DNA of 39,161 nucleotides from a virus: positions 1 to 39,161 of IMG/VR virus record IMGVR_UViG_3300047276_000328. The stretch is one strand, 5' to 3'. Made by a program: the position numbers and the translations under genes. The notes under the pieces are model-generated. The model worked only from the letters and a program-made list of their open reading frames with translations, was not told where the DNA came from and did not search any database. Positions 1 through 39,161 of the stretch are shown piece by piece. Each line of letters opens with the position of its first letter. Positions within the stretch are counted from its first letter, which is position 1.

Positions 1-283
1 GTATATAACCATTACCAGGGTCTGCATCTGTTGTTGTTGTAGAGAATTTATATTTAACACCAACACTTGCCCCATCTGGACCCGTGACACCTTGTATACC
101 TTGAGCACCAGTAGGTCCTGTCGGTCCTGTCACGCCTTGGATGCCTTGTGGACCTGTGGGTCCTGTAGGTCCCTGAATACCTTGTGGACCTACCTGGTCA
201 ACGCCGACGAGGGTAACAACCGTGCCTGAAACAACACCAAGTGATTCTGTTTCTCGGGTGACGACTACTCGTGTTGTGGTCAT
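1..283 (-). CDS. Collagen-like tail fibre protein, N-terminal part (runs off left end)
   Basis: The ATG at 283-281 overlaps the stop of the upstream gene (ATGA). The 94 readable codons give a short head ([16 protein letters not shown]), then about 40 residues of Gly-X-Y repeats ([19 protein letters not shown] style), then a segment ending DADPGNGYI at the window edge. Gly-X-Y tracts are common in phage fibres, where they form trimeric shafts. One base is left over at position 1. Joined to the two unread bases at 39161-39160 it completes a codon, and the reading frame continues into the 38554-39161 gene. The full product would be 296 residues with two collagen tracts separated by a beta-rich linker. 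The fibre assignment rests on repeats and context only. Confidence 0.85.
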
Positions 284-621
284 AGTCTTGTTACGTCAGC
301 CAGTACGGTTACTTGTCCTGCAAGAATGGTAGAGATAACTCCTGAAGCGTTTTCTTGGAGGTCCCAGTAGTAGTAGCCTGGGTCCAGTTCTGCTGAGTCT
401 GTGGCACTCATAGTGCAGGTAACTTCTCCGTTGGCTCCGTCTGTGACAGTGCAGGTGAAGGATGCGGAGATGATGGAGATGTCTGGTTTTGTGCGGAGTT
501 GGGCTGCGTAGGTGCGTCCTGTGATGTCGATGGGGGTTGACCCGTCGGTTGTCATTGTGGCGTACACGGTTTCGGTGTCGCCTCGTGTGATTGTTAGGTC
601 TTGTCGTGCGGGTGCAGCCAT
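280..621 (-). CDS. Small virion-associated protein, BppU-like Ig domain candidate
   Basis: A 113-residue beta-rich protein (start [20 protein letters not shown]). The pattern of an N-terminal LTITRGDT strand, alternating Thr/Ser-rich strands and a YYYWDLQ segment near residue 85 resembles the N-terminal domain of phage baseplate upper proteins (BppU-type). That resemblance is by eye only. It lies directly upstream of the collagen-like fibre gene, with a 4-nt ATGA overlap suggesting translational coupling. A role in attaching or decorating the fibre is inferred from position. No signal peptide or membrane segment is visible. Confidence 0.65.
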
Positions 622-642
622 AGTGGTGTCATCTTACCACAC

Positions 643-759
643 CTACCACTTCACTTTGTCGCCTTCTTTGGCTAGTACAGCGTGGGACTTGGATGCGTTC
701 GGGGTGCGTTTTGGTTTGTTGTAGCCAGCAAACTTTTCGCCACGATACTCAATAGTCAT
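643..759 (-). CDS. 38-aa conserved phage miniprotein (DUF6321-like, shortened)
   Basis: A 38-codon gene starting MTIEYRGEKFAGYNKPKRTP and ending KEGDKVKW. Its ATG overlaps the stop of the glycosyltransferase gene (ATGA), which supports real translation. From memory, the N-terminal YRGEKFAGYNKPKRTP...KSHAVLAKEGDKVK matches a small basic phage family (DUF6321 type). Those proteins are usually longer and end with a similar KVKW tail. Here the family's middle seems missing, so this may be an internally deleted but in-frame version. The function is unknown; the position among virion genes suggests a structural or assembly role. Confidence 0.7.
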   Translation of the reverse strand: MTIEYRGEKFAGYNKPKRTPNASKSHAVLAKEGDKVKW

Positions 760-1862
760 ACCAGGATGATAGCACCATTTTCTCTAAGGACATTCTTGGC
801 ATTAATCGGGATGGCTTGGATTTCGTCTTTAGACATACGGATGTGGTGGTGTCCGATATGGGAGTCTATTTTGCGTAGGGCTTTGACTGTGATGGTTGCT
901 TGGTCTGCCAGCATCCATTGTGGATTGTCTAGGAGTTTTCCTTTGGGGATGGCTTTGAGTAGGGCGTCTGCTGCATAGTCCCATGTAAATGGTGTTGGTT
1001 CGGGGATAGGGGTTTTAGACCATTGGTCTACTATCTTTTGCATTTCAAGAATGAGGGCGTCTAGGTTAGGTTCGTCCCAGTTGCCGATGTTGTAGAGGAT
1101 GGATTCTTCTGAGGGTTGTGGGGTGGTGGGGATGACGGCTGTGGCGTATTCTGCGAACTCTTTATGTCCTGATGTGTCTGAGATGATGGTGGGGATTCCT
1201 GAGTGGATGGCTTGTTGTGGCATGAGTCCCCATCCTTCGCCTCGTGATACTGCTACAAAGCAGTTCATTCCCCAGTAGAATTCTCGTTCTTGTTCTGGGG
1301 TCATGACTTCGTTGTGTATGAATACTTTGGGGTGTGTGATTGTTGGGACGCCACCAACGATGTCGTCTTTGCATTTGAGATGTAGTTCTACATCGCCCTC
1401 GATATGGTTAAACGCTTCAAGGACTACGTCCAGCCCTTTACGTTTCCAGTTCGAACCGCCCGCCACAAACCTAAACGGTTTCTTCCCAGGCTTCTTAGGT
1501 CGTCTAAACCAAAAGTCTACATCAACACCTAACGGAACAAAAGAAACATTGTCGTGGTATCGGGAGAACACCTCAACATTATGTTTGCATGGTACAAGTA
1601 TCTGGTCGTATTGAGAGAACAGTTCCCACATAGACTCGGGTAGTTCATCAGTTTCCCACATTGTGAACAGCACACGATACTGACCTTCATACCAGCCTTT
1701 CACCATGTGAGGCTGCAACATATCGACCACAACAGAAGCGTGTTCGTGAATGTCAACCTTGGATTCTAAGGCTTGATGGAAGGATTGATACATCCGTCCA
1801 TATCCGTAATGTGAAACGCTAGAACCTTTGAGGGCTAAACAATTCCTGTTTCGACCTGCCAC
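756..1862 (-). CDS. GT4-type glycosyltransferase
   Basis: A 368-residue protein with the GT-B layout of family GT4 (glycogen synthase/WaaG-like). The N-terminal half has a glycine motif near residues 18-22 (SHYGYGR), and the mid segment reads VPLGVDVDFW, the usual lead into the second Rossmann domain. The C-terminal half has GGSNWKRKG and a donor-binding region VAVSRGEGWGLMPQQAIHSGIPTI (described here as its GEGWG and following small-residue stretch). Such enzymes transfer sugars from nucleotide-sugar donors. In a phage it could glycosylate virion proteins or alter host surface glycans; the acceptor cannot be told. It overlaps the upstream gene by 28 nt and couples to the 38-aa gene downstream. 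Confidence 0.85.
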   Translation of the reverse strand: MAGRNRNCLALKGSSVSHYGYGRMYQSFHQALESKVDIHEHASVVVDMLQPHMVKGWYEGQYRVLFTMWETDELPESMWELFSQYDQILVPCKHNVEVFSRYHDNVSFVPLGVDVDFWFRRPKKPGKKPFRFVAGGSNWKRKGLDVVLEAFNHIEGDVELHLKCKDDIVGGVPTITHPKVFIHNEVMTPEQEREFYWGMNCFVAVSRGEGWGLMPQQAIHSGIPTIISDTSGHKEFAEYATAVIPTTPQPSEESILYNIGNWDEPNLDALILEMQKIVDQWSKTPIPEPTPFTWDYAADALLKAIPKGKLLDNPQWMLADQATITVKALRKIDSHIGHHHIRMSKDEIQAIPINAKNVLRENGAIILV

Positions 1863-2113
1863 TCGTGCTTTGCTTTCTTCTCAATCTCGGCTGAACCATC
1901 AATAGACTTAGGTTGCAACCCGTTCGCCCTTAGACGTTTATAGGCAGGCATATCTTTCTGCCAGCCACGTTCCGTCTGGTTAATCTCCGCTACACGCTGA
2001 CCACGAGTCGTTGTCGTATTCATACCCATACGAATCCCTGCAACCTTGCAACCGAAACAACCTTCCACGTCTAGCGTGGGGTGTACTTCACGATGCTTCA
2101 ATATAATCACCAT
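1835..2113 (-). CDS. Conserved phage hypothetical protein with CFGCK motif
   Basis: A 92-residue protein if the ATG at 2113 is used (a TTG at 2125 would add four residues). AGGA lies just upstream of the ATG. A CxxC pair (CFGCK) lies near residue 22, followed by a GQRVAEINQTERGWQKDMPAYKRLR segment rich in charge and a C-terminal SIDGSAEIE motif. I recall this GLQPxSIDGSAEIE pattern from other actinophage-like genomes but know of no function. It overlaps both the preceding 90-aa gene (26 nt) and the following glycosyltransferase gene (28 nt), so it sits inside a tightly packed late operon. Confidence 0.7.
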   Translation of the reverse strand: MVIILKHREVHPTLDVEGCFGCKVAGIRMGMNTTTTRGQRVAEINQTERGWQKDMPAYKRLRANGLQPKSIDGSAEIEKKAKHEWQVETGIV

Positions 2114-2360
2114 ATCCTGCAGCAATTAAGTCTGCTTCTTCCTCGGCAGTAATTTCATTGTCATGCCCACCCAAATAAATCTTTTCGATGTCTTCGAAAT
2201 AGGCGGGTTGGTTTTCTGTGTATCCACCATCAACCAGTTTGTAAACGTTACGTCCACGAGGACTGTTCCTTAAACGGGAGAACAGACGGGACTCTGGGCT
2301 GAAATCATACAGGTCTGTCCAATACACAAAGTCATCTTTTGGTGGACGAAATACAGCCAT
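2088..2360 (-). CDS. Small head-tail region protein, unknown function
   Basis: A 90-residue acidic protein starting MAVFRPPKDDFVYWTDLYDF, with the segments PRGRNVYKLVDGGYTENQP and a C-terminal ITAEEEADLIAAGY. FRPP, PRGRNV, VDG.YTE and GGH elements are typical of a small protein seen downstream of capsid genes in related phages (from memory). The function is not established. It is the first gene after the terminator-like hairpin that follows the capsid gene, and it overlaps the next gene by 26 nt. Confidence 0.75.
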   Translation of the reverse strand: MAVFRPPKDDFVYWTDLYDFSPESRLFSRLRNSPRGRNVYKLVDGGYTENQPAYFEDIEKIYLGGHDNEITAEEEADLIAAGYGDYIEAS

Positions 2361-2370
2361 AGCCTAATAA

Positions 2371-2409
2371 TAACAGAAGCCCCCCACCATTTCTGATGAG
2401 GGGCTTTCT
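2371..2409 (-). terminator. Terminator-like hairpin downstream of capsid gene
   Basis: On the minus strand AAGCCCC pairs with GGGGCTT (2400-2406 with 2377-2383, 7 bp). The stem extends by AGA/TCT around a one-base bulge. The 16-nt spacer forms the loop, and the 3' side runs into a U-rich but interrupted tail (CTGTTATTATT). It lies in the 64-bp gap between the capsid stop (2425) and the next start (2360). It could act as a partial terminator that raises capsid over downstream expression. Confidence 0.6.
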
Positions 2410-2424
2410 GTCAGCAAATAATGC

Positions 2425-3393
2425 TTAGGCGTTTGCTCCGATGCTGGAAGCAGACTCGATACGACGGAGGCTTGCCTCACGGAAGCGTCCGTATCCACCA
2501 AGCCAGTACCAACCGAGTGGCTGCAAGCGCATGAGAAGGTCTGTGACATTGCCACGAACAATCTTTGGTGTTGCGCCGTTACCATCGGTGATGGAGTGTG
2601 CCTTGGCAAGAGCCTGACGACCCATGATGAGCGTACCGTACACGTCAACCGTTCCAGTTGAACCTGAACCGTCTGATGCGTTTTCAAACACTGGACCACG
2701 AGGTGTCTCGATGAAACGTACAGATTCAAACTGTCCGATTTCGCCGTTGTAGATACCTGATGGGTTCACATAGTTTGCAGGGGTACGCCAGCCAGCAGCG
2801 TCGGTTTCCGAACGGAAGTCGTACGACACGTCTGGGTGGATGAAGCCCATGTAGGTTCCGTTGAACGTTGCGACGTTTGCTGCACGGAGGCGAGCAACTT
2901 CCTTACGGACGTCATTAGCGGTGAGGATGTCCTCTGCTGCAACGGTTGTACGGCTTGATGGGGTGCTTGCTCCGCCTGTTGCGTACGATACGTTCGAACC
3001 TGCTGCGAGGACGTCACGGACCACACGGTCAATGGAGTCACCTGCGTTGTATCCGACGATGTTCGCTGCTGCTGAGTCAACATCCAAGAAGGATGTGCCA
3101 CGCAACTTAGCGGTGGTTACTACTGCGTTACCGTATTCAGCAAGTGTCACTGTCACTTGGCTGTCGCTCAATGCAACAGGGGTGACGTCGGTCACTTCGT
3201 TCAGTGTTGACGTTGCGGGGGACAAGTCGCTGAAGATGGTGAATGTGACAGCCGAACCTGGCATTGATTGTGCGGTGGGCATTACGTCTGCTGCTTGGTC
3301 AAACAACAGTTCTGAACGCAAAGCGAAATATGCAATGCGGTCAAATGCGGTCTGGTCTACAGACAGCGAGGATGTGGTGGTTTCGCCAGCCAT
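2425..3393 (-). CDS. Major capsid protein (N4-gp56 family)
   Basis: A 322-residue protein. The early region has FALRSELLFDQAAD, then PGSAVTFTIFSDL. Next comes the strongly typical TVTLAEYGNAVVTTAKLR...NIVGYNAGDSIDRVVRDVLAAG block (residues about 85-135). This matches the N4-gp56-type HK97-fold capsid family as I know it. The C-terminal half carries HPDVSYDFRSETDAAGW and IMGRQALAKAHSI, also usual for these capsids. It directly follows the scaffold candidate, with AAGGAA upstream of the ATG. Length fits the family. Confidence 0.9.
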   Translation of the reverse strand: MAGETTTSSLSVDQTAFDRIAYFALRSELLFDQAADVMPTAQSMPGSAVTFTIFSDLSPATSTLNEVTDVTPVALSDSQVTVTLAEYGNAVVTTAKLRGTSFLDVDSAAANIVGYNAGDSIDRVVRDVLAAGSNVSYATGGASTPSSRTTVAAEDILTANDVRKEVARLRAANVATFNGTYMGFIHPDVSYDFRSETDAAGWRTPANYVNPSGIYNGEIGQFESVRFIETPRGPVFENASDGSGSTGTVDVYGTLIMGRQALAKAHSITDGNGATPKIVRGNVTDLLMRLQPLGWYWLGGYGRFREASLRRIESASSIGANA

Positions 3394-3418
3394 TTTGTTT
3401 CCTTATAGGGTAGAAGGG

Positions 3419-3850
3419 TTAGAGGTATTCTCGTGCTTCTGCCAGGATTGCTTCGACTTCTGCCTGGGACGTTGCTTCGTTGATTCGCTTGTTCCAGTCA
3501 ATCGGTGGCTGTGCTGTTCCGCTTCCGTCTGCGACCTTTGTGGTGCGCTTCCATGCTTCGGCTTCGCTAGCGTCTGATTGTGGGGTGCTAATCACTTCTG
3601 CTTCCATGGCAGCCTGTTTGATGGCTTCTGGGTCCAACTCACCGTCGTATGCTTTCATGAAGTATTGATGCATTTTCTTGGCAGGGTCTAATCCTGCTTT
3701 GAGAAATGCTGCTTCACGGGCTGCTACTTCGGCTGCTTGCGCCCGCTTTTCGGCTTCGGCAAGTCGCTGTTCCAGTTCCTTCATCCTAGCCCGAACTGGG
3801 TTACGGGTTTCGGTTTCAGACTGTTCGTCTTCGTAATCGTACTCTGACAT
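3419..3850 (-). CDS. Scaffolding protein candidate
   Basis: A 143-residue, highly charged, probably helical protein. It has an acidic start (MSEYDYEDEQSETETRN), a long Ala/Glu/Arg-rich coiled-coil-like stretch at about residues 20-50 (ARMKELEQRLAEAEKRAQAA), and a second helical part ending EAILAEAREYL. Size, composition and position immediately upstream of the capsid gene are what is expected of a phage scaffolding protein. There is no sequence-level proof. AAGGAG lies just before the ATG, giving strong translation initiation. Confidence 0.75.
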   Translation of the reverse strand: MSEYDYEDEQSETETRNPVRARMKELEQRLAEAEKRAQAAEVAAREAAFLKAGLDPAKKMHQYFMKAYDGELDPEAIKQAAMEAEVISTPQSDASEAEAWKRTTKVADGSGTAQPPIDWNKRINEATSQAEVEAILAEAREYL

Positions 3851-3872
3851 ATGGCACTCTCCTTAGTGTCCA

Positions 3873-3895
3873 CATCACAACGGAGGATTGTGATG
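3873..3895. repeat. Perfect inverted repeat upstream of scaffold gene
   Basis: CATCACAA and TTGTGATG (8 bp arms) flank a 7-base centre at 3881-3887. It lies 23 bp upstream of the scaffold ATG, within the likely 5' leader of the scaffold/capsid mRNA. It has no U-tract on either side, so an mRNA-stabilising hairpin or a protein-binding dyad is more likely than a terminator. Confidence 0.6.
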
Positions 3896-3979
3896 GCTAC
3901 GTTTTGATTTTGCACCCCTTGTTACTCTGTGGTATCGGGGGATGTCCCACAGGTTTCGACCATCGGTCTACACCGTCGT

Positions 3980-3988
3980 ACTATAGCA
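3980..3988 (-). promoter_or_regulatory. Possible extended -10 promoter for scaffold/capsid genes
   Basis: Read on the minus strand the site is TGC-TATAGT, an extended -10 motif, 130 bp upstream of the scaffold ATG in the only sizeable intergenic gap of this region. No good -35 is seen at 17 nt (CGCACA). It would give capsid and scaffold their own transcript. This is inferred from the motif only. Confidence 0.35.
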
Positions 3989-3990
3989 CA

Positions 3991-4827
3991 TTATTCTCCG
4001 ACTGTGCGGAGTCCTGTCACACCTGTTTGTGTTTCTGCTAGTCCACCGCCTGCTTCGAACTGTGCTTGGCGTCGGCGTCGTCTTGTGGCGATGCGTTGTG
4101 CTGCTGCTGCGTTTGTTCCGAATGTGCCTGCGATTTGTTCTTGAACGCTGATTTGTTCTTCGCCTGCCATGGTGGGCTGGAATAGTTCTTGGGTGGCTCC
4201 GAGTTCTTGGAATCCTGCTTGTGCTTCTCGCTGGCTGATTCCTCGCTGGACTAGTTCTTCTGCTTGTTGTGCTTGGATTTGGAGTCCTGCTTCTCGGGCT
4301 GCGTTGGCTCGTCTTGCTGCTTCTGCTTTTCGGACGGCTTCGGTTTGTTGGAAGCGGGTGGGGTCTATGAGGAACGCTGCAATATCTGAATCGTTTAACC
4401 CATAAAGGCGTTTCAGTTCATCCTTAGTTCCTGGCTCCGTCTCGGTTACTGCACGGTAACCTTGCTGGATACGATTGTTCAGTTCGTCTGCCCGCACATC
4501 ATTGCCGATGAAGTTAGCGAAATCGTCTTGACTGTCGTAGAATCCACGAGGCATACCGTTTCCTCGTAAAACCTGGTCAAACTCTTTTTCAATCTGAAGG
4601 TACTCATCCTCAGTGATTGGCTTGTAATTATTTTTACGGCGCATCTCTAAACCCTTGAAACGAACCTTGTATTGTTCTGTGTCACGGACAGAACGCCATA
4701 CAGCCTCACGAGCGTATAAACCAGAGAACTCTGTCGGGTCATCCTTGATTGCTTGGTCGATATTGTTAATCAAAGACTCCAAACCGTATTCACGCAGAAT
4801 TGCTAATGCTTCATCTCTTGCAGCCAT
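3991..4827 (-). CDS. Putative internal virion protein
   Basis: A 278-residue, mostly helical, Gln/Ala/Arg-rich protein. The N-terminal part (MAARDEALAILREYGLESL) and the central region (RRKNNYKPITEDEYLQIEKEFDQVL) are followed by a long Ala/Glu/Arg helix at about residues 160-200 and a basic RRRRRQ patch near residue 250. I do not recognise a named family. It is the last gene of a chain coupled by stop/start overlaps from the portal onward. Position and helicity suggest an internal core or ejection protein as in podoviruses. It ends with a CTCCG/CGGAG hairpin within its last codons. Confidence 0.65.
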   Translation of the reverse strand: MAARDEALAILREYGLESLINNIDQAIKDDPTEFSGLYAREAVWRSVRDTEQYKVRFKGLEMRRKNNYKPITEDEYLQIEKEFDQVLRGNGMPRGFYDSQDDFANFIGNDVRADELNNRIQQGYRAVTETEPGTKDELKRLYGLNDSDIAAFLIDPTRFQQTEAVRKAEAARRANAAREAGLQIQAQQAEELVQRGISQREAQAGFQELGATQELFQPTMAGEEQISVQEQIAGTFGTNAAAAQRIATRRRRRQAQFEAGGGLAETQTGVTGLRTVGE

Positions 4828-6347
4828 TACGCCATCCTTCCAAATCCTTGAGCCAATGAATAGGCTACATTACGGTACGCTTGCTTCGCATCATCTGTTT
4901 CCTGCCATTCAGGAAGCGTACGAAGATACTTGTTCCACTCCCACAAATCCATCTGGCGATACTCGTTTGTCTTGGGGTCTTGGAAGTTCAAAGCCTTGTT
5001 CCATTTATCGCTAGTCCAGTCAATCTGGGAAGGGTCAACAGTGCCTTGAAGGGTTTGAACTGCTTGCTGCCTGTAAGCATACGTTGCGTCCTCAACTGTT
5101 TCGCCACGGTCCAACGCTGGAGTGAGTGAACGGAACTGTGTCTTAGCAGAGTTACGCATGAAGTCTTCCCACTGAACCTCAGTTTTTCTACCTGTCATAA
5201 TGTCAGCAACCCATGTGTCAAGGTCTGCGTCTGCTGGTTTCTGGGCGTATTTGCGGGCTGTTTCACGCAACCCTCTAGCGACGTTGCCTTGACGAAGGTC
5301 AGTCATTCCTTGAGCACCACCAGCCTGTGCCAATGCCACAACTTCAGAACCGATAGCGTTTCTAGTTTGCTGTTCGGACCACCCAAACTTAATTTGGTTG
5401 GTTGCAATCTTGCGGAGTGTTGCATCATCAACTGTCAATCCGTTAGCAAGTGTGCCTGCACGAAGGTCATCCACTGCTGTAGTGATACGGTCTTCCATTG
5501 TGGCAGGGTCAGATGACAACTGAATTGCGTATTGACGGGCTGACTGCTCGGTTGTTCGATACCAGTTTGTTGCTTGTAAAGCAGCGGTCAGTTTGTTTTC
5601 ATCATTGAACCAACCCTCTTTAACAGACTTGTCAATCACTGTTTTAACGTCAGCGTTTTCGTTGTAGACATCCCACAGTCCACCGAATTCTTCTTGAATT
5701 ATGGTCTTCCATTGTTCGCTACCGACAGTAACTTTTTTGCCGTCAATGGTAACTCGTTCTTTGCCACCTTTACCTTTAGTAGAACTAGTTACTTTACGTT
5801 GTGTAGTTGTGGTTGCTGCTGGCTGTGCCTGTTGAGGCATGGCAGCCATTTCTTCTTGCTCAATTTGACGCTTGGTTTTAGGTTGTGTATCTCGTCTTGT
5901 TGGGTCCAGTACACCAAGAGCAATATCAATCTCACGAATACGAAGTGCTTGCTGGTCAATTAAGGCTTGTTTTCTGTCGAGAGGAATGTCCTTACCAGAA
6001 ATGTCGGCAGTGATACCACGACGAATATCCTCAGAATAGTTTTCAATTTGATTAGAAAGACGCTGACGTTCTCTTTTCAGGTCGTCAACTTGTTTCTGGT
6101 TTTTCTTTTGCGCTTCAGACACACGCTTAGATTCGGCTTGAGCCTTAGCCTGTTCCTGGTCCAATACTCTTTTGGCGTCATCACGTTGTTTTCTGGCGTC
6201 GTTTAAAACTTTTCTGTATTCAGCAGTGGTCAGAGATTTGCCATCAACCGTGTATTTACCAGTAGACGGATTGATTCTGATATTAGAAATCTTGTTGAAT
6301 CTTTGTTCTGCTTTTTGGAAATCAGTTTGTTTTTTTGTTGAAGCCAT
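4827..6347 (-). CDS. Putative internal virion protein with N-terminal coiled coil
   Basis: A 506-residue protein. Residues about 40-160 are a highly charged helical stretch (Lys/Gln/Arg/Glu heptad-like) and residues 170-200 are a Gln/Thr/Lys-rich linker. The C-terminal 300 residues are a helical domain with WYRTTEQSARQYA and TLPEWQETDDAKQAYRNVAY motifs, which I associate with virion proteins of uncultured actinophage-like podoviruses. No enzymatic motif is seen. Its start overlaps the preceding gene's stop (TGATG), and its own stop overlaps the next start (TAATG). The role is inferred as an internal virion or ejection component. Confidence 0.65.
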   Translation of the reverse strand: MASTKKQTDFQKAEQRFNKISNIRINPSTGKYTVDGKSLTTAEYRKVLNDARKQRDDAKRVLDQEQAKAQAESKRVSEAQKKNQKQVDDLKRERQRLSNQIENYSEDIRRGITADISGKDIPLDRKQALIDQQALRIREIDIALGVLDPTRRDTQPKTKRQIEQEEMAAMPQQAQPAATTTTQRKVTSSTKGKGGKERVTIDGKKVTVGSEQWKTIIQEEFGGLWDVYNENADVKTVIDKSVKEGWFNDENKLTAALQATNWYRTTEQSARQYAIQLSSDPATMEDRITTAVDDLRAGTLANGLTVDDATLRKIATNQIKFGWSEQQTRNAIGSEVVALAQAGGAQGMTDLRQGNVARGLRETARKYAQKPADADLDTWVADIMTGRKTEVQWEDFMRNSAKTQFRSLTPALDRGETVEDATYAYRQQAVQTLQGTVDPSQIDWTSDKWNKALNFQDPKTNEYRQMDLWEWNKYLRTLPEWQETDDAKQAYRNVAYSLAQGFGRMA

Positions 6348-7072
6348 CAGATACTCTCCAGTAACTTAGCGACATTACTAATCGCACTCAAATACTTATA
6401 GCCTTCAGATTCCGCACCATACTTTTGTTGGATACGGTTCTGGAAGAACACATCAGCAGACGGTGCGCCTTCAGATGCACCAGCAGATGAACGCTGTACA
6501 CCCTGATATGCACGGGCAAACTGTGCTGCTTCAGCATCAGACAATTTGCGTCCGATTGTAGATAGTGCGCTACGGTTTGCAATTTCAATAAGGTCAGCAG
6601 ATGATGCGACCTGTACTTGACGTGCTCCTGTACCAGCAGAGATTGGTGCTTTCGCTACGGTTGCCAATACGCTGCGATAGTCAACACCCTGTGTGTTAGA
6701 GAACCACAGCAGGTCACGCATTGCTGCACGGTCATTATCACCGAAACCGCCTTGTGGTTTAGAACTACCGTACCAGCCACGACTATAAAGAATGTTCACC
6801 AACGCATCTCTAGACACATCGTCTAGGCTGCCGAGAATTTCTCCAGGTCGTGTATTCAATTCATAGAACGGAAGAACATTACCGTCTGCATCGATAACGC
6901 CAGACACATTGCCACGATTTCTGGTTTGTGCATACTCGGGACGAGGAGGAGGAATAAACCCTTGGCTAACTCCCGTGGTTCCTGATGTCACCATACCGCC
7001 AGTAGGCAACGGGTTAGCAGCAGCGAAACCCTCGGGGCTTACATCAATATCTTCGTTAGGTACGTTACTCAT
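6347..7072 (-). CDS. Putative virion protein
   Basis: A 241-residue protein. The Pro/Gly-rich N-terminal third (FAAANPLPTGGMVTSGTTG) is followed by a compact domain with LVNILYSRGWYG, RAAMRDLLWFSN and SADLIEIANRSALSTIGRKL-type helices. It ends SEGYKYLSAISNVAKLLESI. The IGRKLSDAEAAQFARAYQ segment resembles a motif common in internal virion or tail-associated proteins of diverse phages. There is no enzymatic signature. It sits between the giant 1559-residue protein and the coiled-coil protein with overlapping stop/start codons at both ends, indicating coordinated translation. Confidence 0.65.
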   Translation of the reverse strand: MSNVPNEDIDVSPEGFAAANPLPTGGMVTSGTTGVSQGFIPPPRPEYAQTRNRGNVSGVIDADGNVLPFYELNTRPGEILGSLDDVSRDALVNILYSRGWYGSSKPQGGFGDNDRAAMRDLLWFSNTQGVDYRSVLATVAKAPISAGTGARQVQVASSADLIEIANRSALSTIGRKLSDAEAAQFARAYQGVQRSSAGASEGAPSADVFFQNRIQQKYGAESEGYKYLSAISNVAKLLESI

Positions 7073-10000
7073 CAGTCAATCTCCCGTGATAATAGGCGGT
7101 CATAAACTCTAGCGAAATCAGGATATTTAGAAATGATTGTCTCTGCATAAGAGTTCAAGTATTCGTGTAGGTCAGCCAACTTGTCTGACTGGAGGCTGGC
7201 GAAGCCACGACGATTCGCTTCCTCTAATGCAGCGTTACGAATCTTGGCGTAATAGTTAATAGCCTCAGCAGTCTTATTGTTCTTCAAACTGTCTAACTGT
7301 GCAGCCTGGAATAACTTTTCAATATCCTTCGGAGTCTTCGTTGGGTCGTACTGCATCTCACCAAAACCAGGATACTTCTTGATGATTTCACGCTTGTAGT
7401 TAGCAAGATAATCTCGAGATGCCTTATTCAAATATGGTCCGAGATGTTCCTTCATGTCACGGTAATACGCCAAACCAATAGCACGTTCCGAGGCTTTCAA
7501 AATTTCCTCTGGTGATAAACGCTTGCGAGCACCTGTTTGCAACTGGCGTGTGTACACCTCAAAGTCAAACGCTGTACCAATAGGACCAAAATATCCAGCA
7601 ATGTCTTTATACATACGGAACAGTGATTCGTTTGTGCGTTCAAAATCACCGAATTCTTTGGATGCGAGAAGACCACCAACCTCCGATGTTGTCTTGTTTG
7701 ACAGATAAATAAAAGCGTCTTCACCGAAAATTTCCATGAAACGTAGATTGGCTGTGTCATAGTTGAGGTTGCGTAGGCTTTGCAGGGCTGCGGATAAGCC
7801 AGAGGCGTAGATGTCGCCTTGTTCTGTGGGGGCTTTAATGTCTACATCTCCTGCTGCGGGACCTGTGAACTGCGATGCTGCTCTAAGAACGACAAAGATA
7901 CGGGCTTTGTCTTTGGCTTCTTCCATCATTTTGTCACGCTGATTGGGGTCAGACAGGTCGTATTTTCCTGTTGCTGCCAATGCTTGCATTGTTTCTGCGT
8001 AGGTGTTAGCGAAGAATCGTCCGTCTTGAACCATACCGTTGTAGGCTTTTTCTACCCATGTAGGTGTTAACGCACCAATAAGATTGTTTCGTTCTCCGTA
8101 TGGAAGAAGAATACTGCGTACCCAGTCAAGCGATGGTGTGTCTCGCAACAGTTTTGATGCTGTGAATGTGGCAAATGGTCCGAATCCTGGTTTCAAATCC
8201 AGACCCATAGCGACACCTTTGAGACGTGCAGTGATAGGGGCGTCAATGCCAGTAACTAATTTGGTTAGTTTTCCTGTGAGTGGGAACTGGAATGATAGTT
8301 CTCCTGTGGTGGGGTCTTTGAAGAAGATTCCTCGTCCATCGCCATCGGGGTCTGCTTCTTTTCCGCCTTCAATACCTAATTGCATTTTGCGGAAAGTATT
8401 TGCATTAGGCAAATATCCAAGTTCTCCGCCTTTAACTGGAACGAAAGCGAGGCGTCCGACACGACCCATAAACTCTGCGTGTTGCTGGGCGAATGGTGAG
8501 ATAACTCGCATAACATCTGTAATGTTTCGACGGTCTACAGCGTTATAAACGGTTTTCATATATTCGTCGAGTGCTGCACCAGAAGCATAAGAACTGACTT
8601 CTTTGGCGTTTAATGTGCCATAAAGTTTCTCTGGGTTTGCTTGTAGGTCTTTGAGTTTTTTCCAGAGTCCAGGGGTAAGGTATTCTTCTGGGTTTACTGC
8701 TCTTTCTGTAATGTCGTTGATAACTTTATTGAGGCTGTCTGCATCCATTGATATAGCAAGTTTGTCTATCCATTGGTAGTACGCAGTTCTAAATGCTGGG
8801 CTTCTTTCAAGTGTTGCGATTGGTTTCGTGTAGAGATACGAGTGGAATGAGTTAATCATTCTGTCGAATGACCGCATCATGCCGTTGATTTCTGGGGTGT
8901 CTGGATTGCGTATTTCGCCTACTGCGGTGCGTGGCATATTCGGGTTTTTATAAACATCATCTGAAGAAAGAAGTTCACGCAGAAACAAACTGTTGTCACC
9001 AATGCCGTCAAAAGCGTATGGTGTTACTGCAACTTGTTGTCCTTTAGCGGTGGTGAATACGTCATCTACACGGGCGAGATATGTTTGACGTACTTTCTTT
9101 CCATTGACGTTGCGTACTGTTGATACTGTTACACGAGCACCAGGTGTCATTTCTCCTGATACCCATTTGCTGTCAACTACTTGTTCTTTTCCTTTTACAA
9201 CACCAGATGCAATAACGTCTTTGAGGCGTGGGTCGTCACCAGTAATTTTTGACATTCGAGCATTGTTGGATTCAAGAAGGAACAGTAGGTTGTCTCCTTC
9301 GTCAAGGTCAATAGATTCCCAAACGGTTGTGCCTTGTGTTCTGTTATAGATTGGTTTTCCGTTTTTGAAACTTGTTTTAATGTTTTTGTACCATGCAACT
9401 GCTTCTTCATCACCAGAACGAATGAGGTCAATAATTTCTTTTTCTGTTTTTCCTGCTGCAAGTTGACGGATAGACCAGTCAGCATTGATGCGACCAATCT
9501 CGTCACCATGTGCTTTAATAAAATCTGGGTCTACAATGTCAGTTCTTTTTGTGTATGACTTAAAAATGCCTAGTCGTTGTGCTCGACGGCGAGCCTGCAA
9601 CGGGTCTTTGAAGTGTGCCTCAATGATGTCACCTGTGGCTGCACGGTAGTCACGGATTGCTTCACCAACAAGACCGTCTTTTACTGCTGCATCCCAGTCT
9701 TGTCCGAGAAGGTCTCCACGTCCAAGGCGTGTTTGTTTGAATCGTGGGTTTCCAACCATCTGGAACCATTCAAAGGGGTGGCGCAATGCGGAGTATCCAC
9801 CTTCTTTACCTGAAAGATACAAAGAAATGCTGGAGTCAATAGTGTTTCGAGCGAAGTTACCAATGGTTGCCGTGATGTATTTACGCCAGATTTGTTCTTG
9901 GAATCGTTCTGCTATCGAAAACGGTAATCGTAGTTCACCAAGTTGACCAAGTGACGCAAGGTTGGGGTCTTTCTTTACCCATATCCAGTTAAGGTCGTTG

Positions 10001-11751
10001 GTTATACGGCGGAATTGTTTGGGGTCTGGCACGAAAAATTCTTTTGTGCCAAGTTCACCGACTGTTGTACCACCAGAAATAAGTATGTCTTCACCGTTAT
10101 CTGGAAGGTTATGTATCCTTCTGTATAGGTTCATGTCTTCTTGTACGCCAAGTTGGTCGGCTGTAAAGATTTGAGTGTCTTCCTTGTATCGTGCTAGACG
10201 ATTGTAAATTTCGTCTACGTTCTGGCGTGGTACACCACTTTGGACGATGACGTTTTTCATTTCTTCTTCAAGTTCTTTATAAAACTTGTTGATTTCTACT
10301 TCGTTTTTTGATGTGACTAGTTTTGCTGCACGGTTCATGAAGTAACGGCGCATATCTTCAATCTTGACGTTTCCATCTTTGTCAAGAAGTGGGCGTCTTG
10401 GAACAGGTACTTTTTCTTTACCAATTACTTCACCAGTTTCAGAAAGAATTTCTCTTACTTCAGTAAATCCTTCACCGCTTTTAGGGTCCATTTTGGGACC
10501 TGAAATCTTAAACAGTTTTAATACACGGTCCAAGTTGTCGAGTTGTTCGATTTGTTCACGAGGTGTTTCAGCCTGGAATAAGTTGATGTTTGTGCGTGGA
10601 AGTTTTGCAAATGCACGGGACGTTCCTTCACCAAGTGGAAGACGATTAATCCATTCGTTGCGTTGCTTTATTGATTTATAAACACGTCGTGTACCAGGCA
10701 AACCAACATTAGAAGTAACTTGTGTACCGAGAATATCTAAGACTTCAGCCATGACTTGCTGTTCCGTCTTAGCGTCAGCCAGTCTCATTGCTGTAGCAGG
10801 GTCAATCTTCTTTCCCCATAACTCGAATGTTTCAGCGAAGTCATCTGTTTCAGCGGTGCGTTGTATAAGGCGACGACCTTTTTCTGTGGAGAAAAAACGG
10901 TTGGCTTTTACCAGGTCAACAGAGTTACCGACCAGACCTACTTCTTCTTGTAAAGCCTTTCGTGCATCTGCAGAAAGTTGCGTGATGCTAATTTCTTTAG
11001 AGCCTCTACCAACTTGGCGTGAAACATCTGCTACTGCTCCTACTACTTTGCTTGTGCTTCCTGCTTCTTGAGCGATACGAGCAGCCTTCGCTGCTTGTGA
11101 AGCACCTGGTGCTACAGGAATTGCTAATGCTGTTACAGCGTCAACAGCACCAGAAAGCAAACGATACGGTACAGTGTTTTCATCTACAAGAACATTTGCT
11201 AAACCACGTCCGATAGTGAACGCTTCACCATTGATTTCCCCACGGTAGCGTCGTGCTCGTTCAGCCTGCAATTCTTTGGCTCGACCACCAATAAAAAAAC
11301 CAGAACCAGCCTCATCGTCGTTAGCAATTAGCGAGCCGAGGTCTGTGGAAATGAACCAGCCTTTTACGCTGTCGTCTTTGTCGAAGATTTGTGCTGCTGC
11401 ACCTTGAATCATTTGTGGTGCGAACTCTAAACCAGCGAAACCATAGCGGGAAACAGTTTTGATTTTGTCTTGGACGTTACGTTCAAACCAGGATTTCTTT
11501 TTCTTTTTCTGGTTGTTGACGTCATCATAGATGGGGGCTACGCCTTTAGCGATAGCGAGGACCTGTTCGTCTGTGAGGTTTGCTTTTGCTGCAGACAGTT
11601 TGACACCTGGCGCAAGAAATGGATATTGACTATGGATTTGTCCTACTCGTTGCGCTACTTCTGGTGTGGCTGTTGCACGGAAAGACTGTCGTCTTTCTTC
11701 CTCTAATCTAAGAGTGTTCCAGAGGGAATCTTCAATTTCGGGTGTAGACAT
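7072..11751 (-). CDS. Giant internal virion/ejection protein candidate (1559 aa)
   Basis: The largest gene, 12% of the window. A helical N-terminus precedes a KKKKK patch near residue 85. A hydrophobic, Gly/Ala-rich stretch lies at about residues 205-225 (VDAVTALAIPVAPGAS), and long mixed helical regions follow. A DPDGDGRG acidic loop lies near residue 1190. The C-terminal part is again helical, ending YPDFARVYDRLLSREID. No lysozyme, protease or polymerase motif could be identified by eye. Podoviruses encode one or more very large internal proteins that are ejected into the cell, and the position after the portal fits this. It is coupled by TAAATG to the preceding gene and TGATG to the next. 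Confidence 0.75.
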   Translation of the reverse strand: MSTPEIEDSLWNTLRLEEERRQSFRATATPEVAQRVGQIHSQYPFLAPGVKLSAAKANLTDEQVLAIAKGVAPIYDDVNNQKKKKKSWFERNVQDKIKTVSRYGFAGLEFAPQMIQGAAAQIFDKDDSVKGWFISTDLGSLIANDDEAGSGFFIGGRAKELQAERARRYRGEINGEAFTIGRGLANVLVDENTVPYRLLSGAVDAVTALAIPVAPGASQAAKAARIAQEAGSTSKVVGAVADVSRQVGRGSKEISITQLSADARKALQEEVGLVGNSVDLVKANRFFSTEKGRRLIQRTAETDDFAETFELWGKKIDPATAMRLADAKTEQQVMAEVLDILGTQVTSNVGLPGTRRVYKSIKQRNEWINRLPLGEGTSRAFAKLPRTNINLFQAETPREQIEQLDNLDRVLKLFKISGPKMDPKSGEGFTEVREILSETGEVIGKEKVPVPRRPLLDKDGNVKIEDMRRYFMNRAAKLVTSKNEVEINKFYKELEEEMKNVIVQSGVPRQNVDEIYNRLARYKEDTQIFTADQLGVQEDMNLYRRIHNLPDNGEDILISGGTTVGELGTKEFFVPDPKQFRRITNDLNWIWVKKDPNLASLGQLGELRLPFSIAERFQEQIWRKYITATIGNFARNTIDSSISLYLSGKEGGYSALRHPFEWFQMVGNPRFKQTRLGRGDLLGQDWDAAVKDGLVGEAIRDYRAATGDIIEAHFKDPLQARRRAQRLGIFKSYTKRTDIVDPDFIKAHGDEIGRINADWSIRQLAAGKTEKEIIDLIRSGDEEAVAWYKNIKTSFKNGKPIYNRTQGTTVWESIDLDEGDNLLFLLESNNARMSKITGDDPRLKDVIASGVVKGKEQVVDSKWVSGEMTPGARVTVSTVRNVNGKKVRQTYLARVDDVFTTAKGQQVAVTPYAFDGIGDNSLFLRELLSSDDVYKNPNMPRTAVGEIRNPDTPEINGMMRSFDRMINSFHSYLYTKPIATLERSPAFRTAYYQWIDKLAISMDADSLNKVINDITERAVNPEEYLTPGLWKKLKDLQANPEKLYGTLNAKEVSSYASGAALDEYMKTVYNAVDRRNITDVMRVISPFAQQHAEFMGRVGRLAFVPVKGGELGYLPNANTFRKMQLGIEGGKEADPDGDGRGIFFKDPTTGELSFQFPLTGKLTKLVTGIDAPITARLKGVAMGLDLKPGFGPFATFTASKLLRDTPSLDWVRSILLPYGERNNLIGALTPTWVEKAYNGMVQDGRFFANTYAETMQALAATGKYDLSDPNQRDKMMEEAKDKARIFVVLRAASQFTGPAAGDVDIKAPTEQGDIYASGLSAALQSLRNLNYDTANLRFMEIFGEDAFIYLSNKTTSEVGGLLASKEFGDFERTNESLFRMYKDIAGYFGPIGTAFDFEVYTRQLQTGARKRLSPEEILKASERAIGLAYYRDMKEHLGPYLNKASRDYLANYKREIIKKYPGFGEMQYDPTKTPKDIEKLFQAAQLDSLKNNKTAEAINYYAKIRNAALEEANRRGFASLQSDKLADLHEYLNSYAETIISKYPDFARVYDRLLSREID

Positions 11752-12108
11752 TTACTGCCCACCGTATTTCAACACCGAAAGCAAATCAGCAAGGTCATCA
11801 TTAGGGTACATACGCATGAGTGTTTCCAGTTCGTCTACAACTGGGTCACGCATAGGAAGCGACATTGGTTGATTCATGACAGGAGACATCAAATCATTCG
11901 GGCGTTCTGTTGGAGCCATCAGGTTAACGACGTTGCCTGGTGTTACTTTAGGCTTTGGTGCTTCCATACCAACATCAGTTGGGGATGCACCCATGGGTAC
12001 GGCTTGCTGTGCAGCCATTTGTTTCCCTGCTTCTCCGTAGGTTTGTCCTGTTGCAGCCATTTTTTTCATTGGGTTCCGAAGGTCGGAACGGTTCGGGTAT
12101 TCAGCCAT
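11752..12108 (-). CDS. Conserved small protein downstream of portal
   Basis: A 118-residue, Met/Pro/Gln-rich protein of low complexity. It has PMKKMAATGQTYGEAGKQMAAQQAVP, then many APxP elements, and a short helical C-terminus ending ETLMRMYPNDDLADLLSVLKYGGQ. The GQTYGEAGKQ segment recurs in small proteins encoded just after portal genes in similar phages (from memory). It could be a head-assembly or protease-like partner; the function is unknown. TAATG overlaps join it to the portal gene, and TAAATG to the giant protein. Confidence 0.65.
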   Translation of the reverse strand: MAEYPNRSDLRNPMKKMAATGQTYGEAGKQMAAQQAVPMGASPTDVGMEAPKPKVTPGNVVNLMAPTERPNDLMSPVMNQPMSLPMRDPVVDELETLMRMYPNDDLADLLSVLKYGGQ

Positions 12109-13958
12109 TATGCTCCTCCGAGTCGTCCAGCGAGGCTAAGTACAGAGCCAGGTGTTCCTGGTGCTGCTGCTGCTCCTGCTGGTGGTCCTCCCATTGGTCC
12201 ACCTTGTCCGAGTTGTGATAATAGTCCTTCTAACCCTTGTGGTCCAGGTGGAGGTCCAATTCCTGCTTCTGCACCCATTCCTGGTGGTGCAAGACCTGGC
12301 ATTGTTTCTGGTGAGCCAGGTGGCATTTGTGCAGCCTGTCGTTCTTGTGCTCGTTTCTGTGCAGCCTGAATAGCCTGCGGGAGTGACATCTTGTTTGTGC
12401 CAACCATTTCAGCAATAAACGCTAAATCATCTGGTTGGTATGGTCCGTTCGGGTCGGCAGCCTGAGCCTGAATGGATGACAGGAGTGCTGCTTCGATTCC
12501 TTCAGCGACGATACGGTCACGTTCTAGTTCGGGGTCTGGAATTAGTGGGTCTGCTTCACGGGCAGACTCTTTCGACATTAGTCCAGTTCCAAGTCGCTGT
12601 CCCAACCCGACAATAAGGCTATTAACATCAGAGCCAGAGGCAGGGTAAGACACGAAGTGATTATCTGTTTCCCATAGTTTAAGGGGTGTGTAATCTTTCT
12701 TGCCACCCGTGAAACCAGAGATGAAGAATGATTTGGGTTGGTTGCCCCAGTAGTTGCGTTCGATAGCGATGGCAATTTTGTCTTCTTCCTTCAGGGATGA
12801 TTCAAATATGGCTTGTGCTTCTTGTACTCGGAAGTCAATCGTAGCGGAAAGGATGGATTCTCCACGTCGTCCTGTGCGGATATTGCTGTTTGATTCACCG
12901 CCGAATTCGGCTGGGATGGCACCCTCGAGACGCTCTTGTCGTTCCAGTCTGTCCAGTGCTACGTCGGTTTTGTAGCCTGGGTTGATTTGGTATTGCTGGA
13001 TGTCTCCACCTTTGACGACACCTAACTGTCCTGTTTTGCCGTCTGCGATTTGGATGATTTCTGGGTTTTCACCAGGGTGGGCTACGAGGTATTCGTCTGG
13101 GAAGATGCCTCGTTCGATGGCGATTTCGGTGAGGGCTTGGAGTCGGGCACGGGTGAAGTAGGTGTTGAGCATCCCGTCGAACTGTCCACGGGGGCGGTCT
13201 AGGGTGATGCGTTGTGGTACGACAGCGAGGGGCATACCAGTACGGTTGTAGATTCTTTCTAGTTCTACTACTTCTCGTCCTTGGTATTCGGCTCCTGATT
13301 GCCAGTCTTTCTTTTCTTGTCCGACGATTGCCATAACAATTTCTTCGTCGCAGACATATTCGAGGATTGTGAATACGGAATCCCAGGATGCTTTACCCAT
13401 GCGAAGGTGTCCGAGGACTTTATCTCCGTAGTTGTCAATAACCCATTTGTAAGGTTTCGTGTAGGTGAAGATGCAGTTGTCGGGTACTGGGTCGTCTGGG
13501 TCATCTCGGAATGAGGGGAAGGTGTCGAGTGGGTTTCGGACGTGCCATTTCGGGGTGAGCGTTTTGAAATCTGGTTTGATGAGTACGGGTGAGGATGAGT
13601 ATGCGAGTAGGTGGCGTGACCTGCGTCGCATTTTCATGTTCATTCGGTTCGCATCCCAAATGTTCAGCAAGGCTCGTTTGCGGTCACGGGCTAAATCCAT
13701 GGAGCGTTGCTGCCCATCTTTCAATGGTGGGAAGTACGGCATCGGCATGGTTGATGCAACACGGGTAGACATTTGGTCTAGACCCTGTGTTAATAGTGAC
13801 GCAACTGAGGAGACAGCGTTGCGGTCTAACTCGTTTAATGGTACGATGATGTCACCATTTGCGTGGTCACGAACTTTACGCATTTGGTTCAGAATTGGAC
13901 CTTGCGCTATTGCTCGTTCTTTGTAGAGTGCGTGGATTTCCTCAACTGTAATTGCCAT
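12108..13958 (-). CDS. Portal protein
   Basis: A 616-residue protein in the expected place between TerL and the other head genes. It has an N-terminal helical segment (EEIHALYKERAIAQGPILNQM), a clip/stem-like mid region with HVRNPLDTFPSFRDDPDDPVPDNC and PRGQFDGMLNTYFTRARLQALTEIAI, and a GRRGESILSATIDFRVQEAQA segment near residue 375. These are features of podoviral-type portals. The last about 80 residues are Pro/Gly/Met-rich (PPGSPETMPGLAPPGMG) and end GSVLSLAGRLGGA. It forms the 12-fold vertex through which DNA is packaged. No Shine-Dalgarno is visible upstream, so a near-leaderless start is possible. Confidence 0.88.
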   Translation of the reverse strand: MAITVEEIHALYKERAIAQGPILNQMRKVRDHANGDIIVPLNELDRNAVSSVASLLTQGLDQMSTRVASTMPMPYFPPLKDGQQRSMDLARDRKRALLNIWDANRMNMKMRRRSRHLLAYSSSPVLIKPDFKTLTPKWHVRNPLDTFPSFRDDPDDPVPDNCIFTYTKPYKWVIDNYGDKVLGHLRMGKASWDSVFTILEYVCDEEIVMAIVGQEKKDWQSGAEYQGREVVELERIYNRTGMPLAVVPQRITLDRPRGQFDGMLNTYFTRARLQALTEIAIERGIFPDEYLVAHPGENPEIIQIADGKTGQLGVVKGGDIQQYQINPGYKTDVALDRLERQERLEGAIPAEFGGESNSNIRTGRRGESILSATIDFRVQEAQAIFESSLKEEDKIAIAIERNYWGNQPKSFFISGFTGGKKDYTPLKLWETDNHFVSYPASGSDVNSLIVGLGQRLGTGLMSKESAREADPLIPDPELERDRIVAEGIEAALLSSIQAQAADPNGPYQPDDLAFIAEMVGTNKMSLPQAIQAAQKRAQERQAAQMPPGSPETMPGLAPPGMGAEAGIGPPPGPQGLEGLLSQLGQGGPMGGPPAGAAAAPGTPGSVLSLAGRLGGA

Positions 13959-13966
13959 GACGTCTG

Positions 13967-13972
13967 ATACTA
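13967..13972 (-). promoter_or_regulatory. Possible -10 box for near-leaderless portal mRNA
   Basis: On the minus strand TAGTAT ends 8 nt before the portal ATG (13958), so transcription would begin about 2 nt upstream of the start codon. The portal gene has no recognisable ribosome binding site in this 25-bp gap. Actinobacteria translate leaderless mRNAs well. The -35 is not clear. Confidence 0.3.
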
Positions 13973-13983
13973 TACATCATTTG

Positions 13984-15954
13984 CTATAGCCATGACGGAC
14001 GCCACTGTCGGGGTGGCGGTTTCAGTTGTGACAGGTTCGGAATGTTTAGGGCTGCCATCCACATCGACATCACAATATCTGTGCCGTTCTTTTTATCTCG
14101 AGTCCATTTGGTGAGTTCTTCTACTGCTGCAAGGGTTTTCCAGTTTCCACGCATATGAGGTAGACGGATTGCACCCGTACGGAACAATGGTGGCAGTAGG
14201 GCTTCGACACCCATCTTTTCGTCGAGTTTGTTTCGGCTGGTGGTGTGCGGGATGACGTTCACTCCTCGCATTGTTTGCCACTTTCGCACAAAGTCGTGTG
14301 CCAGAAGGAATCGTTGGGCTGCGTTGATTTCTACAATCCAATGGGAGATGGGGTATCCCATTCGGAAGGAGCGTTCTTGCCAGTCTTCCATGATGCCTGA
14401 GTATTCACGGGTTGTGGTGTTGTATCCGAGTAGGTCTTCTGCTGTGAGTTTGGTGCGTTCGATGTCTATAACGTGGTAAAGGTTTTGTTCTGGTTGGTAG
14501 AGAATCCACGTTAATGCCCAGAACATAGTGGGGCTGGGGTCTACTGAGACGATGGAGAGGACAGGTGGGGCGAGTCCTGCGGGGATTTCACCATGTCCAC
14601 GTTCGTGGTCGATGCATCCTTGATACATAACCCCATCTGAACCCAGTCCACCATGTATCCATGTTTTGTCGATGAGGAAGGCGTCAAGGTCTAGTTCGCC
14701 TTGTTGGTAAACTACTTCGAAGACGTCTGGTTTGTTGTATCGGATGAACGAGAGGTCTTTCCACGGGAGACGTTTCGGGTCAAGTAGAGGACCATTTGGG
14801 TAAGGGGCTGCGTCAAAACGACGGCTTTCTTTTCCTGTATCCAGTTCTGGATAGTACGCCTGGTAGATGATGTGTTTGTATTTTGTGGATTTGAGGGGTT
14901 CCATCGCATTGACTTGTTCAGGTGTAGTGACATCCGAACCGTCATAATCTTCATCATCCAAATCGTATGTAACTTTGGCGAGGCAATGTGCATATAGGTC
15001 GCCTGGTCCGAGCCTTTGCCCAACAACAGCCAGCAACCCGCCTGGGTCGCAACGTGCTTCCGCCACGTTATCCCATCTTTCAAGAAGTTTGTCACGGGCA
15101 ACTGATTCACGGGCATTGTCTGGTGAGGCAACGTCGTCGAATAAACATAGGTCTGCACGATGTCCGATGAATTCTGCTTCGATACCGTAAGCACGGACTG
15201 TAGGTTCTTTGTTGTCCAAACCGTTACCATCTAATTGTTCTACCACAAATTCTTCAGCCCGCCACAAAGCACCCTTATCGGTGGGTTTGAATCTGCCATA
15301 GTCAATAGAGAGACATCCTTTAGCGTTCTGGGCTAATCCTTTCGCCACAAGTTGCGGGTCGGGTTCGATAGGCATAGGTCGCTCAAGGGTTTCCCTGATA
15401 CGGCGGGAATACATTTTCGCCATGTTTTGTGAGACTGAGCCAATCATGACACGGATTTTGCGGTCTCGTACGATTGCCCATACAGCAACATCATGGAACA
15501 AGGTGGATTTACCTGCGCCTGGCGGGACGTTTAGGACGACGAATTCTTTTTCTTCGGATTGTAGGAGTTTTACTAGTTCGACTGCTGCTTCTACTTGCCA
15601 TGGGGATGGTACACGTCCGAGGTAGTATTCACGGAAGAAGGCGAAGTCTTCTAATCCCCTCTTGGCTTCGTCACATAACTGGTCGTGGGCGATTGCGGTT
15701 GGTAGTTCGATGGCGTCCATCAGACTGTTGTATTCGTCTCGCTGTACCCCGCCTTGGTTGCGTCGGTGTTTCGCTGCTGTTGCTTCTGCTAGTTCAGCGT
15801 TTGCTTGTGCTGCTTTCGCTTTTTTTAACCATTTGGAGCCTGTGTTGACGTGGATGCCTGCTGTTCGGCTGGCTTGGCTGATGGTTTGTCCTGCGGTGAT
15901 GGCTGCGAAGAATTTGGCTTTGTCTGCTGGTGAGACAGAACGCTTGGTTCCCAT
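13984..15954 (-). CDS. terL: Terminase large subunit with N-terminal HTH
   Basis: A 656-residue packaging motor ATPase/nuclease. Walker A is PPGAGKST at residues 144-151. A Walker B-type segment (ADLCLFDDVASPDNA) lies near residue 270. The RNase H-like nuclease begins with SIVSVDPSPTMFWA around residue 475, with a further acidic motif in HWIVEINAAQRF. Residues about 9-45 (ADKAKFFAAITAGQTISQASRTAGIHVNTGSKWLKKA region) form a helix-turn-helix of the type used by small terminases. It is joined by a basic linker to the motor. No separate small terminase was found nearby, so DNA recognition may be built into this protein. Confidence 0.92.
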   Translation of the reverse strand: MGTKRSVSPADKAKFFAAITAGQTISQASRTAGIHVNTGSKWLKKAKAAQANAELAEATAAKHRRNQGGVQRDEYNSLMDAIELPTAIAHDQLCDEAKRGLEDFAFFREYYLGRVPSPWQVEAAVELVKLLQSEEKEFVVLNVPPGAGKSTLFHDVAVWAIVRDRKIRVMIGSVSQNMAKMYSRRIRETLERPMPIEPDPQLVAKGLAQNAKGCLSIDYGRFKPTDKGALWRAEEFVVEQLDGNGLDNKEPTVRAYGIEAEFIGHRADLCLFDDVASPDNARESVARDKLLERWDNVAEARCDPGGLLAVVGQRLGPGDLYAHCLAKVTYDLDDEDYDGSDVTTPEQVNAMEPLKSTKYKHIIYQAYYPELDTGKESRRFDAAPYPNGPLLDPKRLPWKDLSFIRYNKPDVFEVVYQQGELDLDAFLIDKTWIHGGLGSDGVMYQGCIDHERGHGEIPAGLAPPVLSIVSVDPSPTMFWALTWILYQPEQNLYHVIDIERTKLTAEDLLGYNTTTREYSGIMEDWQERSFRMGYPISHWIVEINAAQRFLLAHDFVRKWQTMRGVNVIPHTTSRNKLDEKMGVEALLPPLFRTGAIRLPHMRGNWKTLAAVEELTKWTRDKKNGTDIVMSMWMAALNIPNLSQLKPPPRQWRPSWL

Positions 15955-15958
15955 AGAG

Positions 15959-16558
15959 TTATTTCTTTTTAGGTTTGTTTCTTTTCACAACTGCTGCACC
16001 GCCAAGGGTGGTTCCTGCTTGTTTTACTTTGTTCCCTGCTTTAAAGATGTCTCGTATCACTTGGCTTTGTGCTCCAACACCTGTACGGTCTGCTCTTTTT
16101 ACTGCACCAATTTCAAGGTTTCCGATACGGGCTGCTTGTTGTTTTGGTGTTCCAATAGCAGTTGAACGAAGTGTTGGTCCCATTGGTGTTTGAGTGCGGG
16201 ATACCTTTCCACCCATACCTGATGCGTTCCACAAACCTTTCATGTTCACTTTGTAGGCTTCTTCTGCTGCAACATTCCCGACGTATCTACCTGCGCCTTT
16301 GGCTGCAAGTTTTGTTGCGCCACGAACAAGTGCTGCTCCACCTGCACCCAGGGCTACAGATTCGGCTGCTGTTTTACCTGCCCAGTTTAACGCATCAAAT
16401 GCTTTCTGATTATTTTTATAGGTGGGTGCTTTCCCTTTAGCGGGGTCTACTGTTGGTTTTCCAACTGTTGCACTTGGCTGACGTGTGCTCATGCTGGTCC
16501 TGATTTTTTTCATTTGTTCGGGTGTGTATTTGTCTTGTGATTTCTTTTTTGCAGCCAT
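15959..16558 (-). CDS. Basic Ala/Gly/Lys-rich protein, first late gene
   Basis: A 199-residue very basic protein (start MAAKKKSQDKYTPEQMKKIR, end KRNKPKKK). The middle is an Ala/Gly-rich helical, weakly hydrophobic stretch (SVALGAGGAALVRGATKLAAKGAG, about residues 70-95). The family is not recognised. It precedes TerL by 4 nt, the slot often held by a small terminase, but there is no clear HTH here. The basic ends and amphipathic centre would also suit a DNA-associated virion protein. It lacks a Shine-Dalgarno, and a -10-like box lies 7 nt before the ATG. Confidence 0.65.
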   Translation of the reverse strand: MAAKKKSQDKYTPEQMKKIRTSMSTRQPSATVGKPTVDPAKGKAPTYKNNQKAFDALNWAGKTAAESVALGAGGAALVRGATKLAAKGAGRYVGNVAAEEAYKVNMKGLWNASGMGGKVSRTQTPMGPTLRSTAIGTPKQQAARIGNLEIGAVKRADRTGVGAQSQVIRDIFKAGNKVKQAGTTLGGAAVVKRNKPKKK

Positions 16559-16565
16559 GTTGCAG

Positions 16566-16571
16566 ATAGTA
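16566..16571 (-). promoter_or_regulatory. Candidate leaderless late promoter (-10 TACTAT)
   Basis: On the minus strand TACTAT is separated by 7 nt from the ATG at 16558, placing the predicted start of transcription at or within one base of the A of the ATG. GACAAC lies 17 nt upstream as a poor -35. TAnnnT boxes 7 nt from an ATG mark leaderless genes in actinobacteria. This would be the main late promoter facing left. Confidence 0.45.
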
Positions 16572-16931
16572 ACACATCATGATATGGTGTTGTCGCAATC
16601 GAGTAAGACCCCCACGATGGGAATCGTCAGGGCGAGCATGGCTGTACAACTGTTGCAAGTTGCGGGGCATTTCACACACGGGAACGTGGGTTGATGTTTC
16701 CTGCAACCAAGAAAACATTAGGTGTTTGTTTTCCCCTGTTGCGTAAGAGAAACAAGCAGCGTAACAAACGTCATATTGTTGAAAAAAGAAAAACATCTTC
16801 TTTGGGTGTCGGCTGAAAATCTTGGCTACGGCGACCTTCCACTATTGGTGGTAAACCGTGGGGGGAGGCTAATACTGTTCTGTGTTGTTTAGTGTTTAGT
16901 TCTTTCTTTTGCTGACGCCCTTGCGAGACGA

Positions 16932-16946
16932 TTCGTCTTCGACGAA
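16932..16946. repeat. Dyad TTCGTC-TTC-GACGAA
   Basis: A perfect 6-bp inverted repeat with a 3-base centre in the divergent control region, 374 bp upstream of the first late gene. It is overlapped by a second dyad (AGACGA-T-TCGTCT) just upstream. It is a possible operator or nucleation hairpin with no assigned binding protein. Confidence 0.55.
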
Positions 16947-16954
16947 CGTCAAAC

Positions 16955-16972
16955 GCAGAGCAGTCGCTCTGC
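16955..16972. repeat. Hairpin GCAGAGC-AGTC-GCTCTGC
   Basis: A perfect 7-bp inverted repeat with an AGTC loop, 8 bp from the preceding dyad. There is no adjacent T-run, so it is unlikely to be a terminator. It could be an operator or part of an origin structure. Confidence 0.55.
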
Positions 16973-17275
16973 TATTCGCTGCGGTTGTCCTCAAAGCACC
17001 GTTGAAAGATGGTGGAGGTAGGTCCAGGTAGGTGGGTGACTTTTTCTTTTTGTCTTTTTTCTTTTTCTAGCCTATTTGTTTTACGCTCAGGAAAGGGGTC
17101 GTGCTCGGCTCCCCCGAACTGTAAAACCCTAGACGGCTACACACACACCCCTCCAAGCCAAACAACATTTACCCCCACACACCCCAAACCCCCAAAAGAG
17201 TGAAACCGTACCACTCAACTAATACATACATACGCCCCCCGTAGCCTCGGCACATCCCCAGTTGCGTTACGCTTT

Positions 17276-17293
17276 CTACCTACTGGTAGGTAG
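17276..17293. repeat. Inverted repeat CTACCTA-CTGG-TAGGTAG
   Basis: A perfect 7-bp inverted repeat with a four-base centre inside the A/C-rich half of the control region. No gene is attached to it. An origin or protein-binding element is conceivable. Confidence 0.5.
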
Positions 17294-17399
17294 TTGTACC
17301 GTGCAACCAAAACCCAACCCAACAACAAAAAATAGACAACATAAAGAACCCATACCCCTATCGGTACCGTAACAAAACCATATATTAGGCACACCAAAC

Positions 17400-17420
17400 A
17401 ATACAAGTACAATACAAGTA
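17400..17420. repeat. Tandem AATACAAGTA repeat
   Basis: Two copies of the 10-mer AATACAAGTA at 17400-17409 and 17411-17420, an 11-bp period (about one helical turn). They sit just before the A/C to G/T composition switch. They may form part of a protein-binding site at the possible origin. Confidence 0.5.
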
Positions 17421-17450
17421 ACAAACCAACAGCACTGCCTAGTGTTCACT

Positions 17451-17640
17451 GTGTGTGTTGGTTGGTCACTGTGTGTGGTGTGGTGGTGTGGTTGGCGTGG
17501 TCTCGTGGTGTTGTGGTCTCGAGTGTTGGTGTGGTGGTGTGTTGGCGTGAGACGTGTTCTCGAGCGTTCTACTCGTTAGTAGGTGTTGGTGTGGTGTGTT
17601 GGTGCTTGGATGTTTTCGTCATGACGTTATTGGTCTCGAG
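17451..17640 (+). repeat. G/T-rich imperfect repeats with TCTCGAG motifs
   Basis: About 190 bp made almost only of G and T on the plus strand (GTGTTGGTGTGGTG-type units). TCTCGAG occurs at 17517-17523, 17558-17564 and 17634-17640, and a related TCTCGT at 17501. Units such as GTGTTGGTGTGGTG recur with different spacing. This resembles an iteron-like or DNA-unwinding region but has no fixed period. Open reading frames here are composition artefacts. Confidence 0.55.
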
Positions 17641-17642
17641 TG

Positions 17643-17658
17643 TGTGACGAACGTCACA
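17643..17658. promoter_or_regulatory. CRP/GlxR-like operator dyad 1
   Basis: TGTGAC-GAAC-GTCACA, a perfect dyad matching the CRP-family consensus TGTGA-N6-TCACA. It is the first of three such sites in the early region. Like site 2 it is followed by an AATAAATG stretch. It lies 264 bp upstream of the first early ATG; I could not identify a good -10/-35 pair next to it. Confidence 0.6.
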
Positions 17659-17796
17659 TAATAAATGTGTTTTTTGTTCGTTGTTGGGTGTTCGTGGCGT
17701 GTAGTTTTTTGGTGTCTTCTGTTTCGTGATTTGTGGCGGGGCAGGCTAGGCGTGAACATTGAAAACTGAAGAATTGTTTTATGGGTCTCTCTTTTC

Positions 17797-17882
17797 GGAC
17801 GTCGTGTTGTCGTTCCGATTGGGTTCAATTCCCAATGCGTCCACAACACCCCTAGAGGGGTGCTATTGCCATTTGTGGCAAT
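17797..17882 (+). promoter_or_regulatory. Structured 5' leader of first early gene (tRNA T-arm-like, pseudoknot-capable)
   Basis: The leader contains a T-arm-like hairpin (TTGGG-TTCAATT-CCCAA, 17819-17835) including a GGTTCAATTCC box. It is enclosed by GGACG (17797-17801) pairing with CGTCC (17838-17842). GTGTTGT (17804-17810) is complementary to ACAACAC (17843-17849), which would make a pseudoknot. Two further perfect hairpins follow: CACCCC-TAGA-GGGGTG (17847-17862) and ATTGCCA-TTTG-TGGCAAT (17865-17882). It is too short for a tRNA gene. A regulatory or stability element for the early mRNA is inferred. Confidence 0.5.
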
Positions 17883-17906
17883 CCAACAAGAGAAAGAAAA
17901 ACAACC

Positions 17907-18293
17907 ATGAAAACTATGTCCTACCGCGAGTATTTCGACTACCACGTTCAACACCACGATTACCCCAAGGTACGAGTGGAAGCGTTCGAGGATTTCATCG
18001 CACATCGTGCACGGACTCTCTCGCCAACGTTGGGAGAGTTGGCACAGTCAATGAATGACGAACACAATAGCGACGTGTTTTGGCAGTTTGAGAACGCTTA
18101 CGAGGGACAATGGGACTCAATTGGTGAGTTCGCTTGTGACTATATGTCCGCCGACCAATTGACCTATGCCCGTTTTATGAATTGGGAACATTTCGCTAGC
18201 GAAGTTCTGCCCGATTTCTTTATTACGGACTCTCACAACGTGTTCAGAACGTTCTACTCGACAGAATGGAACAAGCACACCATCGACAACTAG
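17907..18293 (+). CDS. ArdA-like antirestriction protein (short)
   Basis: A 128-residue acidic protein. The C-terminal two thirds carry the ArdA pattern: FENAYEGQWDSIGEFACDYM, then YARFMNWEHFASEVLPDFF, then DSHNVFRTF. ArdA proteins are DNA mimics that inhibit type I restriction and modification enzymes. Typical ArdA is about 165 residues with three domains; this one lacks most of the N-terminal domain. It is the first gene of the early block, with an AGAGAAAGA-type ribosome binding site before the ATG. The stop codon TAG shares its G with the first base of the first hammerhead ribozyme. Confidence 0.75.
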   Translation: MKTMSYREYFDYHVQHHDYPKVRVEAFEDFIAHRARTLSPTLGELAQSMNDEHNSDVFWQFENAYEGQWDSIGEFACDYMSADQLTYARFMNWEHFASEVLPDFFITDSHNVFRTFYSTEWNKHTIDN

Positions 18294-18354
18294 TCGAAAC
18301 TCTCCCCATATTGGGGAGGGTCTAGTAGGGATTGCCTCCTACTACTGATGAGAC
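18293..18354 (+). ncRNA. Type II hammerhead ribozyme, copy 1
   Basis: All core elements appear in type II order. Stem II 3' strand GTC is at 18293-18295 and GAAA at 18296-18299. Stem III is CTCTCCCCA/TGGGGAGGG with a TAT loop, followed by the cleavage triplet GTC (18320-18322). Stem I is TAGTAGG/CCTACTA with an 8-nt loop, then CTGATGA (18345-18351) and stem II 5' strand GAC (18352-18354). U1.1-A2.1, C15.2-G16.2, A15.1-U16.1 and G10.1-C11.1 are all satisfied. Cleavage is predicted after C18322. Stem II is only 3 bp, the weakest element. Confidence 0.92.
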
Positions 18355-18376
18355 AGGCATAAGAGAAAGAGAAACC

Positions 18377-18640
18377 ATGAACACCAAAACAAAAAATAGA
18401 CCTACGTCGATTAGTGACCTAATCACCATGGAAGGTAGAGCGTCAACGTGGCAAAGTTTCGTAATAGGCGGAACTATGCACATTTTCCATTATTCCACAC
18501 TCATGGCAGAAGTGACGCCTAGCGCATTAGTGCAAGTGTCTAGCGGTTGGGGTTCTATGTCCGATAAATGCGGAATGAGAAAACTAATCAACGAGGCACA
18601 GAAACTAGGTCTAGAGTTTCATAAAGAAATTAGAGACTAA
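18377..18640 (+). CDS. Early protein between two hammerheads, unknown function
   Basis: An 87-residue protein from the ATG at 18377 (start MNTKTKNRPTSISDLITMEG). An upstream in-frame ATG lies inside the ribozyme and is rejected. The centre reads HIFHYSTLMAEVTPSALVQVSSGWGSMSDK, recalling small phage proteins with an HYST...GxxSMT pattern (DUF8033-like), but this is weak. The ribosome binding region is AGAGAAAGAGAAACC. Its stop at 18638-18640 lies 2 nt before the second ribozyme. Cleavage at both ribozymes would release this gene on a 350-nt RNA (18323-18672). Confidence 0.75.
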   Translation: MNTKTKNRPTSISDLITMEGRASTWQSFVIGGTMHIFHYSTLMAEVTPSALVQVSSGWGSMSDKCGMRKLINEAQKLGLEFHKEIRD

Positions 18641-18642
18641 TA

Positions 18643-18704
18643 GTCGAAACTCTCCCCATATTGGGGAGGGTCTAGCGAGTGTGTCGGCTCGCTACTGATG
18701 AGAC
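18643..18704 (+). ncRNA. Type II hammerhead ribozyme, copy 2
   Basis: Same architecture as copy 1. GTC is at 18643-18645, GAAA at 18646-18649, and stem III is identical to copy 1, with triplet GTC at 18670-18672. Stem I is TAGCGAG/CTCGCTA (18673-18679 with 18688-18694) and the loop is TGTGTCGG. CTGATGA is at 18695-18701 and GAC at 18702-18704. Stem I differs from copy 1 at four paired positions, yet every pair is kept. This covariation is strong evidence for the RNA fold. Cleavage is predicted after C18672. Confidence 0.92.
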
Positions 18705-18722
18705 AGACAAGAAAGAGAAACC

Positions 18723-18974
18723 ATGAACACAACGAAAAAATATCGTGTTTACTTATTTTGCGAAAATAACACAGACACAAAACATGACCCTATTAGCGGT
18801 AATAGTGTTGCGTGTCGAGACTTTGACACTCTTGCACAGGCGCACGAACACGGACTACGCCACGTCGGGCGAGAAATAGACATAGCACTAGTTCCTAGTG
18901 TAGTTACGAGTTACCTCGTAGGCGAATGGTGCTCTAATTGTTTGGCGTGGATTGCCGACGGTAAGCACTACTAG
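18723..18974 (+). CDS. Small early protein with C-terminal CSNC, unknown
   Basis: An 83-residue protein starting MNTTKKYRVYLFCENNTDTK. A central FDTLAQAHEHGLRHVGREIDIALVP segment looks alpha/beta. The C-terminus holds WCSNCLAWIADGKHY with a CxxC pair, and a further two Cys occur upstream (FCEN, VACRD), so metal binding is possible. It directly follows the second ribozyme, with AAGAAAGAGAAACC before its ATG. It would be at the 5' end of the RNA left after cleavage. No known family was recognised. Confidence 0.75.
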   Translation: MNTTKKYRVYLFCENNTDTKHDPISGNSVACRDFDTLAQAHEHGLRHVGREIDIALVPSVVTSYLVGEWCSNCLAWIADGKHY

Positions 18975-19021
18975 ACCAAAAGACTAGACCTATAGAACAA
19001 TTCTAAAGTTTCATTACGATA

Positions 19022-19037
19022 TGTGACGACTGTCACA
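19022..19037. promoter_or_regulatory. CRP/GlxR-like operator dyad 2
   Basis: TGTGAC-GACT-GTCACA matches TGTGA-N6-TCACA exactly. It is followed by GAATAAATG, as in site 1, and ends exactly 10 nt before the -35 box of the promoter at 19048. That spacing is shared with site 3. Confidence 0.65.
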
Positions 19038-19047
19038 GAATAAATGG

Positions 19048-19076
19048 TTGACATGGTGCATAAACTTGTGTACCGT
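19048..19076 (+). promoter_or_regulatory. Early promoter TTGACA-N17-TACCGT
   Basis: A consensus -35 TTGACA (19048-19053), a 17-nt spacer and an actinobacterial-type -10 TACCGT (19071-19076). It lies in the 192-bp gap before the zinc-ribbon gene (19167). It would start a second early transcript covering the second ArdA-like gene and those after it. The CRP-like dyad lies just upstream. Confidence 0.65.
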
Positions 19077-19166
19077 GTTACGCAACAGGTTAGACACCAC
19101 ATGACGCCAGACTCCACACGAGGCTAGGAGAAATGCGGAACATGACCACAGAAGAAAGGACAGAAC

Positions 19167-19355
19167 ATGACGACAGAAAAAAATACGTTCACTTGTTCAT
19201 CATGCAAAACAGAAACACACAAGTTTGAGATGTTCCCAAACAGTATGTGTCTCGATTGCTACGAAGAACAATGGGAGAAAAAACAGCAAGGCAAAACAGA
19301 AAAAGAAATAGCACAAGACTTATACAACGACATCACGTCGGTATTTGGAAAATAG
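19167..19355 (+). CDS. Zinc-ribbon-like small early protein
   Basis: A 62-residue protein: MTTEKNTFTCSSCKTETHKF, then MCLDCYEEQW. Two CxxC knuckles (residues about 10-13 and 30-33) are as in a zinc ribbon, followed by a charged helical tail (KTEKEIAQDLYNDITSVF). GAAAGGA lies 9 nt upstream of the ATG. It is the first gene behind the 19048 promoter. It could bind nucleic acid or a host protein; no specific function is evident. Confidence 0.75.
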   Translation: MTTEKNTFTCSSCKTETHKFEMFPNSMCLDCYEEQWEKKQQGKTEKEIAQDLYNDITSVFGK

Positions 19356-19368
19356 AAAGGATAAAAAA

Positions 19369-19680
19369 ATGGCAACCTACGCAGAATGGCACAACGAAGA
19401 ACTAGAACTAGACGACACAGAATACGAGGCACTCGTAGACTATCTCGGCAACCAACACGAGAAAGAAACGGACGAGTACGACGACGATACCGTGCGTCAA
19501 TGTTTCGAGGCATACCAAGGACAATGGGAGTCTATGGAAGATTACGTCGAGCAACTCGTACGAGAGACTCGTGATATTCCAGAATGGGTGAAAAACCACA
19601 TTGACTGGGAGTCTATGGCGCACGACTACCATCACGACTACTGGATTAGTGACAATGGTCACGTCTACTCGTCATACTAG
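19369..19680 (+). CDS. ArdA-like antirestriction protein (second copy)
   Basis: A 103-residue very acidic protein from the ATG at 19369, preceded by AGAAAGGATAA. It has the ArdA core CFEAYQGQWESMEDYVEQLV (residues about 44-63), then VKNHIDWESMAHDYHHDYWISDNGHVYSSY. The family pattern AYQG-(E/Q)(Y/W)-S-EDY...IDYExxAxDY...G-H-VY is well kept. As a DNA mimic it would block type I restriction enzymes. The short length means only part of canonical ArdA is present. Sequence similarity to the 17907 gene is limited to the shared motifs, so the two are old paralogues or separate acquisitions. Confidence 0.82.
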   Translation: MATYAEWHNEELELDDTEYEALVDYLGNQHEKETDEYDDDTVRQCFEAYQGQWESMEDYVEQLVRETRDIPEWVKNHIDWESMAHDYHHDYWISDNGHVYSSY

Positions 19681-19691
19681 AAAGGTACATA

Positions 19692-19952
19692 ATGGATACA
19701 CAACACCTAGACCAAAAAACAAAAAACACTCTACGCATAGCGTTCACTATCTACAACAATGGCAAAGACGGTAGTTTCTGGTTAGAAAAGGCTTGCCAAC
19801 ATTGGAATGAGTTGTATGGCACTACCGACGTACATACTAACGTGTGGGAAGAAATAACACAACTAATAGATATGGAGTTTTCACAACTCAAAAACAAGCA
19901 CCCAAGATTAGCAAATTGGGTACAAAAACAAAAGAAAGGACAACAACAATGA
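19692..19952 (+). CDS. Small early protein, unknown
   Basis: An 86-residue protein, MDTQHLDQKTKNTLRIAFTI to QKQKKGQQQ, predicted helical. It has an SFWLEKACQHWNELYG segment and a Lys/Gln-rich tail. AGAAAGGTACATA precedes the ATG. Its stop overlaps the next start (ATGA). No family was recognised. The expression context groups it with the antirestriction gene immediately upstream (11-nt gap). Confidence 0.7.
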   Translation: MDTQHLDQKTKNTLRIAFTIYNNGKDGSFWLEKACQHWNELYGTTDVHTNVWEEITQLIDMEFSQLKNKHPRLANWVQKQKKGQQQ

Positions 19953-20257
19953 ACACAACAGAACTAGACCAACAGTATGACCGACTCCTAATGCAAGCAT
20001 ACGAACGTGGCAGAGCGCAAGGTTGGCACGACATGATGCAAGGCTACGAAAATCCGACGCCACTATCGGGAGAATGGGCAGGCGAGTCTATCCCAGAGAT
20101 ATTAGGCGACCTAATAAAACAGGCAACCATGATTAGCGCAGAGATGAAAGGCTTAGGCGAGGACGGTATGGACAACGTAGATGGCGACCCATACGAAGCA
20201 TGGCAGGACATCTGTGACAACTACGAGACAGGATACTTTGATGGTAACTGTGACTAA
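19949..20257 (+). CDS. Acidic early protein with PLSGEWAG motif
   Basis: A 102-residue protein from the ATG at 19949, overlapping the previous stop. It has AYERGRAQGWHDMMQGYENP, then TPLSGEWAGESIPEILGDL, and an acidic tail with ICDNYETGYFDGNCD. The PLSGEWA motif followed by an acidic Y-x-x-G-Y-x-D/E-G ending is one I associate with small proteins of actinobacterial phages; the role is unknown. The acidic character suits a DNA-mimic or anti-host protein. Its last codons overlap CRP-like dyad 3, so coding and regulation are superimposed. Confidence 0.75.
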   Translation: MNTTELDQQYDRLLMQAYERGRAQGWHDMMQGYENPTPLSGEWAGESIPEILGDLIKQATMISAEMKGLGEDGMDNVDGDPYEAWQDICDNYETGYFDGNCD

Positions 20258-20264
20258 TGTCACG
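20249..20264. promoter_or_regulatory. CRP/GlxR-like operator dyad 3
   Basis: TGTGAC-TAAT-GTCACG matches TGTGA-N6-TCACA with one changed outer base. It overlaps the stop codon of the upstream gene and ends 10 nt before a TTGTAA -35 candidate, the same offset as at site 2. Confidence 0.55.
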
Positions 20265-20274
20265 ACAGAAAGTG

Positions 20275-20303
20275 TTGTAACCCACACACAAGTGTGTTAC
20301 ATT
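20275..20303 (+). promoter_or_regulatory. Early promoter candidate TTGTAA-N17-TACATT
   Basis: -35 TTGTAA (20275-20280), a 17-nt spacer and TAnnnT-type -10 TACATT (20298-20303). It lies between two early genes in the only gap of this stretch, 27 bp before the next ATG. It shares geometry with the 19048 promoter relative to a CRP-like dyad. Confidence 0.5.
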
Positions 20304-20329
20304 ATAAATAACAGAGAAAGGATACCACG

Positions 20330-20509
20330 ATGGTAACACTAGAAATATACACAGACATAACACAACTCACGTCAAAAGAGTTTGACGACATGGCAAGAGC
20401 CGAGCGTTACGCAATGAACATACTAGGTACGTTCACATCGCATGGCACCATCAGCCTTGTAAGGGTAACAGACTCGATGTTGGGTGAGACAACAGAGTTT
20501 GAGTATTAG
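20330..20509 (+). CDS. 59-aa early protein, unknown
   Basis: ATG at 20330 preceded by AGAGAAAGGATACC. It encodes MVTLEIYTDITQLTSKEFDD and ends GETTEFEY. The centre (MARAERYAMNILGTFTSHGTISLVRVTDS) suggests one helix plus a beta-strand pair. It is acidic and has no cysteines. It is the first gene downstream of the 20275 promoter candidate. No family was recognised. Confidence 0.7.
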   Translation: MVTLEIYTDITQLTSKEFDDMARAERYAMNILGTFTSHGTISLVRVTDSMLGETTEFEY

Positions 20510-20540
20510 AAAACTCACAACACAAGAAAGGACAACAACA

Positions 20541-20840
20541 ATGGGATACTCATGCACAGCACGAGCCAACGAAACCTACAGAACGTGGGTTGAGGTATGC
20601 AAACAGACAACAGGTATGGGCAACGTATACCTACACAATGGTACTAAGTATTGCCTAGAAATTGGCAGAGAACAACGAGATGGTGCGATAACTGGCACAG
20701 TGTTACGACTCGAAACCAACGGTATCGACGAGAACGGTAGAGAAAAACACCTAGCGTACAGTAATGGCACGTTCAGAATTGAGCCAGATGGGACAGTCAA
20801 ACGCTACCCAACAGGCATGAAGAAAGTGATGGCACAATGA
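20541..20840 (+). CDS. Small early protein, unknown
   Basis: A 99-residue protein from the ATG at 20541 (AGAAAGGACAACAAC upstream), starting MGYSCTARANETYRTWVEVC. The alternating hydrophobic pattern (GTKYCLEIGREQRDGAITG, TVLRLE, GTFRIEPDGTVKRYP) points to a beta-rich fold. Such GTxRIxxDGxV patterns recur in small phage proteins of unknown function. Its stop overlaps the next ATG (ATGA). Confidence 0.75.
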   Translation: MGYSCTARANETYRTWVEVCKQTTGMGNVYLHNGTKYCLEIGREQRDGAITGTVLRLETNGIDENGREKHLAYSNGTFRIEPDGTVKRYPTGMKKVMAQ

Positions 20841-21076
20841 ACTACTACGAGCAAAGTTTCACACCATTTATGGTGACGCCTACAACATGGAGCAACACAG
20901 AAAGGTTTACAGAGTTAGCGTTGCATGACGGTATCTGTCTCGAATGTTTTGCGCCAGTTGGATACAGCACCGACCATAACGGTACGCAAGTATGGCACGA
21001 CTACTGGGTGATAGACGAGGATATGGAGACAGTCTACTGTCCTCCATGCTATGAAGAACTCACGAAAGAAATATAG
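20837..21076 (+). CDS. Small early protein with CLEC/CPPC zinc-ribbon pairs
   Basis: A 79-residue protein starting MNYYEQSFTPFMVTPTTW. It has CLECFAPVGY (about residues 34-43) and CPPCYEELTKEI at the end, two CxxC pairs that would suit a zinc ribbon. Between them lies TQVWHDYWVIDEDMETVY, an acidic aromatic strand. It is translationally coupled to the preceding gene. The function is unknown; it resembles the 19167 gene only in metal-ligand layout. Confidence 0.75.
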   Translation: MNYYEQSFTPFMVTPTTWSNTERFTELALHDGICLECFAPVGYSTDHNGTQVWHDYWVIDEDMETVYCPPCYEELTKEI

Positions 21077-21088
21077 AAAGGTACGACA

Positions 21089-21226
21089 ATGAACACACAA
21101 GAACTCATCACGCAACTATGGGACATCATCAACACAGAAGACGACTCAGACACGGTAGTCACGCAAGTTTGCGAACTACTGAACGAGACTGAAGCACAGA
21201 TAGAAATTGAGAAAGGACAGTCATGA
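21089..21226 (+). CDS. 45-aa acidic early protein
   Basis: ATG at 21089 with AGAAAGGTACGACA upstream. The product is MNTQELITQLWDIINTEDDS, then VVTQVCELLNETEAQIEIEKGQS, probably a two-helix acidic peptide. Its stop overlaps the next ATG (ATGA at 21223). Operon context and ribosome binding site support it despite the small size. No function is inferred. Confidence 0.65.
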   Translation: MNTQELITQLWDIINTEDDSDTVVTQVCELLNETEAQIEIEKGQS

Positions 21227-21444
21227 GTACAGAAGACACAACGCCACAATATGTGACAGTCACTAGGTCATACACATATGACGTACAAGAAATAATCCAA
21301 TCACTACGAGAAGTGTTAGATATTGAAAACCCAACATGGGAAGATATCGAACAACAGATAAATGACTGGGCACATGAAGACCATAGGTCACCCATCGAAA
21401 AACACGACCTAGTGTGGACAGACCAAGACGGTAACGAACTCTAG
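21223..21444 (+). CDS. Small acidic early protein
   Basis: A 73-residue protein, MSTEDTTPQYVTVTRSYTYD to TDQDGNEL. A beta-strand-like start (YVTVTRSYTYDV) is followed by helical EIIQSLREVLDIENPTWEDIEQQINDWA. Net negative charge is high. The layout of strand plus acidic helices is seen in several small actinophage early proteins; no function is assigned. It is coupled to the preceding gene by ATGA. Confidence 0.7.
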   Translation: MSTEDTTPQYVTVTRSYTYDVQEIIQSLREVLDIENPTWEDIEQQINDWAHEDHRSPIEKHDLVWTDQDGNEL

Positions 21445-21455
21445 AAAGGACAGTA

Positions 21456-21629
21456 ATGAGTAACAACCAATACATAATCACCACAGACGGAACAGTAGTC
21501 AAAGCGTCAGAGTGCTACCTAGTAGACCTAGACCTACTCTCCGATGAGGACGTAGATACCGTGTCATACGGTAGCGACGAGGAAGTAGCAGAACTCGGAC
21601 AGCGCATAGGTATGCGTGTCGAAGCATAA
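21456..21629 (+). CDS. 57-aa acidic early protein
   Basis: ATG at 21456, with AGAAAGGACAGTA upstream. Encodes MSNNQYIITTDGTVVKASEC, then YLVDLDLLSDEDVDTVSYGS, ending GQRIGMRVEA. It is acidic, with one cysteine, and is not recognised. It fits the operon rhythm of short genes separated by AGAAAGG sites. Confidence 0.7.
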   Translation: MSNNQYIITTDGTVVKASECYLVDLDLLSDEDVDTVSYGSDEEVAELGQRIGMRVEA

Positions 21630-21662
21630 GATTTCATAATCACAACAAAGAAAGGAAACATT

Positions 21663-21887
21663 ATGAAAGCAAAAGATATTGCGGAACACTTTTCGCAACT
21701 CGACCCAGAAGAAGACGTATGTATCTTGTGGTACGAACGACCACACGATGAAGATATGTACGGACATATCCCCAGCAAAAATGCGTGGAAGAAAATCTGT
21801 GACGAATACGAAGACACAGAAACTCTCCACAACGAAATCTCAGACTGGATGTTTGAGGCAATCACAGAATACAAGGATGTGCAGTAA
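21663..21887 (+). CDS. Small acidic early protein
   Basis: A 74-residue protein, MKAKDIAEHFSQLDPEEDVC, with ILWYERPHDEDMYGHIPSKNAWKKICDEY and an acidic end. The start (AKDIAEHFSQLDPEEDVCILWY) resembles small phage/bacterial proteins with a KxKDLIExLxxLDPDxxV pattern, of uncertain role. AAGAAAGGAAACATT precedes the ATG. Its stop overlaps the next start (TAATG). Confidence 0.7.
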   Translation: MKAKDIAEHFSQLDPEEDVCILWYERPHDEDMYGHIPSKNAWKKICDEYEDTETLHNEISDWMFEAITEYKDVQ

Positions 21888-22060
21888 TGATTGCGAACAC
21901 ATACGTTAGTGACGCAGAACACACCAGAATAATGTTGTTCTTCATCATCACATCTGTCACAATGCTTGTAGCAATACCAGTTGCCGAGCATTACAGAATG
22001 AAATTACGCCACCATAAAATGCGTAACCATCCATCCATGCGAAATAGAAAGGACAAATAA
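21887..22060 (+). CDS. 57-aa single-pass membrane protein
   Basis: ATG at 21887 overlaps the preceding stop. Residues about 15-33 (IMLFFIITSVTMLVAIPVA) form one clear transmembrane helix. The C-terminus is basic (HYRMKLRHHKMRNH...RNRKDK), so an N-out/C-in orientation is predicted. An early-expressed membrane peptide could act in superinfection exclusion or alter the host membrane; this is inference. No homologue was recognised. Confidence 0.65.
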   Translation: MIANTYVSDAEHTRIMLFFIITSVTMLVAIPVAEHYRMKLRHHKMRNHPSMRNRKDK

Positions 22061-22061
22061 C

Positions 22062-22364
22062 ATGGACACAACAACAAAAAATATGTGGGATTTTCTCGAA
22101 GAAGAAGATTGCACAGCACCAGAAACACGAGAACTATTCCAATGGTCACTCAACTACGACCACCCAGACAGACCGTTCAATCTGTTCTGTGACATCATTG
22201 GATACAGCGAGGAACACTACGGTACTCGGATGTGGTCAGGCAAGTTTGCCAGTACCATTGGATATGTCGAGGCAGGCTATCTGGCTGACGCACTCAACGA
22301 ATGGGCAGACCGACCACAGCAGGTAGAGAATTGGATTACCGAACTCATGAGCACCGAGGACTAG
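22062..22364 (+). CDS. Acidic early protein, unknown
   Basis: A 100-residue protein starting MDTTTKNMWDFLEEEDCTAP. It contains NLFCDIIGYSEEHYGTRMW, then TIGYVEAGYLADALNEWADRPQQVENWI. It is strongly acidic and predicted helical. The IGYSxEx(Y/F)G and ALNEWADRPQxVENWI motifs look conserved for a phage family, but I know of no function. AGAAAGGACAAATAAC lies before the ATG. Confidence 0.75.
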   Translation: MDTTTKNMWDFLEEEDCTAPETRELFQWSLNYDHPDRPFNLFCDIIGYSEEHYGTRMWSGKFASTIGYVEAGYLADALNEWADRPQQVENWITELMSTED

Positions 22365-22366
22365 CC

Positions 22367-22630
22367 ATGAACAAGACATACGAAATCGAATACCATATCG
22401 AAGGATACGTCCCAGTACAACGAGAAGTAGTCACAGTAGATGGACGTTCAATGCGACAGAACAGACTGCCTGTCTGCCTTATCGAATACGCACAGCGCAT
22501 ATCGAAAGGCTACGGGGCATACAGGTTCCGTATCCATGACTACCTACCGCCACACATCTCAGGCGCAGGCGTCACGCTAGGTGTAGCACGACTCGCATAC
22601 GAAGAAGAACTACCAGATGCTCCGAAGTAA
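22367..22630 (+). CDS. Small early protein, unknown
   Basis: An 87-residue protein from the ATG at 22367, two bases after the previous stop; an upstream out-of-operon start is rejected. It begins MNKTYEIEYHIEGYVPVQRE and includes LPVCLIEYAQRISKGYGAYRFRIHDYLPP. It is probably beta-rich. No ribosome binding site is obvious, so translation may be coupled to the upstream gene. It overlaps the last early gene by 14 nt. No family was recognised. Confidence 0.65.
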   Translation: MNKTYEIEYHIEGYVPVQREVVTVDGRSMRQNRLPVCLIEYAQRISKGYGAYRFRIHDYLPPHISGAGVTLGVARLAYEEELPDAPK

Positions 22631-22868
22631 ATACATCTCGGCACTCACAGCAACCATCAAACAAAAAACACAAGCAACAAGCGAGTGTTACATCATCCGC
22701 AAAAAGCACAGCACCAAACCAAAGTATTACGCAATGGACTGGGGTGACTACCGTTGGGTGACAGACATCAACGAGGCTATGCACTTTCGTTCCATGCAAG
22801 AAATCAACACAGAACTAGACGCCACAATGGTCAGATACGAAGCGTACTTTGAGATAGTCAAACTATAG
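22617..22868 (+). CDS. Last gene of the early block, unknown
   Basis: An 83-residue basic protein, MLRSKYISALTATIKQKTQA, with ECYIIRKKHSTKPKYYAMDWGDYRWV and AMHFRSMQEINTELDATM. It is basic in its first half, unlike the acidic genes before it. It ends 12 nt before the bidirectional terminator. Its start lies inside the preceding gene. No function was recognised. Confidence 0.65.
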   Translation: MLRSKYISALTATIKQKTQATSECYIIRKKHSTKPKYYAMDWGDYRWVTDINEAMHFRSMQEINTELDATMVRYEAYFEIVKL

Positions 22869-22880
22869 CCTGCCACACAG

Positions 22881-22922
22881 ATAACCCCATGCTCGTCCCC
22901 TTTTCTCCGAGTGTGGGGTTAT
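22881..22922. terminator. Bidirectional terminator between converging blocks
   Basis: ATAACCCCA (22881-22889) pairs perfectly with TGGGGTTAT (22914-22922), and inner CTCG/CGAG can extend the stem. The plus side is followed by TTTG. It ends the rightward early block and the leftward recombination/WhiB operon, whose stop codon lies inside the stem. Confidence 0.75.
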
Positions 22923-23191
22923 TTGCGTATCTGAATAACAACAGGTTGTTTGTCTAGCAGATAGCGTTGGCGTGGTGTTTTGCCACCAAACATTCCGAAC
23001 CTATCTCGCTTACCTTTCTCGAACTCCATCGCATAATCCAAGCATTGCTGACTGACATTGCATTTCTCACAGAACTGGAGAGCCTGATTGTAGACAGACT
23101 CTTGACCCCCTGGGTTATCTGGGAAAAAGATTTCGTTAGGCACTCCTCGACACGCTGCTTTTTCTTGCCAGTCTGGACGTTCGAGTATCAT
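22919..23191 (-). CDS. WhiB-family Fe-S regulator
   Basis: A 90-residue protein with the WhiB signature: Cys14, Cys41, Cys44 and Cys50 in a C...CxxCx5C arrangement, and a G(M)FGG loop (residues 66-70) before a basic C-terminal segment (TPRQRY). WhiB proteins are found only in actinobacteria and their phages. They bind a 4Fe-4S cluster and act with the primary sigma factor. Phage versions such as WhiBTM4 repress host whiB2 and affect division and superinfection. Here it is the last gene of the leftward operon, with its start overlapping the upstream stop. Confidence 0.9.
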   Translation of the reverse strand: MILERPDWQEKAACRGVPNEIFFPDNPGGQESVYNQALQFCEKCNVSQQCLDYAMEFEKGKRDRFGMFGGKTPRQRYLLDKQPVVIQIRK

Positions 23192-23376
23192 TTCTTCCGC
23201 TTTCTTTTGGATTGTTGAGCGTCCTGCCTCGCTCGTGTTGTTTTATTTGTGTGGCATATACATGGGCAGGAGTCATGTACAGATTGTGGGTAGGTTGTGA
23301 TTGCTCGTAGCACTGTTCCGCAGTGTGTACAGTCGGGATGTGCCCGAGGGAAATCCAATAGGTCTACTGTCTCCAT
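23188..23376 (-). CDS. Small Cys-rich zinc-binding candidate
   Basis: A 62-residue protein, METVDLLDFPRAHPDCTHCG, then DSCPCICHTNKTTRARQDAQ, with a Lys/Arg tail KRKRKK. CTHC and CPCIC with a nearby His could hold zinc. The basic tail suggests nucleic-acid contact. It overlaps the upstream gene by 13 nt and WhiB by 4 nt. No named family was recognised. Confidence 0.65.
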   Translation of the reverse strand: METVDLLDFPRAHPDCTHCGTVLRAITTYPQSVHDSCPCICHTNKTTRARQDAQQSKRKRKK

Positions 23377-23573
23377 ATGGGGACGTTGGGTTCTACTGCA
23401 TCCATTTGTTCTTCCGACTCATACAAGCGCAGGATGTGCATACATGGGTCTTCACCATCGTCCCAGAGTTGGGTTTCATAATCAGACATTGGTATGCCGT
23501 CATGGGTTGAACAGACAGGCACACTGCAAAATCCGTGTTCTCTACCTATGGATATCCAAGTGTTGAAATCCAT
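23364..23573 (-). CDS. Conserved actinophage-type small protein (FCSVPVCSTHDG)
   Basis: A 69-residue protein using the ATG at 23573, which overlaps the stop of the tiny membrane gene (TAATG). A longer upstream frame is rejected because of this coupling. It starts MDFNTWISIGREHGFCSVPV and contains CSTHDGIPMSDYETQLWDDGEDPCMHILRL. The GF/YC...CxTHDGxPM...EDxCxxxxR pattern is one I recall as frequent in actinobacterial phages, function unknown. Three cysteines plus His could bind a metal. Confidence 0.75.
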   Translation of the reverse strand: MDFNTWISIGREHGFCSVPVCSTHDGIPMSDYETQLWDDGEDPCMHILRLYESEEQMDAVEPNVPIWRQ

Positions 23574-23656
23574 TAGTACCCTGTCAGTTTGTTGAAAAGT
23601 TTGCCGAGTCCGAAGCCTACGCCTGCTGCGATAATCATATAGATGATGGTCTGCAT
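23573..23656 (-). CDS. 27-aa membrane miniprotein
   Basis: ATG at 23656 overlaps the SSB stop (TAATG), and its own stop overlaps the next start (TAATG). The product begins MQTIIYMIIAAGVGFGLGKL and ends FNKLTGY, one glycine-rich transmembrane helix. The double coupling argues that it is translated. It could be a small lysis or membrane modulator; this is unproven. Confidence 0.6.
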   Translation of the reverse strand: MQTIIYMIIAAGVGFGLGKLFNKLTGY

Positions 23657-24057
23657 TAGAACGGTTCCTCATCATTGAACGCTGGCATAGCCTTGCCTAC
23701 TAGCCCTGTCTGTGCGACAGTCTTGCCTGTCTGGTCTGCTACCCATGCGTTCCAACGGCATGACGCACCCACTTCATCTGCGATAAGTTTCGTGGACTTA
23801 CGCTTCTCACCATCTTTGGTGGTGAACTCCTCTTGTTCGAGTCGTCCTGTGATGATGACGGATGTTCCTTTGCTGATGGTGTTCGCTACGTTTTCTGCAA
23901 GTTTGCCGAACACGATAATGTTCCACCATGTTGTTTTCTTTTTGTCGTCTTTGCCGTAGTTGTCTGCCACACTGAATGTGAGGACAGCGTTTTGGCTGGC
24001 GGAGAACCTGAGTTCTGGTTCTTGTCCGACTGTGCCGTGAATAGTTACTGTATTCAT
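23656..24057 (-). CDS. ssb: Single-stranded DNA-binding protein
   Basis: A 133-residue OB-fold SSB. The start MNTVTIHGTVGQEPELRFSA, the central WWNIIVFGKLAENVANTISKG and the VIITGRLEQEEFTTKDGEKR strand pair are typical. The C-terminus ends in an acidic tip, DEEPF, used for protein contacts. It protects single-stranded DNA during replication and recombination and would work with the exonuclease and annealing protein upstream in the same operon. It is coupled to the 27-aa gene. Confidence 0.93.
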   Translation of the reverse strand: MNTVTIHGTVGQEPELRFSASQNAVLTFSVADNYGKDDKKKTTWWNIIVFGKLAENVANTISKGTSVIITGRLEQEEFTTKDGEKRKSTKLIADEVGASCRWNAWVADQTGKTVAQTGLVGKAMPAFNDEEPF

Positions 24058-24058
24058 T

Positions 24059-24220
24059 TTATTTTTCTTCCTTTTTTGGTTGGAGATTTATCATTCTGTT
24101 TGCTTTTTTACGGCATGGGTGTGTCGGGGGTTCAACGGGTTGCACAAATGTGGTGACTGATACCTTGCATGAGGGGCAGTGCCACTGTTGGCGTGTTGAC
24201 ATTCCTTTCATCGGGTTCAT
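24059..24220 (-). CDS. 53-aa zinc-binding miniprotein
   Basis: ATG at 24220 with AAGGATGCTAGG upstream. It encodes MNPMKGMSTRQQWHCPSCKV, then SVTTFVQPVEPPTHPCRKKA, and a Lys-rich end. WHCPSC plus HPC gives a zinc-knuckle layout often seen in small phage proteins. It lies between the lysozyme-like gene and SSB, ending one base before the SSB ATG. Confidence 0.65.
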   Translation of the reverse strand: MNPMKGMSTRQQWHCPSCKVSVTTFVQPVEPPTHPCRKKANRMINLQPKKEEK

Positions 24221-24238
24221 CCTAGCATCCTTGTGTGT

Positions 24239-24709
24239 TTATCTTGTACCTGAACGGGAACCAGATGTTCCTTGCCAGTTGGACAGTCCTTTGCCTTTGT
24301 TGTATAGCCTGGCTGCGACTTTGAGATTACACTCTGGGTCTTGCAGGACGAACATTCTACCTAGTTTTGTTTTGCATACCTGTGCAGTAAGGGTTTTGTG
24401 TTGCGAGTTGATTTGCAGCAACCCGATGTCGTAGGACTTGACGGCTTTGCAGTGGCGGTAGGTACGGGCGTGGGATAGTTTGCAGTCGAGGTGGCTTTTG
24501 CCTTTGTGGTAGTTCCATCCTATGGCACGGCTCACACACTTTGACTCTCTTGCCATGATTGGCGCAAAGATACGGACGGGTAGACCGTGTTTGCGTAGGA
24601 GTTTGTGGTATTTGGGGCAGGGGTATTTGCTTGCTGCTTCCACGGGGGTTGCTAGTGGTGCTGCGAGGGGGGTGAGTGTGATGGCTAATGCCAATATGAT
24701 TTTTCGCAT
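24239..24709 (-). CDS. Secreted lysozyme/transglycosylase-like enzyme
   Basis: A 156-residue protein with a Sec signal peptide (MRKIILALAITLTPLAAPLA, cleavage expected near VEA-A, residues 24-26). The mature part has the SLT/lysozyme-fold pattern: catalytic-type Glu55 in MARESKC, DIGLLQINSQH about residue 95, and NLKVAARLYNKGKGLSNW. Eight cysteines suggest disulphides outside the cytoplasm. It would cut peptidoglycan glycan strands. AAGGAGG lies just before the ATG. It sits far from the M15 endolysin, in the recombination operon, so it may serve entry, superinfection control or lysis. Confidence 0.8.
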   Translation of the reverse strand: MRKIILALAITLTPLAAPLATPVEAASKYPCPKYHKLLRKHGLPVRIFAPIMARESKCVSRAIGWNYHKGKSHLDCKLSHARTYRHCKAVKSYDIGLLQINSQHKTLTAQVCKTKLGRMFVLQDPECNLKVAARLYNKGKGLSNWQGTSGSRSGTR

Positions 24710-24758
24710 AGTGCCTCCTTGGGGTTGGCTCTGCGTCCTCTTTCTCAGTTAGGACAGT

Positions 24759-25172
24759 CTAGTCGTATAGTTCGTTGGTTAGCAAGTCTTGGACGTGCTG
24801 TGGGTAGAGGAGGAATCCTCGTGCTGGGTTGTCTGAGTTGGGGGCGAAGTCTCGTTTTTCTAGGGTGTGGTAGTTGTGTTTGAGATAGTTCTTTAACCGT
24901 TGTACGCTTACGATGACGAAAGCATCTGGTGCGAACCGATATGCCCACCATTTAGCGGTAGTCACGTTGATTCCAGAGTGCTTCCAGTCGCCTCCTGCGG
25001 GCTTCTGCTGCGTCTCAACAGCCATCCTGCCGTTACGATACCTGTCTGCCTTTACCTCGACTGTGCCGTCGTTGAAAGCAGTGAAGAAATCTATAAGGTT
25101 CTGCTCGCCCTCATGCCCATAGGCTAGGTCAGTTTTGAAATCGAACTTAGGTTCGTAGCCGTTTATCTTCAT
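24759..25172 (-). CDS. PD-(D/E)XK nuclease superfamily candidate
   Basis: A 137-residue protein. Asp15/Glu23 in the first helix region, Glu39-Val-Lys41 (TVEVKADRYRNGRMAVE) and Glu53 give the D/E...ExK pattern of small phage nucleases. KHSGINVTTAKWWAYRF and DAFVIVSVQRLKNYL follow, as in family members that bind DNA as dimers. It may be a Holliday-junction-type or end-trimming nuclease of the recombination set. AAGG lies upstream of the ATG at 25172. Confidence 0.7.
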   Translation of the reverse strand: MKINGYEPKFDFKTDLAYGHEGEQNLIDFFTAFNDGTVEVKADRYRNGRMAVETQQKPAGGDWKHSGINVTTAKWWAYRFAPDAFVIVSVQRLKNYLKHNYHTLEKRDFAPNSDNPARGFLLYPQHVQDLLTNELYD

Positions 25173-25184
25173 GTTAGGTACGCC

Positions 25185-25253
25185 TTACAAATGTTCATCC
25201 AGTAGATACAAGATTCCGAGAACAGACAGGATGACCAGCCCTAATCGGAACAT
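25185..25253 (-). CDS. 22-aa hydrophobic leader-like peptide
   Basis: ATG at 25253 overlaps the end of the 97-aa gene. The product MFRLGLVILSVLGILYLLDE plus HL is one transmembrane helix. It fills the gap between two genes exactly, which favours translation, but no ribosome binding site is clear. It is a tentative gene. Confidence 0.4.
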   Translation of the reverse strand: MFRLGLVILSVLGILYLLDEHL

Positions 25254-25534
25254 GGATACAACCATCGCTTCTTATTGTGGTCAGCCCATGTACGGTACGC
25301 CTCGTTCACCCACAGAGGGGCGGTGTCCTCCTCAGTGGACAAAGCGACAGCATGAGCCAGCCGTGATGCCATCTTGTTCAACGTGTCAATCTCGAGAAGC
25401 AACTTATGCAGTTCCTCCTTCGTACGATACAACGTGAAATGCACATCCTCATCCTGAATCTCTTTCAGATATTTCTCAATCTGTTTCTGCAAGCCTTCAA
25501 GCGTTGCAAGTTTCTGTTCAATAGTTCTACTCAT
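25241..25534 (-). CDS. Helical hypothetical protein
   Basis: A 97-residue protein from the ATG at 25534, preceded by AGAAGGAAAAGAAA. Residues 1-65 are almost wholly helical and charged (MSRTIEQKLATLEGLQKQIE, KEELHKLLLEIDTLNKMASR), a likely coiled coil. The C-terminus has aromatic residues (WVNEAYRTWADHNKKRWLYP). It is not recognised. A longer frame upstream is rejected because the 50-aa gene ends there. Confidence 0.7.
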   Translation of the reverse strand: MSRTIEQKLATLEGLQKQIEKYLKEIQDEDVHFTLYRTKEELHKLLLEIDTLNKMASRLAHAVALSTEEDTAPLWVNEAYRTWADHNKKRWLYPCSD

Positions 25535-25679
25535 TTTCTTTTCCTTCTGGATGAATAAAAGTGGTGTAAATAATTGATGGCTTAGGCAAATCAAGGCTTC
25601 TAATATTCCAATACAACTGTGCGTATTGTTCTGCGCTCAATGAATAAAACTCATCAGCAAATCCCCATTCGTCACTCAT
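25527..25679 (-). CDS. 50-aa hypothetical protein
   Basis: ATG at 25679 overlaps the preceding stop (ATGA), and the TAG at 25527 overlaps the next start by 8 nt. It encodes MSDEWGFADEFYSLSAEQYA, then QLYWNIRSLDLPKPSIIYTT. It is acidic and aromatic-rich. Tight packing on both sides supports it; the function is unknown. Confidence 0.6.
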   Translation of the reverse strand: MSDEWGFADEFYSLSAEQYAQLYWNIRSLDLPKPSIIYTTFIHPEGKENE

Positions 25680-26038
25680 CTTTTTCCATACTCGCTTCTA
25701 ATAGTTTCTTCTAGTCCCGCTTCTCGTGCCTGGTCTTGGTTGGTTGGTGATACACAATCCCAACAGGTTCTCTTTCCCCAGTTCGGACAGGTTGATATAT
25801 GAACAGCGAACTCTGCCCAACGGTCACGGTCTGCCATAAGTTCTTCTATGACCCCAGCGGAATCACCATACGGAACCATCGCAACATTACGCATAATGTT
25901 TGCCTTCAATGATTGCTTATAAAGTTCTGCTCGTAGGCGTTCAATCTCATCAGCGGCATCATCCAACAGTTGCGCCGTAAAGATTGGCTTCGGGTCTACA
26001 ACAATCGCCCGTAGTCGGGTCACAATGTCATCAGTCAT
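25676..26038 (-). CDS. MTDDIV-family protein (120 aa)
   Basis: Starts MTDDIVTRLRAIVVDPKPIF, followed by QLLDDAADEIERLRAELYKQ, a helical module shared with the two other N-terminal MTDDIVTRLR genes next to it. The rest has VIEELMADRDRWAEFAVHIS and CPNWGKRTCWDC (cysteines that could bind zinc). It was probably made by local duplication. TAATG overlaps the upstream paralogue. The function is unknown; similar MxDDIVxRLR...AADEIERLR proteins are common phage accessory genes. Confidence 0.75.
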   Translation of the reverse strand: MTDDIVTRLRAIVVDPKPIFTAQLLDDAADEIERLRAELYKQSLKANIMRNVAMVPYGDSAGVIEELMADRDRWAEFAVHISTCPNWGKRTCWDCVSPTNQDQAREAGLEETIRSEYGKR

Positions 26039-26223
26039 TACTTTTTACCCAGCATTTGTATCCACGCCCTAAGCGCATCTTGCGATGCTTGCAATTCTTC
26101 TCGTAGGCGTTCAATCTCATCGGCTGCCCATATTAAGTCATCTTCAGTTATGTCTGAATCGTCCCAGGTGTCTGTTTGAGAATGTACAATCTTTCGGAGT
26201 CGGGTCACAATGTCGTCAGTCAT
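26038..26223 (-). CDS. MTDDIV-family protein (61 aa)
   Basis: MTDDIVTRLRKIVHSQTDTW, then DDLIWAADEIERLREELQAS. It is a short paralogue of the following gene with the same start and the same AADEIERLRxEL helix, truncated before the Cys-rich part. It is preceded by the repeated initiation sequence at 26224-26238 (TAGGAA-type ribosome binding site). Function unknown. Confidence 0.72.
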   Translation of the reverse strand: MTDDIVTRLRKIVHSQTDTWDDSDITEDDLIWAADEIERLREELQASQDALRAWIQMLGKK

Positions 26224-26238
26224 GTCGGGTTCCTATCT
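26224..26238 (-). repeat. Repeated translation-initiation sequence, copy 1
   Basis: GTCGGGTTCCTATCT on the plus strand. On the minus strand it reads AGATAGGAACCCGAC immediately before ATGACTGA. The same 15-mer recurs at 26412-26426 and 26619-26633, each time directly upstream of an ATGACTGA start. It contains TAGGAA as ribosome binding site. Confidence 0.75.
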
Positions 26239-26243
26239 GTTGT

Positions 26244-26411
26244 TTAATTAAAACGCTTAAAAATTATTGGCTCGCCAGAATCAAAAATGTTGCAACTTTC
26301 TAACACTATGTATCTCATTTGCCAATGAAACTCTGCATGAGCCGTTATGTCTGCATGTGTAGCGAGCACTTCCATGTCGCACAAACCACACTTCACAATG
26401 TCATCAGTCAT
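26244..26411 (-). CDS. 55-aa MTDDIV-start protein with C2H2-like zinc finger
   Basis: Encodes MTDDIVKCGLCDMEVLATHA, then DITAHAEFHWQMRYIVLESC. The first six residues are those of the MTDDIV family. The rest is different: CGLC followed by His residues (H19, H25, H29) in a C2H2 zinc-finger-like layout. This looks like a duplicated start joined to another small gene. It is preceded by repeat copy 2. Confidence 0.65.
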   Translation of the reverse strand: MTDDIVKCGLCDMEVLATHADITAHAEFHWQMRYIVLESCNIFDSGEPIIFKRFN

Positions 26412-26426
26412 GTCGGGTTCCTATCT
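26412..26426 (-). repeat. Repeated translation-initiation sequence, copy 2
   Basis: The second exact copy of GTCGGGTTCCTATCT, just upstream of the ATGACTGA start at 26411. Flanking bases beyond the 15-mer differ partly from copies 1 and 3 (CTATCTATG versus CTATCTGTT). Confidence 0.75.
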
Positions 26427-26618
26427 ATGTTTAAATGCGCTTGTTGGGTTAGCAATATCTAATTGTTTTTCCATGCCATCACAAACCTCAATGAGTTCAT
26501 TCAGCGACATCCACAAAGGATGCGGCGACTCTAATGAAGTTTCGGCGGTTTCTAATACCTCACGAACAACTCGGTAAGCGTGTTCGTACCGTTGTTTAAG
26601 TTTTTCAACTTCAGTCAT
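26421..26618 (-). CDS. Small helical protein (MTEVEKLKQ)
   Basis: A 65-residue protein, MTEVEKLKQRYEHAYRVVRE, then VLETAETSLESPHPLWMSLN and ELIEVCDGMEKQLDIANPTS. It is helical and charged. Its initiation region is repeat copy 3. The start overlaps the preceding gene's stop (ATGA). The similar start sequence ATGACTGA suggests only the initiation module was copied, since the protein differs from the MTDDIV family. Confidence 0.7.
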   Translation of the reverse strand: MTEVEKLKQRYEHAYRVVREVLETAETSLESPHPLWMSLNELIEVCDGMEKQLDIANPTSAFKHR

Positions 26619-26791
26619 GTCGGGTTCCTATCTGTTGTTGGGTATCGACCTTCGTAAAGGTCTAGTTTTTCTCGTAAGTATTTAATCTCATCGGCTGCAT
26701 TACGCATCCAATCACTTTGGTCATGTTCAATGTCATCATCATCAAAGGCATTAGCCAGTTCCCGTAGTCGGGTCACAATGTCGTCAGTCAT
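26615..26791 (-). CDS. MTDDIV-family protein (58 aa)
   Basis: ATG at 26791. It encodes MTDDIVTRLRELANAFDDDD, then WMRNAADEIKYLREKLDLYE, ending TTDRNPT. It shares start and helix with the 26038 and 25676 genes. Its last codons run through repeat copy 3, so the initiation repeat of the next gene is also coding here. Function unknown. Confidence 0.7.
   Translation of the reverse strand: MTDDIVTRLRELANAFDDDDIEHDQSDWMRNAADEIKYLREKLDLYEGRYPTTDRNPT
26619..26633 (-). repeat. Repeated translation-initiation sequence, copy 3
   Basis: The third exact copy of GTCGGGTTCCTATCT, upstream of the ATG at 26618 and inside the 3' end of the 58-aa gene, where it encodes part of TDRNPT. Confidence 0.75.
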
Positions 26792-26873
26792 CCTTAAACC
26801 CCTTCCAAATTACAAGCAACAAAGGACTAGTCATAATTGCAAGTATCAAAACTATTGCTGTGTTGTCATCCAT
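26784..26873 (-). CDS. 29-aa membrane miniprotein
   Basis: ATG at 26873 overlaps the preceding stop (TGATG); its stop overlaps the next start by 8 nt. The product MDDNTAIVLILAIMTSPLLL followed by VIWKGFKDD has one transmembrane helix with an acidic N-terminus. Coupling on both sides supports translation. The role is unknown. Confidence 0.55.
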   Translation of the reverse strand: MDDNTAIVLILAIMTSPLLLVIWKGFKDD

Positions 26874-27052
26874 CACAACTCCTTCTGGTTGTCATACTCA
26901 GCCTGTGCATACTCAGCCTTGCCAAGTTCACGAGCCAACATCTCCGCAGTCTTACGCCAACGGTCACGGTCAGAAGTCATCCAATCCAACGAACGCTGCA
27001 AGTCACGACTCATATCCCATGCTGTATCCACATGAACCCAATCGGTAGCCAT
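26873..27052 (-). CDS. 59-aa charged hypothetical protein
   Basis: ATG at 27052 overlaps the nuclease stop (ATGA). It encodes MATDWVHVDTAWDMSRDLQR, then DRDRWRKTAEMLARELGKAE, a charged helix. The DRDRWRK...L stretch resembles the DRDRWAEF segment of the 25676 gene, so the two may share a module. Function unknown. Confidence 0.65.
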   Translation of the reverse strand: MATDWVHVDTAWDMSRDLQRSLDWMTSDRDRWRKTAEMLARELGKAEYAQAEYDNQKEL

Positions 27053-27387
27053 CAGTACCCTGCCTTCTTCAAAAGTTTCAACATATCCGCAAAGCGCATC
27101 ATGGCGTACTGCTCGCCACCAGTAGCATGACCCTGGCGTTTCACAACCAGCACACCGAAATCCGCTTCAGCGTTGATACGTTCTTGCTCTGTCTCCTGCA
27201 ACCAGCCAGACAACTCATGTCGTTTCGCTGCTTTACATTCAAACACCAAAGGAACACCAGCATTGATGTCACCCTTATCAAGATTGCCATGCAATGCACG
27301 ACGTTCAGCCATAGGGAACCCGTTGTCCCTCATGTATCGGGCAATCAAAGTTTCGAATGAAGTTCCTTTAGAACGGTTCTTTGACAT
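27052..27387 (-). CDS. Holliday-junction-resolvase-like PD-(D/E)XK nuclease
   Basis: A 111-residue protein of the archaeal Hjc/RecU-like nuclease pattern: KGTSFETLIARYMRD with Glu12, GDINAG with Asp40, and FECKAAKR with Glu50-Cys-Lys52. GVLVVKRQGHATGGEQYAMM follows. Members cut branched DNA or act as small restriction-like nucleases. It is coupled downstream to the 59-aa gene and overlaps the RHH gene by 20 nt. It probably resolves packaging or recombination intermediates. Confidence 0.75.
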   Translation of the reverse strand: MSKNRSKGTSFETLIARYMRDNGFPMAERRALHGNLDKGDINAGVPLVFECKAAKRHELSGWLQETEQERINAEADFGVLVVKRQGHATGGEQYAMMRFADMLKLLKKAGY

Positions 27388-27553
27388 TATCGTACGCCTC
27401 CTGTACTAACTGTCTCAACAACACAGACTTCGACACCTTGCGGTCAATGCAGAGTGTTTCAATCTGTTGCATCTGTCGTGCTGTCACCCTCACCCCGAGA
27501 AAACGAGTGGAGATAGCCTCTCCCTGTGGGTCTACTGTTCTTTTCGCAGGCAT
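27368..27553 (-). CDS. Ribbon-helix-helix-type DNA-binding protein candidate
   Basis: A 61-residue protein, MPAKRTVDPQGEAISTRFLG, then VRVTARQMQQIETLCIDRKV and SKSVLLRQLVQEAYDNVKEP. A beta strand (TRFLGVRVT) is followed by two helices with SKSVLLRQLV, as in Arc/MetJ/CopG-type regulators. It could autoregulate the recombination operon. Start and upstream stop overlap (TAATG). Confidence 0.65.
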   Translation of the reverse strand: MPAKRTVDPQGEAISTRFLGVRVTARQMQQIETLCIDRKVSKSVLLRQLVQEAYDNVKEPF

Positions 27554-27858
27554 TACTGCTCCCTTTCTTTTGTTGTAGGTACTTCTTTATTTCCGTAGGT
27601 GTATCGAACTGCGAACTCTAAACAATCTGTCGAACAGAAATGTTTGATTTGTTCTTCCCAGATTTTGCGTCGCTTATTCCACACTTCTTTTGATACTGCT
27701 AACCAACCGACAGGGCTGGTACGTTCAGGTTCGTTCTCTTCCTCGTCTCCATCTACAAGGTCTTTGAAGATGAAAGCGAGACGTCCATAACGTGAGTACG
27801 AATCAGGTGTGAACTCCATGTTGCCACAGTTGTCACACTTGACTGCTTCACCTTTCAT
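27553..27858 (-). CDS. Zinc-binding hypothetical protein
   Basis: A 101-residue protein starting MKGEAVKCDNCGNMEFTPDS. CDNC near residue 8 and CSTDC near residue 76 (KHFCSTDCLEFAVRY) form a likely zinc site. The centre has an acidic loop DGDEEENEPE and VGWLAVSKEVWNKRRKIW. It is placed between the annealing protein and the RHH gene with overlapping starts, so probably part of DNA metabolism. Function unknown. Confidence 0.7.
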   Translation of the reverse strand: MKGEAVKCDNCGNMEFTPDSYSRYGRLAFIFKDLVDGDEEENEPERTSPVGWLAVSKEVWNKRRKIWEEQIKHFCSTDCLEFAVRYTYGNKEVPTTKEREQ

Positions 27859-28472
27859 TGCTTCGCTGCTTTCGCATCGTTGAACGCTTTACGCAGGGCT
27901 GCAAGGTCACCTTGTTTACCGAACCCGAACTTCACACCAGCAGACTTATAGATAGTCATAGGGTTCAAGTCGTTATCAACACACGCTTTGTTGAACGCTG
28001 CGATTTGTTCCTCAGTCAACGGGTCTTCCGTTGGCAACGATGGCTTCTTCGGTTGTGCCTGTGGTTGTGGCTTGTCACCATCAAGGTCTGACCATTGGTT
28101 CTTTGTCCAAAGATTCAAAGAAATACCGAAACGCATACTGGCGTTGCGTAAGAAGTCTCCGATAAGTTCCTTGTCGAGGTCTTGCTTGTCTGCTTTGACG
28201 CTACCTACACCGAGCATTTCTTTGCCGTGTACTGTGAGCCATCCCCACATTGTTGCGATGCCGTTCTCAACATGGATAGCAGGACGTCCGTTGTTCCATC
28301 CGCATGGTTCCCATGACCAGTACGGGTCAATCTCGATGAGGATACGAGTGATGTCTGCGTGTCCTACGAAGTCCAGTTTTGTTCCACCACGGGGCAGTTG
28401 TTGCACGATGGATGGGTCTGGTTTTGCGTAGTCCTTCAGGATGTTCCTGAGTTCCTCTGTTTTATCTTGCAT
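27855..28472 (-). CDS. Single-strand annealing protein candidate (Rad52/Sak/Erf type)
   Basis: 205 residues from the ATG at 28472 (AGAAAGG upstream). The core has LDFVGHADITRILIEIDPYW, SWEPCGWNNGRPAI, ATMWGWLTVHGKEMLGVGSV and LIGDFLRNASMRFGISLNLW, which I associate with phage Rad52-like annealing proteins. A Pro/Gln linker precedes a C-terminal helical domain (EEQIAAFNKACVDNDLNP). It would anneal strands exposed by the exonuclease encoded just upstream, a Red-like pair. The family call is by pattern only. Confidence 0.62.
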   Translation of the reverse strand: MQDKTEELRNILKDYAKPDPSIVQQLPRGGTKLDFVGHADITRILIEIDPYWSWEPCGWNNGRPAIHVENGIATMWGWLTVHGKEMLGVGSVKADKQDLDKELIGDFLRNASMRFGISLNLWTKNQWSDLDGDKPQPQAQPKKPSLPTEDPLTEEQIAAFNKACVDNDLNPMTIYKSAGVKFGFGKQGDLAALRKAFNDAKAAKQ

Positions 28473-28528
28473 GGTTGGTTCTACCTTTCTCTGGTTGTTT
28501 GTTATATATGTTGCTGATGTTTGCATGA

Positions 28529-29476
28529 CTACTCACCTTTCAATCTGAGTGTTCTGCTGGTTGTTGTTTTAACATACTGGTTGTATAGGTCAGGGTTTTC
28601 TGACTGGAACCGTTTGCTATCGAACCAGTCTCGTTTGTATCCTTTCCATGTGGCGACAACATTGCCGTTGATGGTGGCTGATTCGAACGGTCCGATAAGG
28701 TCGCAAAGTTCTGCCTTCAACTTATCCTCTAACGCTTTATAGGAGGACAGTTCTGACTTGACGTGTTTCAGTTGGGCGATAAGGTCTGCCACTGATTCAT
28801 CTAACTCTGTTGGTTCTGATGTGGTGTTCTGGTATCGGGTGGAGATTGTCTCATACGAGTAGGTGATTCCTGGTGGGTTCATCCCTAGTTCGATAGCGTT
28901 CAGCCAGATGGCTGATGCTTCGATGTGTTCTTCCATTTCTTCTTCAGTGATGTCTTGCTCGACTAGTGTGAGGCGTAACGTGTTGTCGAAGATTGCCCAT
29001 GTCACACGGTTAGCGTCGGAGCAGATGGCTTGCTGGATTCCTTGGATGCGCCAATAATCTGGGAGTGTGCCACTGTATTCTCGGCTGGTGGTTTTTACTT
29101 CGAGGATGTGTTTGGTGTCTTCGTTCCATCCGTCGAGGGTGGAGATGAGACGAGCACCGTTGGTGTTGTTGTAGCAGAACATCTCGTCTGGTGTGACGAA
29201 TTTGATTCCGAGTCTGTCGCCTGCCCATTGGATGATGGTGTCTTCCAGGCGGTTGCCTGTTTCCATTGCTGCGTTTGGTGGGATGGGTGTGGGTGCTACG
29301 CCTGAGAGGAGTTCTGCTGCGTATTGGTCTGCTTTGACGAATGGGTGTACACCGTAGATTGCTGCTGCTGCGGAGGCGGAGATTTGGCGGTGTCCGTATT
29401 TGTCTGTGTATCTTTGGTTGAGCCATTCTTGTGAGCCGTGTGGGGCTTTGGCTATGCGGTAGCGTTCGTGTTTCAT
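28529..29476 (-). CDS. YqaJ/lambda-exonuclease-like recombination exonuclease
   Basis: 315 residues from the ATG at 29476, with AGAAAGGAAGCC directly upstream; a longer frame is rejected. The motifs are GSQEWLNQRY at the start, ISASAAAAIYGVHPF, METGNRLEDTIIQW (Glu78), STLDGWN (Asp115) and LEVKTTSR (Glu126-Val-Lys128), then WRIQGIQQA. These are the YqaJ-family PD-(D/E)XK residues. It digests 5' strands to allow annealing. The C-terminal 80 residues hold a helical part ending TTTSRTLRLKGE. It is the first gene behind a consensus promoter. Confidence 0.88.
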   Translation of the reverse strand: MKHERYRIAKAPHGSQEWLNQRYTDKYGHRQISASAAAAIYGVHPFVKADQYAAELLSGVAPTPIPPNAAMETGNRLEDTIIQWAGDRLGIKFVTPDEMFCYNNTNGARLISTLDGWNEDTKHILEVKTTSREYSGTLPDYWRIQGIQQAICSDANRVTWAIFDNTLRLTLVEQDITEEEMEEHIEASAIWLNAIELGMNPPGITYSYETISTRYQNTTSEPTELDESVADLIAQLKHVKSELSSYKALEDKLKAELCDLIGPFESATINGNVVATWKGYKRDWFDSKRFQSENPDLYNQYVKTTTSRTLRLKGE

Positions 29477-29487
29477 TAGGCTTCCTT

Positions 29488-29523
29488 TCTCATCTTTCTG
29501 CACCTTTCGTGGTACAGATGAGA
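29488..29523 (-). repeat. Inverted repeat in leader of exonuclease mRNA
   Basis: TCTCATCT (29488-29495) and AGATGAGA (29516-29523) are perfect 8-bp arms, spaced by 20 bp, between the -10 box and the ribosome binding site. The outer arm begins at the predicted transcription start. It may be an mRNA hairpin or an operator overlapping the -10. Confidence 0.55.
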
Positions 29524-29551
29524 CTATATAGGAAGGGTGTTACATTGTCAA
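29523..29551 (-). promoter_or_regulatory. Strong sigma70-type promoter TTGACA-N17-TATAGT
   Basis: On the minus strand TTGACA (29551-29546), a 17-nt spacer and TATAGT (29528-29523). It is the best consensus promoter in the window and is placed 47 bp before the exonuclease ATG. It overlaps the end of the upstream gene and should drive 29476-22919. Confidence 0.82.
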
Positions 29552-29806
29552 GGGGTTTAGCAAAATTGTTTTACGAACCATACCGACAGGTATATAGAAC
29601 AGGTTGATGCCGTCACCTTCGTGGTATGTCTGAAGCAATGTAACGTGGTCTTTCTTGCCACCTGGGTCGTCACATGGTATGAGGAATCCTACTGATTGGA
29701 CGAGTGTTTCGCCGTCGTCTTCTACTTCTTCTAGTGTGAGCCAGCCTGGGTCGCCTCCGCAGGCGTCTGCCCATTCGATGAGTGCGATGGGGTATTCAGT
29801 CTTCAT
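29540..29806 (-). CDS. 88-aa hypothetical protein
   Basis: MKTEYPIALIEWADACGGDP, then GWLTLEEVEDDGETLVQSVG and FLIPCDDPGGKKDHVTLLQT. The IEWxDAxGGDPGWLTLEExEDDGE...VGFL pattern looks like a small beta-barrel-like phage protein seen elsewhere, function unknown. Its start overlaps the upstream zinc-ribbon gene. The consensus promoter lies inside its 3' end. Confidence 0.75.
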   Translation of the reverse strand: MKTEYPIALIEWADACGGDPGWLTLEEVEDDGETLVQSVGFLIPCDDPGGKKDHVTLLQTYHEGDGINLFYIPVGMVRKTILLNPLTM

Positions 29807-29915
29807 GGTCTGCTGGTTCCCCTTCGGTTCTACATTCGGGGCAGTAGCGTCCTTGTGATTGGTGCCATGCTTCTCCGCAGGTGGGGCAAATGTAGAGGTG
29901 TGACGGGCTGGTCAT
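29796..29915 (-). CDS. 39-aa zinc-ribbon miniprotein
   Basis: ATG at 29915. It encodes MTSPSHLYICPTCGEAWHQS, then QGRYCPECRTEGEPADHED. CPTC and CPEC form a compact rubredoxin/zinc-ribbon knuckle with an acidic tail. It overlaps the following gene by 11 nt. It may contact RNA polymerase or DNA; not assigned. Confidence 0.65.
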   Translation of the reverse strand: MTSPSHLYICPTCGEAWHQSQGRYCPECRTEGEPADHED

Positions 29916-29929
29916 AGTGGGCTATCTTA

Positions 29930-30070
29930 CTATGCTGCCCTGTGTTTCTGGATGACACTATCCAAAGCGTTTATCACTTGGATGAGTTCTTCTTCTTCAG
30001 CCCCTCTGGCTACTACACGGACAAGAAACTTACGGATTATAAAAAGTTGAGCGAGCGTCATAGGACGCAT
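29930..30070 (-). CDS. 46-aa helical hypothetical protein
   Basis: ATG at 30070. It encodes MRPMTLAQLFIIRKFLVRVV, then ARGAEEEELIQVINALDSVI. It looks like two amphipathic helices with an EEEE turn. It is not recognised. It lies between the zinc-ribbon and the coiled-coil membrane gene, with 7-14 nt gaps. Confidence 0.55.
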   Translation of the reverse strand: MRPMTLAQLFIIRKFLVRVVARGAEEEELIQVINALDSVIQKHRAA

Positions 30071-30077
30071 CACATTA

Positions 30078-30305
30078 TCAGCGTGGCGTAGTGATGTACG
30101 ATTCCACTTGCGTTAAACGATTCTCAATTCTGTCCAAAGAATCCCGCATAGACGAACCACTATTCGGCTTCATCTGCTCCTCAACAAAACCCAACGCAGT
30201 ATCAATCCTTCTCGCCCACTTATACACCGCAGTAGCAGACTTCAAAATAACACCAACAGAAACAAGACCGCCTGCAATCAAGCCAAGAACATGGATGGCT
30301 TGCAC
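30078..30305 (-). CDS. Membrane-anchored coiled-coil protein (holin/XhlA-like candidate)
   Basis: 75 residues from a GTG at 30305. Residues about 5-22 (HVLGLIAGGLVSVGVILK) form one transmembrane helix. The rest is a charged coiled coil (DTALGFVEEQMKPNS, RDSLDRIENRLTQVESYITT). Proteins of this layout accompany holins and endolysins in actinophages and Bacillus phages (XhlA-like). It is encoded two genes from the 64-aa holin candidate. The role in lysis is inferred. Confidence 0.6.
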   Translation of the reverse strand: MQAIHVLGLIAGGLVSVGVILKSATAVYKWARRIDTALGFVEEQMKPNSGSSMRDSLDRIENRLTQVESYITTPR

Positions 30306-30349
30306 GTTAGATGATTCTATTGGTAGCAGGAATATGACACATAGATTCT

Positions 30350-30379
30350 AGAATAACAGTCCACCAAGGTTGCGTTCAA
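30350..30379 (-). promoter_or_regulatory. Possible promoter TTGAAC-N18-TATTCT
   Basis: On the minus strand -35 TTGAAC (30379-30374) and TAnnnT-type -10 TATTCT (30355-30350), 45 bp upstream of the coiled-coil membrane gene and just after the hairpin at 30406. It may restart transcription of the small genes 30305-29540. Confidence 0.4.
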
Positions 30380-30405
30380 CAATCCTCTTTGGTATATTCT
30401 GGTTT

Positions 30406-30447
30406 GCCTCTGGCAGAGTTCTTATCCCTTTCTCCTCTGCCAGGGGC
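30406..30447. terminator. Strong 13-bp hairpin after holin gene
   Basis: GCCTCTGGCAGAG pairs with CTCTGCCAGGGGC (13 pairs, one G-T) around a 16-nt loop. It directly follows the holin stop in the leftward transcript but has no U-tract there (AAACC). On the plus side it is followed by TTTTACTATT. It may end late leftward transcription by another mechanism or stop antisense rightward transcripts. Confidence 0.65.
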
Positions 30448-30452
30448 TTTTA

Positions 30453-30647
30453 CTATTGTGTCCTACCGAAACCTTCATCGTTCGGGTTTAACCAACGCAC
30501 AAGCGGTGGCAACACTGATGCAACACCAGCAGCCCACAATGCACCAAGGTCACGTTCACCAGCGAGGTACAGTGTGAGTGATGCTGCGATAAACACACGA
30601 GCGTATGACAGTGCGACTGGCTTTGCTTCTTCAAGTAGTTGTTTCAT
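30453..30647 (-). CDS. Holin candidate
   Basis: 64 residues, MKQLLEEAKPVALSYARVFI, then AASLTLYLAGERDLGALWAA and GVASVLPPLVRWLNPNDEGF. Two hydrophobic helices (about residues 15-30 and 35-50) are separated by a charged turn (AGERD), with a hydrophilic C-terminus. This is the layout of small phage holins, and PPLVRWLNPND is common in them. AAGGAGAACC precedes the ATG. It is the last gene of the tail/lysis block. It would permeabilise the membrane for the endolysin. Confidence 0.75.
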   Translation of the reverse strand: MKQLLEEAKPVALSYARVFIAASLTLYLAGERDLGALWAAGVASVLPPLVRWLNPNDEGFGRTQ

Positions 30648-30656
30648 TGGTTCTCC

Positions 30657-31559
30657 TTATGACAAGTATCTTAAGATAACGATTCCCGTAGCCCCAGCAC
30701 CACCACTGCCTCCACTTGCAGCAGCACCTCCACCACCGCCACCAGTTCCAGCAACACCTGCCGTTGGGGCTATAGGGGAAGAAGAACTATAAACACCACC
30801 AGAGCCACCATTTGTTCCACCTGATGCTGGAGTTGAACCAACACCTTTAGTTCCACCGCCACCGCCAGAACCATAAACAACTGCTGTCCCGGTTATTGAT
30901 GACGTATATCCTTCTCCACCGTTACCTAAAGTTGGGACAAGCGGGTTAACAGTTTGACCATCAGCAGTGGCTCCACCCCCGCCTCCAGCAGTTCCTAAAC
31001 CACTTACGCTTTTACCGCCACTACCATCATTCCCTAAACCTGGGACTGCATAAGTGTAGGATATTCCACCATTCGTGACCACATCCGCTAACGTGTACGA
31101 ACCGCCACCACCGCCAGAGCCACCGATTGACCCGTTGTTGTTTCCTTTACCACCTGTTCCGCCACCCCATGAAACAACATTCAAACCAGAAGAAGATGTA
31201 AGACTTGATTTTCCTCCGCCTACACCCAAGATGTCTCCACCGCCCGTGAAAGTTTCCAGCGTGGCTGAAGTTTTAGAATAGGAACTTACTGTTCCAACAT
31301 TTACGGCTCCACCGCCACCACCGCCACCTTGCTCATCTGTTGTGGAGTTTCCACCTTTTCCTCCTCCACCAACAACGAGATATTCAATATCCTTTTCACC
31401 GAGTCCATCAACATTGAGTGGTCGTGCAGGTGGTGTTGAACCACCAAGCGAAGGAAAACTATGAACAGTGTATGCACCAGCAAACGTTACTGTTCCACCA
31501 TTAGCCCATTGGCGAGTGGTGTCTCTAGCAGAAGCGGAAACAATACCAGCAGCAAACAT
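30657..31559 (-). CDS. Glycine-rich tail fibre/adhesin protein 1
   Basis: 300 residues from the ATG at 31559, which overlaps the upstream stop (TAATG). It starts MFAAGIVSASARDTTRQWAN. GTVTFAGAYTVHSFPS and KDIEYLVVGGGGKGG begin a long Gly/Ser-rich region of GGGGG blocks, ending GATGIVILRYLS. This is the glycine-rich phage adhesin layout (polyglycine-helix bundles in known adhesins of T-even type). It likely mediates receptor contact. It shares N- and C-terminal motifs with the 37295 gene. Confidence 0.78.
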   Translation of the reverse strand: MFAAGIVSASARDTTRQWANGGTVTFAGAYTVHSFPSLGGSTPPARPLNVDGLGEKDIEYLVVGGGGKGGNSTTDEQGGGGGGGAVNVGTVSSYSKTSATLETFTGGGDILGVGGGKSSLTSSSGLNVVSWGGGTGGKGNNNGSIGGSGGGGGSYTLADVVTNGGISYTYAVPGLGNDGSGGKSVSGLGTAGGGGGATADGQTVNPLVPTLGNGGEGYTSSITGTAVVYGSGGGGGTKGVGSTPASGGTNGGSGGVYSSSSPIAPTAGVAGTGGGGGGAAASGGSGGAGATGIVILRYLS

Positions 31560-32515
31560 TACGCCGTCAACTGTCCAAACAACACCCAAGTATCAGATGC
31601 CGTTTTAATAAGAGAAGCAACACCATACTGAACAAGAATCTTTTTCTTGCTGTTATCACTATTCAAAGTAACACCAGTATCACCAGCAAAAGTTACTTGT
31701 CCAGCACCAATCTGCACAAAAGAAATCTGTGAACCAACAGGCAAAGCAACATCGGCATTAGCAGGTATGGTTACTGTCATCGCCGTTGATTTATCACACA
31801 AAATCGTTGTATTTCTATCTACAAGAGCCAACGTAAAACTATCAGTCTTGGCTGTCGTGTTCGTTAACACACCAATTTTGGCTGCCGTCACACCAGCATC
31901 TTTAATCTGCACAGTGTCAGACTGAATCTCCAATGTCGAGTCATCCACGTTGACAGCCAGCGCATCACCAGCACCACCAACAAGACCAGAGCCAGCCACC
32001 TCTGCAGCAAGTTTTGCTACCGTCACAGCAGCAGCATTAATCTTGTCTGTCGTTACAGCGTTATTAGCAATTCCTGTAGCGGTTAACTGGGCGTAAGTAG
32101 GGATAGATGCGCCAGCCACCAGCGGATAATTAGTTGTTCCTTTTGCTAACTGTGCAAAAGTTGTGCCGTCATAATACACCATGCCACCAGTGTTCTGATA
32201 GGTGGATGTCAATTCGTTTGCTTCGTCAAAGTCTGCTGCTGTAGCAACAGGGTAAATGGTGGCGTTACCAGCGTGGGGTTTAGCGGTGGTGCCGTCTACA
32301 CCACGGGAAGATACTGTGAGTGTCGTTCCTGAACGAGAAGCAATGAGCACTTTTTCTTCTGATGCTGTGCCTGGGTCAATGACTACATAGAATGAACCTG
32401 AAGCCCATCCTGTCGTGTCGTCGATACCGATAGTCAGGTCATCCGAGTCAATACCTACTGTAATAAATGTTTGTACTGCTGCGCCTGCGTATGTTCGTCT
32501 AATTTTTGCTGTCAT
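31559..32515 (-). CDS. Tail fibre/appendage protein
   Basis: 318 residues, MTAKIRRTYAGAAVQTFITV. The N-terminal 95 residues are beta-rich with FYVVIDPGTASEEKVLIASR and SSRGVDGTTAKPHAGNATIY, a module usual at the start of phage fibres. Repeats of KINAAAVTVAKLAAEVAG and VKIKDAGVTAAKIGVL type follow (here VTAAKIG). It ends in a beta tail domain GAGQVTFAGDTGVTLNSDNS...ASDTWVLFGQLTA. It acts in host binding, upstream of the glycine-rich protein. Confidence 0.78.
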   Translation of the reverse strand: MTAKIRRTYAGAAVQTFITVGIDSDDLTIGIDDTTGWASGSFYVVIDPGTASEEKVLIASRSGTTLTVSSRGVDGTTAKPHAGNATIYPVATAADFDEANELTSTYQNTGGMVYYDGTTFAQLAKGTTNYPLVAGASIPTYAQLTATGIANNAVTTDKINAAAVTVAKLAAEVAGSGLVGGAGDALAVNVDDSTLEIQSDTVQIKDAGVTAAKIGVLTNTTAKTDSFTLALVDRNTTILCDKSTAMTVTIPANADVALPVGSQISFVQIGAGQVTFAGDTGVTLNSDNSKKKILVQYGVASLIKTASDTWVLFGQLTA

Positions 32516-32519
32516 AGTT

Positions 32520-34394
32520 TTACTCCGTGATAGTTCTCATGATAACAGTCATTGTTCCTTCCCATAGCCAATCTGTTCCAGACACCAAAGAAGGCTGCCA
32601 ACGGGCATCTTCGATGATGACGCTGAAGGTGTCTTCTTGTTCTTGGTAGGTGACTATTCGGGGAGAGGCTGCTAGTTCTTCTAGGAAATCACGTTCGAAG
32701 GCGACATCGAAATAGTATTCCTTGTTGTTGATATTGAATCTTTCATGAATGAGAACAGGTACCGAGATTATTCGGGAGCGTAGGGGGGCTGCATAGGCTC
32801 GAGACATCCAGCGTGTCATGGTGGGACTGACATTAGTGTCTGATTTAGAGAGTGTGAATTTGTATGCTGCTTCGATGAAACGGTTTTCTGGGGCGATATA
32901 TGTGTGTCGTGTTTGGTTTTCAGCATTGAATGTTCCGATAGAAACAAAGCCCTGGTTTTCTAATGATACTGAAGCATCAATGGAACCTTGCAGTGGTTCG
33001 GTGCGAACATCCACACGAGGGGCGAACTTGTCGTCAGGGATTCCCCAACGGTAGATACCTGTCGTAATGGAACCAGATGTGACCAGCGTGTCGGCATCCT
33101 CAACCACAACACCGATACCTGAAATAGCAAACACTCTTTTCTTGTCGAAAGATGAAACAGATTTCACTGCGTTGGTGCTGCCATACATTAGGTCTGTCGC
33201 ATAGGCTGGTGTGTTTGGTGACGTGAACACTGACAGGTCGAGACGTCCTAAACCACTTGATACGCCATCGTAGTTCGTGTATCCGAACCATACGAAACGG
33301 TCTTCCGATGTGAAACCTTGAACGGAGCCAGTGGTGGGGATAAGTGCTCCAGCAACCAGGTTTCCTTGGTTGTCAGAACTGGCGTAGCGGACACCTTTGT
33401 TTGTGCCAATGATAATAAATCCGAGGTAGGAGTCGATGGATGTAGGGTATTCACCTGCGGGTAGTTCAAGGGCGACAACAGCGACGTCTATTGTGCCGTC
33501 TGATTTGATTCCTAGTTTGTAGACAAGACCAGCGTCGTTGGAATGTCCTGCTACATAGATGGCGTTTTGACCGCCTGCGAAGCCGACGCAAGTGAAGTCC
33601 GAGTCACGGATTTCTGCAACTGGGGTGCCTTTGGGGAGGCTTGCTTTGAATGGGACAGCATGAATGTGGCTGTTCGGCTCACCAGTAGTGCCTGTTTCAT
33701 GGTTATGGAATCCCAAAACAAAGCCTTTGGCGAACCCCAACTTGGTGTAGTTGTGTGTGCCGTTCGTGGCGTAATGATTATCCAAAGAAGCAGACCCAGG
33801 CGTGGTCATCAAAATGCCTTCATCCTCATACGCCACATAAATTTGACGACCATCAGTAGTGATGTCATTAATTGCTTTGGCAGGTGCTCCAGTAGTCACC
33901 GAAGTCCACGTCGGGCTAGAAGCAAACGGGTTCTGCGTGTACTTTAAAGTTTGCCCATCACCAACATACAAATAACCATTCACCTCAACCATCGGTAGGT
34001 TCGTCGAAGAAGTAGACAAAGATAACTTTGTGGTATTCAACAACGTTAACTGTCCCTTAGTCCAAGGGTTCACACCCTTCGATTCAAAGAACCTATAGTC
34101 CTGTGCCTCAGCCGTGTCAGCGTATCGTTGTCCCGCACCGAAATGCCATGACACTTCACCACGACGCCACAAACCCTGCGGGTTAATAGCAGACTCACCA
34201 GGAGCAGTAGAAGTATCTTGTGAATCTCGAACACGAGCATCAAACTGGCGTGTAAACTGGTTAGACTTTACGTCCACCATGTACGGACGCCCGTTAATAG
34301 CGATAGGGAAAACGTCTGGTACGAGTGGTGACGTACCTGTACCAGTGTAGAACGCTGGTGTGTTGGTAAAGGAAAACGATACGGGTAAAGACAC
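32520..34394 (-). CDS. Tail protein, nozzle/tubular-B-like beta-propeller candidate
   Basis: 624 residues, beta-rich throughout. RQFDARVRDSQDTSTAPGES near residue 50 is followed by repeated blade-like strands (VEVNGYLYVGDGQTLKYTQN; ITTDGRQIYVAYEDEGILMT; AGGQNAIYVAGHSND; SYLGFIIIGTNKGVRYASSD). A C-terminal beta domain follows (TYQEQEDTFSVIIEDARWQP). A propeller-bearing tail tube/nozzle protein fits its size and its place just after the 295-aa adaptor candidate, as in T7-like gp11-gp12 order. There is no motif-level proof. Confidence 0.65.
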   Translation of the reverse strand: MSLPVSFSFTNTPAFYTGTGTSPLVPDVFPIAINGRPYMVDVKSNQFTRQFDARVRDSQDTSTAPGESAINPQGLWRRGEVSWHFGAGQRYADTAEAQDYRFFESKGVNPWTKGQLTLLNTTKLSLSTSSTNLPMVEVNGYLYVGDGQTLKYTQNPFASSPTWTSVTTGAPAKAINDITTDGRQIYVAYEDEGILMTTPGSASLDNHYATNGTHNYTKLGFAKGFVLGFHNHETGTTGEPNSHIHAVPFKASLPKGTPVAEIRDSDFTCVGFAGGQNAIYVAGHSNDAGLVYKLGIKSDGTIDVAVVALELPAGEYPTSIDSYLGFIIIGTNKGVRYASSDNQGNLVAGALIPTTGSVQGFTSEDRFVWFGYTNYDGVSSGLGRLDLSVFTSPNTPAYATDLMYGSTNAVKSVSSFDKKRVFAISGIGVVVEDADTLVTSGSITTGIYRWGIPDDKFAPRVDVRTEPLQGSIDASVSLENQGFVSIGTFNAENQTRHTYIAPENRFIEAAYKFTLSKSDTNVSPTMTRWMSRAYAAPLRSRIISVPVLIHERFNINNKEYYFDVAFERDFLEELAASPRIVTYQEQEDTFSVIIEDARWQPSLVSGTDWLWEGTMTVIMRTITE

Positions 34395-34396
34395 CG

Positions 34397-35284
34397 TTAA
34401 TCCTTAGAGAGCATTATAGGATATTGGCGGTTCAGTTTCGCTGCTTCAGCAGTGATGCGGTCACGACGCATACGCAGCAAGTTAGTGATGGATGAACCGA
34501 CTGCTCCTGCTGGAACCTCATCAGAACGACGTGGTTCGCTTTGTGATTCTGTGAAGTTACGCTTCAGTTCTCGTGGTGCGATAAGACGAATCTGTGCGCC
34601 GATAACAAGGATATCTTCAGCGTATTGTGGGTAGCCTGCGATGGTTTGAATATCGTCAGTTTCGTTTTGTAACTTACCGAATCCTGTTTTATAGGACACA
34701 CGAAGAACACCAGAACGAACAGTCTGGTTCAAAGTCAAAGCCATACCAGAACCGAAATCTGATGTTGGCAGGTTACGAGTCAACGCCACCTTCGGAACTT
34801 TGATGTAGTCAGTTGATAAATACCTGATACGGGTTTCCACAAGGTCAATCACATCATCGAAGACGGGGAAGTTAATCATACGGTCTGAACCGTTGTAGTT
34901 CAGGTCTACTGATTTGACACGGAACAAACCATTCATCGGGGAAGACAAGTCCGACAGTTCATCGTTAATTGCTTCAAGGATTTGATGGCGGGGGAAGCGA
35001 GGGTTGACAATGATGTATGCGGTGTCGAGATGTGCTGCTGCTACCGTACCGTTAAACGCTCGTTCAACTGTGGCTGTCTTTGCACCAACGTTTACTTCCC
35101 AGCAATACATAAGTTCAGAATCAATCTGGATAATTGACCCTCCACGAATACCGTTCAACTCATACTGAAACGTCACAGAAGTAGCCGTCGCCGTGATAGA
35201 CGCAGCCAGTTTGTTTCGTTCCTCAACCGTGCCAGAAAGAACCTGGCGTTGAGTACGGTTAATGAGTTGAGCGACAGTAGACAT
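34397..35284 (-). CDS. Tail tube/adaptor protein candidate (tubular-A-like)
   Basis: 295 residues, MSTVAQLINRTQRQVLSGTV. An early beta segment with GSIIQIDSELMYCWEVN and ATVERAFNGTVAAAHLDTAY precedes RHQILEAINDELSDLSSPMN, which resembles the helical hairpin of head-tail adaptors. Then VDLVETRIRYLS and TIAGYPQYAEDILVIGAQIR. Podoviral adaptors/tubular A proteins use such folds. The gene pair order (this, then the 624-aa nozzle-like gene) supports the call. Confidence 0.62.
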   Translation of the reverse strand: MSTVAQLINRTQRQVLSGTVEERNKLAASITATATSVTFQYELNGIRGGSIIQIDSELMYCWEVNVGAKTATVERAFNGTVAAAHLDTAYIIVNPRFPRHQILEAINDELSDLSSPMNGLFRVKSVDLNYNGSDRMINFPVFDDVIDLVETRIRYLSTDYIKVPKVALTRNLPTSDFGSGMALTLNQTVRSGVLRVSYKTGFGKLQNETDDIQTIAGYPQYAEDILVIGAQIRLIAPRELKRNFTESQSEPRRSDEVPAGAVGSSITNLLRMRRDRITAEAAKLNRQYPIMLSKD

Positions 35285-35446
35285 TTACTTCTTCTTAGCC
35301 TTCTTCTTAGCCATGCCAGCCTCAGACATAGCAATAGCGACAGCCTGCTTGCGTGACTTCACAACAGGACCGCCCTTGCCAGAGTGCAAGGTCCCAGCCT
35401 TGTACTCACGCATGACTTTGCCGACCTTCTTCTGGGTCTTTTTCAT
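35285..35446 (-). CDS. 53-aa Lys-rich DUF6496-like protein
   Basis: ATG at 35446 overlaps the stop of the preceding gene (ATGAAATGA). It encodes MKKTQKKVGKVMREYKAGTL, then HSGKGGPVVKSRKQAVAIAM, ending AKKKAKKK. The VMxEYKAGxLHSG...VKxRKQAxAIAxSEAG pattern is the DUF6496 family as I recall it, small basic proteins present in many phages. A DNA-binding or core role is plausible. TAAATG joins it to the adaptor gene. Confidence 0.78.
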   Translation of the reverse strand: MKKTQKKVGKVMREYKAGTLHSGKGGPVVKSRKQAVAIAMSEAGMAKKKAKKK

Positions 35447-35592
35447 TTCATTTTCTTCTTACGGACAGAACCCTTGGGCTTCATGCCAGCCTTAGCGGAA
35501 CCGTACTCCATCATACGTTCCTTCTTGCCTTCAGACTTTTCATGCTTCATCTTGGCAGACTTGGACTTGTATTTTTCGCCTTTAGCAGACAT
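35443..35592 (-). CDS. 49-aa Lys-rich miniprotein
   Basis: ATG at 35592 with AGGAG upstream. It encodes MSAKGEKYKSKSAKMKHEKS, then EGKKERMMEYGSAKAGMKPK and ends KKKMK. More than a third of residues are Lys or Arg. It is coupled to the DUF6496-like gene by an overlap of 4 nt. It is probably a DNA-condensing or internal head protein; unproven. Confidence 0.7.
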   Translation of the reverse strand: MSAKGEKYKSKSAKMKHEKSEGKKERMMEYGSAKAGMKPKGSVRKKKMK

Positions 35593-35630
35593 GGTGTACT
35601 CCTAGAAATATGGTGTACCCACATCATAGC

Positions 35631-36665
35631 CTATTTGTAGAAGTCAAGATTACGTTGCAAACGCTCGTCCATAGGGTTTAACGCTGCTGCTTCAGCACCA
35701 TGAAAGAAAGCATCATCGCTGTAGCCAAGATGGTGCGACGCTATAGCCATCAAGTCGTGCGGTAGGGAACCCCAAGCAAACGCTTCACACAGATAGTCCA
35801 ATGGTTTCTCTGTGATAGATAACGCCATGCTGCAGGCTGCCCGACACGCAACCCAGTTATGTTTCTGATAATAAAAATTCGCTAACTCAACCCATGCCTC
35901 ACGCCTATGTGGTGACTCTGCCACCGCCCTGAACAGGTGATATTCGGCTGCCTCGGGACGCATCTTCGCCAGATACCGATACGACGCTGCCCTCTCAGGG
36001 GACCATAACGACAGTTTTAGATGCTCATTGAAATGGTATTGGGCTAGCCCGTAGTCGCCTGTGAAGTACAGTTCACGGGCAAGATAGAAATGGTTGCGGT
36101 CATCCCTCGGGTCTTCCTCCACCGCCAATTTCAACAACGGCAAATACTGCGCTCGTGACTTGCTATGGTCAGGATGATGATGAATTTCTAGACCGTTAGT
36201 CCAGTTCTGTACTTCTGGTCCATCACATTTCAGGACTTCATGGACTGGGTGTTTCCAACGGTAGCCATGTCGGGCGTGGATTTTATCGCCACCATACACC
36301 AGCCCTTCCGAGCCATCATCGTTCCATGACCAGACATACTTGTATCGAGGGCGTGTAGTTCCTGCAGGGACAGCCTCTAACGCTTGACGCCAGCCAGGTT
36401 GCAGCACCTCGTCCATGTCTAGCCAAATCACATAGTCAATGTATTGCGGGATGAGACTCATGGCGTGGTTGCGGGCGTGGTCGAATCGCCATGGTGTGAA
36501 CTCTTTGATTTGTACTGTGACGCCAAGGTCCCATGCTAGGTCCACTGTATTATCGGTTGAGCCAGTGTCAAGGATTAGACGGTAGTCAGCCATGTCGCAG
36601 GACAACGCCCAACGCTTGACAAATTGTTCTTCATTAAGACTAATCGAAGCAACAGCGATTCTCAT
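35631..36665 (-). CDS. GT2-type glycosyltransferase with TPR-like C-terminus
   Basis: 344 residues. The GT-A domain has IAVASISLNEEQFVKRW at the start, LILDTGSTDNTVDLA (residues 30-44) and the DxD motif as Asp83-Met-Asp85 in VIWLDMDEVL, followed by the Trp-rich HWRHPVHEV-type acceptor loop (YRWKHPVHEVLKC). Residues 200-340 are repeated helical pairs (YLARELYFTGDYGLAQYHFN; FRAVAESPHRREAWVELANF) resembling TPR. It probably transfers sugar to a virion or host surface target. AAGGGGAACC precedes the ATG. Its neighbour is the endolysin. Confidence 0.87.
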   Translation of the reverse strand: MRIAVASISLNEEQFVKRWALSCDMADYRLILDTGSTDNTVDLAWDLGVTVQIKEFTPWRFDHARNHAMSLIPQYIDYVIWLDMDEVLQPGWRQALEAVPAGTTRPRYKYVWSWNDDGSEGLVYGGDKIHARHGYRWKHPVHEVLKCDGPEVQNWTNGLEIHHHPDHSKSRAQYLPLLKLAVEEDPRDDRNHFYLARELYFTGDYGLAQYHFNEHLKLSLWSPERAASYRYLAKMRPEAAEYHLFRAVAESPHRREAWVELANFYYQKHNWVACRAACSMALSITEKPLDYLCEAFAWGSLPHDLMAIASHHLGYSDDAFFHGAEAAALNPMDERLQRNLDFYK

Positions 36666-36686
36666 GGTTCCCCTTCTGTGGTGGTG

Positions 36687-37199
36687 TTAGGCGTGGCAGA
36701 ACTGCCAATGCCAGGGTTCGAACTCTGGGTTGGGTTTGCCGTTCCGTAGTTTAGACTTTCCTTGCAGATAAAACCCGAAGCGTGGGGCGTTCTCACACAT
36801 CCACTTATAGGTGGCTGCTGGAACCTCGATGTCTTGCGCCATTCCCCATCCATGATTCGATGAGCCTGGTGTCGCTGCTGGTGCTTTACCTTTGCGAAGC
36901 CACCAGCGTTTCATTTTCCAGATGCGGGTTACTTCAGGGACTCGACCTGTGGATTTGCGGGCGTAGCGTTGACGGAACAGGGCTGCTTGACGGGCGTATG
37001 AACGGTATCCTTCGGATACGCATCGGATTTCGATGCCTGCTTTGCTGGCTTCTTCACACATATGCCACCACCAGAATCCAGCGGTGGACCACATCTTGCC
37101 ACCACCACGACAATCAATAAGGACATCGGCTGGAAGTTTGCCGTTGCCATACTTTTTTAACTCTTTGGGTACTCGTAGTTTTTTTACTGGTTCAATCAT
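36687..37199 (-). CDS. M15-family (VanY-like) peptidase endolysin
   Basis: 170 residues, no signal peptide. The M15 zinc motif is present: Ser114-Asn-His116-x6-Asp123 (SNHGWGMAQDIE), then Glu161-Pro-Trp-His164-Trp (EPWHWQF). RCVSEGYRSYARQAALF near residue 60 is the usual substrate-binding region. It cleaves peptide stems or D-Ala bonds of peptidoglycan. GGAGG lies just before the ATG. It needs a holin for release; the candidate is at 30453-30647, six genes further down the block. Confidence 0.88.
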   Translation of the reverse strand: MIEPVKKLRVPKELKKYGNGKLPADVLIDCRGGGKMWSTAGFWWWHMCEEASKAGIEIRCVSEGYRSYARQAALFRQRYARKSTGRVPEVTRIWKMKRWWLRKGKAPAATPGSSNHGWGMAQDIEVPAATYKWMCENAPRFGFYLQGKSKLRNGKPNPEFEPWHWQFCHA

Positions 37200-37294
37200 G
37201 GCTTTCCTCCTAAAGCAACAATAACTTCAGTATTCACGGCTAGTTCCTGTATCCATAAACTCTTGCCGTTCCTGAAAATGTTGCAGCCCCATTA

Positions 37295-38185
37295 TCAAGA
37301 AATTCTGTACCTAATGATAACTACTCCAGAACCACCAAGACCAGCAGAACCAAGAGAGGCAGCACCAGAAGCACCACCACCGCCACCCAAACCATTAGTA
37401 CCATTACCAGCAGCATCAATGTTTACAGTTTGGTCACTATACCTTCCAAATCCTCCACCACCTAAACCTCCTGCAAGGTTTCCAGGGTTACCTAAAGGAC
37501 CATCAGCGTTTCCACCTGCGCTACCACCGCCAGCATAATAAGTGTAGGTTCCAGAAATATTTGATTGTTTTCCATCGCCACCTTTACCGTTGTAGTATCC
37601 AGTGCTTCCAGCAGCACCAGCACCACCTCCTCCACCACCGTTAGATGGAGAAAAATTTACATACCCATCACCGCCATTATTCCCTTGTCCTGCGGTTCCT
37701 GTACCAGTTCCAGTAGCGGTAACACCATTTCCACCGCCACCTGAACCACCGTTTCCTGCTCCACCGCCAGTACCACGACCACCTCCACCGCCACCGCCGA
37801 CAGCAGTAAAACCAAAAAACGTGGAGTCCCCCCCATTGCCACCTTTTACGTTTTGGCTTGCGCCTCTCAAACCTCCAGCACCAACAACTATTGAATAACT
37901 GCCTGGGTTAATAAATGTTGATTTTTCAAGAAAACCACCAGCACCACCAGCACCGCCATTGTTTTCACCACCAGCACCACCTCCACCAATAAGCAAACAT
38001 TCAATGTTCCCATTACCACTTAAAACAGTAAATGTCCCATTAGCGGTGAAAGTATGAACTCTATAATCACCAAACCTAGTTATTGTCCCACCAGTAGCAG
38101 TGATTCTGCCAACACGTTTGTTACGTCTAGGCATTAAATCTGAAACTAAAGAACCAGGCTGTAAAGAAAAACTTACTTCGTTCAT
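37295..38185 (-). CDS. Glycine-rich tail fibre/adhesin protein 2
   Basis: 296 residues, MNEVSFSLQPGSLVSDLMPR. ATGGTITRFGDYRVHTFTAN and GNIECLLIGGGGAGG start a long glycine-rich region with GGGGGGRGTGGG blocks, ending GGSGVVIIRYRIS. It has the same overall design as the 30657 gene (GxYxVHxF...IExLxxGGGGxGG...GIVIxRYxS) but little other identity. It is therefore a diverged paralogue or alternative adhesin. It is coupled by TAATG to the 119-aa gene, following the collagen-like fibre. Confidence 0.78.
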   Translation of the reverse strand: MNEVSFSLQPGSLVSDLMPRRNKRVGRITATGGTITRFGDYRVHTFTANGTFTVLSGNGNIECLLIGGGGAGGENNGGAGGAGGFLEKSTFINPGSYSIVVGAGGLRGASQNVKGGNGGDSTFFGFTAVGGGGGGGRGTGGGAGNGGSGGGGNGVTATGTGTGTAGQGNNGGDGYVNFSPSNGGGGGGAGAAGSTGYYNGKGGDGKQSNISGTYTYYAGGGSAGGNADGPLGNPGNLAGGLGGGGFGRYSDQTVNIDAAGNGTNGLGGGGGASGAASLGSAGLGGSGVVIIRYRIS

Positions 38186-38544
38186 TAAGAAATTACGTTA
38201 ACAAAACCACTAATTGTTATGACGTTTGCACTAGCAGCAAAAGCCCTAACGACCAAAGCACTAGCGTTGCCCTTAATCAAAAGACCTGGGACAACCAAAA
38301 CTAAACCTGATTCTGCTGGGACAGTTAACTCAATTAAATCATCTGGGCTTGTAGTGCCACCCCATTCAATAGTCAACTTACGAGCAGTGGTATCAGTATT
38401 CATAGCGTAAAGCCATATTTCATGAAGGACAGAAGTGTTTGTGGAACCTGTATGAATAGTTGTTCCAGCGGTAGCAGTGGCTGCTACCTTAATCGCTTTA
38501 CCATCTGTTGAACCGCTTAATATTGTTTTGCTAAATGTCGCCAT
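38185..38544 (-). CDS. Small beta-rich virion protein
   Basis: 119 residues, MATFSKTILSGSTDGKAIKV, with TSVLHEIWLYAMNTDTTARK, EWGGTTSPDDLIELTVPAES and GLVLVVPGLLIKGNASALVV. It is beta-rich, with no Cys. The layout (Ser/Thr-rich start, IWLYAxNTDTTARKLTIEWGG, VxPGLLI) is like small structural proteins found beside phage fibre genes. It probably sits on head or tail. TAGGAA precedes its ATG, 9 nt after the collagen-like gene. Confidence 0.65.
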   Translation of the reverse strand: MATFSKTILSGSTDGKAIKVAATATAGTTIHTGSTNTSVLHEIWLYAMNTDTTARKLTIEWGGTTSPDDLIELTVPAESGLVLVVPGLLIKGNASALVVRAFAASANVITISGFVNVIS

Positions 38545-38553
38545 AAATAATTC

Positions 38554-39161
<608 letters not shown>

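Follow-up and report, generated by a model that had tools for sequence, protein, structure and literature searches.

Type II hammerhead ribozymes of viral contigs occupy a fixed seat between stop and start codons, with two predicted copies in a phage gene block

Type II hammerhead ribozymes occupy an unexpectedly fixed seat between the stop codon of an upstream gene and the start codon of the next, as shown by the hundreds of relatives collected here. Two such elements lie in the window, the whole 39,161-base IMG/VR virus record that we analyzed, and both fit this stop-ribozyme-start seat. Judging from sequence, we give a probability of roughly 0.7 to the reading that the two ribozymes cut a three-gene RNA into intact, hairpin-ended single-gene mRNAs.

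Results

Genomic context

The minus strand of the window carries the terminase and capsid genes together with genes for tail, a RecE-like exonuclease and an annealing protein. On the plus strand, a block of small genes begins at 17907, and the ribozymes are located in the gaps between its first three members; the label "early" for this three-gene operon is a guess from the layout.

2425-3393, minus strand: capsid gene
13984-15954, minus strand: terminase gene
17907-18293, plus strand: gene 1, 128 aa, stop codon UAG at 18291-18293
18361-18379, plus strand: gene 2 leader, a purine-rich ribosome-binding region and ATG, 22 nt past stem II of ribozyme 1
18377-18640, plus strand: gene 2, 87 aa, ending in UAA
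18723-18974, plus strand: gene 3, 83 aa, ATG 18 nt past stem II of ribozyme 2

The three genes are mutually unrelated and only the spacer is repeated, the gene 3 leader being nearly the same as that of gene 2. Neither gene 1 nor gene 3 had a PHROG or Pfam match, and a pattern search for relatives of gene 1 returned none. For gene 2, viral contigs contain three distantly related sequences, at 39-59% identity, and no ribozyme adjoins any of them (0/3). The nearest relatives of the capsid protein belong to Streptomyces phages (46%), a likeness that gives only a hint of an actinobacterial host. A DNA search of phage records with positions 17000-24000 yielded no match, and a search for terminase relatives in bacterial genomes found none.

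Several other features surround the three genes. The sequence TGTGACGANNGTCACANAATAAATG occurs twice in the window, at 17643-17667 and 19022-19046, where zero occurrences are expected by chance; its copies, placed before and after the three-gene unit, look like an operator- or promoter-like site. In relatives, sequences resembling GTGACnnnGTCACA precede a promoter-like sequence (e.g. L164, L168). A 26-nt inverted repeat (17763-17788/18986-19011; 22 of 26 positions complementary, against 20 in the best of 60 shuffles) brackets the three genes and two ribozymes, and might possibly reflect 5'-3' pairing of the transcript or the ends of a mobile segment. Finally, 17804-17848 can adopt a tRNA-like fold with a T-arm-like UUGGGUUCAAUUCCCAA within GUGUUGU/ACAACAC arms, followed by two small hairpins and then gene 1; ARAGORN reported no tRNA there, and Rfam gave only a chance tmRNA match.

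Anatomy and covariation of the two ribozymes

The earlier note on this DNA had proposed two 62-nt elements, and we verified their positions and predicted cut sites.

18293-18354, plus strand: type II hammerhead ribozyme 1 (RF02276 match 18292-18362, 45.9 bits, E 2e-6); stem II 18293-18295/18352-18354, GAAA 18296-18299, stem III 18299-18308/18312-18321, stem I 18323-18330/18337-18344, CUGAUGA 18345-18351
18322-18323, plus strand: predicted cleavage site 1, after C18322, with GUC preceding stem I
18333-18336, plus strand: loop I arm UGCC of pseudoknot 1, pairing with 18356-18359
18356-18359, plus strand: 3' tail arm GGCA of pseudoknot 1
18643-18704, plus strand: type II hammerhead ribozyme 2 (RF02276 match 18642-18712, 57.9 bits, E 1.4e-9); stem II 18643-18645/18702-18704, stem I 18673-18680/18687-18694, CUGAUGA 18695-18701
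18672-18673, plus strand: predicted cleavage site 2, after C18672
18682-18685, plus strand: loop I arm UGUC of pseudoknot 2, pairing with 18706-18709
18706-18709, plus strand: 3' tail arm GACA of pseudoknot 2

The assignment of both elements to the type II hammerheads, already made in the earlier note, is supported by the Rfam score, the core, the three stems, covariation between the copies and among relatives, and the class-typical pseudoknot. A covariance-model search had been named beforehand as a refuting test; both copies scored above the gathering cut-off of 37 bits and covered the RF02276 model end to end (1-66 of 66). A cmscan of all Rfam families against the 39 kb window returned only these two Hammerhead_II matches above the gathering score, and a laxer search added a single match, a chance tmRNA fragment. 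A type I hammerhead was also sought elsewhere in the window with no match, in a search whose positive control likewise gave no match.

Base by base, both copies consist of stem II GUC/GAC, GAAA, a 10-bp stem III, GUC, an 8-bp stem I and CUGAUGA, which is the order described previously, with stems I and III closed by loops and stem II open. CUGAUGA, GAAA and the triplet GUC are unaltered in both copies, the rule of the class being CUGANGA, GAAA and NUH. The pattern of open and closed stems, the core, GUC and the pseudoknot are shared with RF02276 (PMC3088659), from which the window elements differ in the 10-bp stem III, longer than that of most surveyed relatives; otherwise they are ordinary. 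The copies lie 350 nt apart on the same strand. Their 5' halves are identical, with stem III the same as claimed, and so is stem II; comparing 18285-18325 with 18635-18675, two stretches of 41 nt, gives 95% identity. Stem II of ribozyme 1 opens with the G that also ends the UAG of gene 1, and a UAG after the UAA of gene 2 likewise supplies the opening G of stem II in ribozyme 2.

The copies differ in stem I, where U-A becomes C-G, A-U becomes G-C, G-C becomes A-U, and the 8th pair changes from G.U to U.G. Pairing is kept, as had been stated, but the seven pairs quoted at the time hold three two-sided changes rather than four; the fourth is the 8th pair, outside those seven. In both copies, loop I also pairs with the 3' tail in a 4-bp pseudoknot, which the earlier note had overlooked and which covaries from UGCC/GGCA to UGUC/GACA. 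Most type II hammerheads carry this pseudoknot, and in a metagenome-derived type II ribozyme its disruption abolished activity, which a compensatory change restored (Perreault 2011, PMC3088659).

Among the matches listed, 104 relatives have the 22-nt stem-loop I of the window copies and served as the covariation set. In these 104 listed relatives, the first six pairs of stem I form in 95-100% versus 48-76% expected for independent columns, the stem II pairs form in 95-100%, and as many as six pair types occur in stems II and I. For the four pairs of the pseudoknot, the share is 88% of the same 104 listed relatives, against 65% expected from column make-up, whereas slid registers form in 25-45%, equal to expectation.

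The 3-bp stem II had been regarded as the weak point of both elements. This concern is answered by the pseudoknot found in both copies; moreover, such a stem is normal, since it measures 3 bp in 174 of the 327 relatives among the matches listed and since a longer stem II lowered the activity of a pseudoknotted type II ribozyme (Perreault 2011, PMC3088659). An upstream hairpin (GAC...GUC), predicted for each copy, that would hide the GUC of stem II was considered and dropped, because a 3-bp upstream partner occurs in 15.0% of the 327 relatives among the matches listed and in 13.9% after shuffling.

The elements could instead be inactive remnants of formerly active ribozymes, and 4 of 18 consensus hammerheads tested indeed failed to cleave, the other 14 being active (Perreault 2011, PMC3088659). 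We consider this highly improbable here: the intact core and the scores above the Rfam cut-off speak against it, and the change of stem I and pseudoknot with pairing kept argues for selection after duplication.

Survey of the stop-ribozyme-start seat

Viral contigs were searched with two patterns (stem II GTC/GAC and GCC/GGC), with at least 120 stretches each, and after a structure filter and removal of near-duplicates at least 327 type II hammerheads in 219 loci were retained. Among the matches listed, no locus (0/219) had ribozymes on both strands, and 213 of 327 ribozymes (65%) had the stop of a frame on the same strand, 40 or more codons long, 2-6 nt before core G12, a distance at which the stop adjoins stem II or shares its first base; random positions had such a stop in 2.3%. 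A stop triplet at this seat closed such a frame in 83% of cases among the matches listed, versus 12% for random stops. An open-frame ATG lay 5-60 nt past stem II in 86% (median 24 nt), and stop and start occurred together in 76% versus 5.7% at random, both for the 327 among the matches listed; read antisense, 4 of 189 among the matches listed had the two together. The seat was likewise present in bacterial genome contigs, in 44% of 88 structured matches versus 1/31 (3%) of unstructured decoys with the same pattern. An A at -4/-5 before stem II is common even where no gene stops, and part of the composition ahead of stem II is therefore structural.

The distance from stem III to the stop also bears on whether the hairpins serve to terminate transcription or are sites for host RNases, their likeness to hammerheads being incidental. 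Stem III is indeed a strong hairpin just past a stop codon, but it follows the stop at a median of 7 nt (quartiles 6-9) among the matches listed, as against 16.5 nt (quartiles 5-27) for terminator-like hairpins of the same contigs. No T-run follows the hairpins of the window, a terminator scan gave nothing on the plus strand at the site, and such a role would need neither catalytic core nor pseudoknot, which makes this explanation barely credible.

One subclass of the survey has a 17-nt stem-loop I (111 of 327 among the matches listed), with a loop that is mostly U-N-A-N-G and a stem II usually of 4 bp; a conserved pseudoknot tail is lacking, and members include L024 840-894, L042, L069, L079, L113, L169, L175, L180 and L224, among others. 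RF02276 detects 14 of 19 copies of the 22-nt class, 0 of 24 17-nt copies in 20 loci, and 3 of 9 copies in L224. Library searches with this model hence undercount, because a common subclass with short stem I falls mostly below its cut-off. Dense arrays also occur, with six Rfam matches within 4.1 kb in L287 (127-4237), nine copies across about 4.2 kb of L224, and seven pattern matches in the single contig L032. Two stretches contain two ribozyme classes, with Type-P5 twister ribozymes (L024 1070-1124, L270 3601-3658) near type II hammerheads on the same strand.

Ribozymes and flanking genes in related phages

We collected 50 records with a related terminase (75-100% identity). A Hammerhead_II Rfam match was present in 8 of the 50 records and in none of the other 42, many of which are short fragments; phages of this group can therefore do without the ribozyme or replace it, a point that counts against the processing role proposed below. 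A structural search of the loci of the terminase-related group gave nine distinct ribozymes, each on the opposite strand to the terminase; those of G003, G006, G014 and G022 lie about 1.5-2.5 kb upstream of the terminase start, compared with 2.3 kb in the window. These ribozymes reside in the same divergent block but have different stems, and their flanking genes are mostly unrelated. One small gene family of this group has a ribozyme directly upstream, without a promoter match, in four backgrounds, and a promoter-like sequence upstream, without a ribozyme, in several others; the two never occur together. Though the numbers are small, this either-or pattern fits the view that a ribozyme may give an inner gene a fresh 5' end, as a promoter does for a leading gene.

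The variation of flanking genes among relatives could also mean that, as selfish spacer cassettes or ones prone to recombination, the ribozymes persist between genes with little benefit. Copies within one genome do sit between unrelated genes and are often alike in one half only: among the matches listed, neighboring pairs were alike in stem III and unlike in stem I in 10 cases, the reverse in 1, and alike in both in 5. Functionless drift, however, would break pairs, whereas stems and pseudoknot covary and the seat after a stop and before a start is retained. We therefore regard spacer cassettes as quite unlikely. An origin of tandem copies by gene duplication was rejected, as the genes following the ribozymes within one contig are not detectably related; comparison of flanking-gene homology with the similarity of ribozyme halves, based on few pairs, revealed no clear split. 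Examples of such neighboring copies come from L030 (6853, 7137, 7426), the window (18322, 18672), L226, L258, L117 and L289; L030 reads A/X, B/X, B/Y, as if halves had been swapped at the cleavage junction.

Discussion

We propose that a polycistronic RNA of genes 1-2-3 would be cut in cis after C18322 and C18672. At their 3' ends the upstream pieces would carry the stem III hairpin and a 2',3'-cyclic phosphate, while the downstream pieces would begin with a 5'-OH followed by the stem I/pseudoknot fold. Since both cuts would lie between the stop of one gene and the ribosome-binding site of the next, every piece would keep a whole reading frame; the order of stop, ribozyme and ribosome-binding site thus suits such a device, leaving no broken frame and no message without a stop. 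Acting as an internal site of processing, the ribozyme would provide every gene with separate ends while requiring neither a transcription stop nor host RNases. Such ends may stabilize the messages, and the benefit may be the decoupling of genes. A 5'-OH end may also speed decay. Cleavage by these two copies is inferred from their sequence and fold.

The fixed seat might further be functional in its own right, with type II hammerheads cutting phage operons in a translation-gated rather than constitutive manner. A ribosome terminating at the stop would cover stem II and GAAA together with the 5' strand of stem III, keeping the ribozyme unfolded, so that translation would time the cutting. We find this extension unlikely.

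A further possibility is a circular RNA of gene 2, formed when cleavage by both ribozymes releases a 350-nt piece whose ends join. A complete hammerhead identical to ribozyme 1 would arise from the 5' half of ribozyme 2 and the 3' half of ribozyme 1, because the 5' halves and stem II are identical and stems I and III are self-contained. Retrozymes make circles from tandem hammerheads (PMC4918200, PMC7761336). This anatomy is unspecific, however, being open to any neighboring type II pair with the same stem II, and spliced or circular products were sought by Perreault 2011 and none were found (PMC3088659). Nor would the circle offer an endless frame, given that its 350 nt cannot be divided by 3 and that UAA UAG closes gene 2. 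We judge it very unlikely.

Several known systems resemble the arrangement in the window. Contrary to the earlier description of type II as the rarer form, it matches types I and III in frequency among bacteria (Perreault 2011, PMC3088659). The same study reported prophages in which single genes are often flanked by several hammerheads, and a 2017 review agrees that hammerheads flank small non-conserved genes (PMC6155905). Because tandem ribozymes flanking small phage genes have been described, the window is a new example of a known arrangement. The clustered prophage hammerheads of C. scindens, A. caulinodans and A. tumefaciens (ardA) share one orientation and flank single small genes of phage transcripts, as do the two plus-strand copies of the window, each after the stop and before the start of whole genes; they belong to another phage group and to other genes. 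Cleavage in vitro was seen for those tested, and for the A. tumefaciens tandem set in E. coli as well (Perreault 2011, PMC3088659). In HHphage of haloviruses HF1/HF2, a ribozyme likewise lies just 5' of a start codon in a phage operon, with a mapped 5' end at most 3 nt from the cut (described in Perreault 2011, PMC3088659), but with a variant core, an archaeal host and a single copy. The retrozymes of plant and animal retroelements resemble the window in that tandem hammerheads bound a unit of a few hundred nt; theirs, however, belong to type I or III, and the unit is the same in each repeat, whereas the genes bounded here are unrelated and no retroelement features were seen. In the parts covered, the literature that we searched, largely open-access, contains no mention of a stop-codon seat of hammerheads, and we claim no priority for it.

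The role of hammerheads in phages has been a standing question since 2011. A seat fixed within a few nucleotides in most of several hundred listed examples favors the separation of the messages of neighboring genes, and what the present analysis adds is this fixed seat together with its testable consequences.
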